Positions 1-64,000 of a stretch of 64,000 bases of DNA are shown here, piece by piece. Position 1 is the stretch's first letter, and each line of letters opens with the position of its first letter. The notes beneath the pieces were generated by a model. The model made no database searches, was not told the origin of the DNA, and worked only from the letters and a program-made list of their open reading frames with translations. The stretch covers positions 3,295,001 to 3,359,000 of the forward strand of contig NZ_CP130044.1 in NCBI RefSeq assembly GCF_030505395.1, read 5' to 3'. The stretch comes from Asticcacaulis sp. ZE23SCel15. Lineage in GTDB: Bacteria; Pseudomonadota; Alphaproteobacteria; Caulobacterales; Caulobacteraceae. The position numbers and the translations under genes are program-made.

Positions 1-277
1 GCAAGACCTCAATCGACTCGCACGGGCTGGCCGAAATCACATCCTTAGTCATTATATCAGTGACGGCGCGCGACAGGGCGTCCGGACCAATCTGAGCCAG
101 AGCCCGAATAACGTCGCGTTCAGAGACAATCCCAACCACACGGCCGATTTTGTCCGCCACAATAAAGGCCCCTACCCGGCGCGCATATAATAGAGCGGCA
201 ATCGCCGAAACGGTCTCTTCCGGAGAGACCGTGAAAACCTGATGACCCTTTGTATTCAGCAACTGATTGATGAGCAT
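1..277 (-). CDS. CBS-domain protein, C-terminal part cut off by window edge
   Basis: The minus strand from the ATG at 277 reads an open frame to the window edge, beginning MLINQLLNTKGHQVFTVSPE and continuing through GRVVGIVSERDVIRAL and a DIMTKDVI segment. This is the layout of a CBS (Bateman) module: a first CBS repeat ending in the ERD signature, then the start of a second. Such proteins bind adenine nucleotides and act as energy or redox sensors. An AGGGAGGGT-like ribosome-binding stretch lies just upstream of the ATG. Stand-alone CBS pairs of about 140 residues are common in alphaproteobacteria; about 92 residues are visible, so the missing part is probably short. No partner gene is visible to suggest what it regulates. 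Confidence 0.8.
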   Translation of the reverse strand, partial: MLINQLLNTKGHQVFTVSPEETVSAIAALLYARRVGAFIVADKIGRVVGIVSERDVIRALAQIGPDALSRAVTDIMTKDVISASPCESIEVL

Positions 278-429
278 TATACGCACCCTCCCACGGATGT
301 CTGTTTATTAAAGGGAGAGGGTCGCCCCAAAACGCGGTTTTGACAATGATAATGTATGGCTAACGCCGGACAGCGCATAACTGCGTTCGTCAAATTTACG
401 TGATTGTGCCAAATCGGCACGTCTTTCGC

Positions 430-1098
430 CTATTGCAGCACTTTCAGGCGTTTACGGTGAAACGCCCCCAGCCACGCGCCAATCAGCAGCAGCCCAAATA
501 AGTAGCCAAAGACGTGAGCTTCCCAGGCAATTGAGCCCGCCTCTACACCCGGCATGAAGGTGAAAAAGCCTGCAAACAGGTTGATGCCGATCCAGACGAC
601 GCTGGCGCCAATAACGGGCTTGCTCAGGATGGGCAACAACAGCCCTTCGATCCGCAGCCGCATGGCCGCCCCCATCAAGCCGGAGACCGCGCCGGATGCG
701 CCAACCAATATGACATCCTGATTCATATGTATCAGGCAGTAGCCCAACCCTGCCGCCATACCGCACACCAGATAGAAGGCGAGAAACGACAAAAAGCCGC
801 GAAAGCCCAGACCAAATGCGCGCGCGACGGGGGCGGCAAACGCCAGCGCCATGACGGCATTAATCCCGGCATGCAACCAGTTGCCGTGCAAAAACAGCGA
901 CGTAATCAGGGATGACCAATGCCCCTGCGCCAGCAATATAGGCGAAAGACCGAAATTGATGAACAGAAGCTGCTCATCACTCACCATCGATTGCAGACCA
1001 TACAGCCCCAAAATAAAGACGCACAGCAAAAGCGCAGGCCAGGGCGCATTAAAAGCAGGTTCATGATGACGGCGGGATGTATCGGGCAAGTGACGCAA
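430..1098 (-). CDS. Rhomboid-family intramembrane serine protease
   Basis: A 222-residue membrane protein with about six hydrophobic segments. The rhomboid signatures are visible: HGNWLHAGIN (residues 71-80, the HxxxN-type loop), GASGAVSG with the catalytic serine at about S135, and AHVFGY with the catalytic histidine at about H195. Rhomboids cleave transmembrane segments of substrate proteins inside the inner membrane using this Ser-His dyad. It is a compact bacterial rhomboid without an extra cytosolic domain. It is transcribed away from the hfa operon, with about 200 bases between the two start codons, so the two units probably use divergent promoters. Its substrate cannot be inferred from the context. 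Confidence 0.9.
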   Translation of the reverse strand: MRHLPDTSRRHHEPAFNAPWPALLLCVFILGLYGLQSMVSDEQLLFINFGLSPILLAQGHWSSLITSLFLHGNWLHAGINAVMALAFAAPVARAFGLGFRGFLSFLAFYLVCGMAAGLGYCLIHMNQDVILVGASGAVSGLMGAAMRLRIEGLLLPILSKPVIGASVVWIGINLFAGFFTFMPGVEAGSIAWEAHVFGYLFGLLLIGAWLGAFHRKRLKVLQ

Positions 1099-1307
1099 AG
1101 CCTAATGAGAAGAATGCCAATTCAGCACACATTGCGCACGCTGCACCATCCCTTTAGCGCAAATAGAGACAAAAAACAGTGCGACCGTCTGAACTGCGTA
1201 CGATTTTAGGGCAATATATACCTTATTTTTAATGTTCTGCCTCACAGTGGCATCCAAATTGCTTTTCGCCTCAGACGTGAGGGCCAAAAGCCTGTGGAGC
1301 GAACATA

Positions 1308-1754
1308 ATGAAACATATCATATTTTCAGGTCTCGGATTGGCGGTCGCAGCAATGTCCGGCACGGTTCAGGCTCAGAGCATGTCCTCCACCTCATCCAGC
1401 TTTGAAACCGGCTATGGCCGTGCGCGTGGCTCAGAAGAACGCGCCATTGATCCCTCGACCCGTGACGCCAGCGGCAATCGCGTCATCGTCGACGGCGTCA
1501 TTGTCACCGGTGCGGATAACTCAGTCTATGCCTATGGCCGCGCCTCCGGGGCTGCCGATGCCTATTCCGGCGCGGGTGCCATCGGTGGAGCTTCCGCCAT
1601 CGGCAACAATCTCTCGGTCGTGGTCAGCGGCAATTACAACACCGTCATGATCAATTCGACCCAAATCAATAACGGCAATGTCACCGCCAATGCCGGAACC
1701 AACACGGCCACGGCCGGTGCAGATATCACAGGAACTCTTTCTAATGGCTTCTAA
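1308..1754 (+). CDS. hfaA: Holdfast anchor protein HfaA, secreted, curlin-like
   Basis: A 148-residue protein with a signal peptide ending near VQAQ (residues 20-23). The mature part is rich in Asn, Gly, Ala and Ser with the segment QINNGNVTANAG near the C-terminus, resembling the low-complexity strands of curlin-type subunits. In Caulobacter, HfaA forms SDS-resistant multimers at the stalked pole and helps anchor the polysaccharide holdfast to the cell. The identification rests on this composition together with the CsgG-like lipoprotein gene (hfaB) that overlaps its 3' end and the hfaD-like gene after it. The GGAGCG ribosome-binding site upstream of 1308 supports the start. Confidence 0.85.
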   Translation: MKHIIFSGLGLAVAAMSGTVQAQSMSSTSSSFETGYGRARGSEERAIDPSTRDASGNRVIVDGVIVTGADNSVYAYGRASGAADAYSGAGAIGGASAIGNNLSVVVSGNYNTVMINSTQINNGNVTANAGTNTATAGADITGTLSNGF

Positions 1755-2862
1755 TATGAAACGTAACCTGACGCGCACCGCGGCCCTTATCGCCGCCGCC
1801 GCGACCTTATCTGGCTGCGTATCGCCTGTGGCGGGCCCGAGCGGCATCTATGCCAAACCGATCGGTAATGCGCCGGTCACCGCCAACCCGACCGCCTATT
1901 CGGACGCTCTGGTCTGCCTGAGTTCTTACGCTCGCGCGCATCGTCTGGCCTCGCCGCGCATGGCCGTGGGCCGTATCTCGGACTACACAGGCAAGGTTGA
2001 GTACGAAGGCGGTCGCAAGATCACCCAGGGTGCCTCGCTCATGGCTATGACAGCCCTTGCCAAGGCCGGTGCCCGTCAAGTTGAGCGCTTTGATACCTCG
2101 GTTTCCGAACTTGAACTGAAATATGCCAATAATAAGCTTATCACCGACGCCCCGATGTCGGACCCGACGGTGGCCGGTGAATACCGTAAGATCATGGCCG
2201 GTCAGATCGCCGGTTCTGATTTTCATATTGTTGGCGGCATTACTGAGTTAAACTACAATATACGCTCCAGCGGCCTTGACGCCTATGTCGGTGACGCCGA
2301 TGCGCGCGACACCAAGGGCATTTTGAATGCCCGTCTGTATGTGATGAACGTCGCCCTTGACCTGCGTCTGGTCGATACCCGCACGCTCGAAGTCGTCGAT
2401 GTCATTTCCTATCAAAAGCAGATCATCGGCCGTGAGATCAAGGCCGGGGTGTTTGACTTCTTCAACGGCAATATCTTTGACATTTCCGCCGGCGAAGGTG
2501 GACTTGAGCCGATGCAACTGGCTGTGCGCGCCCTGATTGAGCGCGCCACGCTTGAGTTCATGACCAACCTTTACGGTGCCGCAGGCCCCGAAGTGTGCCT
2601 GAGCCCGAAAGACGATTTCCTTAACTATAACGCCACGACGGGTGCCACGGGTGGTTTCACCCCGGCCTATAATAATCTGGAGACTAACAATGCCGGCACT
2701 CGCGAAGATCCTCAGCGCTGGCGCAAGGTTGGCCGCGTTGCCGAAGATGACACACGCCAGACTACAGACACACCAAAGGATAAACCCCATGCGACCAAGC
2801 CTGATCACGATCATGACCAGCGTGATGGCGATAAGTGCTGTCGCGTGGTCTCCCGCTACTAG
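1744..2862 (+). CDS. hfaB: Holdfast anchor lipoprotein HfaB, CsgG-like outer-membrane secretin
   Basis: A 372-residue lipoprotein. The ATG at 1744 follows an AGGA box and overlaps the end of hfaA by 11 bases; a further ATG at 1756 is also possible. The N-terminus gives a lipobox LSGC about 25 residues in, followed by a CsgG/HfaB-type domain with segments such as SPRMAVGRISDYTGK, MTALAKAGARQVERF and DLRLVDTRTLEV. In curli systems CsgG forms the outer-membrane export pore; Caulobacter HfaB is needed for export and stability of HfaA and HfaD. The last roughly 25 codons overlap hfaD and have an odd charged composition (HDHDQRDGDKCC), so the true end could be earlier if a base has been misread there. 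Confidence 0.88.
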   Translation: MASNMKRNLTRTAALIAAAATLSGCVSPVAGPSGIYAKPIGNAPVTANPTAYSDALVCLSSYARAHRLASPRMAVGRISDYTGKVEYEGGRKITQGASLMAMTALAKAGARQVERFDTSVSELELKYANNKLITDAPMSDPTVAGEYRKIMAGQIAGSDFHIVGGITELNYNIRSSGLDAYVGDADARDTKGILNARLYVMNVALDLRLVDTRTLEVVDVISYQKQIIGREIKAGVFDFFNGNIFDISAGEGGLEPMQLAVRALIERATLEFMTNLYGAAGPEVCLSPKDDFLNYNATTGATGGFTPAYNNLETNNAGTREDPQRWRKVGRVAEDDTRQTTDTPKDKPHATKPDHDHDQRDGDKCCRVVSRY

Positions 2863-4108
2863 TCAGGACTATAATGTCACCGTGCCCGATGCCGACGCGA
2901 CGCAGGCCGCCTGCCCGCTGACCAATGGGATGCGCGTGTGCACCAATAGCCAGAACAATACCGGCACTATAAACGCGCCAAACTATGTCAGCCACTACAT
3001 TGCTGATGGCTTGGTGAGTATGCGCAACTATGCCACCGGCAACCGTATGGATGGTGGCAATGTACAGGTTGACGCCACTCTAAACTCGGCACAGAGCAAT
3101 TCCGGAAATATCGAAGCTGACGCGCACCTGCACAGTCAAGCGGTAGCTGGCGAAACGGGTAAATCGGTTGGCACAGGCGTCTATATGGATACTCAGGCCG
3201 TCGCCAATTCGGGCAGCTTTTCTGCCATTCAGGGCGAACTGACGACGACGATCAACCAAACCTCGACCGCCGATCATGTCTATGCCGACAGTGAGATCGA
3301 AGCCCCCAACGGGGCTATCTATTCCAGCGGCGAAGTGCAAACGACGGCCATCGCCAACCATCAGGAATTTGGCGCGACTGAGGCCCGGATTGTATCGAAC
3401 ACCACCCAGACTTCAAACACAGATGTGCGGGCACGGACCACGACGTCGGTGCAATACTCGCCTTCGCCCAACCTTTATGCGTCGAACGCCTACAACAACT
3501 ATTTTCAGGCTAATGGCGATGATCGCGGCTCACAGCTTCATCAGGTGACCCAAACCACCAGTGCGGCTACCCGCACCGAAGCCTACAGCGATGCGTCAGG
3601 CACGAATCTGTGGGACGTGGCAGCCACCTCCAATGCCGTCGCCAACACGGTCAATGTCGGCAATACCGGCGGATCGATGGTTGTGCGTGCGGATCAGACC
3701 AACGCCAACGATGTGGTTCTGGCTGACGCGCGCATTCTGGCTACCCAGTACGGCACAGCCACCGCCACCGCCTCCAGCACCGGTAACCTGCTGATCGCGG
3801 GCAATAACGATAAGTATGTTGAAATCGACAACAACCAGCTCAATTCCGGCGGCGTTCAGGCCAGCGCCGAATTTATCGGACGCGACGGCTATGATGCCTA
3901 TCTGGAAACCGATGCCACCGGCAACTCGGCCATGGGCTATGCTTGCGGGGCGTGTGAGCCGAACATGAGCGTCAATAATAATCAGGTCAATAATGGCGAT
4001 GTGACGGCCACCAACACCGTCAATATCACCGGCACGGGCCGCTCCGTTGTCTCGGTCGCCCGCGCCACCGGCAACACCGCGACCTATTACACATCGGGTA
4101 ATCCGTAA
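2789..4108 (+). CDS. hfaD: Holdfast anchor/adhesin protein HfaD
   Basis: A 439-residue secreted protein. I chose the ATG at 2789 because an AAAGGA box lies 8 bases upstream and the N-terminus (MRPSLITIMTSVMAISAVAW, then SPATSQ) is a normal signal peptide. The mature chain is Asn/Thr/Ala/Ser-rich with repeated units of the form N-x-G-x-V-x-A: NSGNIEADA, NSGGVQASA, NNGDVTATN. The last is nearly the same as NNGNVTANA in HfaA. In Caulobacter HfaD is a surface-exposed, multimerising anchor protein exported through HfaB. It is the third gene of the operon and starts 74 bases inside the hfaB reading frame. Confidence 0.85.
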   Translation: MRPSLITIMTSVMAISAVAWSPATSQDYNVTVPDADATQAACPLTNGMRVCTNSQNNTGTINAPNYVSHYIADGLVSMRNYATGNRMDGGNVQVDATLNSAQSNSGNIEADAHLHSQAVAGETGKSVGTGVYMDTQAVANSGSFSAIQGELTTTINQTSTADHVYADSEIEAPNGAIYSSGEVQTTAIANHQEFGATEARIVSNTTQTSNTDVRARTTTSVQYSPSPNLYASNAYNNYFQANGDDRGSQLHQVTQTTSAATRTEAYSDASGTNLWDVAATSNAVANTVNVGNTGGSMVVRADQTNANDVVLADARILATQYGTATATASSTGNLLIAGNNDKYVEIDNNQLNSGGVQASAEFIGRDGYDAYLETDATGNSAMGYACGACEPNMSVNNNQVNNGDVTATNTVNITGTGRSVVSVARATGNTATYYTSGNP

Positions 4109-4136
4109 CCCTCTCCTGCCCTTGCGGTTAACGTCT

Positions 4137-4262
4137 TTAGAACCTCCCCTAATTTTAGGGGAGGATACCCCCGAGGGGGGGGGTGGGGTTAAACCCGCTG
4201 AAAATAACCCCACCTCCGGCCCTGCGGGCCTCCTCCTCTCCTAATTTTAGGGGAGGTTCTAA
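4137..4262. repeat. 126-bp composite palindromic element
   Basis: The element is bounded by perfect 16-base inverted ends, TTAGAACCTCCCCTAA at 4137-4152 and its reverse complement at 4247-4262. Each end contains a second, smaller palindrome (CCTCCCCTAA-TT-TTAGGGGAGG at the left, one mismatch at the right). An inner pair GGTGGGGTTA / TAACCCCACC lies in between, with a run of nine or ten G's. The whole can fold into a long branched hairpin. It lies between hfaD and the M16 gene and has no coding potential. It looks like a small non-autonomous (MITE- or REP-like) element and may also stop transcription leaving hfaD. No other copy is present in this window. Confidence 0.75.
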
Positions 4263-4331
4263 GAAAACGAACCGAAGATTACATTTTCGTAATTAGCCGC
4301 TCAACGCCTTTTCAAAACCACGAACATAATA

Positions 4332-4368
4332 CAGGGTCGCCTTCATCTAAATCATGAAGGCGACCCTG
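4332..4368 (+). promoter_or_regulatory. Perfect 15-bp hairpin enclosing the start region of the M16 gene
   Basis: CAGGGTCGCCTTCAT (4332-4346) and ATGAAGGCGACCCTG (4354-4368) are exact reverse complements separated by the 7-base loop CTAAATC. The 3' arm contains both a potential ATG (4354) and the only good Shine-Dalgarno-like sequence, GAAGG (4356-4360), which sits 8 bases before the next in-frame ATG at 4369. If transcribed, the ribosome-binding site would be buried in a stable stem. This suggests translational control, though a terminator-like role for upstream transcripts is also possible. Confidence 0.6.
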
Positions 4369-7242
4369 ATGCTTTTGCGCAAAACCCGCGGAATTTTTGT
4401 CTTTTCTCTGGCCGTGGCTATGTCCACAACGGCACTGACCACAGCGCTTGCCCCGGTGGCGGTTCAGGCGCAAGCCGTAAAAGCCAATCCGCCAGTTGCG
4501 TTTGCCCAAACCAAAAGCGATCTCACCCCCGATCCCGCCGCCCGTTTCGGCAAACTGCCCAACGGCATGACCTATGTGATCTATAAGAACGCCACCCCTC
4601 CGGGTACGGCAGCGGTGCGCCTGCGCTTTGATGCCGGATCGCTGATGGAAACCGATGCCCAGCAAGGGTTAGCGCACTTTCTTGAGCATATGGTCTTCAA
4701 CGGTTCAAAGAACGTGCCCGAAGGTGAGATGGTCAAAATCTTAGAGCGTCACGGCTTGAAATTCGGCCCGGACACCAACGCCTATACCTCGTTCGATGAG
4801 ACGGTCTATATGCTGGACCTGCCGAAGGTCGACCCTGAAATTGTCGACACCGCCCTGATGCTGATGCGCGAAACCGCCAGCAACCTGCTGCTTGATCCAA
4901 AGGCCATTGAGGCTGAGCGCGGGGTAATCTTAGGCGAAGAACGCGCCCGCGCGTCGCCAGGGATGCGCGCCTATATCGCCTATGCCAAGGCAGCCTTTGC
5001 GGGCCAGCCCTACCCTGAGCGCCTGCCCATTGGTCAGGTCGAGGTGATTAAAACCGCTCCGGCTCAGGCTTTTGTCGATTTCTACAATGATTTCTACCGG
5101 CCGGAATATGCTACGCTGGTCATCGTCGGCGATATCAATCCCGATAAGATCGAGGCCAAGATCAAGGCTAAATTCGGTGACTGGCAGGGCAAACCCCAGA
5201 CTAAGAACGCCCTGACCAACTTCGGCACCTATGCCAACAAAGGCCAGCGCGTTCACGCCTATGCCGAGCCCGGCCTGCCCAATTCGCTGTCGGTGTCGTG
5301 GTTCAAACCCTTCGACGGCAGCGTGGAAACTGAGGTCAGCGATTATGAAGACACCCTCGACAATATCATCAGTGCCATTGTGAACCTGCGGCTGGAACGC
5401 CAGTCGAAAGCCCCGGAAACCCAGTTCGCGGCTGCGAGCTTCGGTAACGGCAGCGTCAACAAAACCGCCGAAACCTATAGTCTGAGCATCTCTCCCAAGC
5501 CGGGGCAGGACAAGGCCGCATTGGAACAGGCCCTGATGACCCTGCGTCAGTTTCAGGCTTACGGCGTCTCTCAGGCCGAACTTGACCGCGTTCTGACCGA
5601 ATTTGCTACCGGCCTTGATGCCGCCGCCAAGGGTGAAAAAACCCGCAACACAGGCGCGATCGCCGGTCAGATCATTGGCACTCTGGGCGACAATGAGGTG
5701 CTGACCTCCCCGACCCAAAACCTCGCCTTTTTTAATAAAATCAAATCCCGTCTGACGCTTGAGGCTATCAATGCCCGCATCAAGGCACTGGATCTGGGCG
5801 ACGGCCCGCTGATTGCCCGTCAGGGCTCGGATGCGGCCAAATTCGATCAGGCCGCCATTCAGGCCACCTACCAGACCCTGATGGCGCAAGCGGTCGTTGA
5901 GCCGTTGGCGATTAATAAAAAGCCCTGGCCCTATGAACAGTTCGGCACGCCGTCAAAGGTCGTCAAGACCGAAACCCTGGCTGACCTTGGCGTCACCCAG
6001 GTGACCTATGCCAACGGGCTTAAGGCCAATATCAAGCCGACCACTTTCAAGGATAATGAAATTCTGGTCACGGTCCGCTTTGCGGGCGGTCTGCAAACCA
6101 TCGCCCCCGGCTCAAGTGCGCCAGTGTTTGAAGCTTCATCCGCCGGGGTGTTTGAAGGCGGCCTTGGCAAGCTTGAGGCCGAAGAGATCAAAGAAACTCT
6201 GGCCGGCAAGATCTACGGCCTCAGCTACAATATCGGCGAGGATTCCGCGACCTTAAGCGGCGGCACCACCAAGGACGACCTGACCACCCAGATGCAGGTT
6301 TTGATGGCCTTTACGACCGATACGGCCTTCCGCGCCGATGCGTTTGAGCGCCTGAAAGCCTTTGTGCCGAACTATTATACCCAGCTACAGTCCAGCCCCA
6401 ACAGCGTTTTCAGCGTCAAGGCCCCACGGGTCATTCGCTCCGGCGATGACCGTTTCGGCATCCCGACCCAGGATGAATTCCTGAAAACGAGCAATGATGA
6501 GGTCAAGGCCTTTACCCAGACCCTGCTGATGAAATCACCGGTCGAGATTACCTTTGTCGGCTCGATCACCGTCGAAGAGGCCTTGAAGCAGGTTGACGCG
6601 ACCTTTGCGACCCTTGCCCCGCGTAAAACTTTGCCGGTCGCACCCAAAGGTAATGTGGTGAAATTCCCGACCACGAACCTGCATCAGGTCTTTACCCATA
6701 AGGGCCGCGAAGACCAGAACCTGTCCTATATTGCCTTCCCGACCACCGATTTCTTCGCCAGCACCCAGACCGCACGCGGCCTTGAACTGCTGTCCGAAGT
6801 CATGACCCTGCGCCTGATCGAGGAAATCCGCGAAAAACAAGGCGCGTCCTATGGCTCGTCCGCCTCTTCCATCGCGTCCAATTCTTTCAAGGGTTTTGGC
6901 TATATCGGCGCCTCAGCCACCGTCAAACCCGATCAGGATGAAGTATTTTATACCTCGGTCATGGCCATAGTGGACGACCTGAAAACCAAGGGCGTCACTG
7001 AGGACGAACTGTTGCGGGCCAGAAAGCCCGTGCTCGACAAATACGAGGTCACCCTGAAAACCAACGGGTTCTGGGCGGGCGTCCTGCCGGGCTCATCAAC
7101 TGATCCGCGCAAGCTTGAGGCCGTCCGCACCCGTAAGGCCGAGCTGGAAAAAGTCACCGCCGCGGATCTGCAAAAGCTGGCGCAAACCTATCTGGTCAAA
7201 GATAAGGCCTTAAGGCTGCAGGCCAAGCCGGAAGCGAAATAA
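4369..7242 (+). CDS. Secreted M16-family zinc metallopeptidase, double-length
   Basis: A 957-residue protein with a signal peptide ending near AVQAQA. Numbering from 4369, the inverted zinc motif HFLEH lies at about 103-107 and the downstream glutamate region is AERGVILGEERAR, so the N-terminal M16 half keeps the pitrilysin-type active site (HxxEH plus distal Glu). The C-terminal half is a second, inactive M16 domain pair, giving the usual four-domain clam-shell that degrades peptides. The product is probably periplasmic. The start is uncertain: ATG 4354 lacks a ribosome-binding site, while ATG 4369 has GAAGG 8 bases upstream, so I prefer 4369. It appears to be transcribed on its own, after the hfa operon and the palindromic element. 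Confidence 0.92.
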   Translation: MLLRKTRGIFVFSLAVAMSTTALTTALAPVAVQAQAVKANPPVAFAQTKSDLTPDPAARFGKLPNGMTYVIYKNATPPGTAAVRLRFDAGSLMETDAQQGLAHFLEHMVFNGSKNVPEGEMVKILERHGLKFGPDTNAYTSFDETVYMLDLPKVDPEIVDTALMLMRETASNLLLDPKAIEAERGVILGEERARASPGMRAYIAYAKAAFAGQPYPERLPIGQVEVIKTAPAQAFVDFYNDFYRPEYATLVIVGDINPDKIEAKIKAKFGDWQGKPQTKNALTNFGTYANKGQRVHAYAEPGLPNSLSVSWFKPFDGSVETEVSDYEDTLDNIISAIVNLRLERQSKAPETQFAAASFGNGSVNKTAETYSLSISPKPGQDKAALEQALMTLRQFQAYGVSQAELDRVLTEFATGLDAAAKGEKTRNTGAIAGQIIGTLGDNEVLTSPTQNLAFFNKIKSRLTLEAINARIKALDLGDGPLIARQGSDAAKFDQAAIQATYQTLMAQAVVEPLAINKKPWPYEQFGTPSKVVKTETLADLGVTQVTYANGLKANIKPTTFKDNEILVTVRFAGGLQTIAPGSSAPVFEASSAGVFEGGLGKLEAEEIKETLAGKIYGLSYNIGEDSATLSGGTTKDDLTTQMQVLMAFTTDTAFRADAFERLKAFVPNYYTQLQSSPNSVFSVKAPRVIRSGDDRFGIPTQDEFLKTSNDEVKAFTQTLLMKSPVEITFVGSITVEEALKQVDATFATLAPRKTLPVAPKGNVVKFPTTNLHQVFTHKGREDQNLSYIAFPTTDFFASTQTARGLELLSEVMTLRLIEEIREKQGASYGSSASSIASNSFKGFGYIGASATVKPDQDEVFYTSVMAIVDDLKTKGVTEDELLRARKPVLDKYEVTLKTNGFWAGVLPGSSTDPRKLEAVRTRKAELEKVTAADLQKLAQTYLVKDKALRLQAKPEAK

Positions 7243-7302
7243 TCATATTGATAGGCCGTGCATATCCGGTATAATAAAACCTCGTCAACATCGGAGAGCG
7301 AC

Positions 7303-7587
7303 ATGTTTAAAACGGCATTTCTATCAATTATGCTTTTTTCAACCCCCTGCACAATTGCAGCCGCCACAGATACACAATCGATTAAAACGCAACAAAATGT
7401 TCCTCATGACTATGAACAGCAGATAGATGAAATATTTTCTGAGTATCAAACAAGCAGCATAGACCCTGAAATATGCAAGCGTGCATGTGATGCAGCCTAC
7501 TACACAGCCGTTACAGTTTGCAGAGGCATTCCCAATAACAATGACCGATACCAATGCATAAGTCGCGCCACCAACATTTACTCTTAA
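7303..7587 (+). CDS. Small secreted four-cysteine protein, unknown
   Basis: A 94-residue product starting at an ATG preceded by GGAGAG. A signal peptide ends near TIAAA (residue 21). The mature part has four cysteines at about 58, 62, 73 and 85 (C-x3-C-x10-C-x11-C), which could form two disulphides in the periplasm or outside the cell. I do not recognise a family. The gene and its downstream neighbour are clearly richer in A and T than the surrounding DNA, which suggests recent acquisition. A longer frame from 7258 exists but has no signal peptide at its N-terminus and no ribosome-binding site. Confidence 0.6.
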   Translation: MFKTAFLSIMLFSTPCTIAAATDTQSIKTQQNVPHDYEQQIDEIFSEYQTSSIDPEICKRACDAAYYTAVTVCRGIPNNNDRYQCISRATNIYS

Positions 7588-7612
7588 TGCTTAAGTTTAT
7601 GTAGATAAAAAT

Positions 7613-7858
7613 ATGTACCATCGCTTAAGAACTTTATACTCACCTAAAAAAAATTATGACTTTGGCATCGAAACATTCGAAGATGAGGTAATATTAGTAT
7701 CTAATTACTTAAATTTACACACAAATATGGCAGGGATAGATCAGTTTCAAAAATTTGAAAACGCGATCTTTTTAATTAACAGCCTTATTTCCCAAATTCG
7801 GGAAAAAGAGACGCTATATTACGACATTGAATTAAAAGAAGTTTATGACTTACCATAA
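7613..7858 (+). CDS. Small cytosolic acidic protein, unknown, AT-rich
   Basis: An 81-residue product with no signal peptide or membrane segment, beginning MYHRLRTLYSPKKNYDFG and acidic overall. It follows the secreted Cys protein by 25 bases on the same strand and shares its low GC, and a terminator follows directly after it. The two therefore look like one transcription unit. A secreted small protein followed by a cytosolic acidic one is the layout of some effector-immunity pairs, but nothing in either sequence proves this. I recognise no domain. No clear ribosome-binding site is seen before the ATG. Confidence 0.5.
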   Translation: MYHRLRTLYSPKKNYDFGIETFEDEVILVSNYLNLHTNMAGIDQFQKFENAIFLINSLISQIREKETLYYDIELKEVYDLP

Positions 7859-7866
7859 GTATAATT

Positions 7867-7894
7867 AACCCGGCTTAAAACCGGGTTTTTCTTT
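7867..7894 (+). terminator. Rho-independent terminator after the small AT-rich gene pair
   Basis: AACCCGG, a CTTAAAA loop and CCGGGTT form a 7-base-pair stem followed directly by a T-rich tract (TTTTTCTTTT). It ends the plus-strand pair at 7303-7858 and lies between converging genes. Confidence 0.8.
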
Positions 7895-7907
7895 TATTAT
7901 ACTTATT

Positions 7908-8681
7908 TTACTGAACAAACCCGCCGACGCCGCCATCAAACACCATGTTCGATGAGGAGCTGTAGGCTGATTTTTTCTCGACCTGACGGCTGGCCATATA
8001 GGTTTCGGTTGTTGTGATCGTCAGAATTTTCACACCTGCACCAAACCGGCGCAGTAATGAGCGCTCATTACAGGCGCGCGCGGCCATTTGACGACGGCAC
8101 TCGATCTTGCCGCCTTCATGCCACAGGGCATCGTTTTTACCGCAGTCATAGCTCTTGCCATCGGCAATATATTGCAGGCGCGTGCCAGCGATGCAGCGAT
8201 ATAACTCACCGCGATAATCGCCCTTGACGTCCTTATAACCAAAGACCTGAGAGGCCGGATGGGGCACGCCCTTATCGTCGATGCACGACGCCTGAAGCGT
8301 GACCGTCTTGGTCAGGGTCCGCGACGCCTGGTAGGCCTCAGCGGCCATTTCACTGCCGGTTTCGACATTGAGACCGCCGGTGACCACCGGAATACCTTGC
8401 GCCTGCGACCAGTTGCCATAGCCACCGCCGTAATAGACCGAGCCGGTGGCCCCACCCGATGCCGACGCACTGGCCGACGCGTGGGCACTGGCATAGGCCG
8501 AGGCATGGGCGCTGACATGCGGCATGGACGGCTTTGACGGATGCGACGGCGGGGTGGGCGGCGGCGGCGGTGCGCAGCCGGAATTGCATTGTGCCGAAGC
8601 TTCACCGGCCGCGAGCGATCCGATCAACATACCTAAAGCGATAAGTGAGCCGTGACCGATAAGAGATTTATTTGCGCGCAT
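7908..8681 (-). CDS. Secreted protein with Pro-rich and His/Ala/Ser low-complexity region
   Basis: A 257-residue protein of unknown function. Signal peptide about 1-30 (ending GEASAQ), then CNSGC, a proline run (PPPPPTPPSHPSKPS), and an alternating Ala/Ser tract with His and Tyr (AHASAYASAHASASASAS) leading into a Gly/Tyr-rich stretch. The C-terminal two thirds is an ordinary folded domain with several cysteines (C132, C162, C178, C194, C203 approximately) that probably pair in the periplasm. The low-complexity arm could span or bind the cell wall. It is transcribed divergently from the PAS-like gene. No catalytic motif is visible. Confidence 0.7.
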   Translation of the reverse strand: MRANKSLIGHGSLIALGMLIGSLAAGEASAQCNSGCAPPPPPTPPSHPSKPSMPHVSAHASAYASAHASASASASGGATGSVYYGGGYGNWSQAQGIPVVTGGLNVETGSEMAAEAYQASRTLTKTVTLQASCIDDKGVPHPASQVFGYKDVKGDYRGELYRCIAGTRLQYIADGKSYDCGKNDALWHEGGKIECRRQMAARACNERSLLRRFGAGVKILTITTTETYMASRQVEKKSAYSSSSNMVFDGGVGGFVQ

Positions 8682-8854
8682 ATTTTGAGACGCTCCTCAT
8701 GTTTCCCGCGACATCTAAGCAAAAACCATACCGCATCACCCCTTGCCTTTTCCCTAACGCATCCCGAAGAAATACGCAAAAACGCAAAGAAAACCGGATC
8801 AATCACCTCATAACGGCGCGCTTTTTGCGCCGCAGCGCCGGAGAGGAGATCATC

Positions 8855-9460
8855 GTGTCCCATTCCAGCACACTCAGCTTCCTGAGCTACTGGCGCGCCC
8901 TGCAACAAGGTGCGGCCCAGAATAGCCCCCAAAAGCTTCCCACGCGTCGCGAAGAGACCGAAATCTCCCGCGCAGCGCCCCTGCGTGCCGATTTTGACCC
9001 GGTTCAGCTCAAAGACCTGATGCCGCAGATGATGATGATCGCAACCGCTGGAAATGACTACAGATTTCGCCTGACGGGCGGCTTTCTGGTCGCCCTCCAT
9101 GGGGCTGGTCTAAAAACCACACCGTTCACTAAACTGTTCGCACCCGCCCATGAAGAGCAGCTAAAGGTCGCGCTCAATCTGTCCGCCCATCGTCAACAGC
9201 CCCTGATCCTGACGGCGTCCGCCACCACGTCCGGAAATGAGACAGTGCGCCTTGATATCGCCATAGCCCCGCTTCGCAACGCGTCGGGCGAGGTCGATCG
9301 TCTGGTCGGACTTTACCAGCCGCGTGGGCCGATCCCGTTCTTACGCCGCGCTACGGTCACGGCCATGACGCTACATTCCGTCAGGCTTTACGATCCGGAG
9401 CGGTTGCCACGCGAAAGCCACCTGCGTCTGGTCAGCATCAGCGGTAAACGCATAGCCTGA
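8855..9460 (+). CDS. PAS-like domain protein (PAS_5 type)
   Basis: A 201-residue protein. I chose the GTG at 8855 because AGGAGA lies just upstream; the longer upstream frame overlaps the divergent gene and reads through basic, low-quality sequence. It opens with FLSYWRALQQ, followed by RADFDPVQLKDLMPQMMM and YRFRLTGGFLVALHGAGLK, the pattern of the alphaproteobacterial PAS_5 family. These are small cytosolic proteins of unknown ligand, sometimes implicated in stress or cell-cycle sensing. No output domain is present. It sits 66 bases before the PPK2 gene and may share its transcript. Confidence 0.75.
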   Translation: MSHSSTLSFLSYWRALQQGAAQNSPQKLPTRREETEISRAAPLRADFDPVQLKDLMPQMMMIATAGNDYRFRLTGGFLVALHGAGLKTTPFTKLFAPAHEEQLKVALNLSAHRQQPLILTASATTSGNETVRLDIAIAPLRNASGEVDRLVGLYQPRGPIPFLRRATVTAMTLHSVRLYDPERLPRESHLRLVSISGKRIA

Positions 9461-9526
9461 AGTCTTGCTCTGAAACCTTGCGCCATCGCGCCGCTTGCGC
9501 CACTGTCCCCCAAACAGGAGCGCAAA

Positions 9527-10297
9527 ATGGCAAAATCTGACAAAAAGAAAGCCGCCGAAGACCGGCTGGAGGCCTTACAGGTCAATCTGGTCGATGCCCA
9601 GATCTGGGCGCAAAGTGCCGGAAAACGCATCTGTATCGTCTTTGAAGGCCGCGACGCCGCCGGTAAGGACGGTGCCATAAAGCGCATCACGGAACATCTG
9701 GCGGTCCGTCAAACTCAGGTGGTCGCCCTGCCTAAACCCTCCGACCGTGAAAAGACCCAGTGGTGGTTTCAGCGCTATATCCCTCACCTGCCTGCCGCCG
9801 GAGAATGGACCCTGTTTAACCGCTCCTGGTACAATCGCGCCGGGGTCGAAAAGGTCATGGGCTTTTCCACGGTTGAGGAACAGGCCCGCTTCATCAAGGA
9901 CGTGCCGCAATTTGAATCCATGTTGATTCATGACGATATTATCCTGATCAAGCTATGGCTTGACATATCTCAGGACGAACAGAAAAAGCGGCTGGATGAC
10001 CGCCGATCCGATCCGCTGAAACGGCTTAAGGTGTCGCCGCTTGATGCGGTGGCGCAAGCAAAATGGACCGATTATTCCGCCGCTCGCGATGAGATGCTAA
10101 AAGCCTCTCATACAAAACAGGCGCCGTGGACCTGCGTCAAGACGGATGACAAGACCGCCGCGCGTGAAAACATTATCCGCCACATATTATCAACGATTGA
10201 TGAGTGCCAATATACAAATCCGGTGCCTAAACCCGACGGCGATATCGTTTTTTCGTTTGATGCTGTCACCAAAGGCAAACGCAGCCTAAATCCATAA
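9527..10297 (+). CDS. ppk2: Polyphosphate kinase 2 family protein
   Basis: A 256-residue cytosolic enzyme of the one-domain PPK2 type, which moves phosphate between polyphosphate and nucleoside diphosphates. Walker A is EGRDAAGKDGAIKR (about residues 40-53), the Walker B region is FNRSWYNRAGVEKVMGF (about 98-114), and the lid helix has RRSDPLKRLKVSPLD. The Walker B segment reads FNRS, where many class I enzymes have FDRS; the N form is found in other PPK2 classes, so this need not mean loss of activity. The AGGAG box before 9527 supports the start. Confidence 0.9.
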   Translation: MAKSDKKKAAEDRLEALQVNLVDAQIWAQSAGKRICIVFEGRDAAGKDGAIKRITEHLAVRQTQVVALPKPSDREKTQWWFQRYIPHLPAAGEWTLFNRSWYNRAGVEKVMGFSTVEEQARFIKDVPQFESMLIHDDIILIKLWLDISQDEQKKRLDDRRSDPLKRLKVSPLDAVAQAKWTDYSAARDEMLKASHTKQAPWTCVKTDDKTAARENIIRHILSTIDECQYTNPVPKPDGDIVFSFDAVTKGKRSLNP

Positions 10298-10420
10298 ACG
10301 GCTCATTAAGCATTTATTGACTCTGATTTGCCAGAATCACCCAGTCTAAGGGAATGCCCATGGCAACCCGCCTTGAAACAGGCGGGCGGGCGTAGCTGAA
10401 CAGAAGTTCGGGATCGGGTT

Positions 10421-10993
10421 ATGAGCACACAATCGCATCAGGCCGCACATGTGCCGGCCAAGCCACGGGCCGCGCTTAAGGTATGCGGTGACTGCAACCT
10501 GTGCTGCAAAGTCTATGACATCGACGATCTGGGCAAAAAAGCCGGCGACCTTTGCCAGCACACGGGCCATGTCAAAGGCTGCGGCGTGTGGGGCCTGCAT
10601 CCCAAAACCTGTCAGGATTTCAAATGCCTGTGGCTGAAACATGATGATCTGAATGCGTTGTGGCGGCCCGATATAGCGGGCTTTGTGCTCAGACTTGATC
10701 CCAACGGCACCACGCTCAATATCGATGTCGATCATGGCCGCCCGAATGCCTGGCGGGTTGAGCCCTACTATAAGCAGATCAAACTATGGTCGGAGGTTTT
10801 TCCGTCTAAGGGGCTGGTGCTGATCCATGCCAAGGATGGCCTGTGGGTGGTCACGCCGACCGAAGATCTGAACATCCCCAATCCTAAACGCGGCGATACG
10901 CTGGAAACCGGTATGGAAGACAGCCTGTTCGGCCCGCGCCCGTTCGTGCGTATCATCCCGCGGAAAAAAACGCCCGTACGCCGTAGAGCTTAA
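10421..10993 (+). CDS. Cys-rich zinc/iron-chelating protein, YkgJ-like
   Basis: A 190-residue protein with eight cysteines in the first 70 residues (C22, C25, C28, C29, C45, C54, C64, C69), including the hallmark CGDCNLCC cluster and the CQDFKCLW segment. This matches the YkgJ/CxxCxxCC family thought to bind a zinc ion or iron-sulphur centre. The C-terminal half is an alpha/beta region rich in aromatic residues with a basic tail. Enzymatic function is unknown for the family. The next gene begins 3 bases after its stop, so they are probably co-transcribed. Confidence 0.8.
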   Translation: MSTQSHQAAHVPAKPRAALKVCGDCNLCCKVYDIDDLGKKAGDLCQHTGHVKGCGVWGLHPKTCQDFKCLWLKHDDLNALWRPDIAGFVLRLDPNGTTLNIDVDHGRPNAWRVEPYYKQIKLWSEVFPSKGLVLIHAKDGLWVVTPTEDLNIPNPKRGDTLETGMEDSLFGPRPFVRIIPRKKTPVRRRA

Positions 10994-10996
10994 GAT

Positions 10997-11362
10997 ATGA
11001 AGTACGAAACCTTAGTTCTATTTCTGGATGGCACTCTCTCTCCTGAAACGCTGGCATTTGAAATCGCGGACGAAGTAGCTTCATGTAATGAGGCGTTTAA
11101 ATCCGGTGACATTGGCTACATCGTCATTTCAGACGGTCCGCTTAAGATCGTGACTCGCGATAGCGCTCGTCGGCTTCTTGCGGCAGTTGCTTTTGACCGC
11201 CTGCCGTTTGAATTGGCAAACTATGTATCCGACTGCATCATCATGAGTGATGATTTCGAGTTTGAGGATGACATTGTGCGGGACGCAATCAACTTCATTG
11301 AAGATGATAGCAGGCCACCAACTCATGAGGAAACACTAGAAGCTTTACGCCTTCTAGACTAA
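10997..11362 (+). CDS. Hypothetical acidic cytosolic protein
   Basis: A 121-residue acidic protein with no signal peptide, membrane segment or recognised domain. The sequence alternates short hydrophobic strands and acidic helices (FEFEDDIVRDAINFIEDD) and looks like a genuine folded protein. Base composition is noticeably lower in GC than the genes on either side, which may indicate a later arrival. It follows the YkgJ-like gene by 3 bases and precedes ubiA by 50 bases. I do not assign a function. Confidence 0.65.
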   Translation: MKYETLVLFLDGTLSPETLAFEIADEVASCNEAFKSGDIGYIVISDGPLKIVTRDSARRLLAAVAFDRLPFELANYVSDCIIMSDDFEFEDDIVRDAINFIEDDSRPPTHEETLEALRLLD

Positions 11363-11412
11363 CCGGCAAAACCCTCTCGACATTTGCGAGCCGTCAGAGC
11401 ATTTAGGGCGTT

Positions 11413-12342
11413 ATGACGACCCGCGATCCTGTAACCTTACCCGATGCCGCCCCGCAAAACTGGGTTGACCGCCATGCGCCGGAAAGTCTGCGCCCGTGGC
11501 TGAGGCTGGGGCGGTTTGATCGTCCGGTCGGCATCTGGCTGTTGTTCCTGCCGGGGGCCATGGGACTGGCCTATGCCAGCGCGGTGACGGGCACGGCATT
11601 TCCCCTATATTTTCTGATCCTGTTTGCCATAGGCTCCGGCCTGATGCGGGCCGCCGGTTGCGCGTTTAACGACCTGGTTGACCGTGATATCGACGCAAAA
11701 GTTGAGCGCACCAGAGGCCGCCCGATTGCGTCCGGCCAGATCACGCCGAAACAGGCGCTGGCGTTCATTATCATCTGTTGCCTGATCAGCCTGATCATCC
11801 TGCTGCAACTGGGCACGCTTGCCATCATGCTTGGGGTCGGATCGCTGGCGCTGGTGGCCGCCTATCCGCTCATGAAGCGCATTACCTGGTGGCCGCAGGC
11901 GTGGCTGGGCCTGACCTTCAACTGGGGCTTTCTGATGGCCTATGCCGCCGTGGCCGGTGAGATCACCCTGCCCGCCCTGTTGTTCTATGGCGGGCTGGTG
12001 TTCTGGACCATCGGCTATGACACTATATATGCCTTGCAGGATATCGAAGACGACGTGATGGCGGGCGTGAAATCCTCTGCCCGCGCGCTCGGGACCAAGG
12101 CCCGCTCAGGTATCAGCGTCATCTACTGCCTGTGCCCGATCCTCACCACCGCCTCCGCCGCCCTTGCCCCCCTGAGTTGGCCGTTTTATGTGGCCCAAGC
12201 GCTGGTGGCCGCCCATCTGGCGTGGCAAGTTTACACCTTACGTCCGCAAGATGGCGCATTAGCCTTAAAACTGTTTAAGGCGAATCGCGATGCCGGTTTA
12301 ATATGGGTCGCAGGCCTTATTTTCAGCGGCTTTGTTCGCTAA
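11413..12342 (+). CDS. ubiA: 4-hydroxybenzoate polyprenyltransferase UbiA
   Basis: A 309-residue inner-membrane enzyme with about nine hydrophobic segments. It attaches the polyprenyl tail to 4-hydroxybenzoate in ubiquinone synthesis. The two Asp-rich magnesium/diphosphate motifs are both present: NDLVDRDIDAKVERTRGRP at about residues 86-104 and YDTIYALQDIEDD at about 198-210. Length and motif order match the UbiA family. ubiD lies 3 kb downstream on the same strand, so two consecutive ubiquinone steps are encoded close together. Confidence 0.95.
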   Translation: MTTRDPVTLPDAAPQNWVDRHAPESLRPWLRLGRFDRPVGIWLLFLPGAMGLAYASAVTGTAFPLYFLILFAIGSGLMRAAGCAFNDLVDRDIDAKVERTRGRPIASGQITPKQALAFIIICCLISLIILLQLGTLAIMLGVGSLALVAAYPLMKRITWWPQAWLGLTFNWGFLMAYAAVAGEITLPALLFYGGLVFWTIGYDTIYALQDIEDDVMAGVKSSARALGTKARSGISVIYCLCPILTTASAALAPLSWPFYVAQALVAAHLAWQVYTLRPQDGALALKLFKANRDAGLIWVAGLIFSGFVR

Positions 12343-12370
12343 ATTCCGCCCAAATCTTTGAAAGACCTCC

Positions 12371-13207
12371 ATGTCGCGCGCCTTATCGTCCCGCCTTGTC
12401 CTTACCGCCCTGCTCGTCAGCACCACCGTTTCCGCCTGCCAGAAAAAGCCTGATGAGGCCCCAAAAGCTGAAGCGAAACGTGAGTCCACCGCGCCGCTCA
12501 GCTATGTCCACAACACCGTCGATGCCGAAGCGTCCCTGTATTTCCCGGACTCGTTCAAGGCTCACGCCACCCTGCACGAAACCCTGTCGGCGCAGGATCA
12601 GGACGCACTCAAACAATTTGCTAATCAGGCGGTCACCGACCGGGCCGATCTGGCGAATGACGGCTTTGAGCAGCCGCAGTATTTCCGCAAAATCGTGTGG
12701 CACCTGACCGCCGAAACAGCAGGCCTTGTCTCTGCCTATTCCCAGATCGAGGAATATGCCGGTGGGGCCCACGGCAACCTCGCCTTCCATCCCGTGCTAT
12801 GGGATAAGGCCAGCGATAAGCCGCTTGATCCGCAAACCCTGTTTGCCGCCGACGCCGACCTGAAACCGGCCGAAAATTATTTGTGCCGTCAGGTCGAGGC
12901 TGAACGATCCAAACGGGCGGAAACCCCGATAACTCAGGCCAGTTCCGGCTTTGGCTGCCCCAAGCTGAAATCGGCTCATTTCGTGCTCATCCCTTCGACC
13001 GAAACCGGTAAGGCCGCCGCCATCGACGTACTGTTTGCGCCCTATGAGGTCGGCCCCTATGCCGAGGGCACCTATCAGATCCGTTTGCCGCTTACCGTTA
13101 TCAAGGACGCGATCGCCCCGGCCTATGCGGCGCAATTCGGCGGTAATCCGGCGCCTTTGCCGGTTGAAAATCTGCCGCCAGAAGCCTTATCACCAGATCA
13201 GGAATGA
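12371..13207 (+). CDS. Lipoprotein with DUF3298-like (RsiV C-terminal type) domain
   Basis: A 278-residue protein with a type II signal peptide; the lipobox is VSAC, giving a lipidated Cys at about 23. A charged linker follows. The main domain contains EEYAGGAHGN followed by a Trp, and later LFAPYEVGPYAEGTYQIRLP, features of the DUF4163/DUF3298 module found in RsiV-type and peptidoglycan-related proteins. It is probably anchored in the envelope facing the periplasm. The stop codon overlaps the start of the methyltransferase gene (ATGA), indicating translational coupling. Its exact role is unknown. Confidence 0.75.
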   Translation: MSRALSSRLVLTALLVSTTVSACQKKPDEAPKAEAKRESTAPLSYVHNTVDAEASLYFPDSFKAHATLHETLSAQDQDALKQFANQAVTDRADLANDGFEQPQYFRKIVWHLTAETAGLVSAYSQIEEYAGGAHGNLAFHPVLWDKASDKPLDPQTLFAADADLKPAENYLCRQVEAERSKRAETPITQASSGFGCPKLKSAHFVLIPSTETGKAAAIDVLFAPYEVGPYAEGTYQIRLPLTVIKDAIAPAYAAQFGGNPAPLPVENLPPEALSPDQE

Positions 13208-13851
13208 TCGACCGGTTAGCCTTTATCAAAGCCAATACAAAAGCCCTGCCCGTCCCCTCTGTGCCGCAGATAACGCTCTATCAGGCCGATGACGCGACCG
13301 CCCTGTGGCAGATGACTGAGGCCGATCTGGCGCAACATCTGTTGCCGCCGCCGTTCTGGGCCTTTGCCTGGTCAGGCGGTCAGGCTTTGGCGAAATATGT
13401 GCTGGAAACCCCTGAAATCGTCGCCGGTAAAACCGTGCTCGATCTGGCGTGCGGGTCGGGCATGGTCGGCATCGCCGCCGCTCTCGCGGGTGCTGCGCAA
13501 GTGATTTGCAACGACATTGATCCCTATTGCGAGGCCTCCGTACACCTTAATGCGGGTCTCAACCAATGCCAGATTACGTTCCTAGGCGGCGATCTGTTGA
13601 CCGCAGGATTGCCCGATGTCGAGGTCATTCTGGCCGGTGATATTGCCTATGAACGCCCGATGGCCGAGGCCATGCTGACAGTTTTGCGCACTGAGGTGGC
13701 TAAAGGTAAAGCCGTCTATATCGGCGACCCGCACCGGACCTATTTTCCAAAATCGGGGCTTACCCGTTGTGCTGATTATGAGATTACGACCTCAGCCGAC
13801 CTTGAGGACAAACCCGTCAAACCTGCGACCGTCTGGAGACTTGAACCATGA
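13204..13851 (+). CDS. Class I SAM methyltransferase, ETF-beta lysine methyltransferase-like
   Basis: A 215-residue Rossmann-fold methyltransferase. The segment PPPFWAFAWSGGQALAKYVL precedes motif I VLDLACGSGMVGIAA and the acidic NDIDPY of motif II. This arrangement is typical of the protein-lysine methyltransferase group that includes the ETF-beta methyltransferase and its bacterial homologues. The function as an ETF-beta methylase is by family resemblance only; ribosomal or other protein substrates are possible. It overlaps the genes on both sides by four bases (ATGA), so the lipoprotein, this enzyme and the VOC protein form a coupled set. Confidence 0.8.
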   Translation: MIDRLAFIKANTKALPVPSVPQITLYQADDATALWQMTEADLAQHLLPPPFWAFAWSGGQALAKYVLETPEIVAGKTVLDLACGSGMVGIAAALAGAAQVICNDIDPYCEASVHLNAGLNQCQITFLGGDLLTAGLPDVEVILAGDIAYERPMAEAMLTVLRTEVAKGKAVYIGDPHRTYFPKSGLTRCADYEITTSADLEDKPVKPATVWRLEP

Positions 13852-14195
13852 CCAAAACTCACCACGCCATTGACTACATCGAATGGGCCGCCACCGACCT
13901 TGCCCCCGTCAAAGCCTTTTACGCCAAGGCTTTTGGCTGGTCGTTCATTGACTATGGCCCAACCTATGCCGCCCTCGACGGCGCCGGTCTTGATGGCGGA
14001 TTTCAGGCCGAATCATCCGAAGCTCCCGCGAAGCCCTTAGTCATTCTCTACAGCGAAAACCTTGAGCAAAGCCGCGAAGATGTACTGACCGCAGGCGGCA
14101 CGCTCACGCTCGATATTTTCGACTTCCCCGGCGGTCGCAGGTTTCAGTTCACTGACCCGTCCGGTAATCAGTTAGGGGTTTGGTCGGATAAATGA
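13848..14195 (+). CDS. VOC (glyoxalase/bleomycin-resistance) family protein
   Basis: A 115-residue single-module VOC protein: IDYIEWAATDLAPVKAFYAKAFGW at the N-terminus (first beta-alpha-beta unit) and FPGGRRFQFTDPSGNQLGVW at the C-terminus (metal-site Glu/His position and the DPxGN loop). Members bind a divalent metal and act as lyases, dioxygenases or drug-binding proteins; the substrate here is unknown. The start overlaps the methyltransferase stop by four bases. Its 3' end overlaps the converging SDR gene by 24 bases. Confidence 0.85.
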   Translation: MTKTHHAIDYIEWAATDLAPVKAFYAKAFGWSFIDYGPTYAALDGAGLDGGFQAESSEAPAKPLVILYSENLEQSREDVLTAGGTLTLDIFDFPGGRRFQFTDPSGNQLGVWSDK

Positions 14196-15068
14196 CGGCT
14201 TGAACGGTTGCGGATTATAGCTGAAATCAGTGCGGGCGGGTGAATGATCAAACACCAGATCATCATTCATCCGCAGCGCCATATTGACGTTGGATTTCAG
14301 GCTCTGACCGGGACGGATCAGTCCCAGCCCCCCAAATCCCAGCCGCCACAACCATGCAGGTAGCGAAATAATACGTGGGCGATTTCCCTTGGCCTCAAAA
14401 ATGCGGGCCACCATGTCACTATAGGTCAGGGTCTCCCCGCCGCTTAGGTCATAGGCCTTGTCGCGCGCGGCATCCGATCTGAGTGCCTGTAGCGCCGCCG
14501 TGGCCAGATCGCGAGCGTGGACAGGTTGTCGTAGACCCGCCCCCTTACCGCAGACGATGAAAAACCCAAATTTCTCAATAAATTTGGCGATCCGGCTAAT
14601 GTTCTGATCGCGGCCCTCATCATAGATCAGGGTCGGCCGCAGAATCGTCACCGCAACATTATAGACCGCACCAAAGGCCGAAATCCGCGCCTCTGATGCC
14701 GCCAGCAGATCGGCAATCCGGCGCTCATCCGGCTCCGGCGAAAAGGTCTTGGAAAACCGGCTGGTCGAAGAAAACACCACCAGCCGAGTCATGCCTTGCC
14801 CCCACAGCCGCGTCAGCACCTCATCGGTCATCAACCAGATCGGTGTGGTCGCGATGACGTGGCTAAACCCCTCCACCTCAAACGATTCTGGATCGGTCAG
14901 ATCGAAGCGTATTTCATCGGCCTGTTTTGGACGGCGCGTCGTGAATACCGGCTCAAAGCCCTGCGCATCGGCCCGCAAACTTTCAGCCAACCGCGCGCCG
15001 ACCAGCGACGTCACCCCGATAATCAGGCATTTTTCACGTATCAAACCCACATACCCACTGGCCATCAA
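14172..15068 (-). CDS. NAD(P)-dependent epimerase/SDR-family protein
   Basis: A 298-residue atypical short-chain dehydrogenase/epimerase. The N-terminal strand CLIIGVTSLVGARLAESL replaces the usual GxxGxxG loop (GVTSLVG), and a later VFSSTSRF corresponds to the Ser-containing catalytic strand. YNVAVTILRPTLIYDEGRDQ is the typical LRP-Y segment and QPVHARDLATAA is the epimerase HVDD-like motif. The likely role is reduction or epimerisation of a nucleotide sugar or a ubiquinone-related substrate; neighbours do not decide. The glycine loop and the missing YxxxK suggest it may be non-catalytic or divergent. Confidence 0.75.
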   Translation of the reverse strand: MMASGYVGLIREKCLIIGVTSLVGARLAESLRADAQGFEPVFTTRRPKQADEIRFDLTDPESFEVEGFSHVIATTPIWLMTDEVLTRLWGQGMTRLVVFSSTSRFSKTFSPEPDERRIADLLAASEARISAFGAVYNVAVTILRPTLIYDEGRDQNISRIAKFIEKFGFFIVCGKGAGLRQPVHARDLATAALQALRSDAARDKAYDLSGGETLTYSDMVARIFEAKGNRPRIISLPAWLWRLGFGGLGLIRPGQSLKSNVNMALRMNDDLVFDHSPARTDFSYNPQPFKPSFIRPNP

Positions 15069-15120
15069 TTGTGATTGAGCCTATGTCATCAGCATTGAAA
15101 AATCCATACGAGTCAAACCT

Positions 15121-16656
15121 ATGGCCGCCTATAAATCCCTGCGCGACTTTATTGCCAAGCTTGAAAAAGCCGGTGAACTGGTGCGGGTAACGACGCCGGT
15201 CTCGACCCATCTGGAGATGACCGAAATTCAGACCAGGCTTTTGGCGCAAAAAGGCCCGGCAGTTTTGTTTGAAAACCCGATCATGGCTGATGGGACGCCG
15301 TCCGATATGCCGGTGCTGGTCAATCTGTTTGGCACCGTTAAACGGGTGGCGATGGGGGTCACGTTAGAGGGCAAAGAACGCACCACACCGCAGGAACTGC
15401 GCGAAGTCGGCGAGCTTTTGGCCTTTTTGCGCCAGCCTGAGCCACCGCGCGGCTTGAAAGATGCGTTTGAGCTTATGCCACTCGCCCGAACGGTCATGGG
15501 GATGCGCCCTAAGACCGTAAAAAAAGCCCCGGTACAGGAAGTCGTACTCACAGGCAACGACATCGACCTGACCAAGTTACCGATTCAGGGCTGCTGGCCC
15601 GGTGAGCCTGCGCCGCTGATTACCTGGGGCCTTGTCGTGACCAAAGGCCCGTCCGAATCGCGCGAAGACGATTTCAATCTTGGCATCTACCGGATGCAGG
15701 TATTGGGCAAAGACCGCGCCATCATGCGCTGGCTGGCCCACCGCGGCGGCGCGCAGCACCATGCGCGCTGGAAAAAGGCTAAAAAAACCGAGCCCCTGCC
15801 CGCCTGCGTGGTGCTGGGGGCCGATCCGGGGTTGATACTGGCCGCGGTCACACCGGTGCCGGATACCTTGTCGGAGTACCAATTCGCGGGCCTCCTGCGC
15901 GGACAGGCGGCGGAGCTTGTAGCCGCCAAAACCGTGCCGCTGATGGTGCCGGCAGAGGCTGAAATCGTGCTGGAAGGCCATGTCCTGATGGATGAATATG
16001 CCGAAGAAGGCCCCTACGGCGATCACACCGGCTATTATAATTCGGTCGAAAAATTCCCGGTCTTTCAGATCAGCGCCATCACCATGCGCAAAAAACCGAT
16101 CTATCTGTCGACCTTTACCGGGCGCCCGCCCGATGAGCCTTCGGTCTTAGGTGAAGCCTTAAATGAAGTGTTTATCCCGCTGATCCAGCAGCAATTTCCG
16201 GAAATTGTTGATTTCTGGCTGCCACCGGAAGGGTGTTCGTACCGCATCGCCGTCATCTCGATGAAAAAGGCCTATCCCGGCCACGCCAAGCGGGTGATGA
16301 TGGGCGCGTGGTCGTACCTGCGTCAGTTCATGTATACCAAATGGCTGATTGTCGTCGATGACGACATCAACTGCCGCGACTGGAAAGACGTCATGTGGGC
16401 GGTATCGACCCGCATGGACCCGGCGCGTGATATCACGGTCATTGAAAACACCCCGATTGATTATCTCGATTTCGCCTCACCCGAAAGCGGTCTGGGCTCC
16501 AAGATCGGGTTAGATGCTACCAATAAGTGGACACCCGAAACCCACCGCGAATGGGGCGAAGAGCTTTATATGGATCAGGACGTGATCGATAAGGTGTCTG
16601 AAAAATGGGCCGAAATGGGCTTACCGGCCGCTATGAAGCCACCGATCTGGTCATAA
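15121..16656 (+). CDS. ubiD: UbiD-family decarboxylase, 3-octaprenyl-4-hydroxybenzoate carboxy-lyase
   Basis: A 511-residue cytosolic enzyme covering the full UbiD length. It starts [20 protein letters not shown] and contains the conserved [19 protein letters not shown] (substrate and cofactor site with Arg), [12 protein letters not shown] (metal and prFMN region) and [17 protein letters not shown]. UbiD decarboxylates polyprenyl-hydroxybenzoate using prenylated FMN made by UbiX, which is not encoded in this window. Its 3' end overlaps the converging GGDEF-EAL gene by 26 bases. Confidence 0.93.
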
Positions 16657-18643
16657 GCGGGTCGGTCGCCTCCGTCGCGTGACTGTGGCGTGTGCCCGTC
16701 TCACATTCCAGATATTCATCAACCCCATCCGCCGTCAGGGGCTTAGAGAACAGGAACCCCTGAATATAACGGGCGCCGACCTGCTTTAGCTTGGCCAGTT
16801 CGGTTTCGGTCTCAACCCCTTCGATCACGCAATCCAGATGAAGATTTTTGCATAACTCTATGATCGTCTTGATAATTTTCTGCGCGGTCGGGTGTTTGAC
16901 AAGTTGCACCACAAAACTGCGATCAATCTTGATTTTATTGACCGGCAAACGGTGGATATAGCTGAACGAAGAATAGCCCGACCCGAAATCATCCAAAGCA
17001 ATCCGGCAGCCCATCGACTTCAGCCGATTAAGCGCCTCACAGGCCTGATCGAAGTCACTCAACATAGCCGTTTCGGTAATCTCAAACTCGATACGACGCG
17101 GGTCGAGCCCTAAGTCGCGCACGATCTCACAGATATCGGCGATGGCCGTGCTTGAGCGCAGATCGCGGGTCGACAGGTTGAAAGATATCCGGATGTGTTC
17201 GGGCCAGTCCTGAACCACCGCCAAGGCTTTTCTAAGCAAAATCAGGGTAATCTGGCTAATCAGGCCTGAGCGTTCCGCCGCTTTGATAAAGGCGTCCGGC
17301 CGCACCAGCCCCAGTTTTGGGCTATTCCAGCGGGCCAGGGCTTCAAAGCTGATGGTGCGGTTTTCCACAATATCGTATTGCGGCTGAAACAGGATGAACA
17401 ACTCCTGCTCAAGATCAGACGACCGCAAGGTCTGGTCTATCAGGCCGAAATCACGCAGCTCGGTTTCGTGTTTTTGCGAGAAGACGACCGGAGCGCCGCG
17501 CAGATTCTGTTTGGCGTAGTAGAGCGCGTAGTCAGCCCGTTCCAGATACTGGGAGATGGTGAAACCCGAACCCTGCCGGCTGCGTACAAACCCGACTGAG
17601 GCGGAGATATTAGCGGCCACACCGGACAGCATATAGGGCTCACGCAAGGTCTCGCACAACCGCTCACCAAAGGCTTTCAGTTCTTCCTCATCGGCCATGC
17701 CGGTAAGGATAATGGCAAATTCATCGCCGCCCAGACGCGCCGGAAAGCCCAGACCGGCGCACAGGTTTCGTAATCGCCCGGCCACCGCCACCAGCAAGGC
17801 ATCGCCAACACTATGGCCATAAACATCATTGACCGGCTTGAAACCGTCCAGATCAATCAGGGCCAGGTCAAATCGTTTACCGTCCTGACGTTTGCGGCTC
17901 ACGGCCTGCTCCATGGCGTCAAAAAAGCTGCGCCGGTTTGGTAAACCGGTCAGGGCATCGCAATTAGCCAAAGCCTGAGCCTCATCGCGCAGGGTATCTG
18001 CCTGAACACGGGCATGAACCGCACGCAGAATCGCCTGCCGCATCAGCACGCTCATGCCCATGGCGGTGGCAATGCCGGCCAGACCGATCCAGATATATTG
18101 TGATAAAATCCCGTATTTATAGGCCAGCCCATACATGGTCACCATGCACACCAACGCGCAGGGGATGATCACACGTGGGGTAATTCCGGCGGTCGCAAAG
18201 ACAAGCACCAGTAAGACAAAATAGACCAGCTTGGCCGGTTCAACATGAAATATCTGATACGCCACCACATTGAGATACATAAGGCTGAACAGAACCAGAC
18301 AGGCATATTCCAGCCGGTCAATACGCTGCGTGTTACGCGTCACATGGAAAAAGAAAAAACTGGCCGCCATGGTCGTGGCCGCCAGCCCATCCAGCACCCA
18401 CAGGGCGGCGCCTTCTTCGTAGAACAAATGAGCAAAGGTAATCAGGATGTAATAGACGCCGACGCCCAGCGCAAACCCCCGCACTACCGGACGCAACGCG
18501 ATCACTTCCTCGCGACGCATAGCCTCGGTTTTGACCGGTGCGGCTTTACCTTTGAAGAAGGTTTTCAGACCACCCTGAAACAGTCCTGCTGGCACTAATG
18601 CCCCCTGCCCGTTACTCACTACCAACATCGCTAATCGCGACAA
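16631..18643 (-). CDS. Membrane GGDEF-EAL cyclic-di-GMP protein
   Basis: A 670-residue inner-membrane protein. Residues about 55-205 hold roughly six transmembrane helices, followed by a short coiled region, a GGDEF domain (LGGDEFA at 304-310) and an EAL domain (FEALARW at 433-439). Both key motifs are intact, and the EAL half also keeps [16 protein letters not shown] and QGFLFSKPL, so it may both make and break c-di-GMP. The product-inhibition RxxD site five residues before GGDEF is absent (AGLG instead). In holdfast-forming bacteria c-di-GMP controls attachment and stalk development, but a direct link to hfaABD is only inferred. Confidence 0.92.
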
Positions 18644-18925
18644 ACCGCAAGCTATTGATACGCATAACTTATCCGCGATACGGCCAAAAATTACCTTAGA
18701 GTCTTAAAGAAAATCCTAACCCCGCCACGGTTAAATCCATTCAATATCATTGTTATCAGCCAGTTGCGGATCATATACACAGCCCGGTTATTCTGTGACT
18801 ATCACCATATTAGGGGTGGTTTTATTGTCATGAGTGCGGTCTATTCATCCATAGACTCAGACCAAACACCGATATCGTCACATTTGAGACTTGATTAGCC
18901 TCTGAACGCAGCCTAGATAAAGATC

Positions 18926-20317
18926 ATGTTGCAAACGCGAAACATAACGTCCGGCAATAACGCCCACCACGATCCGGTGGTTACCGATCGGCTGGAGCAG
19001 GTGCTGAGCGCGGCCCGTGCCGCCGGTGCCGATGCGGCCGAAGTGGCCTTCGCCCAAAGCCGGTCTTTGAGCATTGGCGTGCGCAACGGTGAGGTCGAAA
19101 CGGTTGAGCGCGACGAAACGGCTGATCTGGGCCTTCGCGTCTTTGTCGGCCAGAAACAGGCCGTGGTCTCGGTTTCCGAGTTTTCGCCGCAAACCCTGCA
19201 ACGGACTGTGGAGCGCGCGCTGATCATGGCGCGGATTTCGCCGGACGATGCCTTTACCGGCCTGGCCGACCCGGCCTTATTGTATGCGCCGGATGACAAC
19301 GCGATTGACCTGCAATTGTTTGATCCGGCCGAGATGCCGGCCGAAGTTCTCAAGGACCGGGCCCTGACCTGCGAAGCGGCGGGGCTTGGGCTTAGCGAAT
19401 CCATCACGACCGATAGCGCCAGCGCCGGCTACAGCCACAGCCACTGGCAGTTTCTGACCTCTGACGGTTTTAGTGGCCAGCAATCCTCAAGCCTATTTTT
19501 TCAGTCGGCACGCATGATCGCCACCGATGCCGCAGGGCAAATGGAACGCGACGGCGAAGGCCGCTCAAAACAATTCTATACCGACCTGCCGGAACCGGTT
19601 GATACCGGAGCACTGGCGGCCGAGCGCGCCCTAAGCGCTTTGGGCGCGCGCCGCATCGACAGCGGCAAATACCCGGTTATTTTCGACACACGCGTGTCTA
19701 AATCAATCGTTAGTCTGTTTTTGGGGGCTATCTCAGGCCCTGCGATTGCCCGTGGCTCCAGCTACCTTAAGGACCGCCTGCACACCCAGCTATTTGCGCC
19801 CGGCATTCATATTGTCGATGATCCGTTCCGGGTGCGCGGTCTGGCTTCCAGCCTTTTCGACGACGAAGGCGTGCGCGTGCAAAAACGCCACCTCATCGAT
19901 AATGGCGTGCTGACGACCTGGCTGCTGAATACGGCCTCCGCCCGGCAACTGGGCCTGACCTCGACCGGCCATGCCTCGCGCGGTCTGGTAGGTCCCGCAG
20001 GGGCTTCGGCTCACAATATCACCCTGATGCCCGGATCTTCGTCGCAATCCGACCTGATGCGCGATGCCGGACAGGGTGTTCTGATCACCTCCATGTTCGG
20101 CCCGAACGTCAATCCTGATACCGGTGACTGGTCGGTGGGGGCTTCGGGCTTCTGGTTCGATCAGGGGGAGACAAAATACCCGGTCAATGAACTGACGGTT
20201 GCGGGCAATCTGATCGACATCTTCGCCCGCCTGATCCCCGGCAGTGATCTGGAGATCAAGGGCGCGAACGATGCCCCCTCCCTTCTGATAGACGGCCTGT
20301 CTGTGGGGGGCAAATGA
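18926..20317 (+). CDS. pmbA: TldE/PmbA metallopeptidase-family protein
   Basis: A 463-residue protein of the TldD/TldE (PmbA) family. The N-terminus has AAEVAFAQSRSLSIGVRNGEVE, the C-terminal domain has DDPFRVRGLASSLFDDEGV, NTASARQLGLTSTGHASRG and NPDTGDWSVGASGFWFDQGE. TldD and TldE form a heterodimeric protease that trims modified peptides such as microcin B17 and degrades CcdA; the zinc motif is in TldD, not in this subunit. No tldD lies in the window. The start codon has only a weak ribosome-binding site. The stop overlaps the next gene (ATGA). Confidence 0.9.
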   Translation: MLQTRNITSGNNAHHDPVVTDRLEQVLSAARAAGADAAEVAFAQSRSLSIGVRNGEVETVERDETADLGLRVFVGQKQAVVSVSEFSPQTLQRTVERALIMARISPDDAFTGLADPALLYAPDDNAIDLQLFDPAEMPAEVLKDRALTCEAAGLGLSESITTDSASAGYSHSHWQFLTSDGFSGQQSSSLFFQSARMIATDAAGQMERDGEGRSKQFYTDLPEPVDTGALAAERALSALGARRIDSGKYPVIFDTRVSKSIVSLFLGAISGPAIARGSSYLKDRLHTQLFAPGIHIVDDPFRVRGLASSLFDDEGVRVQKRHLIDNGVLTTWLLNTASARQLGLTSTGHASRGLVGPAGASAHNITLMPGSSSQSDLMRDAGQGVLITSMFGPNVNPDTGDWSVGASGFWFDQGETKYPVNELTVAGNLIDIFARLIPGSDLEIKGANDAPSLLIDGLSVGGK

Positions 20318-21146
20318 ACAAGGCCGCCGCCGTGACTGCCGATGCGCGCCGGGAGCTGGAGGAAGACCTCGCACTCCTGATCGACAAGGTTCGTCGCGTC
20401 GGCGCTCTGGCGCAGCACGTCAAGGCGCAGGGGCTGATCATCGATTACAAATCTGATGGCTCGGTCGTCACCAATGCTGATCTTGAAGTCAATCTGTGGC
20501 TCAAAGAAGCCCTGATGCAGGTGCGGCCTCATTACGGCTGGCAAAGCGAAGAGTCCCCGATACCGACGCTCGGCTTAGTAAAACTAAGATTTTCGTGCTC
20601 GACCCCATCGACGGCACCATGGGCTTTACCAAGGGCAGCCCCTACTGGACCATAGCACTGGCCATTGTTGAAAACGGGCAGCCGGTCGCGGGCGTCGTCT
20701 ACGCCCCTGACGCACAGGAGCTTTATGCCGCGGGTCTTGGGCTTGGGGCGACGCTCAATGGCGCACCGATCCACGCCACCACAACCGCGGCTCTGGACGG
20801 CGCCCACGTCATCGGCGACGCCCGTGTGTTCGGTAAGGCGATCTGGCGCGGCGACTGGCCAAGGCTTTTGGTGACGTCACGGCCGTCGGTGGCCTATCGC
20901 ATGGTGTGTGTGGCCGCCGGGCGCGCCGATTTCACCTTGGCCCTGACCCCAAAGCGCGACTGGGATGTCGCCGCCTCTACGCTTATCGCCCGTGAAGCCG
21001 GCGCGAAAACGTCCGATCATTTAGGTAATCCTTATCATTTCAATGGTAAGTCCAGTCTTAAACCCTCGCTCGTCTGCGCCTGTGAGCCGCTTTATGCGGA
21101 AATCATCCGGCGCTGCGGGCATTTAGCGACCCTTGACCATATTTGA
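20314..21146 (+). pseudogene. CysQ-like inositol-monophosphatase-family gene with a one-base frameshift
   Basis: The first frame (from 20314) gives the N-terminal half up to GWQSEESP, the family metal-binding glutamate segment, and then runs into nonsense. A second frame resumes at TDARLSKTKIFVLDPIDGTMGF and continues to the stop at 21146 with the DPIDGT metal site and the C-terminal RDWDVAA motif. Adding one C to the CCCC run at about 20555-20558 restores one continuous protein of about 277 residues. The intact protein would be a 3'(2'),5'-bisphosphate nucleotidase or inositol phosphatase. It overlaps pmbA by four bases. Either a sequencing error or a real recent inactivation. Confidence 0.85.
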
Positions 21147-21158
21147 GGTTATTTTGTT

Positions 21159-21377
21159 ATGAGTGAACAACTTTTGCACATCGTTATCGGCGGGGAACTG
21201 TCCGACCTGACCAAAACCCAATTCAAAGACCTTAAGGCTGTTGAATTTGTCGGCGCCTATGGCTCCTACGAAGAAGCGGTCAAGGCGTGGCGCGCTAAGG
21301 CGCAGTCAACGGTGGATAATGCCCTGATGCGCTATTTCGTTATCCATGCCCATAAGATGCTGAACCCGGACGCCTAG
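21159..21377 (+). CDS. DUF4170 small protein
   Basis: A 72-residue soluble protein, MSEQLLHIVIGGELSDL at the start and RYFVIHAHKMLNP at the end, matching the DUF4170 family. In alphaproteobacteria these genes often lie between a CysQ-like phosphatase and the DUF374-waaA-lpxK genes, exactly the order seen here if the two inverted genes are ignored. Function unknown. Its TAG stop is the first three bases of the palindromic repeat that follows, so the repeat appears to have landed at, and now provides, the stop codon. Confidence 0.8.
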   Translation: MSEQLLHIVIGGELSDLTKTQFKDLKAVEFVGAYGSYEEAVKAWRAKAQSTVDNALMRYFVIHAHKMLNPDA

Positions 21378-21424
21378 AGCGCATTCCAAAAAGTGTGAAG
21401 CGGTTTTTGGATTCAAATGCGCGT
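21376..21424. repeat. Partial copy of a palindromic alphaproteobacterial repeat
   Basis: AGAGCGCATTCCAAAAAGTG, a short spacer, and CGGTTTTTGGATTCAAATGCGC form an imperfect hairpin (GCGCATT at 21379-21385 pairs with AATGCGC at 21416-21422, CCAAAAA with TTTTTGG). It closely matches the first half of the longer element at 59730-59833. It lies where the lipid A gene order is broken by inverted genes. Confidence 0.8.
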
Positions 21425-21432
21425 AAAATAAT

Positions 21433-22356
21433 TTAAACAGCTTGGGCGGATGGTCTGAATATCTTCCAGCCGCCCTGCCACAGCAGCCAGCCAATGCCTG
21501 CCGACAGGACCAGACTGGTGATCACGCTGCCTTCCGGCCCTACGGCGCCACCCGTCAACCACCACGGGTAGCCGGGGGCCGCCTTGAGGTTGACCAGCAA
21601 GGGCTCAACGCCGAAGTTACGCCCGGCGATATCAAAGCCAAACCCCACCCCCAGCAGCCAGTTCCACGCGGTGTGCCAGCCGCAAATGCCCCAGATCGAA
21701 TGTTCGCGAATGGCATAAAGACTGATGAACAGGGCCAGAAGCAGAATATTGAACACCATAATAATGAGTTCAAAAGTCAGGCTGAATTTACTGCTGTGCA
21801 ACAGGGTGTAAAAGGCGCTGTTGAGCGTTACCGCCAGCATCAGCCCATGTCGTGACGCCAGCACCGACATGAGATAGCCGCGCATCAGGATTTCTTCAGT
21901 CGAGCCCTGCACCACAAACCCAAACAACAAGACGATGAACGGGATCAGCCCCAGCCAGCTTGGTTCGGCGCGAAAGCCGGAATGTTCGACCTCATAGACG
22001 CCACTGACCATGGCAATGGCCACAATAAAAAGCGCAAACCCAACACCGATCAGCCATCCGCGCCCGAACCGCGTCAGTCCCTTTTGATTAAGGCCATTGG
22101 CCGCGAACCCGCGCCGCTCATAAAACCAGGCCCAGATCAGGATCAGCACGGCCGACATACCAAATCCGGTGACCAGTTGCACCGATAAGGCCGGCCAGAT
22201 GTGGGCCTCGCCATGCTCCCAATCGAACAGGTAAATCAGCCGGATGCCCACCAGCGCGCACATGGCGATGGCAATGAAGGTGACAGCAAAGGCAAACGGC
22301 GTCCACGTCAGCCTTTGCCCCGGCTGCTTTGGCGCGTAGAGGTCGATGCCCTGCAT
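21433..22356 (-). CDS. CPBP-family intramembrane glutamic protease
   Basis: A 307-residue polytopic membrane protein with about eight hydrophobic segments. The three CPBP (CAAX protease/bacteriocin-processing) motifs are present: EEILMRG with E154, E155 and R159, FYTLLH with H187, and HTAWN with H228 and N232. These residues form the membrane-embedded active site of the Rce1-like family. Bacterial members process peptides or provide self-immunity to bacteriocins, and the substrate here is unknown. It is inverted relative to the lipid A genes that flank it and lies 96 bases downstream of the phosphatase gene on the minus strand. Confidence 0.9.
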   Translation of the reverse strand: MQGIDLYAPKQPGQRLTWTPFAFAVTFIAIAMCALVGIRLIYLFDWEHGEAHIWPALSVQLVTGFGMSAVLILIWAWFYERRGFAANGLNQKGLTRFGRGWLIGVGFALFIVAIAMVSGVYEVEHSGFRAEPSWLGLIPFIVLLFGFVVQGSTEEILMRGYLMSVLASRHGLMLAVTLNSAFYTLLHSSKFSLTFELIIMVFNILLLALFISLYAIREHSIWGICGWHTAWNWLLGVGFGFDIAGRNFGVEPLLVNLKAAPGYPWWLTGGAVGPEGSVITSLVLSAGIGWLLWQGGWKIFRPSAQAV

Positions 22357-22452
22357 GATTAAGCCCCCTAAAAACCCTGAATTTCAGATTACAGGGTTTT
22401 GCGAAACTGTCTATGGTTGGCGTTTTTTGGGCTTGCCGCTTAGGCGCGTTAA

Positions 22453-23187
22453 CTATTCCCGCCGGAAGATTTTCTCGGTCAGCAGTGTGCCCCACCATGA
22501 GCCTTTAAAGTCAGATTTAATCCGCACCGGATCGTAGTCCTCGCTCTGGGTCCATTCGACAAAGCTCAAGCCCTGCGGCTTACCGACGGTGAGATAGCGT
22601 TCGAAAATATAATCGAGCACGCCGGTCTTGCCCGCCTTCATATGCAGGGTTCGCAGGCCCAGTTCGCTCATCGCGTCTTCGATCGGATGGCCCAGATGCA
22701 GATGGCGATACAGCACACTCATGATCCCTGCCCGATCCGCACCCGATTTGCAGTGCAGCAGGGCCGGATATTCGATCCGCTCAAACATCTCTTTGGCGGC
22801 CAGAATAGCCTCTTTTGTCGGCACATCGCGCGAGGTCACCTTAAAATCGACCAGCTTCAGCCCCAACCGCGCACAGGCATATTTTTCGAGCGCATAGAAC
22901 GACCCACGCTGCCCGCGCAGATTTATGACGGTCTTTATGCCGTCATGTTTCTGAAACCACTTAAGCTGAAACGGCCACGGCTGATTGGCCCGCAGCATCT
23001 GATCGTCAATCCAGTGGGCATTGGTAAAACCGAGCCGCAGATAGGCATGATCGCCCCACAGAAAGGCCATATAGGTCTTGAACAGCCCCCATTTTGAGGA
23101 CGTGTCATATACCTTATGGGTCTTTGGGGTTTTGAATATTTTGACCATGAACTCTAAATGTTTTTGAAGGATAGCGGTGATCCGCAC
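22453..23187 (-). CDS. Tyrosine-phosphatase-like protein, CtpA-type envelope phosphatase candidate
   Basis: A 244-residue protein with the Cys-based phosphatase loop HCKSGADRAG (C146, R152) and a general-acid Asp in SRDVPT (D121). This is the dual-specificity or tyrosine-phosphatase fold. The start is a GTG after GAGGGG; an ATG at 23148 is the alternative. In Caulobacter a phosphatase of this type, CtpA, is needed for normal lipid A and acts on lipid A phosphates. Location between DUF4170 and msbA/waaA/lpxK-type genes makes that role plausible here, but orthology is my inference from context and general sequence character, not from an alignment. Confidence 0.75.
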   Translation of the reverse strand: MRITAILQKHLEFMVKIFKTPKTHKVYDTSSKWGLFKTYMAFLWGDHAYLRLGFTNAHWIDDQMLRANQPWPFQLKWFQKHDGIKTVINLRGQRGSFYALEKYACARLGLKLVDFKVTSRDVPTKEAILAAKEMFERIEYPALLHCKSGADRAGIMSVLYRHLHLGHPIEDAMSELGLRTLHMKAGKTGVLDYIFERYLTVGKPQGLSFVEWTQSEDYDPVRIKSDFKGSWWGTLLTEKIFRRE

Positions 23188-23320
23188 GGCCCCTCATATA
23201 GACATTTTTGACGCAGTGATAAGGTCTTTTGTGCGCAACCGCGACCAAAACCCTATTGGTTTTGAGAAAAATCACCTTAAAGGCTATAGGCTATTGGTCC
23301 AACAACCCTATCTGTTCTGA

Positions 23321-25162
23321 ATGCCTGAGCCTTCACCTCTCACCACGACATCCGACATCAGCCCCAAGGCTGTCATGGCCCGCGTGTGGCGTGAGTATTT
23401 AAGCCCGCAAAAGGGCGCGTTGTTCACCTCCATGCTGTGCGCGGCCCTGGTGGGGCTGGCGACCGCAGGCGTGCTGTTGATGCTTAAGCCCGGCGTAGAG
23501 CTTTTGTTCGGTGAAACCGGCCCCGCCACCACAAACGTGCCAGCAATCATCGCCGCAAACCCGCTGTTGATGGTGCCTTTGATCATCGTCATCATGGGCT
23601 TTATCCGGCTGGGGGCGCAATTGGGTCAGGTCACCCTCGTCAACCGGATAGGTCACCAGCTTGTCGGCCATATTCAGTCGCAATTGTTTGCCAACCTGAT
23701 CCGCGCCGATCTGGCCCGCCTGCAAAAAGCCCATTCCGGGCAATATCTTAGCTCGGTTCTATTCGATGCCGGTTTAATGCGCGAAGCTACCACCAACGGC
23801 GTGGTCAACTACACCCAACATGGCCTGACGGTTATCTACACCCTGATTGCCATGGCCTTTATCGACTGGAAAATGACGCTCGGCGTGCTGGTCATCGGCC
23901 CGATCATTGGTCAGGTCTTATCCGGCTATATGAAGCGCACCAAAAAGGCCGCCAAGGGCGCGATGGAAGAAACCTCCAGCCTGTCGTCGGCCATTATGGA
24001 AAGCCTTGATGGCGTGAAAATCGTCAAGATCGCCCATCAGGAAAGCTTTGAAGAAGGCCGCGTCAATGACGTGATCGCGCGCCGCCAGAAACACATCATC
24101 AAGGGCGCCAATGCCCGCGCCTCGGCTGCCCCCGTTACCGAAGCCCTGACGACGGTTCTGATCGCGCTGGTCATCGCCTATGCCGGTTGGCGCTCTGGTC
24201 TTGGCGAAATGACTGTCGGTGGCTTTACTGCGTTTCTGGCCCTTTTGGGCTCCGCCGCACAATCCCTGCGTCAATTGGCCAGCCTGCAAACCATTATGTC
24301 GGAAGGCATGACGGCGGCCCAAAGATTGTTTGCCGTTCTGGATATCCAGCCCGAAATCACCGACGCACCGGGTGCCGTGGCCTTATCCCGCGATTTTAAA
24401 ACGATCCGTTTTGAGGATGTCGGTTTTGAATATGCGCCGGATATGCCGACCCTTACCGGCATAAATTTCACTGCTGAGGCCGGTCGTTCGATCGCTCTGG
24501 TCGGCCCGTCCGGGTCAGGCAAATCGACCCTGCTCAACCTGCTGCCGCGCTTTTTCGATGCCACCCGCGGCCATATCCGCTTTGATGAGCGCGACCAAAA
24601 ATCGTTTACGCTCAAATCCTTACGCGAAAATATTGCGCTGGTGACCCAAGACCCTTTCCTGTTCGATGATACCATTGCTATCAATATCGCCTATGGCAAT
24701 TCGAATGCTGATCAAGCCGCCATCGAAAAAGCCGCCCGTGACGCCGCCGCCCATGAGTTCATCATGGAGTTACCAGACGGCTACGATACCCGCGTGGGTG
24801 AAGCCGGTTCGCGCCTGTCGGGCGGCCAGAAGCAACGCATCGCCATTGCCCGCGCTTTCCTGAAAGACGCGCCGTTGTTGCTGCTCGATGAAGCCACGTC
24901 CGCGCTTGATACCCAATCCGAAGCCCGCGTGCAGGAAGCATTGGAACGGCTCATGGCCGGGCGCACCACCTTCATGATCGCCCACCGCCTGTCGACCATC
25001 CGTCATGCCGATGAGATTTTAGTGCTCGACAAAGGCCGGATCGTGGAACGCGGCACCCATGACGGCCTGATTGCATCCGGCGGCCTCTATGCCGATCTGG
25101 CGCGGCAACAGTTTGATATGCCACACAATAGCCCGCAAATGGCATCAGGTGTGGCGTCATGA
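23321..25162 (+). CDS. ABC transporter, fused permease-ATPase, MsbA-like
   Basis: A 613-residue half-transporter: six transmembrane helices in residues about 30-320, then a nucleotide-binding domain with Walker A GPSGSGKST (395-403), signature LSGGQ (499-503) and Walker B LLLLDEATSALD. Placement directly before the DUF374, waaA and lpxK genes indicates a lipid flippase role like MsbA, moving lipid A-core across the inner membrane. Its stop overlaps the next start (ATGA). The ribosome-binding site is weak. The name msbA is likely but not proved. Confidence 0.88.
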   Translation: MPEPSPLTTTSDISPKAVMARVWREYLSPQKGALFTSMLCAALVGLATAGVLLMLKPGVELLFGETGPATTNVPAIIAANPLLMVPLIIVIMGFIRLGAQLGQVTLVNRIGHQLVGHIQSQLFANLIRADLARLQKAHSGQYLSSVLFDAGLMREATTNGVVNYTQHGLTVIYTLIAMAFIDWKMTLGVLVIGPIIGQVLSGYMKRTKKAAKGAMEETSSLSSAIMESLDGVKIVKIAHQESFEEGRVNDVIARRQKHIIKGANARASAAPVTEALTTVLIALVIAYAGWRSGLGEMTVGGFTAFLALLGSAAQSLRQLASLQTIMSEGMTAAQRLFAVLDIQPEITDAPGAVALSRDFKTIRFEDVGFEYAPDMPTLTGINFTAEAGRSIALVGPSGSGKSTLLNLLPRFFDATRGHIRFDERDQKSFTLKSLRENIALVTQDPFLFDDTIAINIAYGNSNADQAAIEKAARDAAAHEFIMELPDGYDTRVGEAGSRLSGGQKQRIAIARAFLKDAPLLLLDEATSALDTQSEARVQEALERLMAGRTTFMIAHRLSTIRHADEILVLDKGRIVERGTHDGLIASGGLYADLARQQFDMPHNSPQMASGVAS

Positions 25163-25875
25163 AGTCGCTTTTAAACTCAAAACCAGTTCAGAAGCTGATC
25201 GCCATCCTCGTGGTCGGTTATCTGAAATTCTGCTACCACACCTCCCGCTGGACGCGGGTCAATCAGGCTCCCGTCGAAGCCATCTGGGCGGCCAAAGGCC
25301 CGGTTGTACTGATGTTCTGGCATGGACGCCTGCATCTGACCCATGCCTGCTGGCCGCTCGATCGCGCGCAAGCGGTCTGCGTGCTGGCCTCCCTGTCCAA
25401 AAGCGGTGACCAGAGCGCCCTGATCAATCAGCGCTTTGGCTATCATGCTATTCGCGGGTCATCGGCAAAAAAATCAGATCCGACCAAGCAAAAAGGCGGT
25501 GCACAGGCGTTCCGTGAGATGCTGCGCTGGATGCGTGCCGCCCCGGTTGGTGAGGGTCGCTGTGTGGCCATGACCCCTGACGGGCCGCGCGGGCCGCACC
25601 GCGAAATGACCGAAGGCACACTGAAACTGTCGCAAATGACGGGCGCCCCCATGATCACGGTAGGTTTATCGACCTCCCGCTTTATCGAATTTAAGACCTG
25701 GGATAGGATGCGCGTACCGTTGCCGTTCGGACATGCGGCGATTGTGTGGGAGGTTCATGACCCCGTGCCGGCCGATATCGACGCCGACCGCTTGCAAGAC
25801 CTGATGGCCCACATGGGTGATGTTTTGACGCGCGTCAATGATGAAGCCGACCGCGTGGTGGGAGCGCCGCTTTAG
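25159..25875 (+). CDS. DUF374 lysophospholipid/lipid A acyltransferase-like protein
   Basis: A 238-residue protein with one N-terminal hydrophobic stretch, the FWHGRLH motif (HxxxD-type acyltransferase region in DUF374), GSSAKKSD, and TPDGPRGPHREM. This matches the DUF374 lysophospholipid acyltransferase family found next to waaA in alphaproteobacteria, where members add acyl chains during lipid A or Kdo-lipid A assembly. It overlaps the ABC transporter gene by four bases and abuts waaA with no gap, so the four genes form one operon. Confidence 0.88.
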   Translation: MKSLLNSKPVQKLIAILVVGYLKFCYHTSRWTRVNQAPVEAIWAAKGPVVLMFWHGRLHLTHACWPLDRAQAVCVLASLSKSGDQSALINQRFGYHAIRGSSAKKSDPTKQKGGAQAFREMLRWMRAAPVGEGRCVAMTPDGPRGPHREMTEGTLKLSQMTGAPMITVGLSTSRFIEFKTWDRMRVPLPFGHAAIVWEVHDPVPADIDADRLQDLMAHMGDVLTRVNDEADRVVGAPL

Positions 25876-27198
25876 ATGCGCAGTCCCAAACCGTTTTCCC
25901 TGACCGCGTATCAATGGTTGATGAGCCTGTTTCACACGCAGGCACCCTTTGTACTGCGCAGACGACTTGAGCGCGGTAAGGAAGACCCGATCAGGTTCCG
26001 GGAACGTCTGGGGCGCACGGACACCCCTCGCCCGCCCGGCACTCTGATATGGTTGCACGGCGTCAGCGTCGGCGAAAGTCTGTCGGTTCTGCCAGTGATC
26101 GAACGACTGAAAGCGGAGCGGCCCGATGTTCGGTTTTTGCTGACCACATCGACCACCACCTCAGCAGAGATTTTAGCCAAACGGCTGGCCGCTTTGGGCG
26201 ACGTCACCCACCAATATGCGCCTATCGACACCCCGCAGGCGGTGGCCGCGTTTTTGGATCACTGGCAGCCGGACCTAGCCATCTTTATCGAAAGCGACCT
26301 GTGGCCCAACCTGATCGGGGCCTTGCAGAAACGCGGCATCAAACACGCCCTGTTGAGTGCGCGCATTACCGAAAAAACCTATAAGGGTTGGATGCGGCTA
26401 AAAGATGCTATCACCTACACCCTAAGCGGTTTCGACCTTATCATGGCGCAGGATAAAGACTCTGAGGCCCGCCTAAAAAGCTTGGGTGATCCGGTTGCCC
26501 GTCACGTCGCCCCGCAGGCCAATCTCAAGACATTAGGTGCACCACTGGAGGATGATGCCGACGCGCGTGAGGCTTTGAGCGCACAGATCGGTGCGCGGCA
26601 GGTTATCGTGGCCGCCAGCACCCACCCGACCGAAGAAACCTATATTTCCAGCGCCTTAGAGACGATAATTAAATCGCCGGACAAGCCGCTGCTGATCATC
26701 GTGCCGCGCCATCCGATCCGCGCCGAAGACATCCGGCTTGATCTGGAAGCGCTGGGGTTTACGGTCGCCCAGCGCACGAAGGGTGAGGCCATCACACCGG
26801 ATACTCATATCTATCTGGCCGATACTCTGGGGGAGCTTGGGGTATTTTTCCGGCTGGCCGATGTGGTCATTATGGCCGGTAGTTTTTCCATCGACATCGG
26901 TGGCCATAACCCACTGGAGGCCATGCGCCTCTCGAAAGCCGTCATTTTCGGGACGGAGCTTTATAACTGGCGGGCTGTCTATGATGATGTGCTGGAACTT
27001 GGCGCAGGCTCGAAGGCGAACAGCCGCGATGAGTTGCGCCTGATCGTCGAGCAATTGCTGGCCAATCCCAAAGCCATTGAGACCGCCAACACGCTGGCGC
27101 GGCGGCTGGCGCGCAAAGACGGCGATACCCTGCCGATGGTCTGGCGCTGTCTGGAACCGCTGTTGCCACCCGCCCCCGCTCAGGATGAGGCTGCGTGA
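25876..27198 (+). CDS. waaA: 3-deoxy-D-manno-octulosonic acid transferase WaaA
   Basis: A 440-residue membrane-associated glycosyltransferase that adds Kdo to lipid IVA. The N-terminal anchor is followed by LIWLHGVSVGESLSVLPV, the WaaA signature with the catalytic Glu, then LLTTSTTTSAEILAKR, and in the C-terminal domain GSFSIDIGGHNPLEAMR, the sugar-nucleotide-binding segment. Length and motif order match KdtA/WaaA. The ATG directly follows the stop of the acyltransferase gene, and its own TGA overlaps the GTG start of lpxK. Confidence 0.95.
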   Translation: MRSPKPFSLTAYQWLMSLFHTQAPFVLRRRLERGKEDPIRFRERLGRTDTPRPPGTLIWLHGVSVGESLSVLPVIERLKAERPDVRFLLTTSTTTSAEILAKRLAALGDVTHQYAPIDTPQAVAAFLDHWQPDLAIFIESDLWPNLIGALQKRGIKHALLSARITEKTYKGWMRLKDAITYTLSGFDLIMAQDKDSEARLKSLGDPVARHVAPQANLKTLGAPLEDDADAREALSAQIGARQVIVAASTHPTEETYISSALETIIKSPDKPLLIIVPRHPIRAEDIRLDLEALGFTVAQRTKGEAITPDTHIYLADTLGELGVFFRLADVVIMAGSFSIDIGGHNPLEAMRLSKAVIFGTELYNWRAVYDDVLELGAGSKANSRDELRLIVEQLLANPKAIETANTLARRLARKDGDTLPMVWRCLEPLLPPAPAQDEAA

Positions 27199-28175
27199 AC
27201 CTGAATACACCGAAGTGGTGGTACACAAAAAACGCCGACGGTGCGCCGTGGTGGCGGCCAGTGCTATGGCCGCTGTCGCAATTATGGATCGCCGCCGGTC
27301 GTGCCAAGGCGAAAAATGCCACGCCCTATCGGTCATCACTCAAGGTTATTTCCGTCGGCAATCTGACGGTGGGCGGGTCAGGCAAGACGCCAATAACGCG
27401 GGAAATCCTGCGATTATTGCCAAACTCCACGGGCCTGTCTAAAGGCTACGGCGGCACGCTTGATGGCCCAATCAATATTGATCCTGTTGCTCTAACGGCG
27501 GCCAAAGTGGGTGACGAAGCGTGGATGCTGGCTCGCGAGTTTCCGTTTGTTATCTCCAAAGACCGTGCTGCTGGGCTGCGGGCGATAGAGATCACGGACG
27601 CCCAAATCTGCGTCGTTGACGATGCCCACCAGAACCTGACCATAGCCAAGGATATCAAGATCGTCGTGGTTGACGGCGATACCTCAAATGGCGCTTGGCC
27701 GTTTGGCGATGGCGGCGTGGTGCCTTACGGGCCAATGCGTGAGCCACTGAATGAGGGGCTTGCGCGGGCCGATATTATCGTCCTGTGGCTGCCGTCTGAG
27801 GATGTGCCGGTTGACCCTGAATTACTCAGCCTATTCAAAGATAAACCGGTCTTTATCGCCCGCCTGACGGCGGTTATGAGGCCCGGCCGCGTGGTGGCCT
27901 TTGCCGCCATTGCCAAACCGTGGAAGTTTCAAGCAACGCTGGAAAGGTTAGGCTGCGATATAGTTGATTTCAAAGCTTATCCCGATCATGCGCCCATGTC
28001 TGAGGCCGATCTGACCGCTCTGAAAGCTAGGGCCGATGAACAGTCGGCGCGCCTGATCACCACCGAAAAAGATTGGGTCAAGCTGCCCAAATCTTGGAAA
28101 TCAATTATTGATTATTTGCCCATTCAGGCGCGCTTCGATGATGAAAACGGGCTTAAGGCCTCGCTATTACGATAA
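27195..28175 (+). CDS. lpxK: Tetraacyldisaccharide 4'-kinase LpxK
   Basis: A 326-residue kinase that phosphorylates the 4' position of the lipid A precursor. The Walker A is SVGNLTVGGSGKTP (about 53-66), preceded by the hydrophobic membrane-binding helix (WRPVLWPLSQLWIAAGR). Later blocks include DAHQNLTIAKDIKIVVVDG and TTEKDWVKLP near the C-terminus, both typical of LpxK. It starts at a GTG overlapping the waaA stop (GTGA). The 3' end overlaps the converging purD by 9 bases. Confidence 0.95.
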   Translation: MNLNTPKWWYTKNADGAPWWRPVLWPLSQLWIAAGRAKAKNATPYRSSLKVISVGNLTVGGSGKTPITREILRLLPNSTGLSKGYGGTLDGPINIDPVALTAAKVGDEAWMLAREFPFVISKDRAAGLRAIEITDAQICVVDDAHQNLTIAKDIKIVVVDGDTSNGAWPFGDGGVVPYGPMREPLNEGLARADIIVLWLPSEDVPVDPELLSLFKDKPVFIARLTAVMRPGRVVAFAAIAKPWKFQATLERLGCDIVDFKAYPDHAPMSEADLTALKARADEQSARLITTEKDWVKLPKSWKSIIDYLPIQARFDDENGLKASLLR

Positions 28176-29435
28176 AGCCCGCCAGCCAATATCTGAGCGA
28201 TAAAACCCGCCCGGCCACTGGATTTTCGACACTGCCTCATATGCGGCATCACGCGCCTCTTTGATCGTCGCCCCACGCGCGCAGACATTGAGCACCCGCC
28301 CGCCCGCGGCCAGCAATGAGCCATCCTCCGCCCGTGAAGTCCCGGCATGGAATACGCTGACGCCGTCACCAAAGTCCTGCTCAGCGCCCTTGATGATCGA
28401 ACCGCCGATCGGGCTGTCGGGATAGCCCTTGGCGGCATAGACCACGCAGACCGCCGCCTCTTCATGCCATTCCGGCGCGGGCAAATCTTTCAGCCCGCCC
28501 TTGGCCGCCGCCAGCAGATACGGCACGATATCGCTTTTGAGGCGCAGCATCAGCACCTGGCATTCCGGGTCGCCAAAGCGGGCATTATATTCGACAAGAC
28601 GCGGATTACCGCCCTCCACCATCAGACCGGCATAGAGCACGCCCTTATACGGATTACCCTCGGCCTTCATGCCCGCCATGGTCAGATCAAGGATGTCGCG
28701 CTGGGTGATATCGAGTAACGCGGATGTCACAATCGGCGCGGGGCTATAGGTGCCCATGCCGCCGGTATTTGGGCCGGTATCGCCATCATACGCCCGCTTA
28801 TGATCCTGCGCCCAGCCGAACAGCAGCGCGGTTTCGCCGTCACAGAGCGCAAAGATCGACGCTTCTTCGCCGGTCATAAATTCTTCGATCACCACCCGCG
28901 CCCCCGACGCGCCAAAGCGGCCCGACATCATGGCCTCCAGCTCGGCATAGGCATCCGGCAAATCAGGTGAAATGGCCACGCCCTTACCCGCCGCCAGACC
29001 ATCAGCCTTGATGATATAGGGCGCGGGTAAGGTCTTCAGATAGGCTTTCGCGGCGTCGATATCTTCAAAGGTTTCATAGGCCGCGGTGGGGATGTCATGG
29101 CGCTTACAAAAATCCTTGGTGAAGGCTTTTGACGATTCTAACTGCGCCGCCGTTTGCGTCGGCCCAAAGCACGGTATGCCGACCTTCATCAGCGCATCAG
29201 CGATGCCTTCGGCCAAAGAACTTTCAGGGCCGACCACCACCAGATCAGCGTTCATCGATTGCGCCAAGGCCACCAGCTTATCGACTTCGGTGACCTTGAT
29301 GGCTACGCATTCGCCCAATGACGCCATACCGGGATTGCCGGGCGCGATCACCAACCGTGTCAACAGTGGGCTCTGAGCGATTTTCCATGCGAGGGCGTGT
29401 TCGCGGCCGCCCGAGCCGATCAGCAGAATATTCAT
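28167..29435 (-). CDS. purD: Phosphoribosylamine-glycine ligase PurD
   Basis: A 422-residue ATP-grasp enzyme for the second step of purine synthesis (phosphoribosylamine + glycine + ATP to GAR). Starts [18 protein letters not shown], the PurD N-terminal nucleotide loop; later [11 protein letters not shown] and [19 protein letters not shown] mark the ATP-grasp fold and [13 protein letters not shown] is the conserved PurD loop. Length matches the family. Transcribed alone against lpxK. Confidence 0.97.
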
Positions 29436-29536
29436 GGCTCGTGACTTCCCTTACACGGCGGCTTTGGTCAAGCAAAAATATAGCGATTTCTATTTCACGC
29501 GAGGCGGGATTAGACTTTGCCAAAAGAGGAACCGCC

Positions 29537-29947
29537 ATGACGAAACACCGCATCTACACCATGAGCTTTGCCAGCGTGTACCCCCACTATGTGACCAAGG
29601 CCGAACGGAAAGGCCGCACCGCAGCCGAAGTCGATGAGCTTATCTGCTGGTTGACAGGTTATGATCAGGACCAATTGAAGCGTCATCTGGAACGTGGGAC
29701 AAATTTCGAGGATTTTTTCGCGCAGGCCCCGCACCTTAATCCGGCGCGCAGCCTGATTACCGGTGTCATCTGCGGTGTACGCATCGAAGCGATCGAAGAC
29801 CCGCTCATGCGCGAAATCCGTTATCTCGATAAAATCATTGATGAACTGGCTAAGGGTAGGGCCATGGCAAAATTATGCGCGGCTGATCTGGTCATTTCAA
29901 ACGCACCCTGCAATAATCAGACAAATAAAATAGGGAGATTTCCATGA
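29537..29947 (+). CDS. DUF2200 protein, probably frameshifted near its 3' end
   Basis: The frame from 29537 (AAAGAGGA box just upstream) encodes [31 protein letters not shown] and [20 protein letters not shown], matching DUF2200, a cytosolic family of unknown function. The family normally ends soon after the KGxAMEK-like helix. Here it runs on through [15 protein letters not shown] into the start of the next gene. Adding one A to the AAAA run at 29869-29872 changes the end to AMAKIMRG and a stop at 29884-29886, which looks like the native end. The apparent ATGA overlap with the GH27 gene is therefore probably not real. Confidence 0.85.
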
Positions 29948-31275
29948 CTATAAACCGCCGCGCCCTGATCGGCAGCGCCTCTGCCGCCACAGTCGTCGCC
30001 ACATCCGGTATCAGCTTTGCCGCACAGCCGGTACTGGCCCCGACTCCGCCGATGGGCTGGAATAGCTGGAACTCGTTCGCCACCACCATCACCGAAGCTC
30101 AGGCCGTGGAAAACGCCCACATCATGGCCGATAAGCTGCTGCCGTCCGGTTACGATGTCTTTACCGTCGATATCCAGTGGTACGAACCCAATGCCGACGG
30201 TTATAATTACCGCAAAGATGCCCCCCTGACCATGGACGGCAATGGCCGCCTCCTGCCCGCGCCCAATCGTTTCCCGTCATCAGAAAATGGCAAAGGTTTC
30301 AAACCATTGTCTGATCAGGTTCATAAAATGGGTCTGAAATTCGGCGTCCATATCATGCGTGGCATCCCGCGTCAGGCGGTGGTGCAGAACGTCCCCATTT
30401 TAGGCACCACAGTCCGCGCCCAGGACATCGCCAACACCAATTCCACCTGCACCTGGAACGGCGACATGTACGGCGTCGATATGACCAAGCCGGGCGCGCA
30501 AGCCTATTACAATTCGGTCTTTAAGCTGTTTGCCGACTGGGGCGTCGATTTCGTCAAGATGGACGATATGTCCCGTCCCTATGGTGACAACTGGCGCGAG
30601 ATCGAGGCCGCCCATAAGGCCATTGCCGCGTCGGGCCGCCCGATGATTTTAAGCCTGTCGCCCGGTGAGACCGATCTGAACTGGGCCCATCATGTGCCAA
30701 AATATGCCCAGATGTGGCGGATTTCCGATGACTTTTGGGACGACTGGAAACTGCTGCGCGATCAGTTCCAGAGATTAGAAAACTGGAACCCGTACCGTAC
30801 GCCCGGAGCCTGGCCCGATGCCGACATGTTGCCGCTGGGGCTGCTGGCCATGGGGCAGCGCAAGACCAAGTTCACACCCGATGAGCAGCAAACGCTGATG
30901 ACCCTGTGGTCGATTGCGCGCTCGCCGCTAATTATGGGCGGCGATCTGCGTTCTATGGATCAGGCGACGCTTGACCTTTTGACCAATCCAGAAGTCATCG
31001 CCGTCAATCAAAAAAGCTCAAACAACCGGGTGCTGTTTAAACGCGACGGCCAGATCGGCTGGATCGCCGATGCTCCAAAGGGCCGCTATCTGGCCCTGTT
31101 CAACATTTCCGACCAGCCTCAAGCCGTCAGTGAGATTTTCAAGCTTATAGGCCTGAAAAACAAAGTGAAGGTACGCGATATCTGGGCCCGCAAAGACCTT
31201 GGGGTTATGGACACGGCGCTGAAAACCGAACTGCGCCCCCACGCCAGCGCCTTTTACCACCTGACCTCCGCATAA
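29944..31275 (+). CDS. Exported GH27 alpha-galactosidase
   Basis: A 443-residue glycoside hydrolase. The N-terminus [19 protein letters not shown] resembles a Tat signal peptide, so it is probably folded before export to the periplasm. The mature enzyme begins with [11 protein letters not shown], the GH27 opening motif. The nucleophile is D207 in VDFVKMDDM and the acid/base is D262/D263 in [10 protein letters not shown]. The C-terminal beta domain is present. It should release terminal alpha-galactose from oligosaccharides or galactomannan side chains. It is not in an obvious sugar-use operon; a GH35 beta-galactosidase lies 5 kb downstream on the other strand. Confidence 0.93.
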
Positions 31276-31285
31276 AAACGGTGGC

Positions 31286-31304
31286 GCGACGAAAGCTTTG
31301 TCGC
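31286..31304. promoter_or_regulatory. Near-perfect palindrome between GH27 and RluF-like genes
   Basis: GCGAC-G-AAAGCTTT-G-TCGC is a 19-base dyad around AAAGCTTT with one mismatched pair. No T run follows, so it is not a classic terminator. It lies directly before the AAGGGAGG ribosome-binding site of the pseudouridine synthase and could act in RNA folding or as a binding site. Confidence 0.35.
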
Positions 31305-31317
31305 TAAGGGAGGCGGC

Positions 31318-32082
31318 ATGGCTTTAAGCAAGATTTATGACGGTGATGAGCCCGTGCGCGTCAACAAATGGCTGGCGCAATCGGGCGTGTGTTCGCGGCG
31401 TGAAGCCGATAGTTTGATCGAACGCGGTCAGATTCTGGTCGATGGTGTGCGTGTCACCGATGCGGGCCGTAAGATCGAAAAGGGTCAGACGGTCTCGATC
31501 GACGACGAGGGTAAGGACGCCCTCGATAGCCGGATAACAATCCTGTATCACAAACCGATCGGCATCGTCTCCGGCACACCGGAGCCGGGTGAGATCCCGG
31601 CGGTGCGTATGATCCGTCGCGCCAATGTCTATGGTCCGGCGGAGGTGTTTCCGGATCACCATTCCAAGCTGGCCCCCGTCGGGCGGCTGGATAAGGATTC
31701 GCGCGGGCTTCTGATCATGTCCGAAGACGGCGTGCTGGCCAAAGCCATTATCGGCCCGGAAAGCGACCTTGAGAAAGAGTACCACGTTCGGGTGCGTGGG
31801 CCTTTGTTTGAGGAAAAACTGAAATGGCTGCGGCATGGCCTGACCCTGGATGGGCGCAAGCTTAAGCCCGCCATCGTCACCCAGACCGGCGAGCAATCCT
31901 TAAGCTTTATCTTAAAAGAAGGCCGTAACCGTCAGATCCGGCGGATGTGTGAGATGGTCGAACTGCGGGTCATTGACCTTTACCGCGACCGGATTGGGCC
32001 GCTGCACATGGGCGACCTGCCCGAAGGCCAGTGGCGCCACATGACACCGGACGAACGAGCCGCGCTGATCAGCCAGTCCTGA
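31318..32082 (+). CDS. RsuA/RluF-type rRNA pseudouridine synthase
   Basis: A 254-residue cytosolic enzyme. The S4 RNA-binding domain occupies residues about 12-60 (VNKWLAQSGVCSRREADSL), followed by the catalytic domain with VGRLDKDSRGLL, whose Asp is D125, and the C-terminal EGRNRQIRRM loop. The GRLDKDS form is closest to RluF/RluB-type 23S rRNA enzymes rather than RsuA (GRLDYDT-like); the exact target uridine is uncertain. A strong AAGGGAGG box precedes the ATG. Confidence 0.9.
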   Translation: MALSKIYDGDEPVRVNKWLAQSGVCSRREADSLIERGQILVDGVRVTDAGRKIEKGQTVSIDDEGKDALDSRITILYHKPIGIVSGTPEPGEIPAVRMIRRANVYGPAEVFPDHHSKLAPVGRLDKDSRGLLIMSEDGVLAKAIIGPESDLEKEYHVRVRGPLFEEKLKWLRHGLTLDGRKLKPAIVTQTGEQSLSFILKEGRNRQIRRMCEMVELRVIDLYRDRIGPLHMGDLPEGQWRHMTPDERAALISQS

Positions 32083-32176
32083 CCGGATAAGCTTACCGCA
32101 TTGAATCTTTTCGATATCGGCGCATACTCTGACCCCGCTTAAGGGGGATCGTTTCACACCTTGAAAGGATCTGAAT

Positions 32177-32701
32177 ATGCCTGATTTTCAACCGGCGGCG
32201 CGCAAAGCCACCGTGTCATGGGTTCTGGCGGCCAGCGGAAAATCCGCCACCATCTATTGCCGCGAAAACGATGCTACCGAAGTACCCACCACCGCCCAGC
32301 CCAACCGTCCCGGCACTATTGAGCCGCGTCAGAGCCTGAAAGCCGTGGATGGCCTGTCCTGGCAGGCGCAGGACGCCGATAAGGTCTATGATGTCGATCC
32401 GGACAAGCTGGGGCGCGTATTCCAGAGCAATTCGTCACAGCGCAGCATGTCTGAACCGCACATCGATGCCCGTCAGGAGGTCAAGCTCGACCTGATGAAA
32501 ACGGCGGCTGAGGCTATCAACGCCGCCTACCTTTCCGGTAGGTTCGAGCGTCTGACGGTGATTGCCCCCGCCAAGTTGCTGGGCGAACTGCGCAAATTAT
32601 TCAGTAAGGGCGTGCAGTTGGCTATTGAGGCCGAAATCTCCAAGGATCTGACGGCAGAAAGCAAGCCGCAATTGGCAGCGCACCTTGAGACCCTGGTTTA
32701 A
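32177..32701 (+). CDS. Host attachment (PF10116-type) family protein
   Basis: A 174-residue cytosolic protein. The layout fits the family first described as 'required for attachment to host cells': an N-terminal WVLAASGKSATIYCRE strand pair, a central variable stretch, and a C-terminal RFERLTVIAPAKLLGELRKLF followed by ISKDLTAESKPQLAAHLE. The real function of these proteins is unclear; they resemble RNA- or nucleotide-binding release-factor-like folds. GAAAGGA precedes the ATG. The 3' end overlaps the converging regulator gene by four bases. Confidence 0.8.
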   Translation: MPDFQPAARKATVSWVLAASGKSATIYCRENDATEVPTTAQPNRPGTIEPRQSLKAVDGLSWQAQDADKVYDVDPDKLGRVFQSNSSQRSMSEPHIDARQEVKLDLMKTAAEAINAAYLSGRFERLTVIAPAKLLGELRKLFSKGVQLAIEAEISKDLTAESKPQLAAHLETLV

Positions 32702-32998
32702 GTCTTATCCACAAGTCCCGATAAGACCTGGAGATAGTTCGAAAACGCCTTTCGGCCCGCGGGCGTAATCTGCGCGCGGGTCAGGGGCTTTCGGCCCTGA
32801 AAGCTTTTGATGATTTCAATATAGCCGACATCTTCAAGCTTACGCAGATGGATCGACAGATTGCCTTGGGTGGCCTCAAGCACGGCCTTAAGCTCATTAA
32901 AATCCGCCGAATTCGGCATCGGCCAGATAGGCCATGATCCCCAGACGCAGGCGTCCGTGAATGGCATCATCCAAACGATTGACATCAAATCCGCTCAC
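32698..32998 (-). pseudogene. Winged-helix transcriptional regulator with a one-base frameshift
   Basis: The minus strand starts at a GTG (32998) that overlaps the preceding membrane gene stop (GTGA), and reads a normal N-terminus VSGFDVNRLDDAIHGRLRLG and then IMAYLADAE, which stops early. The other frame continues with SADFNELKAVLEATQGNLSI, the recognition helix region HLRKLEDVGYIE and a C-terminal wing. Removing one T from GAATTC at 32909-32914 joins them into LADAESADFNELK, a complete regulator of about 99 residues (HTH_34/ArsR-like). It is the last gene of the four-gene operon and would be the natural autoregulator. Confidence 0.85.
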
Positions 32999-33615
32999 GC
33001 CGGTGCCTTTGCCAACCGCATGAACACATAGCCCGGAAGCCCCATGAGCAGGAACAGCGCCGCCGACAGGATCAGCATATAATCCGGCGTCTCAATCCGC
33101 CACATCAGCGCGAACGCGGCCGCGAACCATCCGGCCGAAACCACGCCAAGCCAGGCTTTGCGCCGGATAATAACGGCCACATACCAGGCCGCGCCCATAA
33201 GCGAACACAAAACGATCGGATAGAGCATCCAGATAAACCACAGCTTATGAGTTATGGCGGTATAGCCGAACACAAAGTTCATAAACAGATTGGCCAGCCC
33301 CACCCCGCCAAAGGCGGCGTTAAGGGCGCGTGAAGCGACGCCTGTCTGGGTCTTATGTCGGTCGCGCCACATGACGATCCCGACCGCGATCAGAAACAGC
33401 ACCGACGGCAATATGCCATTGATCAGGTGCCCGATGGTGCCCAACCGGATCAGTCCAGCCATATCGGCCCAGTGGCACAGGCATTGTATCCCGTACAGAA
33501 TACCGCCCGTCAGCAGCAGCACCCCGCCTGAGACCTGAGCCCGCGCCCCTTCGCCCACCAGTGAGGTAATAAAGGCCAGATCATCACGGGCCGATTGCGG
33601 ATTTAGTTCACCCAT
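32995..33615 (-). CDS. Polytopic membrane protein, paralogue of the upstream gene
   Basis: A 206-residue protein with about six transmembrane helices and no catalytic motif. It shares clear similarity with the product of 33608-34228 (both have GEGARAQ/DEGPRAQ near the N-terminus, WMLYPIVLC/WLLYPIVIC, IRRKAWLGVVSAGWFA and a final PGYVFMR/PGYVLMR), so the two arose by tandem duplication. Similar membrane proteins are often encoded next to small winged-helix regulators in Caulobacterales and sphingomonads. Function unknown. It overlaps the upstream paralogue by 8 bases and the regulator by 4. Confidence 0.8.
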   Translation of the reverse strand: MGELNPQSARDDLAFITSLVGEGARAQVSGGVLLLTGGILYGIQCLCHWADMAGLIRLGTIGHLINGILPSVLFLIAVGIVMWRDRHKTQTGVASRALNAAFGGVGLANLFMNFVFGYTAITHKLWFIWMLYPIVLCSLMGAAWYVAVIIRRKAWLGVVSAGWFAAAFALMWRIETPDYMLILSAALFLLMGLPGYVFMRLAKAPA

Positions 33616-34228
33616 GTAATGGCTCCTTTGCGGCCCGTCGCATCAACACATAGCCGGGTGCGGCCATTAGCCCCCAAAGGGCCAGCCCCAGCACCAGCAG
33701 ATAGGCCTGAACATTCGTCACCAACAGCGTCAAAACCACTGTCACCGCAAACCATCCGGCGGAGACCATGCCCAGCCAGAGTTTACGCCTGATCGTGCAG
33801 GCGGCATACCAGACCGCCCCCTGCATGGCGCAGATGACGATCGGGTATAGCAACCAGATGGTCATATTGCCTTTGCGCGCCGCCAGCACACCAAAGGCAA
33901 TGGCGATCACCAGATTAACCAGCCCCGCCGAGGTGTAGCAGGCCGTAAGCGCCCGCGTTCCCACCCCTTTTTGAGACGTCCGACCCTGCCAACTCACAAA
34001 GGCGATGACTGCCAGAAAGGGGATGGTCGGGGCTATGGTCAGAATGAGATAACCAGCCCCGGTCAGGGTCAGCATCCCGGCCTCAATGGCGCCGTAAGCC
34101 AGGGTCTGGGCACCGTAAAGCAAGCCTGCACACAGGAACACCAGTCCCGTCGCCGCCTGAGCGCGCGGCCCCTCGTCGGCAAAGCTTGTGGCAAAGGATC
34201 GCTCAGGATTTGTCTTAGTTCGTGGCAT
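33608..34228 (-). CDS. Polytopic membrane protein, tandem paralogue
   Basis: A 206-residue membrane protein of about six helices, the first of two tandem copies. Key shared blocks are DEGPRAQAATGL, IWLLYPIVICAMQGAVWYAA and IRRKLWLGMVSAGWFA. There are no recognisable transport or enzyme motifs. It overlaps the acyltransferase gene by 14 bases and the second copy by 8 bases, so it is translated from the same operon. The two copies have equal length, which suggests they may form a heteromeric membrane unit. Confidence 0.8.
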   Translation of the reverse strand: MPRTKTNPERSFATSFADEGPRAQAATGLVFLCAGLLYGAQTLAYGAIEAGMLTLTGAGYLILTIAPTIPFLAVIAFVSWQGRTSQKGVGTRALTACYTSAGLVNLVIAIAFGVLAARKGNMTIWLLYPIVICAMQGAVWYAACTIRRKLWLGMVSAGWFAVTVVLTLLVTNVQAYLLVLGLALWGLMAAPGYVLMRRAAKEPLHG

Positions 34229-35432
34229 AGGCGGCGGCCTGTTTCAGTTTATGGGGCGCGCATTTGCGGCCGTTCAGTAACGTACCTATAATCGTGTGCC
34301 TGACCCCGAAACGGTAGCTGACCCACCCGACGACCAGGGTCCCCGCCACTACGGCGGCAAATTTCGCGCCCGCCGGCCAGTTCTGATCCATCAGCAGGTA
34401 CTGAAACCACAGCACCAGCGGCAGGTGGACAATATATACCCAATAGGACGAGTTTGATAAAAAGCGCCAGACCTGACTGGGCTTTGAGAGGGTTTTCATC
34501 GCCAGCCCGATCAGGCCAAAACTCCAGGTCCAGATCGCCAGACCATAGCTTGCGGCATACATCAGATGATCACGCCCTGCGACCTTATCAAAGCTTGCCG
34601 TCGCATCCATGTCCCACAGGCAATAGGTCGTGAAAATAACCGCCGCCAGCAGGTTCGACATCCATTGCTGCGCCAGTGTCGCCAACAGGTCTGCCCGGCG
34701 ATGCAGGCCCCAGCCAAAGACAAATGCCACCCCAAAACCGGTCAGGGCCATGACATTGGGCACAAAGCCGGTATCGGGCGTTGGTATGCCTATCCAGCGC
34801 ATCCAGTCGGTCGCCTGCGCCGTCACCAGTACTAATGGCAAGGCCAGCACGGGAATAGCCACGCCGGTTTTAACACCCCAACCCAATAGCTTGCCCATGC
34901 CGTCGCGCAATGCCCCATTACGGTCAACCAGCACCACAACCCCGCGCAAGGCCAGCATCCCGACATAGAGCAGCAGCAGCATATAGAGGAACCACAGGTG
35001 GGTCAGCGGAAAGGTCGCCAAGGTCGGCGGTGGTGGCGCAGGTGGTGCCACACTTCCGGCGGCCGCGAACTTCATCGATGTCATAACCGCGAGCGTAATG
35101 ATGGCCGCAATCACCGGCAGCCAGAAGATGATCAGCGGCAAGGCAATGCGCTTGGCGCGGTTAGCCACAAAGCCTTTCACCCCATATTTATGAAACACCA
35201 GTCGCGCAAAAAACCCGGCCAGCATGAAAAACAGGCTCATGCGGAAAATATGGATCACAAAAAACCCGATCCAGAAACCGTTATCGCGCTGTGCATCCTG
35301 CACGATCCAGAACGGCGGGTCGGTGTAGGCCATGGTGGCGTGCAGGGCCACCCCCAGCATCAATGCCCCGGCCCTGACGGCATCAAGGGCGCCGTACCGC
35401 CCCGCCTCTGCCGTTTGCGATATATCTGTCAT
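34215..35432 (-). CDS. Acyltransferase 3 (AT3) family membrane protein
   Basis: A 405-residue protein with about ten transmembrane helices. It opens GALDAVRAGALMLGVALHAT, the AT3 start with the conserved Arg and His, followed by FFMLAGFFARL and RAKRIALPLI, both typical. AT3 enzymes move acyl groups onto extracellular sugars such as glucans or O-antigen (OpgC/OafA-like). It leads a four-gene operon (AT3, two paralogous membrane proteins, winged-helix regulator) with a GAGGAGG ribosome-binding site and a repeated operator-like site upstream. Confidence 0.88.
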   Translation of the reverse strand: MTDISQTAEAGRYGALDAVRAGALMLGVALHATMAYTDPPFWIVQDAQRDNGFWIGFFVIHIFRMSLFFMLAGFFARLVFHKYGVKGFVANRAKRIALPLIIFWLPVIAAIITLAVMTSMKFAAAGSVAPPAPPPPTLATFPLTHLWFLYMLLLLYVGMLALRGVVVLVDRNGALRDGMGKLLGWGVKTGVAIPVLALPLVLVTAQATDWMRWIGIPTPDTGFVPNVMALTGFGVAFVFGWGLHRRADLLATLAQQWMSNLLAAVIFTTYCLWDMDATASFDKVAGRDHLMYAASYGLAIWTWSFGLIGLAMKTLSKPSQVWRFLSNSSYWVYIVHLPLVLWFQYLLMDQNWPAGAKFAAVVAGTLVVGWVSYRFGVRHTIIGTLLNGRKCAPHKLKQAAAYATN

Positions 35433-35467
35433 GTCCCGCCTCCTCTGCGTGCGCTCAACATAACGAC

Positions 35468-35503
35468 GATATACACAAACTTGTTTATTTTACAAACTTG
35501 TTT
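35468..35503 (-). promoter_or_regulatory. Promoter and tandem operator-like sites of the AT3 operon
   Basis: The 12-base word ACAAACTTGTTT occurs twice, at 35475-35486 and 35492-35503, 17 bases apart. Read on the minus strand, the copies overlap a candidate -35 TTGTAA (35490-35495) and spacer, with a candidate -10 TATATC at 35468-35473 and 16 bases between. The operon's last gene is a winged-helix regulator, so this could be its own operator. This is inferred from position and repetition only. Confidence 0.5.
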
Positions 35504-35631
35504 TTCACCTCCATAAAAACGTGATGAGATTCGCGCGCGTCTTATGATTTGGAATGAGCGACCTACAGATTACTTACACCGCGCAGCGCACTATCCGGCC
35601 ACGACTCCTGAAAAAGGTAAGGAGATCGGAT

Positions 35632-35832
35632 ATGCATAACGACACTTCAGATGAAATGCCCGCGCCCACCCAGGCCGATATGCGCCGACTGAAATGGTTT
35701 GTGCTCGCTTGCGTCGTGTTAATCGTCGCGTGGCTATCGGTATCGACGGTCACCACCGCGGCACAGCCCGCACCACCCGCAGAAGCCAAGGCCACGCCTG
35801 ATTCGCCAGGCCTGATTATCGAGATCGTCTGA
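35632..35832 (+). CDS. Small single-pass membrane protein, unknown
   Basis: A 66-residue product. The ATG at 35632 follows AAGGAG. A short acidic N-terminus leads into one transmembrane helix (WFVLACVVLIVAWLSV) and a Pro/Ala-rich tail, probably periplasmic. No known family. A second mini-gene with one transmembrane segment follows 80 bases later. Together they may belong to the divergent side of the AT3 operon promoter region. Confidence 0.55.
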   Translation: MHNDTSDEMPAPTQADMRRLKWFVLACVVLIVAWLSVSTVTTAAQPAPPAEAKATPDSPGLIIEIV

Positions 35833-35912
35833 TGCCCTCTAAACCCCATTGAGATTTTATGGCCCGCAGCGACATCATCAGGCCGTAAATCACAACTCAA
35901 AAGGCGGTAGTC

Positions 35913-36059
35913 ATGTCACATTCCAACGCGCTCATCGCAACCCGCAGCCGCCCTGCAGCCGCGCTTTCGGTCAACGATATCGAGCAGATCGCCCGTATCT
36001 GCGCCTTGGGCGTGGCGGGTGTCATGGGGCTTGGGCTGTTTATCCTTATGGCCTTATAG
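35913..36059 (+). CDS. Very small single-pass membrane protein, unknown
   Basis: A 48-residue frame, MSHSNALIATRSRPAAALSV to a hydrophobic end IARICALGVAGVMGLGLFIL. An AAAAGGCGG box sits 5 bases upstream of the ATG. It has a basic N-terminal segment and one membrane helix at the C-terminus. The stop overlaps the end of the converging GH35 gene by 14 bases. I recognise no family. The ribosome-binding site and the clean helix make it more likely real than not. Confidence 0.45.
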   Translation: MSHSNALIATRSRPAAALSVNDIEQIARICALGVAGVMGLGLFILMAL

Positions 36060-38466
36060 TCAGGCCATATTCCGGCGTCAGCGTCACGGATGTGACCTTA
36101 GCCACCTGCCCATCTGTGAACTCAGGTCTGGCGCTGGCATCAAGGTAAACCTTCGAATCTTCGCGCATCGGCATGATGGTCAGGGTCAGCGGCTTATCGA
36201 TAATCCCCGCATAACGTTTCAGGCCGATCCGCCAGGTCAGGCCGTTATAGAACTCATCGTCAATCAGACGTGCCCCTGAAAACAGCCGGGCCACATCGCC
36301 TTGGTAGGCAATATCGAGGTACGCATCAGCCACCCCGCTCAGGGCATCAGATGGCACTGTGATCGTCCATGCGGCAGACGCGGCAAAGCTTTCCGGTTCC
36401 GGCACTACCGGCGTGTTGCGCGGGCCGTAGGTTTTAAGCGGCGGCGCTTTCTGGGCGGGCCTGAGCGGCGTCAGTTCGGCCGTCAGGGTTTTGGCGGGCA
36501 GCTTGGCCTGATAAACTGTGAAAATGCCGTCTTTTTTGCCGGTTTTCAGCGCCACATTGCCGTTCGGGGCCTTATCGCGCGTCGGATAAATGCTGAAATT
36601 GAAATCAGCCTTACCCGTCTGGCGCAGGTCAAACCCGCCCTGATCATTACCAAACACATGGGCGTCGCTTAACACCACATGATCTCTGCCCCCCAGATCA
36701 ACCTTGGTCAGGTGTTTGGCCTGCTCAGGCGTCAGAAGCATGAGGCGTGCGGTCTTCCCGTTTGCTGCGGCCTTGATCACAGCCCCCGTACCGGCTTTGG
36801 CCGTAACAATGCGAAGGCCGTCTTTCAGTTTGCCGCCCTTGACCGTCACCTCAGACCCAAAGGCAAATTCGGGTGCGATATCGCCGCTGCTGGCAAAAAT
36901 ATAGAGGTCACCCTCACCGTCCGTGATTTTCGTGATCGGCTGGGCCGTGGCCCACACCAGATTAACCCCCGACAGGTCGAAATTGACAGGCCACATGAAG
37001 TTGTCGCCATTGTCGATATCTACGCCCTGAGATGGCAAGGTGATCGTCTTACCGGCGAGTTTAACCTCAAAGCGCACGTCTTTGTGGGCGGCCATATCGT
37101 ACTGGCGGATATAGTTGTTGACGAACACAAAGCCCGACTGACCATTCCCCCGGAACGACCAGCGCAGGGTTTTCAGATCATCCGAACCCGTAGGCTGCGT
37201 CAACGGTGCATAGGTGTGCGTGGGTGCCACCCGATCGCCAAACGCCTCAAGAAAATAGTGGATCGGCTTGAGCTGATTAAGCACCGGATGGGCCTGACCA
37301 TATTGGCCCAGCGGAGCCTGAAAATCGTAACCGAGCTTGGCCATGTCGTTATAACCGCCGGTGGCCACGGTTTCTTCGCGGGTCGGTGATCCCGGCGGGT
37401 TCTGACCGCCCTGGAACATATAATAACCCATCAGGTTCACGCCCGACCCGATCTTGGTCAGGGTCATTTTCGAGATATCATCAGGCTTAATAATCGGCCG
37501 TCTGCGGTACATGGTCGGCACCCCGCCGCCATATTCCGCCCCGAAAAACGGCGTGATGTCGGTGTCGCGCCCGCCATCATCTTGCGTCGAGGTTGAGCCC
37601 TGCGCCCCCAGCCCCTTTTCGTTGCGCACGCCAAACTGGAACATATAGCTCGATTTGGGCGGCAGGATCGTTGCCGACGCCGACCACGGCTCATCGACAT
37701 AGGAGCCAAACACCGGAATGACTTCGCCGCGCGGGAAGACCGCATTGTCCCAGCCCGTCACCGAATAGAGCGGCACGTCGAGCCCGACCTTCAACGCAAT
37801 CTCTTTGAGCTTTGAGATATGGTCGCGGCCCTGAAGGTAGCCGTTGCGGTTATACTCGTTTTCCAACTGCACGCCGATGACCGGACCGCCGTCCTTCCAC
37901 AGCAGGCCCTTGGACTGTTCCGCTACCTTACCGTAAAACGCTTCGACATAGGACAAATAGGTCGGATCGTTGGAGCGCGTCGGCACGGAATCGACTACCC
38001 AGTCAGGGATGCCGCCAAAGCGCACCTCGGCATGCACCCACGGGCCGGGCCGCAGATACGCATAAAGGCCGTGCTTGTGGCACAGTTCTATAAAGGCGCG
38101 CAGATCGAGATCACCGTCCCAGTCGGACTGCCCGGCCTGTTCTTCGTGATGCTGCCAGATGACATAGGTGGCGATGACATTGACGCCCGCCGACTTCATT
38201 TTCAGGAGTTGTTCTTCCCAATAGGCGCGCGGAAAGCGGCTGTAGTGAAATTCGCCCATCACCGGCACGACCGGTTTGCCGCCGATCATCAGGTACTGAT
38301 TATTGACGGAAATGACGGTGCCATCAGGCGCGCGACCGGCGCCCATCTTCAGCGTGCCCTCGACCGGTGCCGGGGGTGGTGTGCTGGCGTCCAGCGTCAG
38401 GGTTTCCGCAAATGCGCCCCCCGCTAAAGCCCAAACCATCGCACTGATCGCTGCGGATGCCTTCAT
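36046..38466 (-). CDS. Exported GH35 beta-galactosidase
   Basis: An 806-residue secreted hydrolase with a signal peptide ending at about GGAFA (residue 20). The catalytic TIM barrel is early: VMGEFHYSRFPRAYW, then the acid/base in VQLENEY (E204) and the nucleophile in FFGAEYGGG (E311), both standard for GH35. The C-terminal half holds beta-sandwich domains. Unusually long compared with minimal GH35 enzymes but within the bacterial range. It should cut terminal beta-galactose from plant or algal glycans in the periplasm. It follows the TonB receptor on the same strand but a terminator separates them. Confidence 0.92.
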   Translation of the reverse strand: MKASAAISAMVWALAGGAFAETLTLDASTPPPAPVEGTLKMGAGRAPDGTVISVNNQYLMIGGKPVVPVMGEFHYSRFPRAYWEEQLLKMKSAGVNVIATYVIWQHHEEQAGQSDWDGDLDLRAFIELCHKHGLYAYLRPGPWVHAEVRFGGIPDWVVDSVPTRSNDPTYLSYVEAFYGKVAEQSKGLLWKDGGPVIGVQLENEYNRNGYLQGRDHISKLKEIALKVGLDVPLYSVTGWDNAVFPRGEVIPVFGSYVDEPWSASATILPPKSSYMFQFGVRNEKGLGAQGSTSTQDDGGRDTDITPFFGAEYGGGVPTMYRRRPIIKPDDISKMTLTKIGSGVNLMGYYMFQGGQNPPGSPTREETVATGGYNDMAKLGYDFQAPLGQYGQAHPVLNQLKPIHYFLEAFGDRVAPTHTYAPLTQPTGSDDLKTLRWSFRGNGQSGFVFVNNYIRQYDMAAHKDVRFEVKLAGKTITLPSQGVDIDNGDNFMWPVNFDLSGVNLVWATAQPITKITDGEGDLYIFASSGDIAPEFAFGSEVTVKGGKLKDGLRIVTAKAGTGAVIKAAANGKTARLMLLTPEQAKHLTKVDLGGRDHVVLSDAHVFGNDQGGFDLRQTGKADFNFSIYPTRDKAPNGNVALKTGKKDGIFTVYQAKLPAKTLTAELTPLRPAQKAPPLKTYGPRNTPVVPEPESFAASAAWTITVPSDALSGVADAYLDIAYQGDVARLFSGARLIDDEFYNGLTWRIGLKRYAGIIDKPLTLTIMPMREDSKVYLDASARPEFTDGQVAKVTSVTLTPEYGLTIRP

Positions 38467-38546
38467 GTCCCTGCTCCTGTTTTGTTTTCACCTTTATGGG
38501 CCGGATCAGAGAGCAGATGCAATCATTTATAGTCACAACCGGACAC

Positions 38547-38574
38547 AAAAAAGCGCGGACCTTTCAGCCCGCGC
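38547..38574 (-). terminator. Rho-independent terminator of the TonB receptor gene
   Basis: On the minus strand GCGCGG (38574-38569), a 10-base loop and CCGCGC (38558-38553) form a GC stem followed by a run of six T's (38552-38547). It lies 30 bases after the stop of the TonB-dependent receptor and before the GH35 start. Confidence 0.8.
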
Positions 38575-38602
38575 CTTTCATTGTCTAGCCGTTTAAGGCG
38601 TT

Positions 38603-41575
38603 TTAGAACTTGGCTTTCAGACCGACGTAGTACTGACGGCCAACAATATCGCCGTAGTAAAGCGTCGGGTAGGACGGCTCTTCGTCGGTCAGGTTGATCA
38701 CGCCACCGCGAACTGTGATATTTTCGTTCAACTCATACTGAGCCGACAGGTTGTGACGCAGGTTGGAGTTTATATCGTAGACAGGCTTGCTCTCGACATT
38801 GTCCGACAGATCGACCTTGCCCGCCGACAGATAAGACGCCGAGTAGGACACACGCAGCGGCCCCTTGACGTAGTTGACGTCATAGCGTGCCGACCATTCC
38901 GGCTGCGCCAGCGTACCATCCGAACGGGTCAGGTCGAAACCGGTGACCGAGGTGACGTAGTCAGAAATATGCGTAGCTTCGACGCCCAGATCAAAGCGGC
39001 CCAGATCACGGTCGCCGAAGAAGCGGCCCAGCGGGAAGTTATAGTTGAGATTATAGGTTTCGCCGCGCATTTCGACCAGACCCGCATTATAGGTCGTCGA
39101 GGTTGCCGATACGACCTGCCCGGTCGCATCGCGGATAAAGGTCGCGCACACATCGTCTGGGCGGAACGATGAGTCGTAGCAGGTGAACATGAAGTTTTGT
39201 GGCTCGAACACCGACAGGCCGTCTTGCAGATCGACCTCGATACGGTCAACGACAAGGGTCAAACCGGGCACGAAGGTTGGCTGAAACACAAAGCCATAGG
39301 TCGTCGTGTCGGAAACTTCGTTCTTCAGATCGCGATTGCCGCCAGTGGTAACCAGAGCCGTGTCGAAGTTAGTCGATGAGTTCTGGAAGGTCGACAGATC
39401 ACCATAACCATTAGCCGTCCACTCGGCCTGACAGTTAGCCAGACGGGTCGAAGGTGCCGGACCGCCGTTGATATAGCGGAAATCGCATGGGTCCTGACCG
39501 ACATTACCCAGATCCGTCGATGTCGGCGCCAGGATCATCGTCAGGGTCGGCGCACGGAAGTTACGGCTGCGGGATGCGCGCAGTGCAAACAAATCCGTCA
39601 CCTGCCAACGCAGACCGGCGGCCCAGACATCTTCTTCACCGGCCAGAGAGTTATCGACGCGGCGGTAAGCCCCGTTGAAGTCCAGAGCCTTAACCAGCGG
39701 CAGGGTGAAGTCACCACCGACGATCGGCACCAGAACTTCAGCCGAATATTCGTTGGTATTGTAGCTGCCTTTTGTGGCCAAAGTCGGAACCTGAGATCCG
39801 GTCAAGCCGGCCAGGCTGGACGGCAACGGATTGAACTCAGCTTCTTCTTCACGGCGCTCATAGGCGACCGAGAACTTCATCATACCGCCGGGAAGCTGAA
39901 CCACGTCACCGCCAAGGGTCGCCAGAAAGTCTTTCTGGGTGTTCTTATATTCCTGACCGATTTCGGTCGAAACATAGTTGCGCCCGGCTTCGCTGACATT
40001 GCCCGCGCCAAACGGATTGATCGGCGCACAGGCGGCGTCATCATTGGTCAGGTCAGTGTCGGCATTAACGGCGCAGACGATTTCACCCGCGCCATTGCGG
40101 CGCGCATTGATCGCCTTGTTGTAGCGCTGGGTGATCACGCCCCAGCTCTGCTCGGAACCTTCGGTGACACCGTGACTGTAGGACACATCCCAATAGAAAT
40201 TACGGTTGGCGAAGTCGAAATCACCGGCCAGAGACACTAAGGCCCGCGTCGTTTCGGTCTTATAGTTGGTGGCACCCGACGGCAGCAGGTTATCCCACAT
40301 CTTGGACAGGAACAAAGGCGCGCCGCCCGCGAATGCCGGACGGATAGCCGATAGCGACGTTATCGCTTCCGGTGTCAGGAAGGCATTGTCGCGAGTGAAG
40401 GCAATCACGCCTGAACCGGTGGCCGCGCCATTGAGCGGCGTGTTGGAGGCATAGGTGCCAATCGGATCAAGGCCGTCAACTTCAGCATGGCTAAGCTCTG
40501 CCGAGATTTTGATTCGATCAGTCAGGTCGTAGTGGCCGACCAGATTGGCCGTGCGCCGCTCAGTTCCGCTGCGCAGGGCCGTCAGGTCACGGTAGTCAAA
40601 GCCCTGTCCGCCCGACGCGAACGGAATCCCAGCAATCGTGCCCGGATCATAGGCCTGAATACCACCGGCTGCCGTAAATTGCTGAGCTACGCCCGCATTA
40701 CGCAGCAGGAACTGCGGCACCGGGGCCGGTGTGGTGAACAGCACGCCATTGGTGTTGAACACCCAGAACGCGGAATTGAAGTTTTCGCGCACCGACGGGA
40801 TGCCATCGCTTTCGCTGGTGTTAGCGCTGTTAGCAACCGTCAGGCGGCCCAGGTTTGAGGTCGGGCGGTCACGCCAATACAGCGGATCGGTCTTGGACCA
40901 GCCGGCATCAAACGCGATGTTGCCCTTACCGTTGTCGAAGTTATGACCAAAGGTTGCCCTCAGCGACGGCGTATTATAGTCACCGCGCGAGGACTGGCCG
41001 TACTGAATGTCGAACTCAGCGCCTTCGAAATCGTCTTTCAGAACGTAGTTGACCACGCCTGCAATGGCATCGGAGCCGTAAACCGCCGCACCGCCAGCCG
41101 GGACGATATCGATGCGCTTGATCAGCCCGACCGGTATCATGTTGGTGTCGACCGCATTGCCTTCACGACCGGCTTCAGAGGCCACGAACCGGCGACCGTT
41201 AACCAGCGTCAATGTGCGGCCCTTGCCCATGCCAAACAGGTTCGGATATTGCTGACCAGAACCGGAGGCTGCCCCGCTGCCGTCGGTGACAGGATAAGAC
41301 GGCGTCACCGATGTGGAGATGTTGAGAATATCACCGGCCTGCGTCACGCCACGATCCGTCATAGCCTGAGCATCGATCATGGTCAGCGGTGCCGAGGTGC
41401 GGGTTTCAACGCGGCGGATACGCGATCCGGTCACGACCACTTCCTGCACAACCTCTTCTTCGGCGGGCGGCACAGCGTCCTGCGCATAGCTCACGGTTGC
41501 CATCAGGGTCGACATCAAAAGGCTGCCGCCAAAAATCGTCGATGCCATTAATTTGTTACGATTGGTCACTCTCAT
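38603..41575 (-). CDS. TonB-dependent outer-membrane receptor
   Basis: A 990-residue receptor. I chose the ATG at 41575 because AGAGGG lies just upstream and a signal peptide follows (ending VSYAQ). The plug begins with VVQEVVVTGSRIRR, the TonB-box and motif region, then LTLVNGRRFV and GSDAIAGVVNYVLK. The C-terminus ends in an aromatic beta strand (QYYVGLKAKF), as for a 22-stranded barrel. No CarboxypepD-like N-terminal extension, no FecR/sigma signalling domain. Neighbouring peptidases upstream on the same strand suggest the ligand may be a peptide; the GH35 gene downstream leaves a glycan possible. Confidence 0.93.
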   Translation of the reverse strand: MRVTNRNKLMASTIFGGSLLMSTLMATVSYAQDAVPPAEEEVVQEVVVTGSRIRRVETRTSAPLTMIDAQAMTDRGVTQAGDILNISTSVTPSYPVTDGSGAASGSGQQYPNLFGMGKGRTLTLVNGRRFVASEAGREGNAVDTNMIPVGLIKRIDIVPAGGAAVYGSDAIAGVVNYVLKDDFEGAEFDIQYGQSSRGDYNTPSLRATFGHNFDNGKGNIAFDAGWSKTDPLYWRDRPTSNLGRLTVANSANTSESDGIPSVRENFNSAFWVFNTNGVLFTTPAPVPQFLLRNAGVAQQFTAAGGIQAYDPGTIAGIPFASGGQGFDYRDLTALRSGTERRTANLVGHYDLTDRIKISAELSHAEVDGLDPIGTYASNTPLNGAATGSGVIAFTRDNAFLTPEAITSLSAIRPAFAGGAPLFLSKMWDNLLPSGATNYKTETTRALVSLAGDFDFANRNFYWDVSYSHGVTEGSEQSWGVITQRYNKAINARRNGAGEIVCAVNADTDLTNDDAACAPINPFGAGNVSEAGRNYVSTEIGQEYKNTQKDFLATLGGDVVQLPGGMMKFSVAYERREEEAEFNPLPSSLAGLTGSQVPTLATKGSYNTNEYSAEVLVPIVGGDFTLPLVKALDFNGAYRRVDNSLAGEEDVWAAGLRWQVTDLFALRASRSRNFRAPTLTMILAPTSTDLGNVGQDPCDFRYINGGPAPSTRLANCQAEWTANGYGDLSTFQNSSTNFDTALVTTGGNRDLKNEVSDTTTYGFVFQPTFVPGLTLVVDRIEVDLQDGLSVFEPQNFMFTCYDSSFRPDDVCATFIRDATGQVVSATSTTYNAGLVEMRGETYNLNYNFPLGRFFGDRDLGRFDLGVEATHISDYVTSVTGFDLTRSDGTLAQPEWSARYDVNYVKGPLRVSYSASYLSAGKVDLSDNVESKPVYDINSNLRHNLSAQYELNENITVRGGVINLTDEEPSYPTLYYGDIVGRQYYVGLKAKF

Positions 41576-41944
41576 ATCCCTCTTGCCTTTAACCCTGCGG
41601 ATCGCCCGAACCGGCAATGACTATCCCCTGCCGTGAGGTTCGACCGTTAACAAAGGAGGCCCTTTGTACCCGCAAAGCAAAAAATGCCTCTGTTGAAGAC
41701 GTTAGGCCCTGGGTGCGGGTTTTTCATTCCTTTATTAATGTCGTCACAATAGCGACATAAAATTTTTATTCGGTTAGCGAAAGCCACAGGCAATTTTTAT
41801 TCACCTTATGCCCACTGTGTTAATCTCACCACAAATGGAAATGGCGCAAGGACCGCTGTGTCATTATGCCCACACACTCAAGCCGGGCAACCGTTTGCGG
41901 TGATGCCGAACCCGGCCATCAGACTTGAAGCGGCCTACGCCCCG
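41576..41944. other. Intergenic region upstream of the TonB receptor
   Basis: 369 bases without a supported gene. It holds the receptor's promoter region on the minus strand. A dyad ATGTCG (41738-41743) / CGACAT (41753-41758) with a 9-base gap is the only clear inverted repeat and may be an operator. A TTTTTATTC word occurs twice, in 41761-41801, in an AT-rich stretch. No terminator for the metallopeptidase operon is obvious at its 41945 end. Confidence 0.4.
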
Positions 41945-43441
41945 TTACCACTGTGCGCATTTTTTATTCGCAACAGTTTTCAAGCGGATATATTGAAAAC
42001 CGTCCACCGCGCCGTCTTTTCCGGGCAATTGTGTGGCCTTACGCGTAAAACACGGCCCAAAGGCCTTGGGCGATGGGTCGATCGTTTGGGTGCCGTCGAT
42101 ATTGATGGCACGGAAATCGTCAACCGCCTTTGGCCCCAGTTCCGCGCTCAGCATGGCCTCGAAATAGGCGCGGTCAAAACGTGTCCCCTTATGGCGGGCC
42201 GCAAACATAGGCGCCAGAAACACGTCAAGATTACGCTTGCCTTTGGAGTTTTCGCGGATTTTGACATCCAGATCGGCCCAGTACAGCGCCCCGCGCACAT
42301 AGGGGGTATGGCGGATTTTCTCATCGCCAAAACCGACACCGACGATCTTCTCCGCCGACCAGTTGCGCGCCGGTGAAGTGTAATAGTTGGCAACCTGCTC
42401 GTTCAAAAGTGCGGCATATTCATCCACGCTGACCAGCCTGCCCCGCAGCGGCAGGATGGTGGTGTAATAGACATTCAGCCCTTCGGTGAACCAGTTATCG
42501 GCCACCCCGCCTTCGATCCCACCAACCCACTGATGACCCATTTCGTGGAAGATGGTGATGCGGATATCGTGAATATCTTTTTGGGCGTTCTCACTCATCG
42601 AAAACATGAAGGAGTTACCCAGCGCCGTACCACCCCCGAACGGCGGGGTCTTCAGGCCGCGCAAAAACACCCGATAATCCGGCGCCGGGTCCATATATTT
42701 GAATGAGGTCGAGAGCACCTTATAGGCCTTGGAGGCCCACACCATCTCAGCCTCGGCATCAAACGGCAGCGCCCCCAGCCAGTAGGCGTTGAAATGGCTA
42801 TCGCCGGGAATAGAATAATGCTGGGCAGGCCCGGCCATCAGCCAGCCGCCAGTCAAAGCCTGCGGTGCGCACTTGACCTCGAACGCGCCTTGGCCAAAGG
42901 TGGTCACCCCGACCGATCCGGCCTCAAGTCCGCTTAAGTCCCATTTGACCCTAGACGTGGTCGTTCCGGCATTTTCCGGCAACATGAGAAAGCCGCCGCC
43001 CGATCCTGACACCCCGCCGCCTGATGGGCGGATGCCAAAGGCCGGGCCGCCGGGGCTACCAGCCGGCTGCACCAAAGCACTATAGCTGACCGTTACCGGA
43101 TAGCTTACAGCCCGCGTTGCCGTCCAGTGGCGGTAATAGGGAAAGCCGCCGGAGACGGGCTTGTCTTCCGACACTATAAAGCTGATCTCGCCGTCACGGT
43201 CGGTAACCTTAAGGCCCGTAATTCGATCGGCCACGCCGGTCACGGCGGCATAGGTCACCGGGGCATTGAGGCCAAACGGCTTATCACCGGCCACACCATT
43301 GACGACCTGGGTGACTTCGATAGCCGACACCTCACCGCCTGCATCGCGCACCGGCTTCCAAGTCATGTCCAGAACTTGCGCGTGGGCGCTACTTGCGGCC
43401 AGAAAGGCAGCGATGGGGAGTAAAGCCTTGATCATGCTCAT
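41945..43441 (-). CDS. M61-like metallopeptidase without PDZ domain (third of operon)
   Basis: A 498-residue exported protein. The ATG at 43441 overlaps the stop of the preceding gene (ATGA). Signal peptide ends near SSAHAQ. The zinc site is FHEMGHQW (H299, E300, H303) with the third ligand in WFTEG (E320), a gluzincin arrangement as in M61 and M1. Unlike its two upstream paralogues it has no PDZ domain, yet it keeps the paired cysteines they share (GPCF near residue 460 and KKCA at the C-terminus), so the PDZ appears to have been lost internally. Probably a periplasmic aminopeptidase or oligopeptidase. Confidence 0.85.
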   Translation of the reverse strand: MSMIKALLPIAAFLAASSAHAQVLDMTWKPVRDAGGEVSAIEVTQVVNGVAGDKPFGLNAPVTYAAVTGVADRITGLKVTDRDGEISFIVSEDKPVSGGFPYYRHWTATRAVSYPVTVSYSALVQPAGSPGGPAFGIRPSGGGVSGSGGGFLMLPENAGTTTSRVKWDLSGLEAGSVGVTTFGQGAFEVKCAPQALTGGWLMAGPAQHYSIPGDSHFNAYWLGALPFDAEAEMVWASKAYKVLSTSFKYMDPAPDYRVFLRGLKTPPFGGGTALGNSFMFSMSENAQKDIHDIRITIFHEMGHQWVGGIEGGVADNWFTEGLNVYYTTILPLRGRLVSVDEYAALLNEQVANYYTSPARNWSAEKIVGVGFGDEKIRHTPYVRGALYWADLDVKIRENSKGKRNLDVFLAPMFAARHKGTRFDRAYFEAMLSAELGPKAVDDFRAINIDGTQTIDPSPKAFGPCFTRKATQLPGKDGAVDGFQYIRLKTVANKKCAQW

Positions 43442-45150
43442 ACCGCACATTTTTTATCTGCCACACCTTTGACCCGCTGCCACAGATAGCCTTTGGTCAA
43501 ATGCCCCTGCGGGCTGAAGGTGATGTCGTGCTTTTGCCCGCCACGCTCGATCTTCAAGGTGATCGGTTCGCGCGGGTCATCCTGAATGGCGTCGATGATC
43601 AGGGTATTGGTGACGACATCGCCGTCTTTAAGTCCCGCCTTCGCCGCCGGTGACGCCGGATCGAGGCCCGCAATCACCCGCGGCCGGTTGATCAGGCTCG
43701 ACATCTCAAAGCCCAGTTCAAACACCGGCATCTGGGTTTCGACGCGCTTAAAACATATCCCCAAAGCATCAGATGATGGCACCTGTACCGCGCCGTTCAT
43801 CATGGCCTCAAAATCGGTCCTGGCCTGTGGCCCTAGTTCGACCACCAGCAAATCCATCCAGTCTTTGTCAGTTACCGACAGACCGTCATTGTGACGTTTC
43901 AGATAGGCGCGGATCACGTCATCCAGCGTGCGCTTGCCTGCCGATTTGGCGCGGATCTGACCATCCAGCACATGGAAATACATCGACCCGCGGTTATAGG
44001 GCTGGATGCGCTGACGCGGATCGGTCCAGAAATTCTTGATCGCCTCAGACATCGGCACGTTAATCCGGATATTGGAATAATAGGCCCGCGCCGTCTCGTT
44101 AAAGTCCTCCAGGAACTGATCCGGTGTAAACAGGCCGGTCATGAACGGGGCGCGGCGCTGATAATAGACGGCGATGCCTTCGGTAAACCAGCCCGCATCC
44201 GGATTACGACCGCTGTCATCGGCTTCCATCAGGCCATGCAGATAGACATGGACCATTTCATGGGAAATCAGGCTCTTGATACCGAGCTCGCTGGCCTGCG
44301 GGGCCATGGTGGCGATCAGGCCTTCCGGGCCCGCCGTGCCGCTGGTGCCGCCATAGATGTTGGAGCGCATCAGCACCGTAAACGGCGGCGGCGATGAGAA
44401 TCCGAAATAGCCCGACATGCGGGTATAGGCGTCGGACGACCAGTCGAGCAGCGGCTTTTGCGGGTGGTTATTGATGGCGGTCGAGGCGGCGCGGAACACG
44501 CTCGGCGTCGTCAGGTCATCGGGGGTGGAGATCAGATTTCCGGCCATAAAATAGGTTTGACGCAGGCGGCTGATCGGCTCGGTCACCGTCTTCGGATCGC
44601 GCGCGTAAGACGTGATTGAGCGCGCCCCTTGCGGTAACTGTTTCAAATCCCAATTGATACTGACCTCATAGGGTTTTTCCTGATCGGGCAGCAACAGGAT
44701 GGATGAGCCCTGCGCGCTCGACCCCAGCCCTTCTGGGCGCAGTTCCCAGTTCGGGCCGGAAATGGTCTCATGGGATGTCGCAACTTGATAGCTTAGGATC
44801 ACATCGCCCACCGGTGCGCGATCAGTGGTAAAAATCTGCGCCGGTGCGCCCATATAGCCGGTGCCGTCCGATGGGGTCAGGTTAAGCGGCCCCTGATCGT
44901 CGCGGGCAGTGATATGACTGAGGCGGTCAGGGATACGCTGCAATGGCCCAAGCGTTTTGGGGATGGTAAAGCGCATGACCGGATCGCCCGCCGCGGTATC
45001 AAACCGGCTCTCGACGGACCAACCGGTGACGGCATCCGCCGACACCTGCGGCGTCAGGGTCAGGTCAAGTTTCAAGGGCTCAGCCACCGCCGCGGTCGTC
45101 AAAACCATCGCAGACGCGCTCAGAAACAGGTTCCGCATATCTTTTCTCAC
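43438..45150 (-). CDS. M61-like metallopeptidase with PDZ domain (second of operon)
   Basis: A 570-residue exported protein starting at a GTG that overlaps the previous stop (GTGA); ATG 45138 is an alternative start. A signal peptide follows (ending AAVAEP). Zinc site: SHEMVHVYLHGL with the third ligand in WFTEGIAVYY. The C-terminal PDZ domain (VIAGLDPASPAAKAGLKDGD) should bind peptide ends or the product. It ends in VADKKCAV, and the cysteine pairs with GICF earlier. Second in a three-gene tandem set derived by duplication. Confidence 0.87.
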   Translation of the reverse strand: MRKDMRNLFLSASAMVLTTAAVAEPLKLDLTLTPQVSADAVTGWSVESRFDTAAGDPVMRFTIPKTLGPLQRIPDRLSHITARDDQGPLNLTPSDGTGYMGAPAQIFTTDRAPVGDVILSYQVATSHETISGPNWELRPEGLGSSAQGSSILLLPDQEKPYEVSINWDLKQLPQGARSITSYARDPKTVTEPISRLRQTYFMAGNLISTPDDLTTPSVFRAASTAINNHPQKPLLDWSSDAYTRMSGYFGFSSPPPFTVLMRSNIYGGTSGTAGPEGLIATMAPQASELGIKSLISHEMVHVYLHGLMEADDSGRNPDAGWFTEGIAVYYQRRAPFMTGLFTPDQFLEDFNETARAYYSNIRINVPMSEAIKNFWTDPRQRIQPYNRGSMYFHVLDGQIRAKSAGKRTLDDVIRAYLKRHNDGLSVTDKDWMDLLVVELGPQARTDFEAMMNGAVQVPSSDALGICFKRVETQMPVFELGFEMSSLINRPRVIAGLDPASPAAKAGLKDGDVVTNTLIIDAIQDDPREPITLKIERGGQKHDITFSPQGHLTKGYLWQRVKGVADKKCAV

Positions 45151-46844
45151 AATTTACAGGCCGCATCGGCTACATCGGTTCTGCGCTGCCACTGATGGGC
45201 AGCCACGGCCTCACCGCGCGGCAGGTAAGAAATATCGATCAACGCCTCGCCGCGTTTGACCTTGAGGGTCATCGGACTGGTCTGGGTGCGCTGGGCGTCG
45301 AACACGCTGGTGGCCTCTATGACCACATCACCGTCTTTCAGGCCAGCCGCAGACGCTGCCGATCCCGCCCGCACACCGCTGATCAGCTTTTTATCGAGCG
45401 ACGGCTGATCAAAGCCCAGATCAAACCGGCGCACGGTTGTCGGCACCACGCTGAAACAGGGCCCCAGAGCACCGGCGATAGGCGTCAACGGCTTACCCGC
45501 GACCATATTGTCGTAGTCAGTCTTTGCCTGTGCCCCGATCTCGGCGCCGACCAGGGTCAGCCAGACATCGATGCCGGGATTTTCACCGGCCTTTTGTTTG
45601 GCGATCATGGCCTGCACAATCGTATCCAGCGTCTTGGCCCCGCCGGTTGCCGCCCGGATCTTGGCGTCGGTATTGATCAGGTACAACAGGCCGCGTCCGT
45701 AAGGAATGGTCTGGGCGCTGTTGTCTTTCCAGAACGCCGCCGCCGCATCGGCATTGCTCAAAGCACTTAACGGGTTGGACCAATAGCTGAACGCCCGGTC
45801 ATTGATCATGTCACCGACCTGAGCCGGGGTCAAAAGACCAGCTCTCTGCGCCAGCATGATCGAGTAATATTCCGCCGTGCCTTCGGTATACCAGGCTGAG
45901 TCGCCATGCTCGCCACCGATTTTCAGCCAGTTATGGGCCATTTCATGGGCCAGCAAGGCCTGAAGCCGATCCAGGGTCGGCGGGTTACCCGCGTCATAGC
46001 CAAAGATAAATGACGACGCCAGGGCCGTGCCGCCCATACCGCTGAACGGGTTTTCGCGCACGAAAACGCGGTAGCTACCGCCATCGGCTTTGAAAAACGT
46101 CGTCATCTGCCCGTAGAGCGTACCGATCTTGTGTGCCACAGTTTGCGTGTCGAACGGCGGAGTCTTCGTCCAGTACATCGAAAAGCCGTCGGCTTCATAG
46201 GTCTGGACGTTGCCTGCATAGTAGTAGCTGAAGTTCCACAGGTCGGTCGGGGCGATCTGCTTGACTTGCCCCTCCCCCAGACTGTGCACGCCCTTGGCGC
46301 CCAAAGGGTAAGCCGACATATCCCAGTTGAGCGTCACGCTATAGGGCGTCTTTTTGTCCGGCAGGGCCAGAAAGGTCATGCCCGCGCCATTGACGCCGCC
46401 GGGTTGGCCGCGAAAATCAAACAAAGGCCCCATGCGGGTCGTGCCGGACACTTCGCGCACATGGGCGCGGTAGGTCAGTGTCACATCACCCTCAGTCGCC
46501 CGACCGGCATTGAAATGGCGGTACTGCCATTGCGGGGTGGCGGGCAGATCGGCCTGGGTTATAGCCACAACGCCCTTCGCATCCGTAACCTTAAGGTCTT
46601 TGGCGTCGAGCTTGATCCCCGGCATGGACACGATCATCAGCGGCAGACGCGCCAAAGTGTCACCGGCGGCTGCCTTCGGGGCCTCAAGCTTTATGGTCAC
46701 ATCGACATAGTCGCCCACACCCGATGAGGTCGCGTGGGGTTTCAGCAGGATATCCAGTTTCGGCGGCGCGCCTTGCGCCAGCGCGCCCACCGATATCAGG
46801 CCCGCACTTAAGGCAGCAACCGACGCGATAAGGTTCCGTTTCAT
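45147..46844 (-). CDS. M61-like metallopeptidase with PDZ domain (first of operon)
   Basis: A 565-residue exported protein. ATG 46844 follows AGGGGA at a suitable distance; an upstream in-frame start lacks a signal peptide. Signal peptide ends near VGALAQ. Zinc site AHEMAHNWLKIGGEHGDSAW with third ligand in WYTEGTAEYYS. The C-terminal PDZ domain has SAASAAGLKDGD. The last residues VADAACKL align with the tails of the paralogues. It is the leading gene of the operon and the promoter must lie in the 114 bases between it and the class V aminotransferase gene. Confidence 0.87.
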   Translation of the reverse strand: MKRNLIASVAALSAGLISVGALAQGAPPKLDILLKPHATSSGVGDYVDVTIKLEAPKAAAGDTLARLPLMIVSMPGIKLDAKDLKVTDAKGVVAITQADLPATPQWQYRHFNAGRATEGDVTLTYRAHVREVSGTTRMGPLFDFRGQPGGVNGAGMTFLALPDKKTPYSVTLNWDMSAYPLGAKGVHSLGEGQVKQIAPTDLWNFSYYYAGNVQTYEADGFSMYWTKTPPFDTQTVAHKIGTLYGQMTTFFKADGGSYRVFVRENPFSGMGGTALASSFIFGYDAGNPPTLDRLQALLAHEMAHNWLKIGGEHGDSAWYTEGTAEYYSIMLAQRAGLLTPAQVGDMINDRAFSYWSNPLSALSNADAAAAFWKDNSAQTIPYGRGLLYLINTDAKIRAATGGAKTLDTIVQAMIAKQKAGENPGIDVWLTLVGAEIGAQAKTDYDNMVAGKPLTPIAGALGPCFSVVPTTVRRFDLGFDQPSLDKKLISGVRAGSAASAAGLKDGDVVIEATSVFDAQRTQTSPMTLKVKRGEALIDISYLPRGEAVAAHQWQRRTDVADAACKL

Positions 46845-46958
46845 AATATAGTCCCCTGCATTATCTGCCCATAGTTCCACGACGACGCAGGTACGTCTTT
46901 GCGAAATGCGCGCTTAAGCCGAAAACTTTATACCGATCAGCCCGTAAACGCGAATAGA

Positions 46959-48245
46959 CTAAACCTTCGGAAGCGCCGCTAAGGCCCGCTCGATATCGGC
47001 GTGATCGTTGAATACCGATACCGAATAACGAAAACGGTGCTGAGACACGGTGATCCTGATTTTCGCGGCCTCCAACGCCGGATTAAGCTTTGTGCGAGCA
47101 TTTTCCAGCACACAGGCCACCATCGGGGTTTTCGTGCCCGCAGGCGTCATCAGTTGATAGCCGCGCTTAGGCAGTTCGGCCTTAAGGTGATCGGTCAGGG
47201 TCTGGGCATGGGCCTGAATACGATCCACCCCATTGGTCAGGATGTAGCCCAACGAATAATCAAGCTGGGCCAGCAGGGACTCTGAACTGGTCCCCACGGC
47301 AAACAAGCCGCGCGCGCCGTCATCAAAGGCATAGTCGGCAATGGTCTCACCCGGCGTATCATAGGGATAAATATGGCTTTTGAACGCGCTCATGCCGTAA
47401 TAGCCGACAAACGGGCGCCTGATCAGCTTTTGCACATCCTTGCGGGCATAGACAAAGCCCATGCCGAAATCACCCATCAGCCACTTATAGCTGGCGCAGG
47501 CGGCAAAATCGACGCCGGTCGCCTTGACATCGACCGGCACACAGCCCGCCGCATGAATGATATCGGCATAGACCAGTGCACCCTGGGCGTGGGCCAGATC
47601 GCACACCGCCTTAAGGTCGTGCTCAAAACCATTGATGGTCGAGACCAGCGACAGGGCGACAAACTTCGTGCCCGGCGTGATGGCTTTTTTCATATCCTCA
47701 AGGTCGATGCGCCCGTCACGGTCACGCACCCACACGACCTCACAACCCTGCTTAGCCAGTTCCTCATAGAGCGGGATCGAGCCAAAGAAATGCAAGGTGT
47801 CGGTCACAATTTTTGCCTTGGAGTCCGCTAACCCCAGCCCCGCCACAATCATGTTTTCGCCCATGGTGGTCGATTGCACGAAGGTGACCTCATCGGCCTC
47901 AGCATTGATCAGCTTGGCGAATTTCTCCAGCACGCGCTTCTCATTAAGCTGAACGCCCTGAAACCCAGTGTCCATAAACCGCTTGGCCTGATAGGCCTCC
48001 AAGGCCGCCTTGGCACCTGTGCTGAACGGGTGCATAGTGCCGGAATTGAGGTAGGTGACGTCCATCGGCCCAAACGACGCCTTATCCGGAAAGTTTACAG
48101 CCTTACCCGGCCCGGCAAACGGGTCGGTCGCTGGCGCGGCGGCGGTTTGCGCCGTTGCGGTTCCGCCAAATGCGGTCATAGCGCCCACACTCCCCACCGA
48201 TGCTACCCCCGCAGTTTTTAACCAATCACGACGCGTTACCGGCAT
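46959..48245 (-). CDS. Tat-exported class V aminotransferase-fold PLP enzyme
   Basis: A 428-residue protein with a twin-arginine signal peptide (TRRDWLKTAGVASVGSVGA). The mature part is a fold-type I, class V PLP enzyme: ADIIHAAG with the cofactor Asp D228 and the lysine loop ASYKWLMGD with K254 forming the Schiff base. It resembles isopenicillin-N epimerase-like and cysteine-desulfurase-like proteins. Tat export fits a cofactor-containing enzyme that folds in the cytoplasm. The reaction (racemisation, beta-elimination or deamination of an amino acid or peptide end) cannot be deduced. It is followed by the metallopeptidase operon on the same strand. Confidence 0.87.
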   Translation of the reverse strand: MPVTRRDWLKTAGVASVGSVGAMTAFGGTATAQTAAAPATDPFAGPGKAVNFPDKASFGPMDVTYLNSGTMHPFSTGAKAALEAYQAKRFMDTGFQGVQLNEKRVLEKFAKLINAEADEVTFVQSTTMGENMIVAGLGLADSKAKIVTDTLHFFGSIPLYEELAKQGCEVVWVRDRDGRIDLEDMKKAITPGTKFVALSLVSTINGFEHDLKAVCDLAHAQGALVYADIIHAAGCVPVDVKATGVDFAACASYKWLMGDFGMGFVYARKDVQKLIRRPFVGYYGMSAFKSHIYPYDTPGETIADYAFDDGARGLFAVGTSSESLLAQLDYSLGYILTNGVDRIQAHAQTLTDHLKAELPKRGYQLMTPAGTKTPMVACVLENARTKLNPALEAAKIRITVSQHRFRYSVSVFNDHADIERALAALPKV

Positions 48246-48546
48246 AAGGATGACCCCTGCTCAAAACTCAGTATAGGGATGATGATATAAGCAATCGTTG
48301 AAATTTTTAGCCCAACTGCATCTATTTTGATGAAATAAGCGCCCCTGCGGCCACAAAAACCATCCGACGGCGCATGATTTATGCCGGTTAAGAAAACCCA
48401 TCGCAGAATAATAAATGCGTATAAATTTCAAATCCTGCATGATTTATACATTTTACCGCTACCGCTCCGTCAAAAAAGCGACAAACTATCCCCCAGCGGT
48501 GTTAATGTTTCCACCTACGATCAGCATATCAAGAAGGGGTCTGAGT
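48246..48546. promoter_or_regulatory. Divergent promoter region between the PLP enzyme and the first S10 gene
   Basis: 301 AT-rich bases without a gene. Two copies of GCATGATTTAT are present: GCATGATTTATGC at 48372-48384, a near-palindrome, and GCATGATTTATAC at 48437-48449. The second forms an 8-base inverted repeat with GTATAAAT at 48419-48426. Since the operon on the right includes an Lrp/AsnC regulator, these are candidate Lrp-type sites. A strong AAGAAGGGG box precedes the S10 start. Confidence 0.5.
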
Positions 48547-49980
48547 ATGCGACGCGCCTGTGCATCTGTGATGGCAATTGCCATGTCGCTGGGGCTGATG
48601 TTATCGCCCGCAGCCGCCCAGGACGCGATCAGCGTCACCACCCCGCGCACCCTGAGCCAGCCCAAAACCACCCTGAAATACACCGCCGGCTTCACCGAAG
48701 AGATTTTGAAAAACGATAAAGGCGAAGCCATCGTCTCCCTGTCGGCCATTTCATATGTCCGAGATGGCGATAGGGCCACACGCCCCGTCATTGTCTTTTT
48801 CAATGGCGGCCCCGGCGCGTCGTCCTCGCCACTGCATATGTCGGCGTTTGGCCCGCGTATCCGCGACAAAGACGCGCTGATCGACAATCCTGATACCTTG
48901 CTGGATGCCGCCGATCTGGTGTTTATCGACCCGCCGGGCACAGGCCTGAGCCGTACCTTCAAGCCCGATGAATTGCCGAATTTCTTAGGCGTCAATCACG
49001 ATGCCGCCGCGGTTCACGGTCTGATTGCCAAATGGCTGAAAGCGAATGGCCGCGAAACCTCTCCGCTCTATATCGCCGGGGAAAGCTATGGCGGCTACAG
49101 GCTGGCGGTCATGTCGGGCCAGATCGCCAAGGACAAAACCTTTTCCAATCTCAAAGGGCTGATCCTGATTTCGCCGTCGCTCAATATGTCGGAGTCGCGC
49201 GACATGGGTCAGGTTCTGGAGCTGCCGACCCTGGCCGCAGGCGCGTGGCACCACAACAAAATCGACCGCAAGGGCCGCAGCCTTGAGGTCACATTCAACG
49301 ATGCGCAAAGATTTGCGATCTCGACCTACGCCCCGGCCCTGCTCAAAGGCGCGCAGATCAGCGACGCGGAAAAAACCGACGTGGCCAAGGGCCTGTCCGG
49401 CCTGATCGGTCTGCCGGTGGAGACGATACTCAAAGCCAATCTTCGTGTCGGCAGCCAGACCTATCTTGAGACCCTCAATGCCGACAAAGACCAGTTAACC
49501 GGCCGGCTTGATATGCGGGTGGTAGCCTCCAAGGCCCCGCCCGCTAATCCAAACCGTCCGGCGGCCGCCAATGATCCGTCACTGGGCCTTGGCAAATCCA
49601 ATATCATCACCTCCCCCCTGATCACCGAATACCTTAAGGACGAGCTGAAATTTCCGGCCAGTGCTGACTATGTGTCGCTGTCGCTGGAGCTGAACTTTCA
49701 GTGGAACTGGGACGATATGAACAAGGACCAGCAGTTCGTCATGAACGTCACCCCCGATCTGGCCACCCTTATGAAAGACCGGCCCGATCTTAAGATGATG
49801 GTGGTCGGCGGTTATTTCGATCTGGCCACCCCCGTTTGGGCGGCGCGTTATGAGATCGAACATGCAGATATCCCGCTGGGGCGCGTCACGTTCAACGCCT
49901 ACGCCACCGGCCATTCGGTCTTTAACCCCGCTGACAATCTGACCGCCAAGGCCGATCAGATCCGCAATTTCATCAAATAA
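48547..49980 (+). CDS. S10-family serine carboxypeptidase (copy 1)
   Basis: A 477-residue exported peptidase. ATG 48547 follows AAGAAGGGG; longer frames upstream lack a signal peptide. The signal peptide ends near SPAAAQ. The catalytic triad is S180 in GESYGGY, D425 in GGYFDLATP and H456 in ATGHSVF. The oxyanion motif is NGGPGASS, as in the canonical carboxypeptidase Y-like family. Expected to remove C-terminal residues in the periplasm. It is followed after 12 bases by an Lrp/AsnC regulator. Confidence 0.92.
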   Translation: MRRACASVMAIAMSLGLMLSPAAAQDAISVTTPRTLSQPKTTLKYTAGFTEEILKNDKGEAIVSLSAISYVRDGDRATRPVIVFFNGGPGASSSPLHMSAFGPRIRDKDALIDNPDTLLDAADLVFIDPPGTGLSRTFKPDELPNFLGVNHDAAAVHGLIAKWLKANGRETSPLYIAGESYGGYRLAVMSGQIAKDKTFSNLKGLILISPSLNMSESRDMGQVLELPTLAAGAWHHNKIDRKGRSLEVTFNDAQRFAISTYAPALLKGAQISDAEKTDVAKGLSGLIGLPVETILKANLRVGSQTYLETLNADKDQLTGRLDMRVVASKAPPANPNRPAAANDPSLGLGKSNIITSPLITEYLKDELKFPASADYVSLSLELNFQWNWDDMNKDQQFVMNVTPDLATLMKDRPDLKMMVVGGYFDLATPVWAARYEIEHADIPLGRVTFNAYATGHSVFNPADNLTAKADQIRNFIK

Positions 49981-49992
49981 CGGAGTACCATT

Positions 49993-50478
49993 ATGGCCGA
50001 AGAACCGTTATCGAGCGTCGATATCCGTATTCTGGAGCAAATCCAGAAAGACTCGTCCCTGTCGACCAGCGACCTGGCTGACCGGGTTGGCCTGTCGCAA
50101 TCACCGTGCTGGCGCAGGCTTCAACGCCTTAAGGACGAAGGCTATATCAAGGGGCAGGTCGCCCTGCTGGATCGCCATAAATTCGGTGCGTCCCTGATGC
50201 TGTTTGCCTATCTTAAGATGACCACCCTGACCGACGAAAAGCGCGCTGAGTTCCTGCGCAAGATTGAGATCACGCCTGAAATCCTGGAATGCCATTCCCT
50301 GTTCGGGGAAAAGGACATCATGCTTAAGGTCGTGGCCCCCAGCATGGAATGGTATCAAAAGTTCATCTTCAACGTGATTCTGAAACTGCCGGGCGTGGTC
50401 GACATCCAATCGACCGTGACCCTGACTGAGCTAAAATCAACGACCGCCATTCCGTTGCGCGGGTCTAAAGCCCTTTGA
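49993..50478 (+). CDS. Lrp/AsnC-family transcriptional regulator
   Basis: A 161-residue regulator with an N-terminal helix-turn-helix (LSTSDLADRVGLSQSPCWRR, about 24-43) and a C-terminal RAM ligand-binding domain (ECHSLFGEKDIMLKVVAPS). Lrp-type proteins sense amino acids and form octamers. Its place inside a cluster of exported peptidases and amino-acid enzymes makes it the likely regulator of the region, with leucine or another amino acid as effector. It lies 12 bases behind the first S10 gene. Confidence 0.93.
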   Translation: MAEEPLSSVDIRILEQIQKDSSLSTSDLADRVGLSQSPCWRRLQRLKDEGYIKGQVALLDRHKFGASLMLFAYLKMTTLTDEKRAEFLRKIEITPEILECHSLFGEKDIMLKVVAPSMEWYQKFIFNVILKLPGVVDIQSTVTLTELKSTTAIPLRGSKAL

Positions 50479-50625
50479 GCATGAATTGACCCGGTAGTCT
50501 CGTTTGCAACCGGATTTTATGCACGCTTCACTGACCGGCCCGATGAGAAAAACATATTTATTCGCGTAAGGCAGCGTAGCGTACCTTTGCGAAACTGTCA
50601 CAAAACATGAGCAGGGGAATTGATC

Positions 50626-52146
50626 ATGACTGTGCGAACCGTCCGTAAGTCCGCCCAAAATTCCGTCGTGAGCGCGCTGGCCCTCATCTTATGTGCAGGC
50701 GCTGCCCTGCCCGCTTATGCGCAGAGCACGCCTGCGTCTGTGGCTGAAAACTTCGCGCCCGCAGACTTTGGTGCCGCCGTAGTCACCAAACATAAGGGCA
50801 CGTTCGGCGGCCAAAAGATCGACTATACCGCCACCGCTGCCCCCTATATCGTCAAGGATAAGTCCGGCCGTGACGCTTTGTCGGTCGTAACCTTTTCCTA
50901 TGAGGCCAAATCAAAGACCGCGAACCGCCCGGTGATGTTCATCTTTAACGGCGGCCCGATCAGCCCGTCGGTTTATCTGCACATGGGCGCCTTTGCCCCT
51001 AAGCGCGTGCATATGCCCGATGACTTAAGCGCCGATCCGTCGACGTTTAAGCTGGTCGATAATCCGAACGCGCCGCTGGAAGTCGCTGATCTGGTGTTCA
51101 TTGATCCGGCGGGCACGGGTTACAGTCGCCCGCTACCCGGCACTGACCTGAAAGACTGGTTCTCGGTCGAAGCCGATGGTGAGCAGTTCGCGCAGGTCAT
51201 CCGTCAATGGGTCACATCGCGCGGCCGCGAAGCTTCACCCGTCTATATCTTTGGCGAATCCTACGGCACCATGCGCGCGCCGCAGATTGCCAAAAAACTG
51301 GCCGAAGCGGAAACACCCCTGACCCTTGGCGGAGTGGTTCTGTTTGGGCAAGCGGCCAATATTGCCGATTATGTCCAGCGCCCGACCAATATCATTTCTT
51401 ATGTCGTGTCGTTGCCTACGCTGGCCGCCACCGCCTGGTATCACAAGGCGGTCGATACCCGCGGCCTGTCCCTTGAGGCCTTTGTGGCCGAGGCGCGCAC
51501 CTTTGCCGATACCGAGTACCTCACGGCCCTCTATCGCGGCGGTGATTTGCCTGACGCGGAACGCGACGTAGTTGCGAAGAAGCTCGAATCCTATACGGGG
51601 GTTCCCGCCAAAACCTTTGCCGATGCGCGCCTGCGCATTTCCAAGGAAGCCTATCGCCGCCTGCTGTTTAAGGACAAGGGCCTGATTATCGGCATGGCTG
51701 ATACCCGCTACACCGGCCCGCTTGATACCGGCGGCGATCCGTCAAGTGTGGCTCCCAATGCCATGATCAATGGCTTTCCGGCCTATGCCCGCGATTTTCT
51801 TAAACTCAAAACCGAGGTCAAATATCTGACCAACAGCCCCGTCACCGGCGGGCTCGACGGCTGGGACTGGGGCTATGGCAAGGGCCCGTTCAGCGACTGG
51901 CCGTATTTTGCGATGCTGACCGATGTGCTGAAAACCCAACCGAAGATGAAGATCATGGTTGGCGTCGGCTGGTACGACACCCAAACCACCGTCGGTGGCT
52001 CGGAGTACCTGCTGAAACAGGCCGGCTGGCCCAAGGCCAATACCCGCCTGACCTATTACGAAGGCGGGCATATGAACTATTCCAATTCAAAAGCCTTAGA
52101 AAAGCTGGGTGTTGATATCCGCGCCTTCCTTAAGGACGGCCAATGA
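50626..52146 (+). CDS. S10-family serine carboxypeptidase-like protein (copy 2)
   Basis: A 506-residue exported protein. ATG 50626 follows AGGGGA at 8 bases; a TTG six bases upstream is less likely. Signal peptide ends at about PAYAQ. The triad is S212 in GESYGTM, D451 in GWYDTQT and H482 in EGGHMNY. The oxyanion loop is altered: NGGPISPS in place of NGGPGxSS, so its activity or specificity may differ. Stop overlaps the next start (ATGA), linking it to the cyclodeaminase-family gene. Confidence 0.9.
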   Translation: MTVRTVRKSAQNSVVSALALILCAGAALPAYAQSTPASVAENFAPADFGAAVVTKHKGTFGGQKIDYTATAAPYIVKDKSGRDALSVVTFSYEAKSKTANRPVMFIFNGGPISPSVYLHMGAFAPKRVHMPDDLSADPSTFKLVDNPNAPLEVADLVFIDPAGTGYSRPLPGTDLKDWFSVEADGEQFAQVIRQWVTSRGREASPVYIFGESYGTMRAPQIAKKLAEAETPLTLGGVVLFGQAANIADYVQRPTNIISYVVSLPTLAATAWYHKAVDTRGLSLEAFVAEARTFADTEYLTALYRGGDLPDAERDVVAKKLESYTGVPAKTFADARLRISKEAYRRLLFKDKGLIIGMADTRYTGPLDTGGDPSSVAPNAMINGFPAYARDFLKLKTEVKYLTNSPVTGGLDGWDWGYGKGPFSDWPYFAMLTDVLKTQPKMKIMVGVGWYDTQTTVGGSEYLLKQAGWPKANTRLTYYEGGHMNYSNSKALEKLGVDIRAFLKDGQ

Positions 52147-53114
52147 GCTACGCCCACTATGATCCTGCCGCCGTCATCAAATGGCTGGATTACCCCGGCT
52201 GCATCAACGCCGTGCGTCAGGCGATGTCAGCGTTTTCAGCGTCCGAAGCGCCCCAGCCTTTGCGCACGATCATCCCGCTGGCGCCGCTTAAGGTTCTGGC
52301 CCTTATGCCAGGGTTTCTGATGGATGAGGCCGCGGCCGATAAGCTCGGTATCTATGGCGGCAAGATCATTTCGGTCGTCCGCAATCCTGAAAATGTCGGC
52401 CGGTCAAAGCACCACGGCCTCGTCATCGTGTTCGACCCGAAAACCGGCGAACTGGTCTGCTCGGCTGATGCGGGCGAGGTCACCGAAATCCGCACCGCCT
52501 GCGCCTCTGCCGTCGCCACCGACGCACTGGCGCGCAAGTGCGCCCGCCGTATGACGATCTTTGGCGCGGGCGCTCAGGCCAAATCCCATATCGAAGCCAT
52601 CCGCCACGTCCGCGATTTAGACGACGTGCGCATCTGGGCACGTGACTATGATAAGGCCGCGACCTTTGCTGCCGACATGGCGCTCTCGACCGGCTTGCGG
52701 GTCTATGCCGTCGCATCCGCCGTCGATGCCTGCAAAGGCGCGGACATCATCTGCACCACCACCGGTTCATCTGAGCCGATCCTGTTGCGCGAATGGGTCG
52801 AAGACGGCACCCACCTGAATATCGTTGGTTCCTCCGGCCCCGGCCCGGTTGAAGTCGATAACGATCTTGTCGTCGCCTCACGCTATATTGCCGACAGCCG
52901 CCGCTCGGTACTGGCCGCAGGGGCTGAATTTCTGGTCGCCAAAGAGGCCGGTCTGATTGGCGACGACCATATTGTCGCGGAAATCGGCGAAATCCTGAAC
53001 GGCACGGTCATTGGCCGCGGCAAAGATACCGATATCACCTTTTACAAATCGCTGGGCCATGTCGTGCAGGACCTCTGTTCCGCCGCCTACATCCACGCCA
53101 AAGCCACCGCATAA
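52143..53114 (+). CDS. Ornithine cyclodeaminase/mu-crystallin family protein
   Basis: A 323-residue cytosolic NAD(P)-binding protein. Rossmann motif is MTIFGAGAQAKSHIEAI (GxGxxA type); upstream KIISVVRNPENVGR and EVTEIRTACASAVAT are family signatures. Members act as ornithine cyclodeaminase, alanine dehydrogenase or ketimine/imine reductase. The last would fit a RidA homologue two genes downstream, since RidA handles enamine and imine intermediates. It overlaps the S10 gene by four bases. Confidence 0.9.
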   Translation: MSYAHYDPAAVIKWLDYPGCINAVRQAMSAFSASEAPQPLRTIIPLAPLKVLALMPGFLMDEAAADKLGIYGGKIISVVRNPENVGRSKHHGLVIVFDPKTGELVCSADAGEVTEIRTACASAVATDALARKCARRMTIFGAGAQAKSHIEAIRHVRDLDDVRIWARDYDKAATFAADMALSTGLRVYAVASAVDACKGADIICTTTGSSEPILLREWVEDGTHLNIVGSSGPGPVEVDNDLVVASRYIADSRRSVLAAGAEFLVAKEAGLIGDDHIVAEIGEILNGTVIGRGKDTDITFYKSLGHVVQDLCSAAYIHAKATA

Positions 53115-53124
53115 GAGAGTTGCC

Positions 53125-55212
53125 ATGTCCTTGATCCGAAATACCCTGCTGACGACTGTTTTTTTTGGATTAGGGTTTGCAGCCGCCGCTTTTGCTGACG
53201 CCAGCTTTGTCATCATCCAGAACGGCGAGACTGTCGGCCATGTTGAGGTCGTCGAAACGGGTAAGACCCTCAGCATTGACTATGTCGTCGATGACAATGG
53301 CCGTGGCCCCAAGCACAAGCAAACCATTACCTTAGATGATAAGGGCCTGCCGGTCGCAGGTACGGTTGCCGGAACCTCCCTGATGGGCGGCGCTGTCAAT
53401 GAGACCTTTGCCATCAAGGGCACGTCTTTTACCTGGTCGTCTCAGGCCGACGCAGGCAAGATGGCGCTGAAAGCCCCCAAGCTCTATATTGTCAACGATT
53501 CCAACCCCTATGATCTGGCTATCTATGCCCGGTACCTGCTGACCCAGCCGAACCAGACCGCAGAAACCCTGCCCGGCGGGTCGGCACGGCTGCAAGCCAT
53601 CAAAACCCTCGACGTCGGTCAGGGTGATAAGGCGGTTAAGGTTACGGTCTATCAGATCAGCGGCCTTGATCTGGCGCCGGATTACATTCTGCTGGATGAA
53701 CACAACGAACTGTTTGCCGCAGGCAATGTCGTTCGCAAAGGCTATGAGGCCGAGATCAAGGCCCTTGGCCGCCTCAACAGCGACCTGGAGGCCGAGCGTC
53801 AAAAGACACTTCAGGCCGAACTGGGCCACCGCTTTGACGGGCCGGTGCGCATCAAAAATGTGCGCGTGTTTGACCCCAAAACTGGCAAGCTTAGCGCCCT
53901 GTCCAGCGTCGTGGTCAATGGCGACACCATCGCCACCATCCTGCCCGAAGCGGAGGCCGCGACCAACGCCCCGAAGGACGAAACCATTATCGACGGCGAC
54001 GGCGGCACGCTGATCCCCGGTCTGCACGACATGCATTCCCATACCACGCGCTCATCGGGGCTATTTCTGCTTGCATCGGGGGTTACTTCGGTGCGCGATA
54101 TGGGCAATGACAACGGCTTTCTGGATACCCAGATCCGCCTGATGACTGAAGGCACGGTCGCGGGCCCGCGCATTGTCCGCAACGGCTTTATTGAAGGTAA
54201 GAGCCCCTATTCGGCCAACCACGGCTTTGTGGTCTCCTCACAGGAAGAGGCGATGAAGGCCGTGCGCTGGTACGCTGATCACGGCTATTATCAGCTCAAA
54301 ATCTACAACAGCTTCAACCCCGACTGGATTCCCGCCGTCGCGGCTGAATCTCACCGTCTGGGCATGGATGTGGTCGGTCATATCCCCGCCTTTTATACGC
54401 CTGATCGCGGCATGAAAGACGGCTATGACGAAATCACCCACATCAATCAACTGGTGCTCGGCTGGCTGCTGAAAGACGGCGAGGACACCCGCACCCCGCT
54501 GCGGCTGACGGCTCTCGCCCGCGCGGCCACGCTTGATCTCAACTCGGCCCCGGTTCAGGCCTCGGTTGCGACCATGAAGGCTCAGGGCATGGGCCTTGAT
54601 ACCACCGCCGTGATCGTAGAGCGCCTAATGCTCAGCCGCGCGGGCAAGGTCAATCCGGCCGATGAATGGTATCTCAAAAACATGCCGATCGGCTATCAGC
54701 GCTATCGTAAGCGCACCTATGTGCCCCTGAAAGATGCCGCCGAAGACACAAGCTATTTCACCGCCTTTGATAAGCTGGTCGATATTATGAAGATGCTGCA
54801 TGATAATGGTATCCAATTACTTCCGGGCACCGACGATACGCTCGGCTTCTCGGTCAAGCGCGAACTGGAGCTGTACGTCAAGGCGGGCATGACCCCGGCC
54901 GAGGCGCTGAAAGTCGGCACCTACGATATGGAAGTTTATCTCGGCCGCGATCAGCAACTGGGCACGATTGAACGCGGCAAGCTGGCCGACTTTTTCCTCG
55001 TCAAGGGCGATCCGACCCAGGACTTAAGCGCGCTGCGTGAAACCCGCATGGTGCTCAAGGGCGGCTTTGTCTATTTCCCGAACGAAATCTATGACGCGCT
55101 CGGTATCACGCCGTTCACGACAGCGCCCACGGTGACCAAACCTGACAGCCCGGTCGCTGCATCCGATCACTCTGATCACGGAGAGTCCGATGGCGCCCAC
55201 TTCCACTACTGA
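53125..55212 (+). CDS. Exported amidohydrolase-superfamily protein
   Basis: A 695-residue protein. ATG 53125 lies 10 bases after the previous stop and gives a signal peptide ending near AAAFADA. An N-terminal beta-rich domain of about 210 residues precedes the metal-dependent hydrolase domain. The metal ligands are visible: HDMHSHT, the carboxylated Lys region YQLKIYNS, His in DVVGHIPAF and EITHINQ, and Asp in LLPGTDD. The family includes Xaa-Pro-like and N-acyl amino acid hydrolases and imidazolonepropionases. The periplasmic location fits a step after peptide cleavage. The C-terminus is His/Asp-rich (SDHSDHGESDGAHFHY) and could bind metal. Confidence 0.88.
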   Translation: MSLIRNTLLTTVFFGLGFAAAAFADASFVIIQNGETVGHVEVVETGKTLSIDYVVDDNGRGPKHKQTITLDDKGLPVAGTVAGTSLMGGAVNETFAIKGTSFTWSSQADAGKMALKAPKLYIVNDSNPYDLAIYARYLLTQPNQTAETLPGGSARLQAIKTLDVGQGDKAVKVTVYQISGLDLAPDYILLDEHNELFAAGNVVRKGYEAEIKALGRLNSDLEAERQKTLQAELGHRFDGPVRIKNVRVFDPKTGKLSALSSVVVNGDTIATILPEAEAATNAPKDETIIDGDGGTLIPGLHDMHSHTTRSSGLFLLASGVTSVRDMGNDNGFLDTQIRLMTEGTVAGPRIVRNGFIEGKSPYSANHGFVVSSQEEAMKAVRWYADHGYYQLKIYNSFNPDWIPAVAAESHRLGMDVVGHIPAFYTPDRGMKDGYDEITHINQLVLGWLLKDGEDTRTPLRLTALARAATLDLNSAPVQASVATMKAQGMGLDTTAVIVERLMLSRAGKVNPADEWYLKNMPIGYQRYRKRTYVPLKDAAEDTSYFTAFDKLVDIMKMLHDNGIQLLPGTDDTLGFSVKRELELYVKAGMTPAEALKVGTYDMEVYLGRDQQLGTIERGKLADFFLVKGDPTQDLSALRETRMVLKGGFVYFPNEIYDALGITPFTTAPTVTKPDSPVAASDHSDHGESDGAHFHY

Positions 55213-55579
55213 TATCACGCACTTCGCCTACGATTTCGACCTACCCGCGTCGGAGGCTGTGTCAACCGGCGGTCTCCTGTACCTGTCCGGCCATATTGGC
55301 GACGACGATGACGGGAATGTACCTGACACTCTGGCCGAGCAAACCGAGCAGATGATGCGCAATGTCGCGGCCTCATTAAAGACGGTCGGGGCCAGTTTTG
55401 ATGACGTGTTCAAGTGCCGACTAATGCTGACCGACATGACGCGGTTGGATGAAGTGTTTGAGATTTACCGGCTCTATTTCAAGCCTCTGTGCCTGCCGGT
55501 GTGTACGACGTTCGGGGTATCAGCCCTGGCTTACGGCGCGCAGGTCGAAATCGAAGTGAGCCTAAAAAACGTAAAATGA
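55190..55579 (+). CDS. RidA (YjgF) family protein lacking the conserved arginine
   Basis: A 129-residue RidA-like protein: the GGLLYLSGHIG start, VGASFDDVFKCRLMLTD and CTTFGVSALAYGAQVEIEV end are family features. In active RidA the C-terminal motif has an Arg (ARTTV-like) that binds the substrate carboxylate; here that position is Cys (VCTTF). It is therefore likely a Rid subgroup member without standard imine deaminase activity, or with another substrate. The start lies 23 bases inside the amidohydrolase gene with GGAGAG upstream. Confidence 0.85.
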   Translation: MAPTSTTDITHFAYDFDLPASEAVSTGGLLYLSGHIGDDDDGNVPDTLAEQTEQMMRNVAASLKTVGASFDDVFKCRLMLTDMTRLDEVFEIYRLYFKPLCLPVCTTFGVSALAYGAQVEIEVSLKNVK

Positions 55580-55587
55580 GGGGATAG

Positions 55588-57101
55588 ATGATGAAAACCG
55601 CCGCCTCCAAATGGGTCCTCGCCGCCGTGCTGATGGCCGCTCCGATCAGCCCAGCCCCCACCCTCGCCCAGACCGCGGCGACATCCGCGCCCCTGCGCTT
55701 TGAGACCCAACATTCCGGCACCTTTGGCGGCAAGACCATCCGTTATAAGGCCGTGGTCGAACAAACCCCTATTCTGGGCGCAGACGGTCAGGCCATCGCT
55801 CAGATCGTCGCCACCAGCTATATCCGCACCGACACACCCAAAGGCACGGTCAGGCCCGTTGTTTTTGTCTTCAACGGCGGCCCCGGCTCGGCCTCGGTCT
55901 GGCTGCACATGGGCATTATGGGCCCCAAGCGGGTCGCCTTCACCGATGACGTAAAGCCTGAAACCACCCCGCCGTTTAAGATCACCGACAACCCGGACAG
56001 CCCGCTCGATGTCGCCGATATCGTGCTGTTCGATCCGCCCGGCACCGGCTACTCGCAAGTTGTGGCCGGTAAAGATCCCAAGCCTTCGGCGTCGAGCAGG
56101 ACGCCATAATCACCGCAGGCTTCATTCAGGGCTGGCTGCGCCAATATGACCGCGTCAACGCCCCCAAGTTCGTGGTCGGCAAATCCTACGGCACCATTCG
56201 CGCCGCACGACTGGCCAAACTGCTGGCCGGAGGGCCATCGGAAACCGGCTCCATGACCGGCCTGACGCTCAACGGCGTCATCCTGCTGGGTCAGGCGATG
56301 GATATGTCCCCCAAGGGCGACACCGCATATCTTACGGGCCTGCCGACCATGGCCGCGACTGCCTGGTATCACGGCGCCGTCGATAAGTCCGCGACCACGC
56401 TTGCGGGGCAGATCAGCGACGCGCAAGGCTTTGCCGCCGGAGACTATCTGCGCGCGCTCTATCTCGGTGACCGCGCCACGCTGTCCGAAAAAGCCGCCGT
56501 GGCCGCCAAGCTGTCGACGCTAACCGGCCTCACGCAAGACTATACCCTGCGCCAAGACCTACGCGTCACGTTAAATGAGTTTGCCTCTGAGGTTCTGGCC
56601 TCGAAAAACATCCAGATCGGCATGTATGATGGCCGCTACACCCTGCCGCTCAGGTCTTCGGGCGGCGATCCGGTCGCGGATGACCCGGCCATGGGCCAGT
56701 ATGTGCCGGGTTATCTGGCGGCCCTTGATCAGCACTTTACCCGCAATCTCGGCGTCAAAATCGATGCGCCCTATAAGGCCATTGAGTTTCGCACCGTCAA
56801 TGCCCGCTGGGACTGGGGCGGCGGGGCCGGTGTGCCCCCCTCAAAGAACTACGCCACTGATCTGGCGGTCGCCATGCGCCGAAATCCGTCGCTTAAACTC
56901 ATGGTCGGCACCGGCGTCTATGATCTGGTGACCACGCTCGGTGCCGCCGAATACACCCTTGCGCACTCAGGGATCGACCTGAAAGCCGTCACCTTCAAAA
57001 CCTACGAATCCGGCCACATGCCCTATATGGGCCCGGACAGCCGCAAGGCCCTGTCGGCCGATCTTCGCACCTTTATCACCGCTTCGAGTACCGCCCCATG
57101 A
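55588..57101 (+). pseudogene. S10-family serine carboxypeptidase (copy 3) with a one-base frameshift
   Basis: The first frame (55588, GAGGGG upstream) gives a signal peptide ending near TLAQ, the oxyanion loop NGGPGSASVWLH and DPPGTGYSQVVAGKDPK before ending early. A second frame continues FGVEQDAIITAGFIQGWLRQ, the nucleophile loop GKSYGTI and the rest to 57101, with GVYDLVTTLG and ESGHMPY supplying Asp and His. Adding one G to AAGCC at about 56080-56084 (DPKAFGVEQDA) rebuilds one protein of about 504 residues. The nucleophile motif is GKSYG instead of GESYG. A sequencing error is likely; real loss is possible. Confidence 0.88.
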
Positions 57102-58414
57102 CCGAACCAACACCTTCACGCCACCTTAAACAGACTGTCGGCCTGACCGGCGTGGTCATGTTTGGCGCGGGCAGCGCCATTGGCGTGTCGATCTTTTCTG
57201 TCCTGCAACCGGCGGCTCAGGTCGCTGGTTCCGGTCTTTTGATCGCCATGCTGATCGCCACCATCCCGATGGTATTGTTTGCCTCGTCTTACGCCTTCAT
57301 GGGCTCGGCCCTGCCGACATCAGGGGCGTCCTATGAATGGCCGCGCCGGTTCATCCACCCGTTTGTGGGCTTCATGATCGCTTGGCTTAGGATCGTCGCC
57401 AATGTCGGGGCGGTCATCGTGCTGTCGTCGGTGCTGGTCAGCTACCTTGGCATGGCGTTCGACCTGCCGCGTAAACCGACCATGGCCGCCGCCATCACCA
57501 TTGCCTTTGCGCTCAACTATTTTGGCGTCTCGATCGCATCGGGTATCCAGACCGTACTGATGGGCCTGCTGCTGATCGTGCTGGCGGCCTTCACCTTCAC
57601 CGGCCTGCCGATGACGACGATGGATCTCATTCAGCCGATCGTTGGCCACGGCTGGGTCGCCATTCTGGCCTGTGTGCCATTGATGATCTCGCTGTTCCTC
57701 GGCATCGAAGCCGCGGTTGAAATCGGCGAAGAGGTGAAAAACCCGCAAAAGACCCTGCCGCGCGGCATCGTGCTGGCCGTACTTTTGACGTTGGTGGTCT
57801 ATGGTCTGGTAGCCGTGACGGCCTTGGGCCTGATCGGTCCTGACGCCTTGGCAAATACAAAGACGCCCCTGCTGGATGCCGCCAAGGTACCGCTCGGCCC
57901 GTGGGCAGCCCCCGTCATCATCGGGGCCGCCACAATTTCGATCATGAAGTCGCTCAACGGGCTGGCGCTCGGCTTTTCGCGCTCATTGTTTGCCATGGGC
58001 CGCGAAGGCGCCCTGCCCTCCGTGTTCAATAAGATTCATCCGAAATTCGGCACGCCCTACATGGCCATACTGATCGGCTGGGGCGCAGGCCTTGCGGGCA
58101 TATTCCTGCCAGATGATCTGGTGTTTCTGCTGCTGGCCGTCAACATCCCGACCATGCTGAAATACATGGCCTGTTCGATCTCAGCCACTAATCTGGTCAA
58201 GCATCACCCCGAACTGCACGCTAATGCGGGTTTGAAGTGGAAAAAATCCTCAGTGCTGTGGCTGGGCTATCTGGGCGCCGTCTGTGCGGTGGTGGTCATC
58301 CTGGCCGGTATCGAAGCCGATGTGCGTCCTTACGGTCTTTTGGCGGTCTGGGCGGTGATCGGCGTCATCTACTGGGCGGTTCGCTCAAGGATAAAACAGC
58401 CCCGCAACCCGTAG
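57098..58414 (+). CDS. APC-family amino acid permease
   Basis: A 438-residue inner-membrane transporter with about twelve helices. The N-terminus LTGVVMFGAGSAIGVSIFSV holds the unwound glycine-rich helix 1 (GAGSAIG) of the amino acid-polyamine-organocation superfamily. EIGEEVKNPQKTLPRGI is the conserved loop between helices 6 and 7. The substrate is probably an amino acid released by the surrounding peptidases. It overlaps the S10 copy 3 stop by four bases. Confidence 0.92.
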   Translation: MTEPTPSRHLKQTVGLTGVVMFGAGSAIGVSIFSVLQPAAQVAGSGLLIAMLIATIPMVLFASSYAFMGSALPTSGASYEWPRRFIHPFVGFMIAWLRIVANVGAVIVLSSVLVSYLGMAFDLPRKPTMAAAITIAFALNYFGVSIASGIQTVLMGLLLIVLAAFTFTGLPMTTMDLIQPIVGHGWVAILACVPLMISLFLGIEAAVEIGEEVKNPQKTLPRGIVLAVLLTLVVYGLVAVTALGLIGPDALANTKTPLLDAAKVPLGPWAAPVIIGAATISIMKSLNGLALGFSRSLFAMGREGALPSVFNKIHPKFGTPYMAILIGWGAGLAGIFLPDDLVFLLLAVNIPTMLKYMACSISATNLVKHHPELHANAGLKWKKSSVLWLGYLGAVCAVVVILAGIEADVRPYGLLAVWAVIGVIYWAVRSRIKQPRNP

Positions 58415-58530
58415 AATACGATGTAATTTATGCGAAAACCGGGTCTGACCCTTAGCACTTCACATAAGAATTGCCCGGATTATCAGCTAAATTTTTCCTC
58501 ATAGCCACCCTTTGACCGGGGTAGGCGCAT

Positions 58531-59727
58531 ATGGAAAACAGTATGAATATCTCCTCGCGGCTGAGCCTGTCTGATACCGGCCTTGCGGCATCACCTGTGT
58601 CTTCGGCCTTACCCGTTCAGGCGCCGCTGTCCTATGCCCAGTGGGTGCGGCAGGCTCTGGCCGATCGGGCCAAAGCGTTTGTCCTGTTCGACAGTTCGGT
58701 CGATGAACCCAAGGCCCTGCTGCAACAGACAATCAGCGCCGGTTTCTCAGACGGCTTCAGCGACCGCTACACCTCCGCCTTTGTGAACGGTAACCCTTAT
58801 GTGCTGGGGGCCCTGTCGCGCCGGTATGATGTGCCGCAGGATCATATACTGACGACGTCCGCCGCCACGACCGCGATTGCACTGGTCTACCGCGCCTATC
58901 TGTCGGCGGGCGATCATATCCTCGTTGAAACGCCGCGCTTTGACCTGTTGGCGACCACAGCCCTCAGCATGGGGGTCGAGGTTGAGGATTTTCAACGCGC
59001 TGGCGACGATTTTGCCATTGATATGGACGATCTGCGCGCCCGCATCCGCCCGGATACCCGCCTGATCGTCCTGTCGGACCTGCATAACCCGTCGGGCATG
59101 TTGCTGAATGAAGCGACGCTTAACGCCCTTGCCGAACTGGCTGAAAGTCATAAGCTCAAGGTCATGATCGATGAAGTTTACGGCGACTATGCGGGTGACG
59201 CCCGCACCGGATCGGCCGTGAAATATTCGCCCCACTTTATCGCCATCAACTCCCTGACCAAGATCTATGGCCTGTCCACGCTTCGCTGCGGCTGGATACT
59301 GGGGGCGCCCGACGCGTTGGCACCCGTGCGCGATGTGGCGGGCCGTTACGACTTCACCACCTCGAACCTGTCGCACGCCGTCGCCGCTCTGGTGCTCGAC
59401 GCGGATGACGCCTACGATGCCTACCGCCGTCAGGTGATGCTGGAGAGCCGTCCGGTCATGGCCCGTTTTTTTGAGATATGGCGCGCGGAAGGACTTATTG
59501 AAGGTCAATTGCCTGAACATGGCTGCATCTGTTTTCCGAAGCTGGTCGGCATAGACGACACCATCGCCTTTTCAGACTGGCTGGCCAAAACCCATAATGT
59601 CCGCGTAGCGCCCGGCGAATATTTTGGCGCGGCGGGATCGGTGCGCATCGGCTTTGCCAAGGATATCATCGGCATGTCGCAGGCGCTGGAGCGCATGACG
59701 CAGGGCCTGCGCCAATACCGTATCTGA
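58531..59727 (+). CDS. Class I/II PLP-dependent aminotransferase
   Basis: A 398-residue cytosolic fold-type I enzyme. The phosphate-binding start TTSAATTAIALVY, the cofactor-contacting SDLHNPSG and MIDEVYGDY, and the PLP lysine in NSLTKIYGL (K244) with the C-terminal VRIGF region are visible. It fits a transaminase acting on the imported amino acid. The substrate is unknown. The 116-base gap before it includes the word GTAATTTATGC, similar to the upstream motif of the first S10 gene. Confidence 0.9.
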   Translation: MENSMNISSRLSLSDTGLAASPVSSALPVQAPLSYAQWVRQALADRAKAFVLFDSSVDEPKALLQQTISAGFSDGFSDRYTSAFVNGNPYVLGALSRRYDVPQDHILTTSAATTAIALVYRAYLSAGDHILVETPRFDLLATTALSMGVEVEDFQRAGDDFAIDMDDLRARIRPDTRLIVLSDLHNPSGMLLNEATLNALAELAESHKLKVMIDEVYGDYAGDARTGSAVKYSPHFIAINSLTKIYGLSTLRCGWILGAPDALAPVRDVAGRYDFTTSNLSHAVAALVLDADDAYDAYRRQVMLESRPVMARFFEIWRAEGLIEGQLPEHGCICFPKLVGIDDTIAFSDWLAKTHNVRVAPGEYFGAAGSVRIGFAKDIIGMSQALERMTQGLRQYRI

Positions 59728-59729
59728 TT

Positions 59730-59833
59730 TAGAGCGCATCCCGAAAAGTGTGAAGCGGTTTTCGGATACAGATGCGCGCAAAAACAAAAACTTAGGGTAC
59801 AGTTCCGATCCAATCAGATCGGGACGTGCTCTA
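59730..59833. repeat. Full palindromic alphaproteobacterial repeat element
   Basis: 104 bases bounded by TAGAGC (59730-59735) and GCTCTA (59828-59833). The left half carries the hairpin TAGAGCGCATCCCGAAAAGT with GGTTTTCGGATACAGATGCG, matching the element at 21376; the right half has the hairpin CCGATC-CAATCA-GATCGG. It fills the gap between the aminotransferase and MarR genes, whose TAG stop (read on the minus strand) is the terminal TAG of the repeat. Confidence 0.85.
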
Positions 59834-60328
59834 GGCGGCGCTAGCCTGCTCGAAGTCGGCAGGCAGATGGGATGAAAACGCCTCAGCGTCGTCAGCGGCC
59901 TCAGCCGGAGCCAGCTTTTTTAGCAATTCACACAGGCGGCGCACCTCATCACGCGTCAACCCGGCAATCAGCGCCGCTTCGCGTTCGCGCGCCACCGGCA
60001 CCGTGTCTTCAAATTTGTGTCGACCGGCTTCCGTCAGAAACAGGTCATAGGCGCGGTAGTCACCTTCGCAGAATTGGCGGCTGACAAAGCGCTTCTTGCG
60101 CAGGCTGGTAATGGCGCGCCAGGCAACCACCTTTTCCACACCAACGCCCGCCGCAATATCCTTTTGTGGCACGCGCCCGTGAGCGCTCAGCATCGCCAGG
60201 ATACGCCATTCGGTGGCGGTCAGACCGTGAGCGTCATGAGCCGCCGCGGCAATAGCTGACACCATCTCAGACAACTGCTCAATGTTATGCGGTAAGTAGG
60301 TACTGTAACCCGGTAATCCCTGACGCAT
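59831..60328 (-). CDS. MarR-family transcriptional regulator
   Basis: A 165-residue winged-helix regulator. ATG 60328 follows AAGGGG; a TTG 9 bases earlier is less likely. DNA-binding region: LTATEWRILAMLSAHGRVPQ, then DIAAGVGVEKVVAWRAITSL and a wing with FCEGDYRAYDLFLTEAG. The C-terminal helices form the dimer interface. It is transcribed divergently from the EamA transporter gene, the usual MarR arrangement for controlling an efflux gene. The stop codon is provided by the palindromic repeat. Confidence 0.9.
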   Translation of the reverse strand: MRQGLPGYSTYLPHNIEQLSEMVSAIAAAAHDAHGLTATEWRILAMLSAHGRVPQKDIAAGVGVEKVVAWRAITSLRKKRFVSRQFCEGDYRAYDLFLTEAGRHKFEDTVPVAREREAALIAGLTRDEVRRLCELLKKLAPAEAADDAEAFSSHLPADFEQASAA

Positions 60329-60578
60329 GACACTCAATCCCCTTTTGCCGTGAGCATAGCATGATCATCGGCAAAATATCACCCCTAAACGATGATTGAT
60401 TCCACATTGCCGCATGATTTTTTCCGTAAACCTATCCGATCCGGAAATTTTCACCCTAAATCAATTATCGAATATGGTATACAATAAAATTTCACCGGAG
60501 ACTAAATTTTTCGTGAACGCCAGTCTCTGACGGCAATTGAGGCAAGAAATTTCGCAGCGCAGCGTATATTGTTTCGCA

Positions 60579-61610
60579 ATGCAGCAACCAAACTCATCTA
60601 AGCCCGAAACACCCTGCAACGCCTTGCTTTCCGGCGGGACGGCGCAGGCGCGCTCGCTGCCCGCCCTCTGGGGTTCGATTACGGGCATAGCCGCCATGAT
60701 GATGGTCATCGCCGTATGGACCGGCTTCAGCCTATCGGCACGCGGCCTTAGCCATCTGAACCTGACGCCGGCTGATGCCGCCCTCGTCCGCTTTGGCCTG
60801 CCGGCCCTGCTGTTCCTGCCGCTGCTGAAATCACGCTGGCCCCACATCCGCCGCGCCCCTTTAAGTGCGGTTCTGTCGGTGTTCGCCGGGGGCGGCCTGC
60901 CGTTTTATCTGGTTGCCGTTAAGGGCGCTACTCTGACCTCAGCCGCCCTGTCGGCCGCCTTGATCCCCGGCGGCAGCGTGCTGATTGTCAGCCTGTTTCA
61001 GGCCCTGAACGCCCGCTCAAAAGTCTCCGTCCCGGTCATGACCGGGCTAACCCTGATCGCCTGCGGTCTGCTGGCGGTCACCATGGTCAGCGGACTCAGC
61101 GCTGACACCACCGCCCTGTCGCCACTGGGGACGGCTCTGGTGTTTGTCGCGGGCGCTCTGTGGGCCCTGTTTACCCTGTCGGTGCGCAAAACCGGCCTCG
61201 ATGCGATCGGCGTGTCACTGGTGCAATGCCTGCCGTCTCTGGCCGCTCTGGCGGTTCTGTCGGTCTCAGGCTACGCGCCCATTCATCTGGGCCTGCATAA
61301 TATCTTGTCCGCATGGCCGTTTATACTGGCGCACGGCGTGGGCACCGGCCTGATGGCGGGTCTGTGTTATGCCTTTGCCATCCGCAAGCTGGGGGCGGTG
61401 CAAGCCTCGGCGCTAGGGTCGCTGTCACCGGCCGTCACGGCGATCTGCGCGGGTCTATTTCTGGGTGAACCCCTGACGCCACTGCTGCTGACGGGGGCGG
61501 CACTGGTCTCGACCGGGGTCATTCTGCTCAACCTGAAAGCCTCGAAACCGCGCGTGAATCCCATAGCCAAAGGCGTAAAAAGCCCCGCCGCCACACCTCA
61601 AAATTTTTAA
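60579..61610 (+). CDS. EamA/DMT-family transporter
   Basis: A 343-residue membrane protein with ten hydrophobic segments in two EamA repeats (ALVRFGLPALLFLPLLKSRW in the first; GAVQASALGSLSPAVTAICA then GLFLGEPLTP in the second). Members export amino acids or metabolites such as cysteine and threonine. I chose ATG 60579; a TTG at 60537 extends the frame but without a better ribosome-binding site. Divergent from marR, so probably under its control. The upstream 250 bases are AT-rich and hold CGCATGATTT (60411-60420), also present before the first S10 gene. Confidence 0.87.
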   Translation: MQQPNSSKPETPCNALLSGGTAQARSLPALWGSITGIAAMMMVIAVWTGFSLSARGLSHLNLTPADAALVRFGLPALLFLPLLKSRWPHIRRAPLSAVLSVFAGGGLPFYLVAVKGATLTSAALSAALIPGGSVLIVSLFQALNARSKVSVPVMTGLTLIACGLLAVTMVSGLSADTTALSPLGTALVFVAGALWALFTLSVRKTGLDAIGVSLVQCLPSLAALAVLSVSGYAPIHLGLHNILSAWPFILAHGVGTGLMAGLCYAFAIRKLGAVQASALGSLSPAVTAICAGLFLGEPLTPLLLTGAALVSTGVILLNLKASKPRVNPIAKGVKSPAATPQNF

Positions 61611-61698
61611 CTCCAACGTCAATTCGTAATACAAATATGGCCAAACACAGGCCAATACGCGGTTACCAAACCCTTATTTTGTAAGACAAATACGGCGC

Positions 61699-61718
61699 AT
61701 TTGACGTATTAGTCAAAT
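61699..61718. promoter_or_regulatory. 7-6-7 inverted repeat upstream of TonB receptor
   Basis: ATTTGAC (61699-61705) and GTCAAAT (61712-61718) are exact reverse complements around GTATTA. It includes a TTGACG that could serve as a -35 hexamer. Possible operator of a dimeric regulator. Confidence 0.4.
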
Positions 61719-61793
61719 TTTTGTCGCAATTATACAACATTGCGCCCCAAAGCGCTTTCACCAGCGCAAAATTGTGTCGACAGTGTTTTACAA

Positions 61794-61821
61794 TGATAGC
61801 GTTGTCATGATAGCGGTAACG
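61794..61821. promoter_or_regulatory. Two abutting LacI-type operator-like sites
   Basis: TGATAGCGTTGTCA (61794-61807) is immediately followed by TGATAGCGGTAACG (61808-61821). Both fit TGNTAGCGNTNNCR, close to the CG-centred operators of LacI-family regulators that control TonB-receptor sugar-uptake genes in Caulobacter and Xanthomonas. They lie 245 bases before the start codon. No lacI-type gene is in the window. Confidence 0.55.
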
Positions 61822-62065
61822 ACACAGGCAGCCCGAACGAGTCACATGATGCGTTCCCCACATAAGAGCTGCCAAGGGAAGGAAACGGCTTAGGGCAAAA
61901 GTCCAGGCGTTTTAAAAAAGATCCAGTACCGGCAATTCCGTCATGGCGTTTCCGGGCATGGAAATGCGCGTCCGCACGTGTGGCGGACAGCGAATGGCGC
62001 GGCCTTATCACGGCCGCGCCACAGTATCTGCGTAACCAAAAAAAACAAAGCTGGAAGGAAGCGAA

Positions 62066-64000
62066 ATGAACACGACTAAATCCAACAGGGGGTTGACGCG
62101 GGCGGTACGGGCGGCGGTGCTATGCAGCGCCTCGACCCTCGCCCTCGTGGCCAGCGGCGCCTATGCGCAGGACGCGGCCCCGGCATCACCGGAAGCCGGA
62201 GACGTTGAAACCGTCATCGTCACCGGCGTGCGCGGCTCTCTGCAACGCTCTATGAACATCAAGCGCAACGCCATCGGCGTGGTTGATGCGATCTCGGCCG
62301 AAGATATCGGCAAGTATCCGGACACCAACCTGGCCGAATCAATTCAGCGCATCTCAGGCGTATCGATCAACCGCATCAACGGCGAAGGCTCAGAAGTGAC
62401 CGTGCGCGGTTTCGGTCCGGGCTTTAACCTGACGACCCTGAACGGACGAGTCATGCCTTCGGCTAACATCGCCGTGGTGGGTCAGGACAATGACTTTGGC
62501 GGCGGCGGCAGCCGTAACTTCGACTTTTCCAACATTGCCTCCGATGGCGTGAGCGGCTTTGAAGTCTATAAAACCGGCAAGGCGGATGTGGCTTCGGGCG
62601 GCATCGGTGCTACGCTGAACATCAAGACCCTGCGCCCGATTAACCGTTCAGGCTCGACCGGCAGCATCACCGTCAAGGGGCTGCACGGCGAAAACATGGT
62701 CGATGGCAAGGACTGGACCCCGGAAGTTTCCGGCGCCTATAGTTGGGGCAGCGAAGACAAGACCTTTGGCGTCGCCGTATTCGGTTCCTATTCCGAACGT
62801 GACGTAGCCACCCGCACCGCCACCCAGAACTCCTGGAACATCGACTATTTCGCCACCTGCCCTGAACTGAAGCCAGACTGTTCTTTGTTCCTGCCCAGCG
62901 GCAGCGGCCGTCTGCGCTATGACACCAATGGCAACCTGTTGTCGACCATCACCAACCGTCCGCCCGACGGCGCGCAGGTCTCCTACGCCAACGACAGCCG
63001 TTACCAGTTGAACGATGCCCATACCGAGCGCACCAACCTTCAGGCGACGGTTCAGTGGCGTCCGGCTGAAAACTGGCTGTTTACGGCAGATGCCCTGTAC
63101 GCCGAAAACAAGGCGACCGAAAACCGCTCCGACGCCGGCAACTGGTTCAACCGTCCGTTCGATCAGGTCGTGTTTGAACAAGGTGCCTCTGGCATCTATA
63201 ACGCCGTCTTCATGCAGGAAAATCTGTCCGGCACGAAGGACATGGGCTTTGAACAGGCTCTGCGCGGCGTTAACGACAAGCTGACCTCCTACGGCCTGAA
63301 CGCCGAATGGAACATCAATGACAGCATGACTCTGACCCTGGACGCCCACAGTTCCAAGGCCGAAGCCCTGCCCGGTAATCCAAACGGCACCACCGCCGTG
63401 CTGATCGCCCTGGGTGCACCGGTTATTGCCTCGCACTCGGTTGATTTCCGCGGTGAGATTCCGATCCAGCGTTATGTGATCAATGACGGCACGCCGATCT
63501 ACGCCCCTAACAGCACGACAACGATTATAGGGTATCGCGGCAACCGTAACGGACAACTGGACCTTGGGGACTTGGGCTCACAGGTCGGCCGTATGGTGAC
63601 CAACAGCCAGTCGCATAAGATCGATGAGTTTAAAGCTAACTTCCGTTACGACTTTGACAGCGAAAGCCGCTTTGATGCCGGTATCGATTTCATAAAGTCA
63701 AAGATGGACACCACCACCGGCTCCACCTATCAGGCGCTGGGTGACTGGGGCATTTCCAATCCCGGCGATGTCCAACAGTACGCACCGGGTCTGGTTCAGA
63801 CCTACGATATCGGGGCCATGTTCCAGGACTTTACGCCGGGTGATTCCAGCGTAGCTTTCCGTGGCAATGCGCTTGATATCTATAATGCTCTGGCTGATGG
63901 TTACAACGTCTCCATCCCAACCGCCGCCATCACCTCGAACCAGATCGAAGAAGATATCAAAGCTATCTACGGTCAGTTCATGATGAAGGGGGACTTCCTG
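62066..64000 (+). CDS. TonB-dependent receptor, Caulobacter/Xanthomonas type, cut by window end
   Basis: The frame from ATG 62066 (GGAAGGAAG upstream) is open to the window edge, 645 codons. Signal peptide ends at about SGAYAQ. The plug shows ETVIVTGVRGSLQRSMNIKR, DAISAEDIGKYPDTNLAESI, QRISGVSINRINGEGSEVTV and RGFGPGFNLTTLNGR, the hallmarks of the TonB-Xanth-Caul receptor family often tied to complex-carbohydrate uptake. The barrel is only partly present, so the stop and last strands lie beyond 64000. The LacI-type sites upstream support a carbohydrate ligand. Long antisense frames over 62648-63556 are shadows of this gene. Confidence 0.93.
   Translation, partial: MNTTKSNRGLTRAVRAAVLCSASTLALVASGAYAQDAAPASPEAGDVETVIVTGVRGSLQRSMNIKRNAIGVVDAISAEDIGKYPDTNLAESIQRISGVSINRINGEGSEVTVRGFGPGFNLTTLNGRVMPSANIAVVGQDNDFGGGGSRNFDFSNIASDGVSGFEVYKTGKADVASGGIGATLNIKTLRPINRSGSTGSITVKGLHGENMVDGKDWTPEVSGAYSWGSEDKTFGVAVFGSYSERDVATRTATQNSWNIDYFATCPELKPDCSLFLPSGSGRLRYDTNGNLLSTITNRPPDGAQVSYANDSRYQLNDAHTERTNLQATVQWRPAENWLFTADALYAENKATENRSDAGNWFNRPFDQVVFEQGASGIYNAVFMQENLSGTKDMGFEQALRGVNDKLTSYGLNAEWNINDSMTLTLDAHSSKAEALPGNPNGTTAVLIALGAPVIASHSVDFRGEIPIQRYVINDGTPIYAPNSTTTIIGYRGNRNGQLDLGDLGSQVGRMVTNSQSHKIDEFKANFRYDFDSESRFDAGIDFIKSKMDTTTGSTYQALGDWGISNPGDVQQYAPGLVQTYDIGAMFQDFTPGDSSVAFRGNALDIYNALADGYNVSIPTAAITSNQIEEDIKAIYGQFMMKGDFL

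What the first reader, a model, noticed from the sequence alone, without database searches (positions are those of the whole stretch)
4332..4369. Perfect hairpin that buries the ribosome-binding site of the M16 peptidase gene
A 15-bp exact stem with a 7-base loop spans 4332-4368. The 3' arm contains the first ATG and the GAAGG box that serves the next ATG at 4369. In the mRNA the translation start would be closed, which suggests control by temperature, an RNA-binding factor or coupling to upstream translation.
Basis: partly seen in the sequence, partly recalled or inferred. Interest (0 to 1): 0.5.

Follow-up and report, generated by a model that had tools for sequence, protein, structure and literature searches.

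The report
Promoter-encoded hairpin hiding a ribosome-binding site
In some Asticcacaulis bacteria a strong RNA hairpin covers the ribosome-binding site of a peptidase gene, but its left half seems to be part of that gene's own promoter, so it probably forms only in messages running in from the neighbouring holdfast genes and keeps those from making the peptidase.

Summary
The hairpin is real (4332-4346/4354-4368, 15 bp, loop 7) and not chance: 0 of 400 shuffles fold as well; 2 of 361 sampled genes of this genome have so long a stem over the SD. It precedes the same M16 gene in 13 of 23 readable Asticcacaulis leaders (z about -5.5 or lower), with both-sided changes in 4 of 11 pairs, and in 0 of 63 outgroup leaders. 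The start is the second ATG (4369). A thermometer is unlikely (predicted closed at 85 C). The left arm overlaps an ungapped 31-nt block in 23 of 23 leaders that resembles the published Caulobacter RpoD motif and would start transcription at about 4342-4346. The gene's own mRNA would then lack the left arm (opening cost about 7 against 30 kcal/mol), and the stem would form only in RNA entering from hfaABD. Strong stems occur in 13 of 14 genomes with hfaD adjacent and no terminator between, and in 0 of 9 others. This is the phage T4 gene e arrangement, here in a chromosomal gene. The start site is inferred, not measured; other -10 candidates exist, and ten outgroup loci weaken the read-through argument.

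The parts
4332..4346 (+). left arm of the hairpin; its first six bases CAGGGT (4332-4337) are the putative -10 box
   Evidence: pairing; A at block position 26 and T at 30 in 23 of 23 leaders
4347..4353 (+). 7-nt loop
4354..4368 (+). right arm: in-frame upstream ATG (4354), SD GAAGG (4356-4360)
4308..4337 (+). putative own RpoD-type promoter of the M16 gene: CTTT (-35 side, 4308-4311; hexamer 4308-4313), 18-nt spacer, -10 box 4332-4337
   Evidence: motif description in PMC4287350 (passages). No consensus sigma-70 match by the simple scan
4342..4346 (+). predicted transcription start zone of the gene's own mRNA (inference, not measured)
   Evidence: 34-37 nt after the first base of the motif, as published for Caulobacter RpoD; SD accessibility by start position
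4369..7242 (+). M16 (pitrilysin/PqqL-like) zinc peptidase, 957 aa, probable signal peptide (by eye)
   Evidence: searches (PF00675, PF05193; PqqL 6ofs, 9ldy), start by comparison
1308..1754 (+). hfaA
   Evidence: NF037934 E 2e-42
1678..2862 (+). hfaB (open frame; true start probably a little downstream)
   Evidence: NF037935 E 7e-135; CsgG
2642..4108 (+). hfaD (open frame; true start probably downstream), ends 223 nt before the hairpin
   Evidence: NF037936 E 9e-87
4279..4292 (+). imperfectly conserved palindrome TTAC-N6-GTAA upstream of the promoter, possible activator site
   Evidence: read; not tested statistically

Best explanation
The hairpin is a read-through gate. Its left arm is encoded by the -10 region of the M16 gene's own promoter, so mRNA started there (about 4342-4346) lacks the left arm, keeps an accessible SD and is translated. 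Only mRNA that enters from upstream, chiefly from hfaABD, contains both arms; in it the SD is locked in a roughly -28 kcal/mol stem and the peptidase is not translated. Shown here: the stem, its conservation and covariation, the SD placement, the ungapped promoter-like block, the link to hfaD adjacency. Inferred: the start site, the existence of hfa read-through RNA, the loss of translation.
For: (1) Stem z about -5.5 or lower in 13 of 23 leaders with different stem sequences; 4 of 11 pairs changed on both sides, covariation score reached by 0 of 500 shuffles (10 of the 23 leaders). (2) Ungapped 31-nt block CTTT...A26...T30 in 23 of 23 leaders, also those without a stem. Outgroups: CCTTG in 62 of 63 leader regions (19.4 expected in shuffles); A and T at 26/30 in 44 of 60 distinct windows, 53 of 60 allowing 27/31, against 0-7 at other offsets. 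Published Caulobacter RpoD motif: TTG at -35, A/T at -10, first base at -34 to -37 (PMC4287350, passages). (3) Opening the start region costs a median 26.1 kcal/mol in read-through RNA but 8.6 in RNA started at block position 37 (13 strong leaders); outgroup median without stem 8.9. (4) Strong stem in 13 of 14 genomes with hfaD adjacent and no separate terminator, 0 of 9 others (Fisher 1.2e-5, not corrected for kinship). (5) T4 gene e precedent: a late promoter lies in the DNA of the 5' strand of the structure (PMC3014915, passages).
Against: No start site was measured. The window's boxes are poor (CTTTTC, CAGGGT) and the simple scan finds no promoter. In this clade CATAAT at 4325-4330 could serve as -10 and start RNA near 4337, which would still leave the SD in a 10-bp stem (opening 17.7 kcal/mol). 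In Asticcacaulis another A..T pair, at block positions 16/20 (22 of 23), could place the start at the stem's base, leaving the whole stem in the own mRNA; in outgroups it is seen in 2 of 60 windows. Ten outgroup loci have hfaD next to the M16 gene (198-357 nt to the match start) and no terminator by the same scan, and no such stem (9 of the 10 scored; L100 had no usable ATG). G020 is adjacent, without terminator by the strict scan (a looser scan, flagged sites in G020 and also in G016, where it overlaps the promoter block, and G018, inside hfaD) and without strong stem. The 13/14 v 0/9 contrast rests on perhaps three independent changes on the tree. One covariation measure, further pair types, is not above shuffles (463 of 500 as high). 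In the predicted own mRNA of the strong leaders the SD bases are still paired with probability 0.49-0.92, by weak pairings.
Confidence: 0.5

Rival explanations
1. Regulated leader hairpin: the gene's own mRNA starts upstream of 4332, carries the whole stem, and translation is off until a trans-acting RNA or protein, or a cleavage, opens it.
For: Strong SD occlusion and covariation; alternative -10 candidates (A16..T20 in 22 of 23; CATAAT in the window clade); no other strong hit of the model in the searched genus genomes.
Against: Opening cost about 20-30 kcal/mol in the strong leaders demands an active opener, none found; the block that looks most like the promoter, shared with outgroups lacking a stem, overlaps the left arm.
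Confidence: 0.22
2. It is mainly the intrinsic transcription terminator of hfaABD, overlapping the start of the next gene.
For: GC-rich stem, flagged terminator-like in the window and L040; a U run of 3 or more follows the stem in 7 of 13 strong leaders (read); genomes with their own terminator after hfaD (G001, G002, G011, G022) lack a strong stem.
Against: In the window and its three closest relatives the stem is followed by UGAUGC, in G012 by UUAUAC, in G024 by UUAUG. SD placement is kept in the 13, the U run is not. Ten outgroup loci show neither by these scans.
Confidence: 0.16
3. RNA thermometer.
For: SD in a stem next to the start codon.
Against: Perfect 15-bp stem; SD region of G000 predicted 0.93 paired at 85 C (six leaders computed); thermometers are usually imperfect and weaker (recalled).
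Confidence: 0.02
4. DNA palindrome bound by a regulator, RNA pairing incidental, or perfect arms kept by template-switch mutation.
For: Perfect inverted repeat at a promoter.
Against: Arm sequence differs between clades (GGTCGCC v GGCTCCGC) with the SD in the right arm; one-sided bulges in G001/G013.
Confidence: 0.05

Closest known systems
Phage T4 gene e (lysozyme) and I-TevI read-through hairpins (PMC3014915, passages read)
   Same: SD in a stem formed only in longer upstream-started RNA; [quoted passage not shown]
   Different: Chromosomal bacterial gene beside an operon for holdfast anchoring; RpoD-like promoter; start site and repression not measured here
IS10/Tn10 and other transposase genes protected from outside transcription (recalled)
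   Same: RBS of a gene hidden in read-through RNA by an inverted repeat
   Different: No mobile element seen here; the M16 gene has a match in 25 of 25 Asticcacaulis genomes
ROSE/FourU RNA thermometers (recalled)
   Same: SD in a stem
   Different: Far more stable, no mismatches; no Rfam match at gathering score in the window

Membership tests
T4 gene e type read-through-silencing hairpin | SD and/or AUG sequestered in a stem of the long transcript | tested here: met
   (prediction)
T4 gene e type read-through-silencing hairpin | own promoter lies in the DNA of the 5' strand so that own RNA lacks it | tested here: inconclusive
   conserved block with TTG/TTT and A..T boxes overlapping the left arm; not mapped; alternatives exist
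T4 gene e type read-through-silencing hairpin | an upstream transcript reads through | tested here: inconclusive
   hfaABD upstream, no separate terminator found in the window; no RNA data
T4 gene e type read-through-silencing hairpin | translation of long transcript reduced relative to short one | not testable with these tools
   needs reporters
RNA thermometer | stem opens in the physiological temperature range | tested here: not met
   SD region paired 0.99 at 45 C and 0.93 at 85 C in G000 (prediction)
Rfam RNA family | match at gathering score | tested here: not met
   0 matches in 64000 bases
Intrinsic terminator | GC-rich stem followed at once by a U run | tested here: inconclusive

The most novel reading that the evidence does not exclude
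A bacterial chromosomal gene uses its own promoter's -10 region as the silencing strand of an SD-hiding hairpin, so that translation depends on where the message began. The gate arose inside Asticcacaulis, perhaps twice with different sequence (clade I and the G003/G010/G012 group), and decays when the upstream hfa operon moves away or gains its own terminator.
Probability: 0.35. Interest if true: 0.6.

Novelty: new member of a known kind. Interest (0 to 1): 0.42.

Why it matters
If right, it shows a simple way for a bacterium to pack two independently controlled genes head to tail without a terminator: the promoter of the second gene doubles as the strand that silences it in messages from the first. 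It would also warn that SD-burying hairpins found by sequence need the start site before they are called leader switches, and it gives a searchable signature (promoter -10 complementary to the downstream SD).

Tried and rejected
Thermometer: rejected by predicted stability. Coupling to an upstream or short reading frame: no ATG, GTG or TTG starts between 4184 and 4353. Repeat element or regulon: the covariance model R1, built from 10 of the leaders, gives one strong locus (E 3e-10 or better) in each of 12 of 25 genus genomes, 10 of them the sequences it was built from. It misses G003, G010 and G012; other hits are weak (best E 6.6e-4, G001:C6) or the same place on the other strand. Only 150 of about 1200-2150 first candidates were scored per genome. 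In 119 family genomes 18 had a match at E 0.1, 10 of them Asticcacaulis; the 8 others (best E 0.0016) were not examined, and 47 candidates were scored per genome. Use of the first ATG (4354) as the start: read, that ATG is out of frame in G007, G008, G016 and missing in G001, G003, G010, G012, G013. RpoN promoter: spacing judged wrong by eye, not tested further. Alignment A2, with the G003 group, gave a consensus fold of only 2 pairs because the stems differ in register; the 10-row A4 gave 11. A first promoter pattern had a spacing error of mine and found nothing. Redone it gave the M16 site and scattered hits of two mismatches, some upstream of CarD-like and rhodanese-like genes (names by eye). 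A second promoter pattern in 7 genomes hit the M16 site in 4 of them (G068, G109, G113, G136) plus scattered weak hits, no clear regulon.

Rows dropped: G014 and G019 (contig ends cut the leader; 23 of 25 leaders used). G022 is not in the tree (protein piece too short; 22 genus rows). Of 64 outgroup loci, 63 were scored (L100 without a usable ATG); L051 and L109 there have doubtful starts. L051 was left out (63 loci; L061 without CCTTG). The block was picked by requiring CTTT, A26 and T30, but the same columns came out invariant in the unconstrained alignment. The outgroup windows were picked by CCTTG with a preceding G or a GCC-type core, not by the A/T positions. Gene starts of the controls come from a crude caller of mine. 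The SD in each leader is the best GGAGG-like 5-mer at a set distance, so its distance is partly by construction. One search used one HfaD query, that of the window.

Full report
What is there. The window lies in a single-contig genome of 3,774,217 bases. The genus Asticcacaulis is read from the record titles, where A. endophyticus carries a 98% identical orthologue. hfaA, hfaB and hfaD, the holdfast anchor genes (NCBIfam), are followed on the same strand by an M16 zinc peptidase of 957 aa. The stated hairpin, 15 perfect pairs with a 7-base loop, sits exactly at the peptidase start. It is unique in the genome. Of 361 genes sampled from the window and 400 kb of the same genome, 2 have an uninterrupted stem of 15 bp or more over their SD; 28 have an SD paired with probability 0.95 or more.

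Start codon. The orthologues indicate that translation starts at the second ATG, 4369. Read, the upstream ATG is out of frame in G007, G008 and G016 and missing in G001, G003, G010, G012 and G013. The best SD-like 5-mer lies 5-11 nt before the second ATG in the 23 leaders.

Conservation. In 25 of 25 genus genomes the protein has a match, and 23 have a readable leader. Thirteen have a stem with z of about -5.5 or lower against 400 shuffles. G021 has -3.1, G013 -2.4, G001 and G002 -1.7, the other six between -0.8 and 0.1. The stems differ in sequence (CAGGGTCGCCTTCAT and TAAGGGTCGCGTCCAT; TGAAAAGGTCGCCCC and AAGGCTCCGCAG) but hold all or most of the SD in the right arm. In an alignment of 10 leaders not fitted to the structure, 95.3% of cells pair, 4 of 11 pairs change on both sides, and the covariation score exceeds all 500 shuffles and all slid versions; the number of further pair types does not (463 of 500 shuffles as high). 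SD pairing probability averages 0.86 in the 23 leaders against 0.55 in 48 other genes of the window. Outside the genus 0 of 63 scored leaders reach z -3. On the protein tree (22 genus rows) the 12 members of clade I have the stem, 10 strong and 2 bulged and weaker; in the other clade only the G003/G010/G012 branch has a strong one.

Where does the mRNA start? Immediately 5' of the stem, and running into its left arm, is a block of 31 nt aligned without a gap in 23 of 23 leaders, including those without a stem. CTTT at positions 1-4, A at 26 and T at 30 are invariant. The equivalent outgroup block is CTTG...A...T. CCTTG occurs in 62 of 63 outgroup leader regions (19.4 expected in shuffles), and A and T at 26/30 in 44 of 60 distinct windows (53 of 60 allowing 27/31), with 0-7 at other offsets. 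For Caulobacter, Zhou et al. 2015 describe the RpoD motif as TTG at -35 and A/T at -10, its first base 34-37 nt before the start in 93% of 1,666 cases (PMC4287350, passages read). Read this way, the window's -10 box is CAGGGT at 4332-4337, the base of the left arm, and the start falls at 4342-4346, the loop end of the left arm. Such RNA cannot form the stem: opening the start region costs 6.9-7.5 kcal/mol instead of about 30. Over the 13 strong leaders the medians are 8.6 (start at position 37) and 26.1; outgroups without a stem have 8.9.

What the pairing is for. Selection for pairing between the promoter's -10 region and the SD can act only in RNA that begins further upstream. In 13 of 14 genomes where hfaD is the adjacent upstream gene and a strict scan finds no intrinsic terminator between, the stem is strong. 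In the 9 where hfaD is absent or far (G009, G013, G017, G021, G023) or followed by its own terminator (G001, G002, G011, G022) it is weak or absent (Fisher 1.2e-5, not corrected for kinship; perhaps three independent changes). The most economical account is a gate against translation of hfaABD read-through RNA. That is the arrangement described for T4 gene e, where a late promoter lies in the DNA of the 5' strand of the inhibitory stem and RNA started there is well translated (PMC3014915, passages read).

What speaks against it. Ten outgroup loci have hfaD adjacent with no terminator by the same scan and no such stem (9 of the 10 scored), so read-through is tolerated elsewhere. G020 breaks the pattern inside the genus, and a looser terminator scan flagged sites in G016, G018 and G020. 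The window's promoter boxes are weak and not found by a simple scan, and two other -10 candidates would leave part or all of the stem in the own mRNA. Seven of 13 strong stems are followed by three or more U (read), so termination of hfaABD may contribute. No RNA data were available.

Literature. Listings only; passages read in PMC4287350, PMC6707917, PMC4117421, PMC8450116 and PMC3014915. The titles and abstract starts in those listings do not mention this leader; no broader claim of absence is made. In Caulobacter 57% of 5' UTRs are 15-60 nt (PMC4117421, passage), consistent with the predicted 23-27 nt here.

Verdict.

Noticed in passing
4137-4262: A 126-nt foldback (arms with CCTCCCCTAATTTTAGGGGAGG) between hfaD and the promoter, not at that place in the three closest relatives (G005, G018, G008); the exact 22-mer occurs once in this genome.
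   Followed up: partly
4279-4292: Palindrome TTAC-N6-GTAA upstream of the M16 promoter, with variants in many relatives (e.g. TTACGATTTCGTAA, TTAACAAAAGTTAA); possible activator site.
   Followed up: no
4319-4330 equivalents in relatives: Short dyads such as CGCAAACTTGCG or ACAAAACTTTGT between the two promoter boxes in several relatives (read).
   Followed up: no
L020 and L026 leaders: G023 and G017 carry a foldback (CCGAAAAGTGCGGACACTTTTCGG-like) between promoter block and SD, lengthening the predicted leader to about 75-79 nt.
   Followed up: no
7908-8681: Secreted-looking 257-aa protein on the other strand, without Pfam or NCBIfam match; similar C-termini (GGVGGFVQ) are seen by eye beyond the M16 gene in several relatives.
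   Followed up: no
L174:8066: The only other of 361 sampled genes of this genome with a 15-bp-or-longer stem over its SD (GGAGG).
   Followed up: no
L025, L026 (G022, G017): The M16 orthologue matches in two separate pieces in G017 and G022, as if the frame were broken.
   Followed up: no
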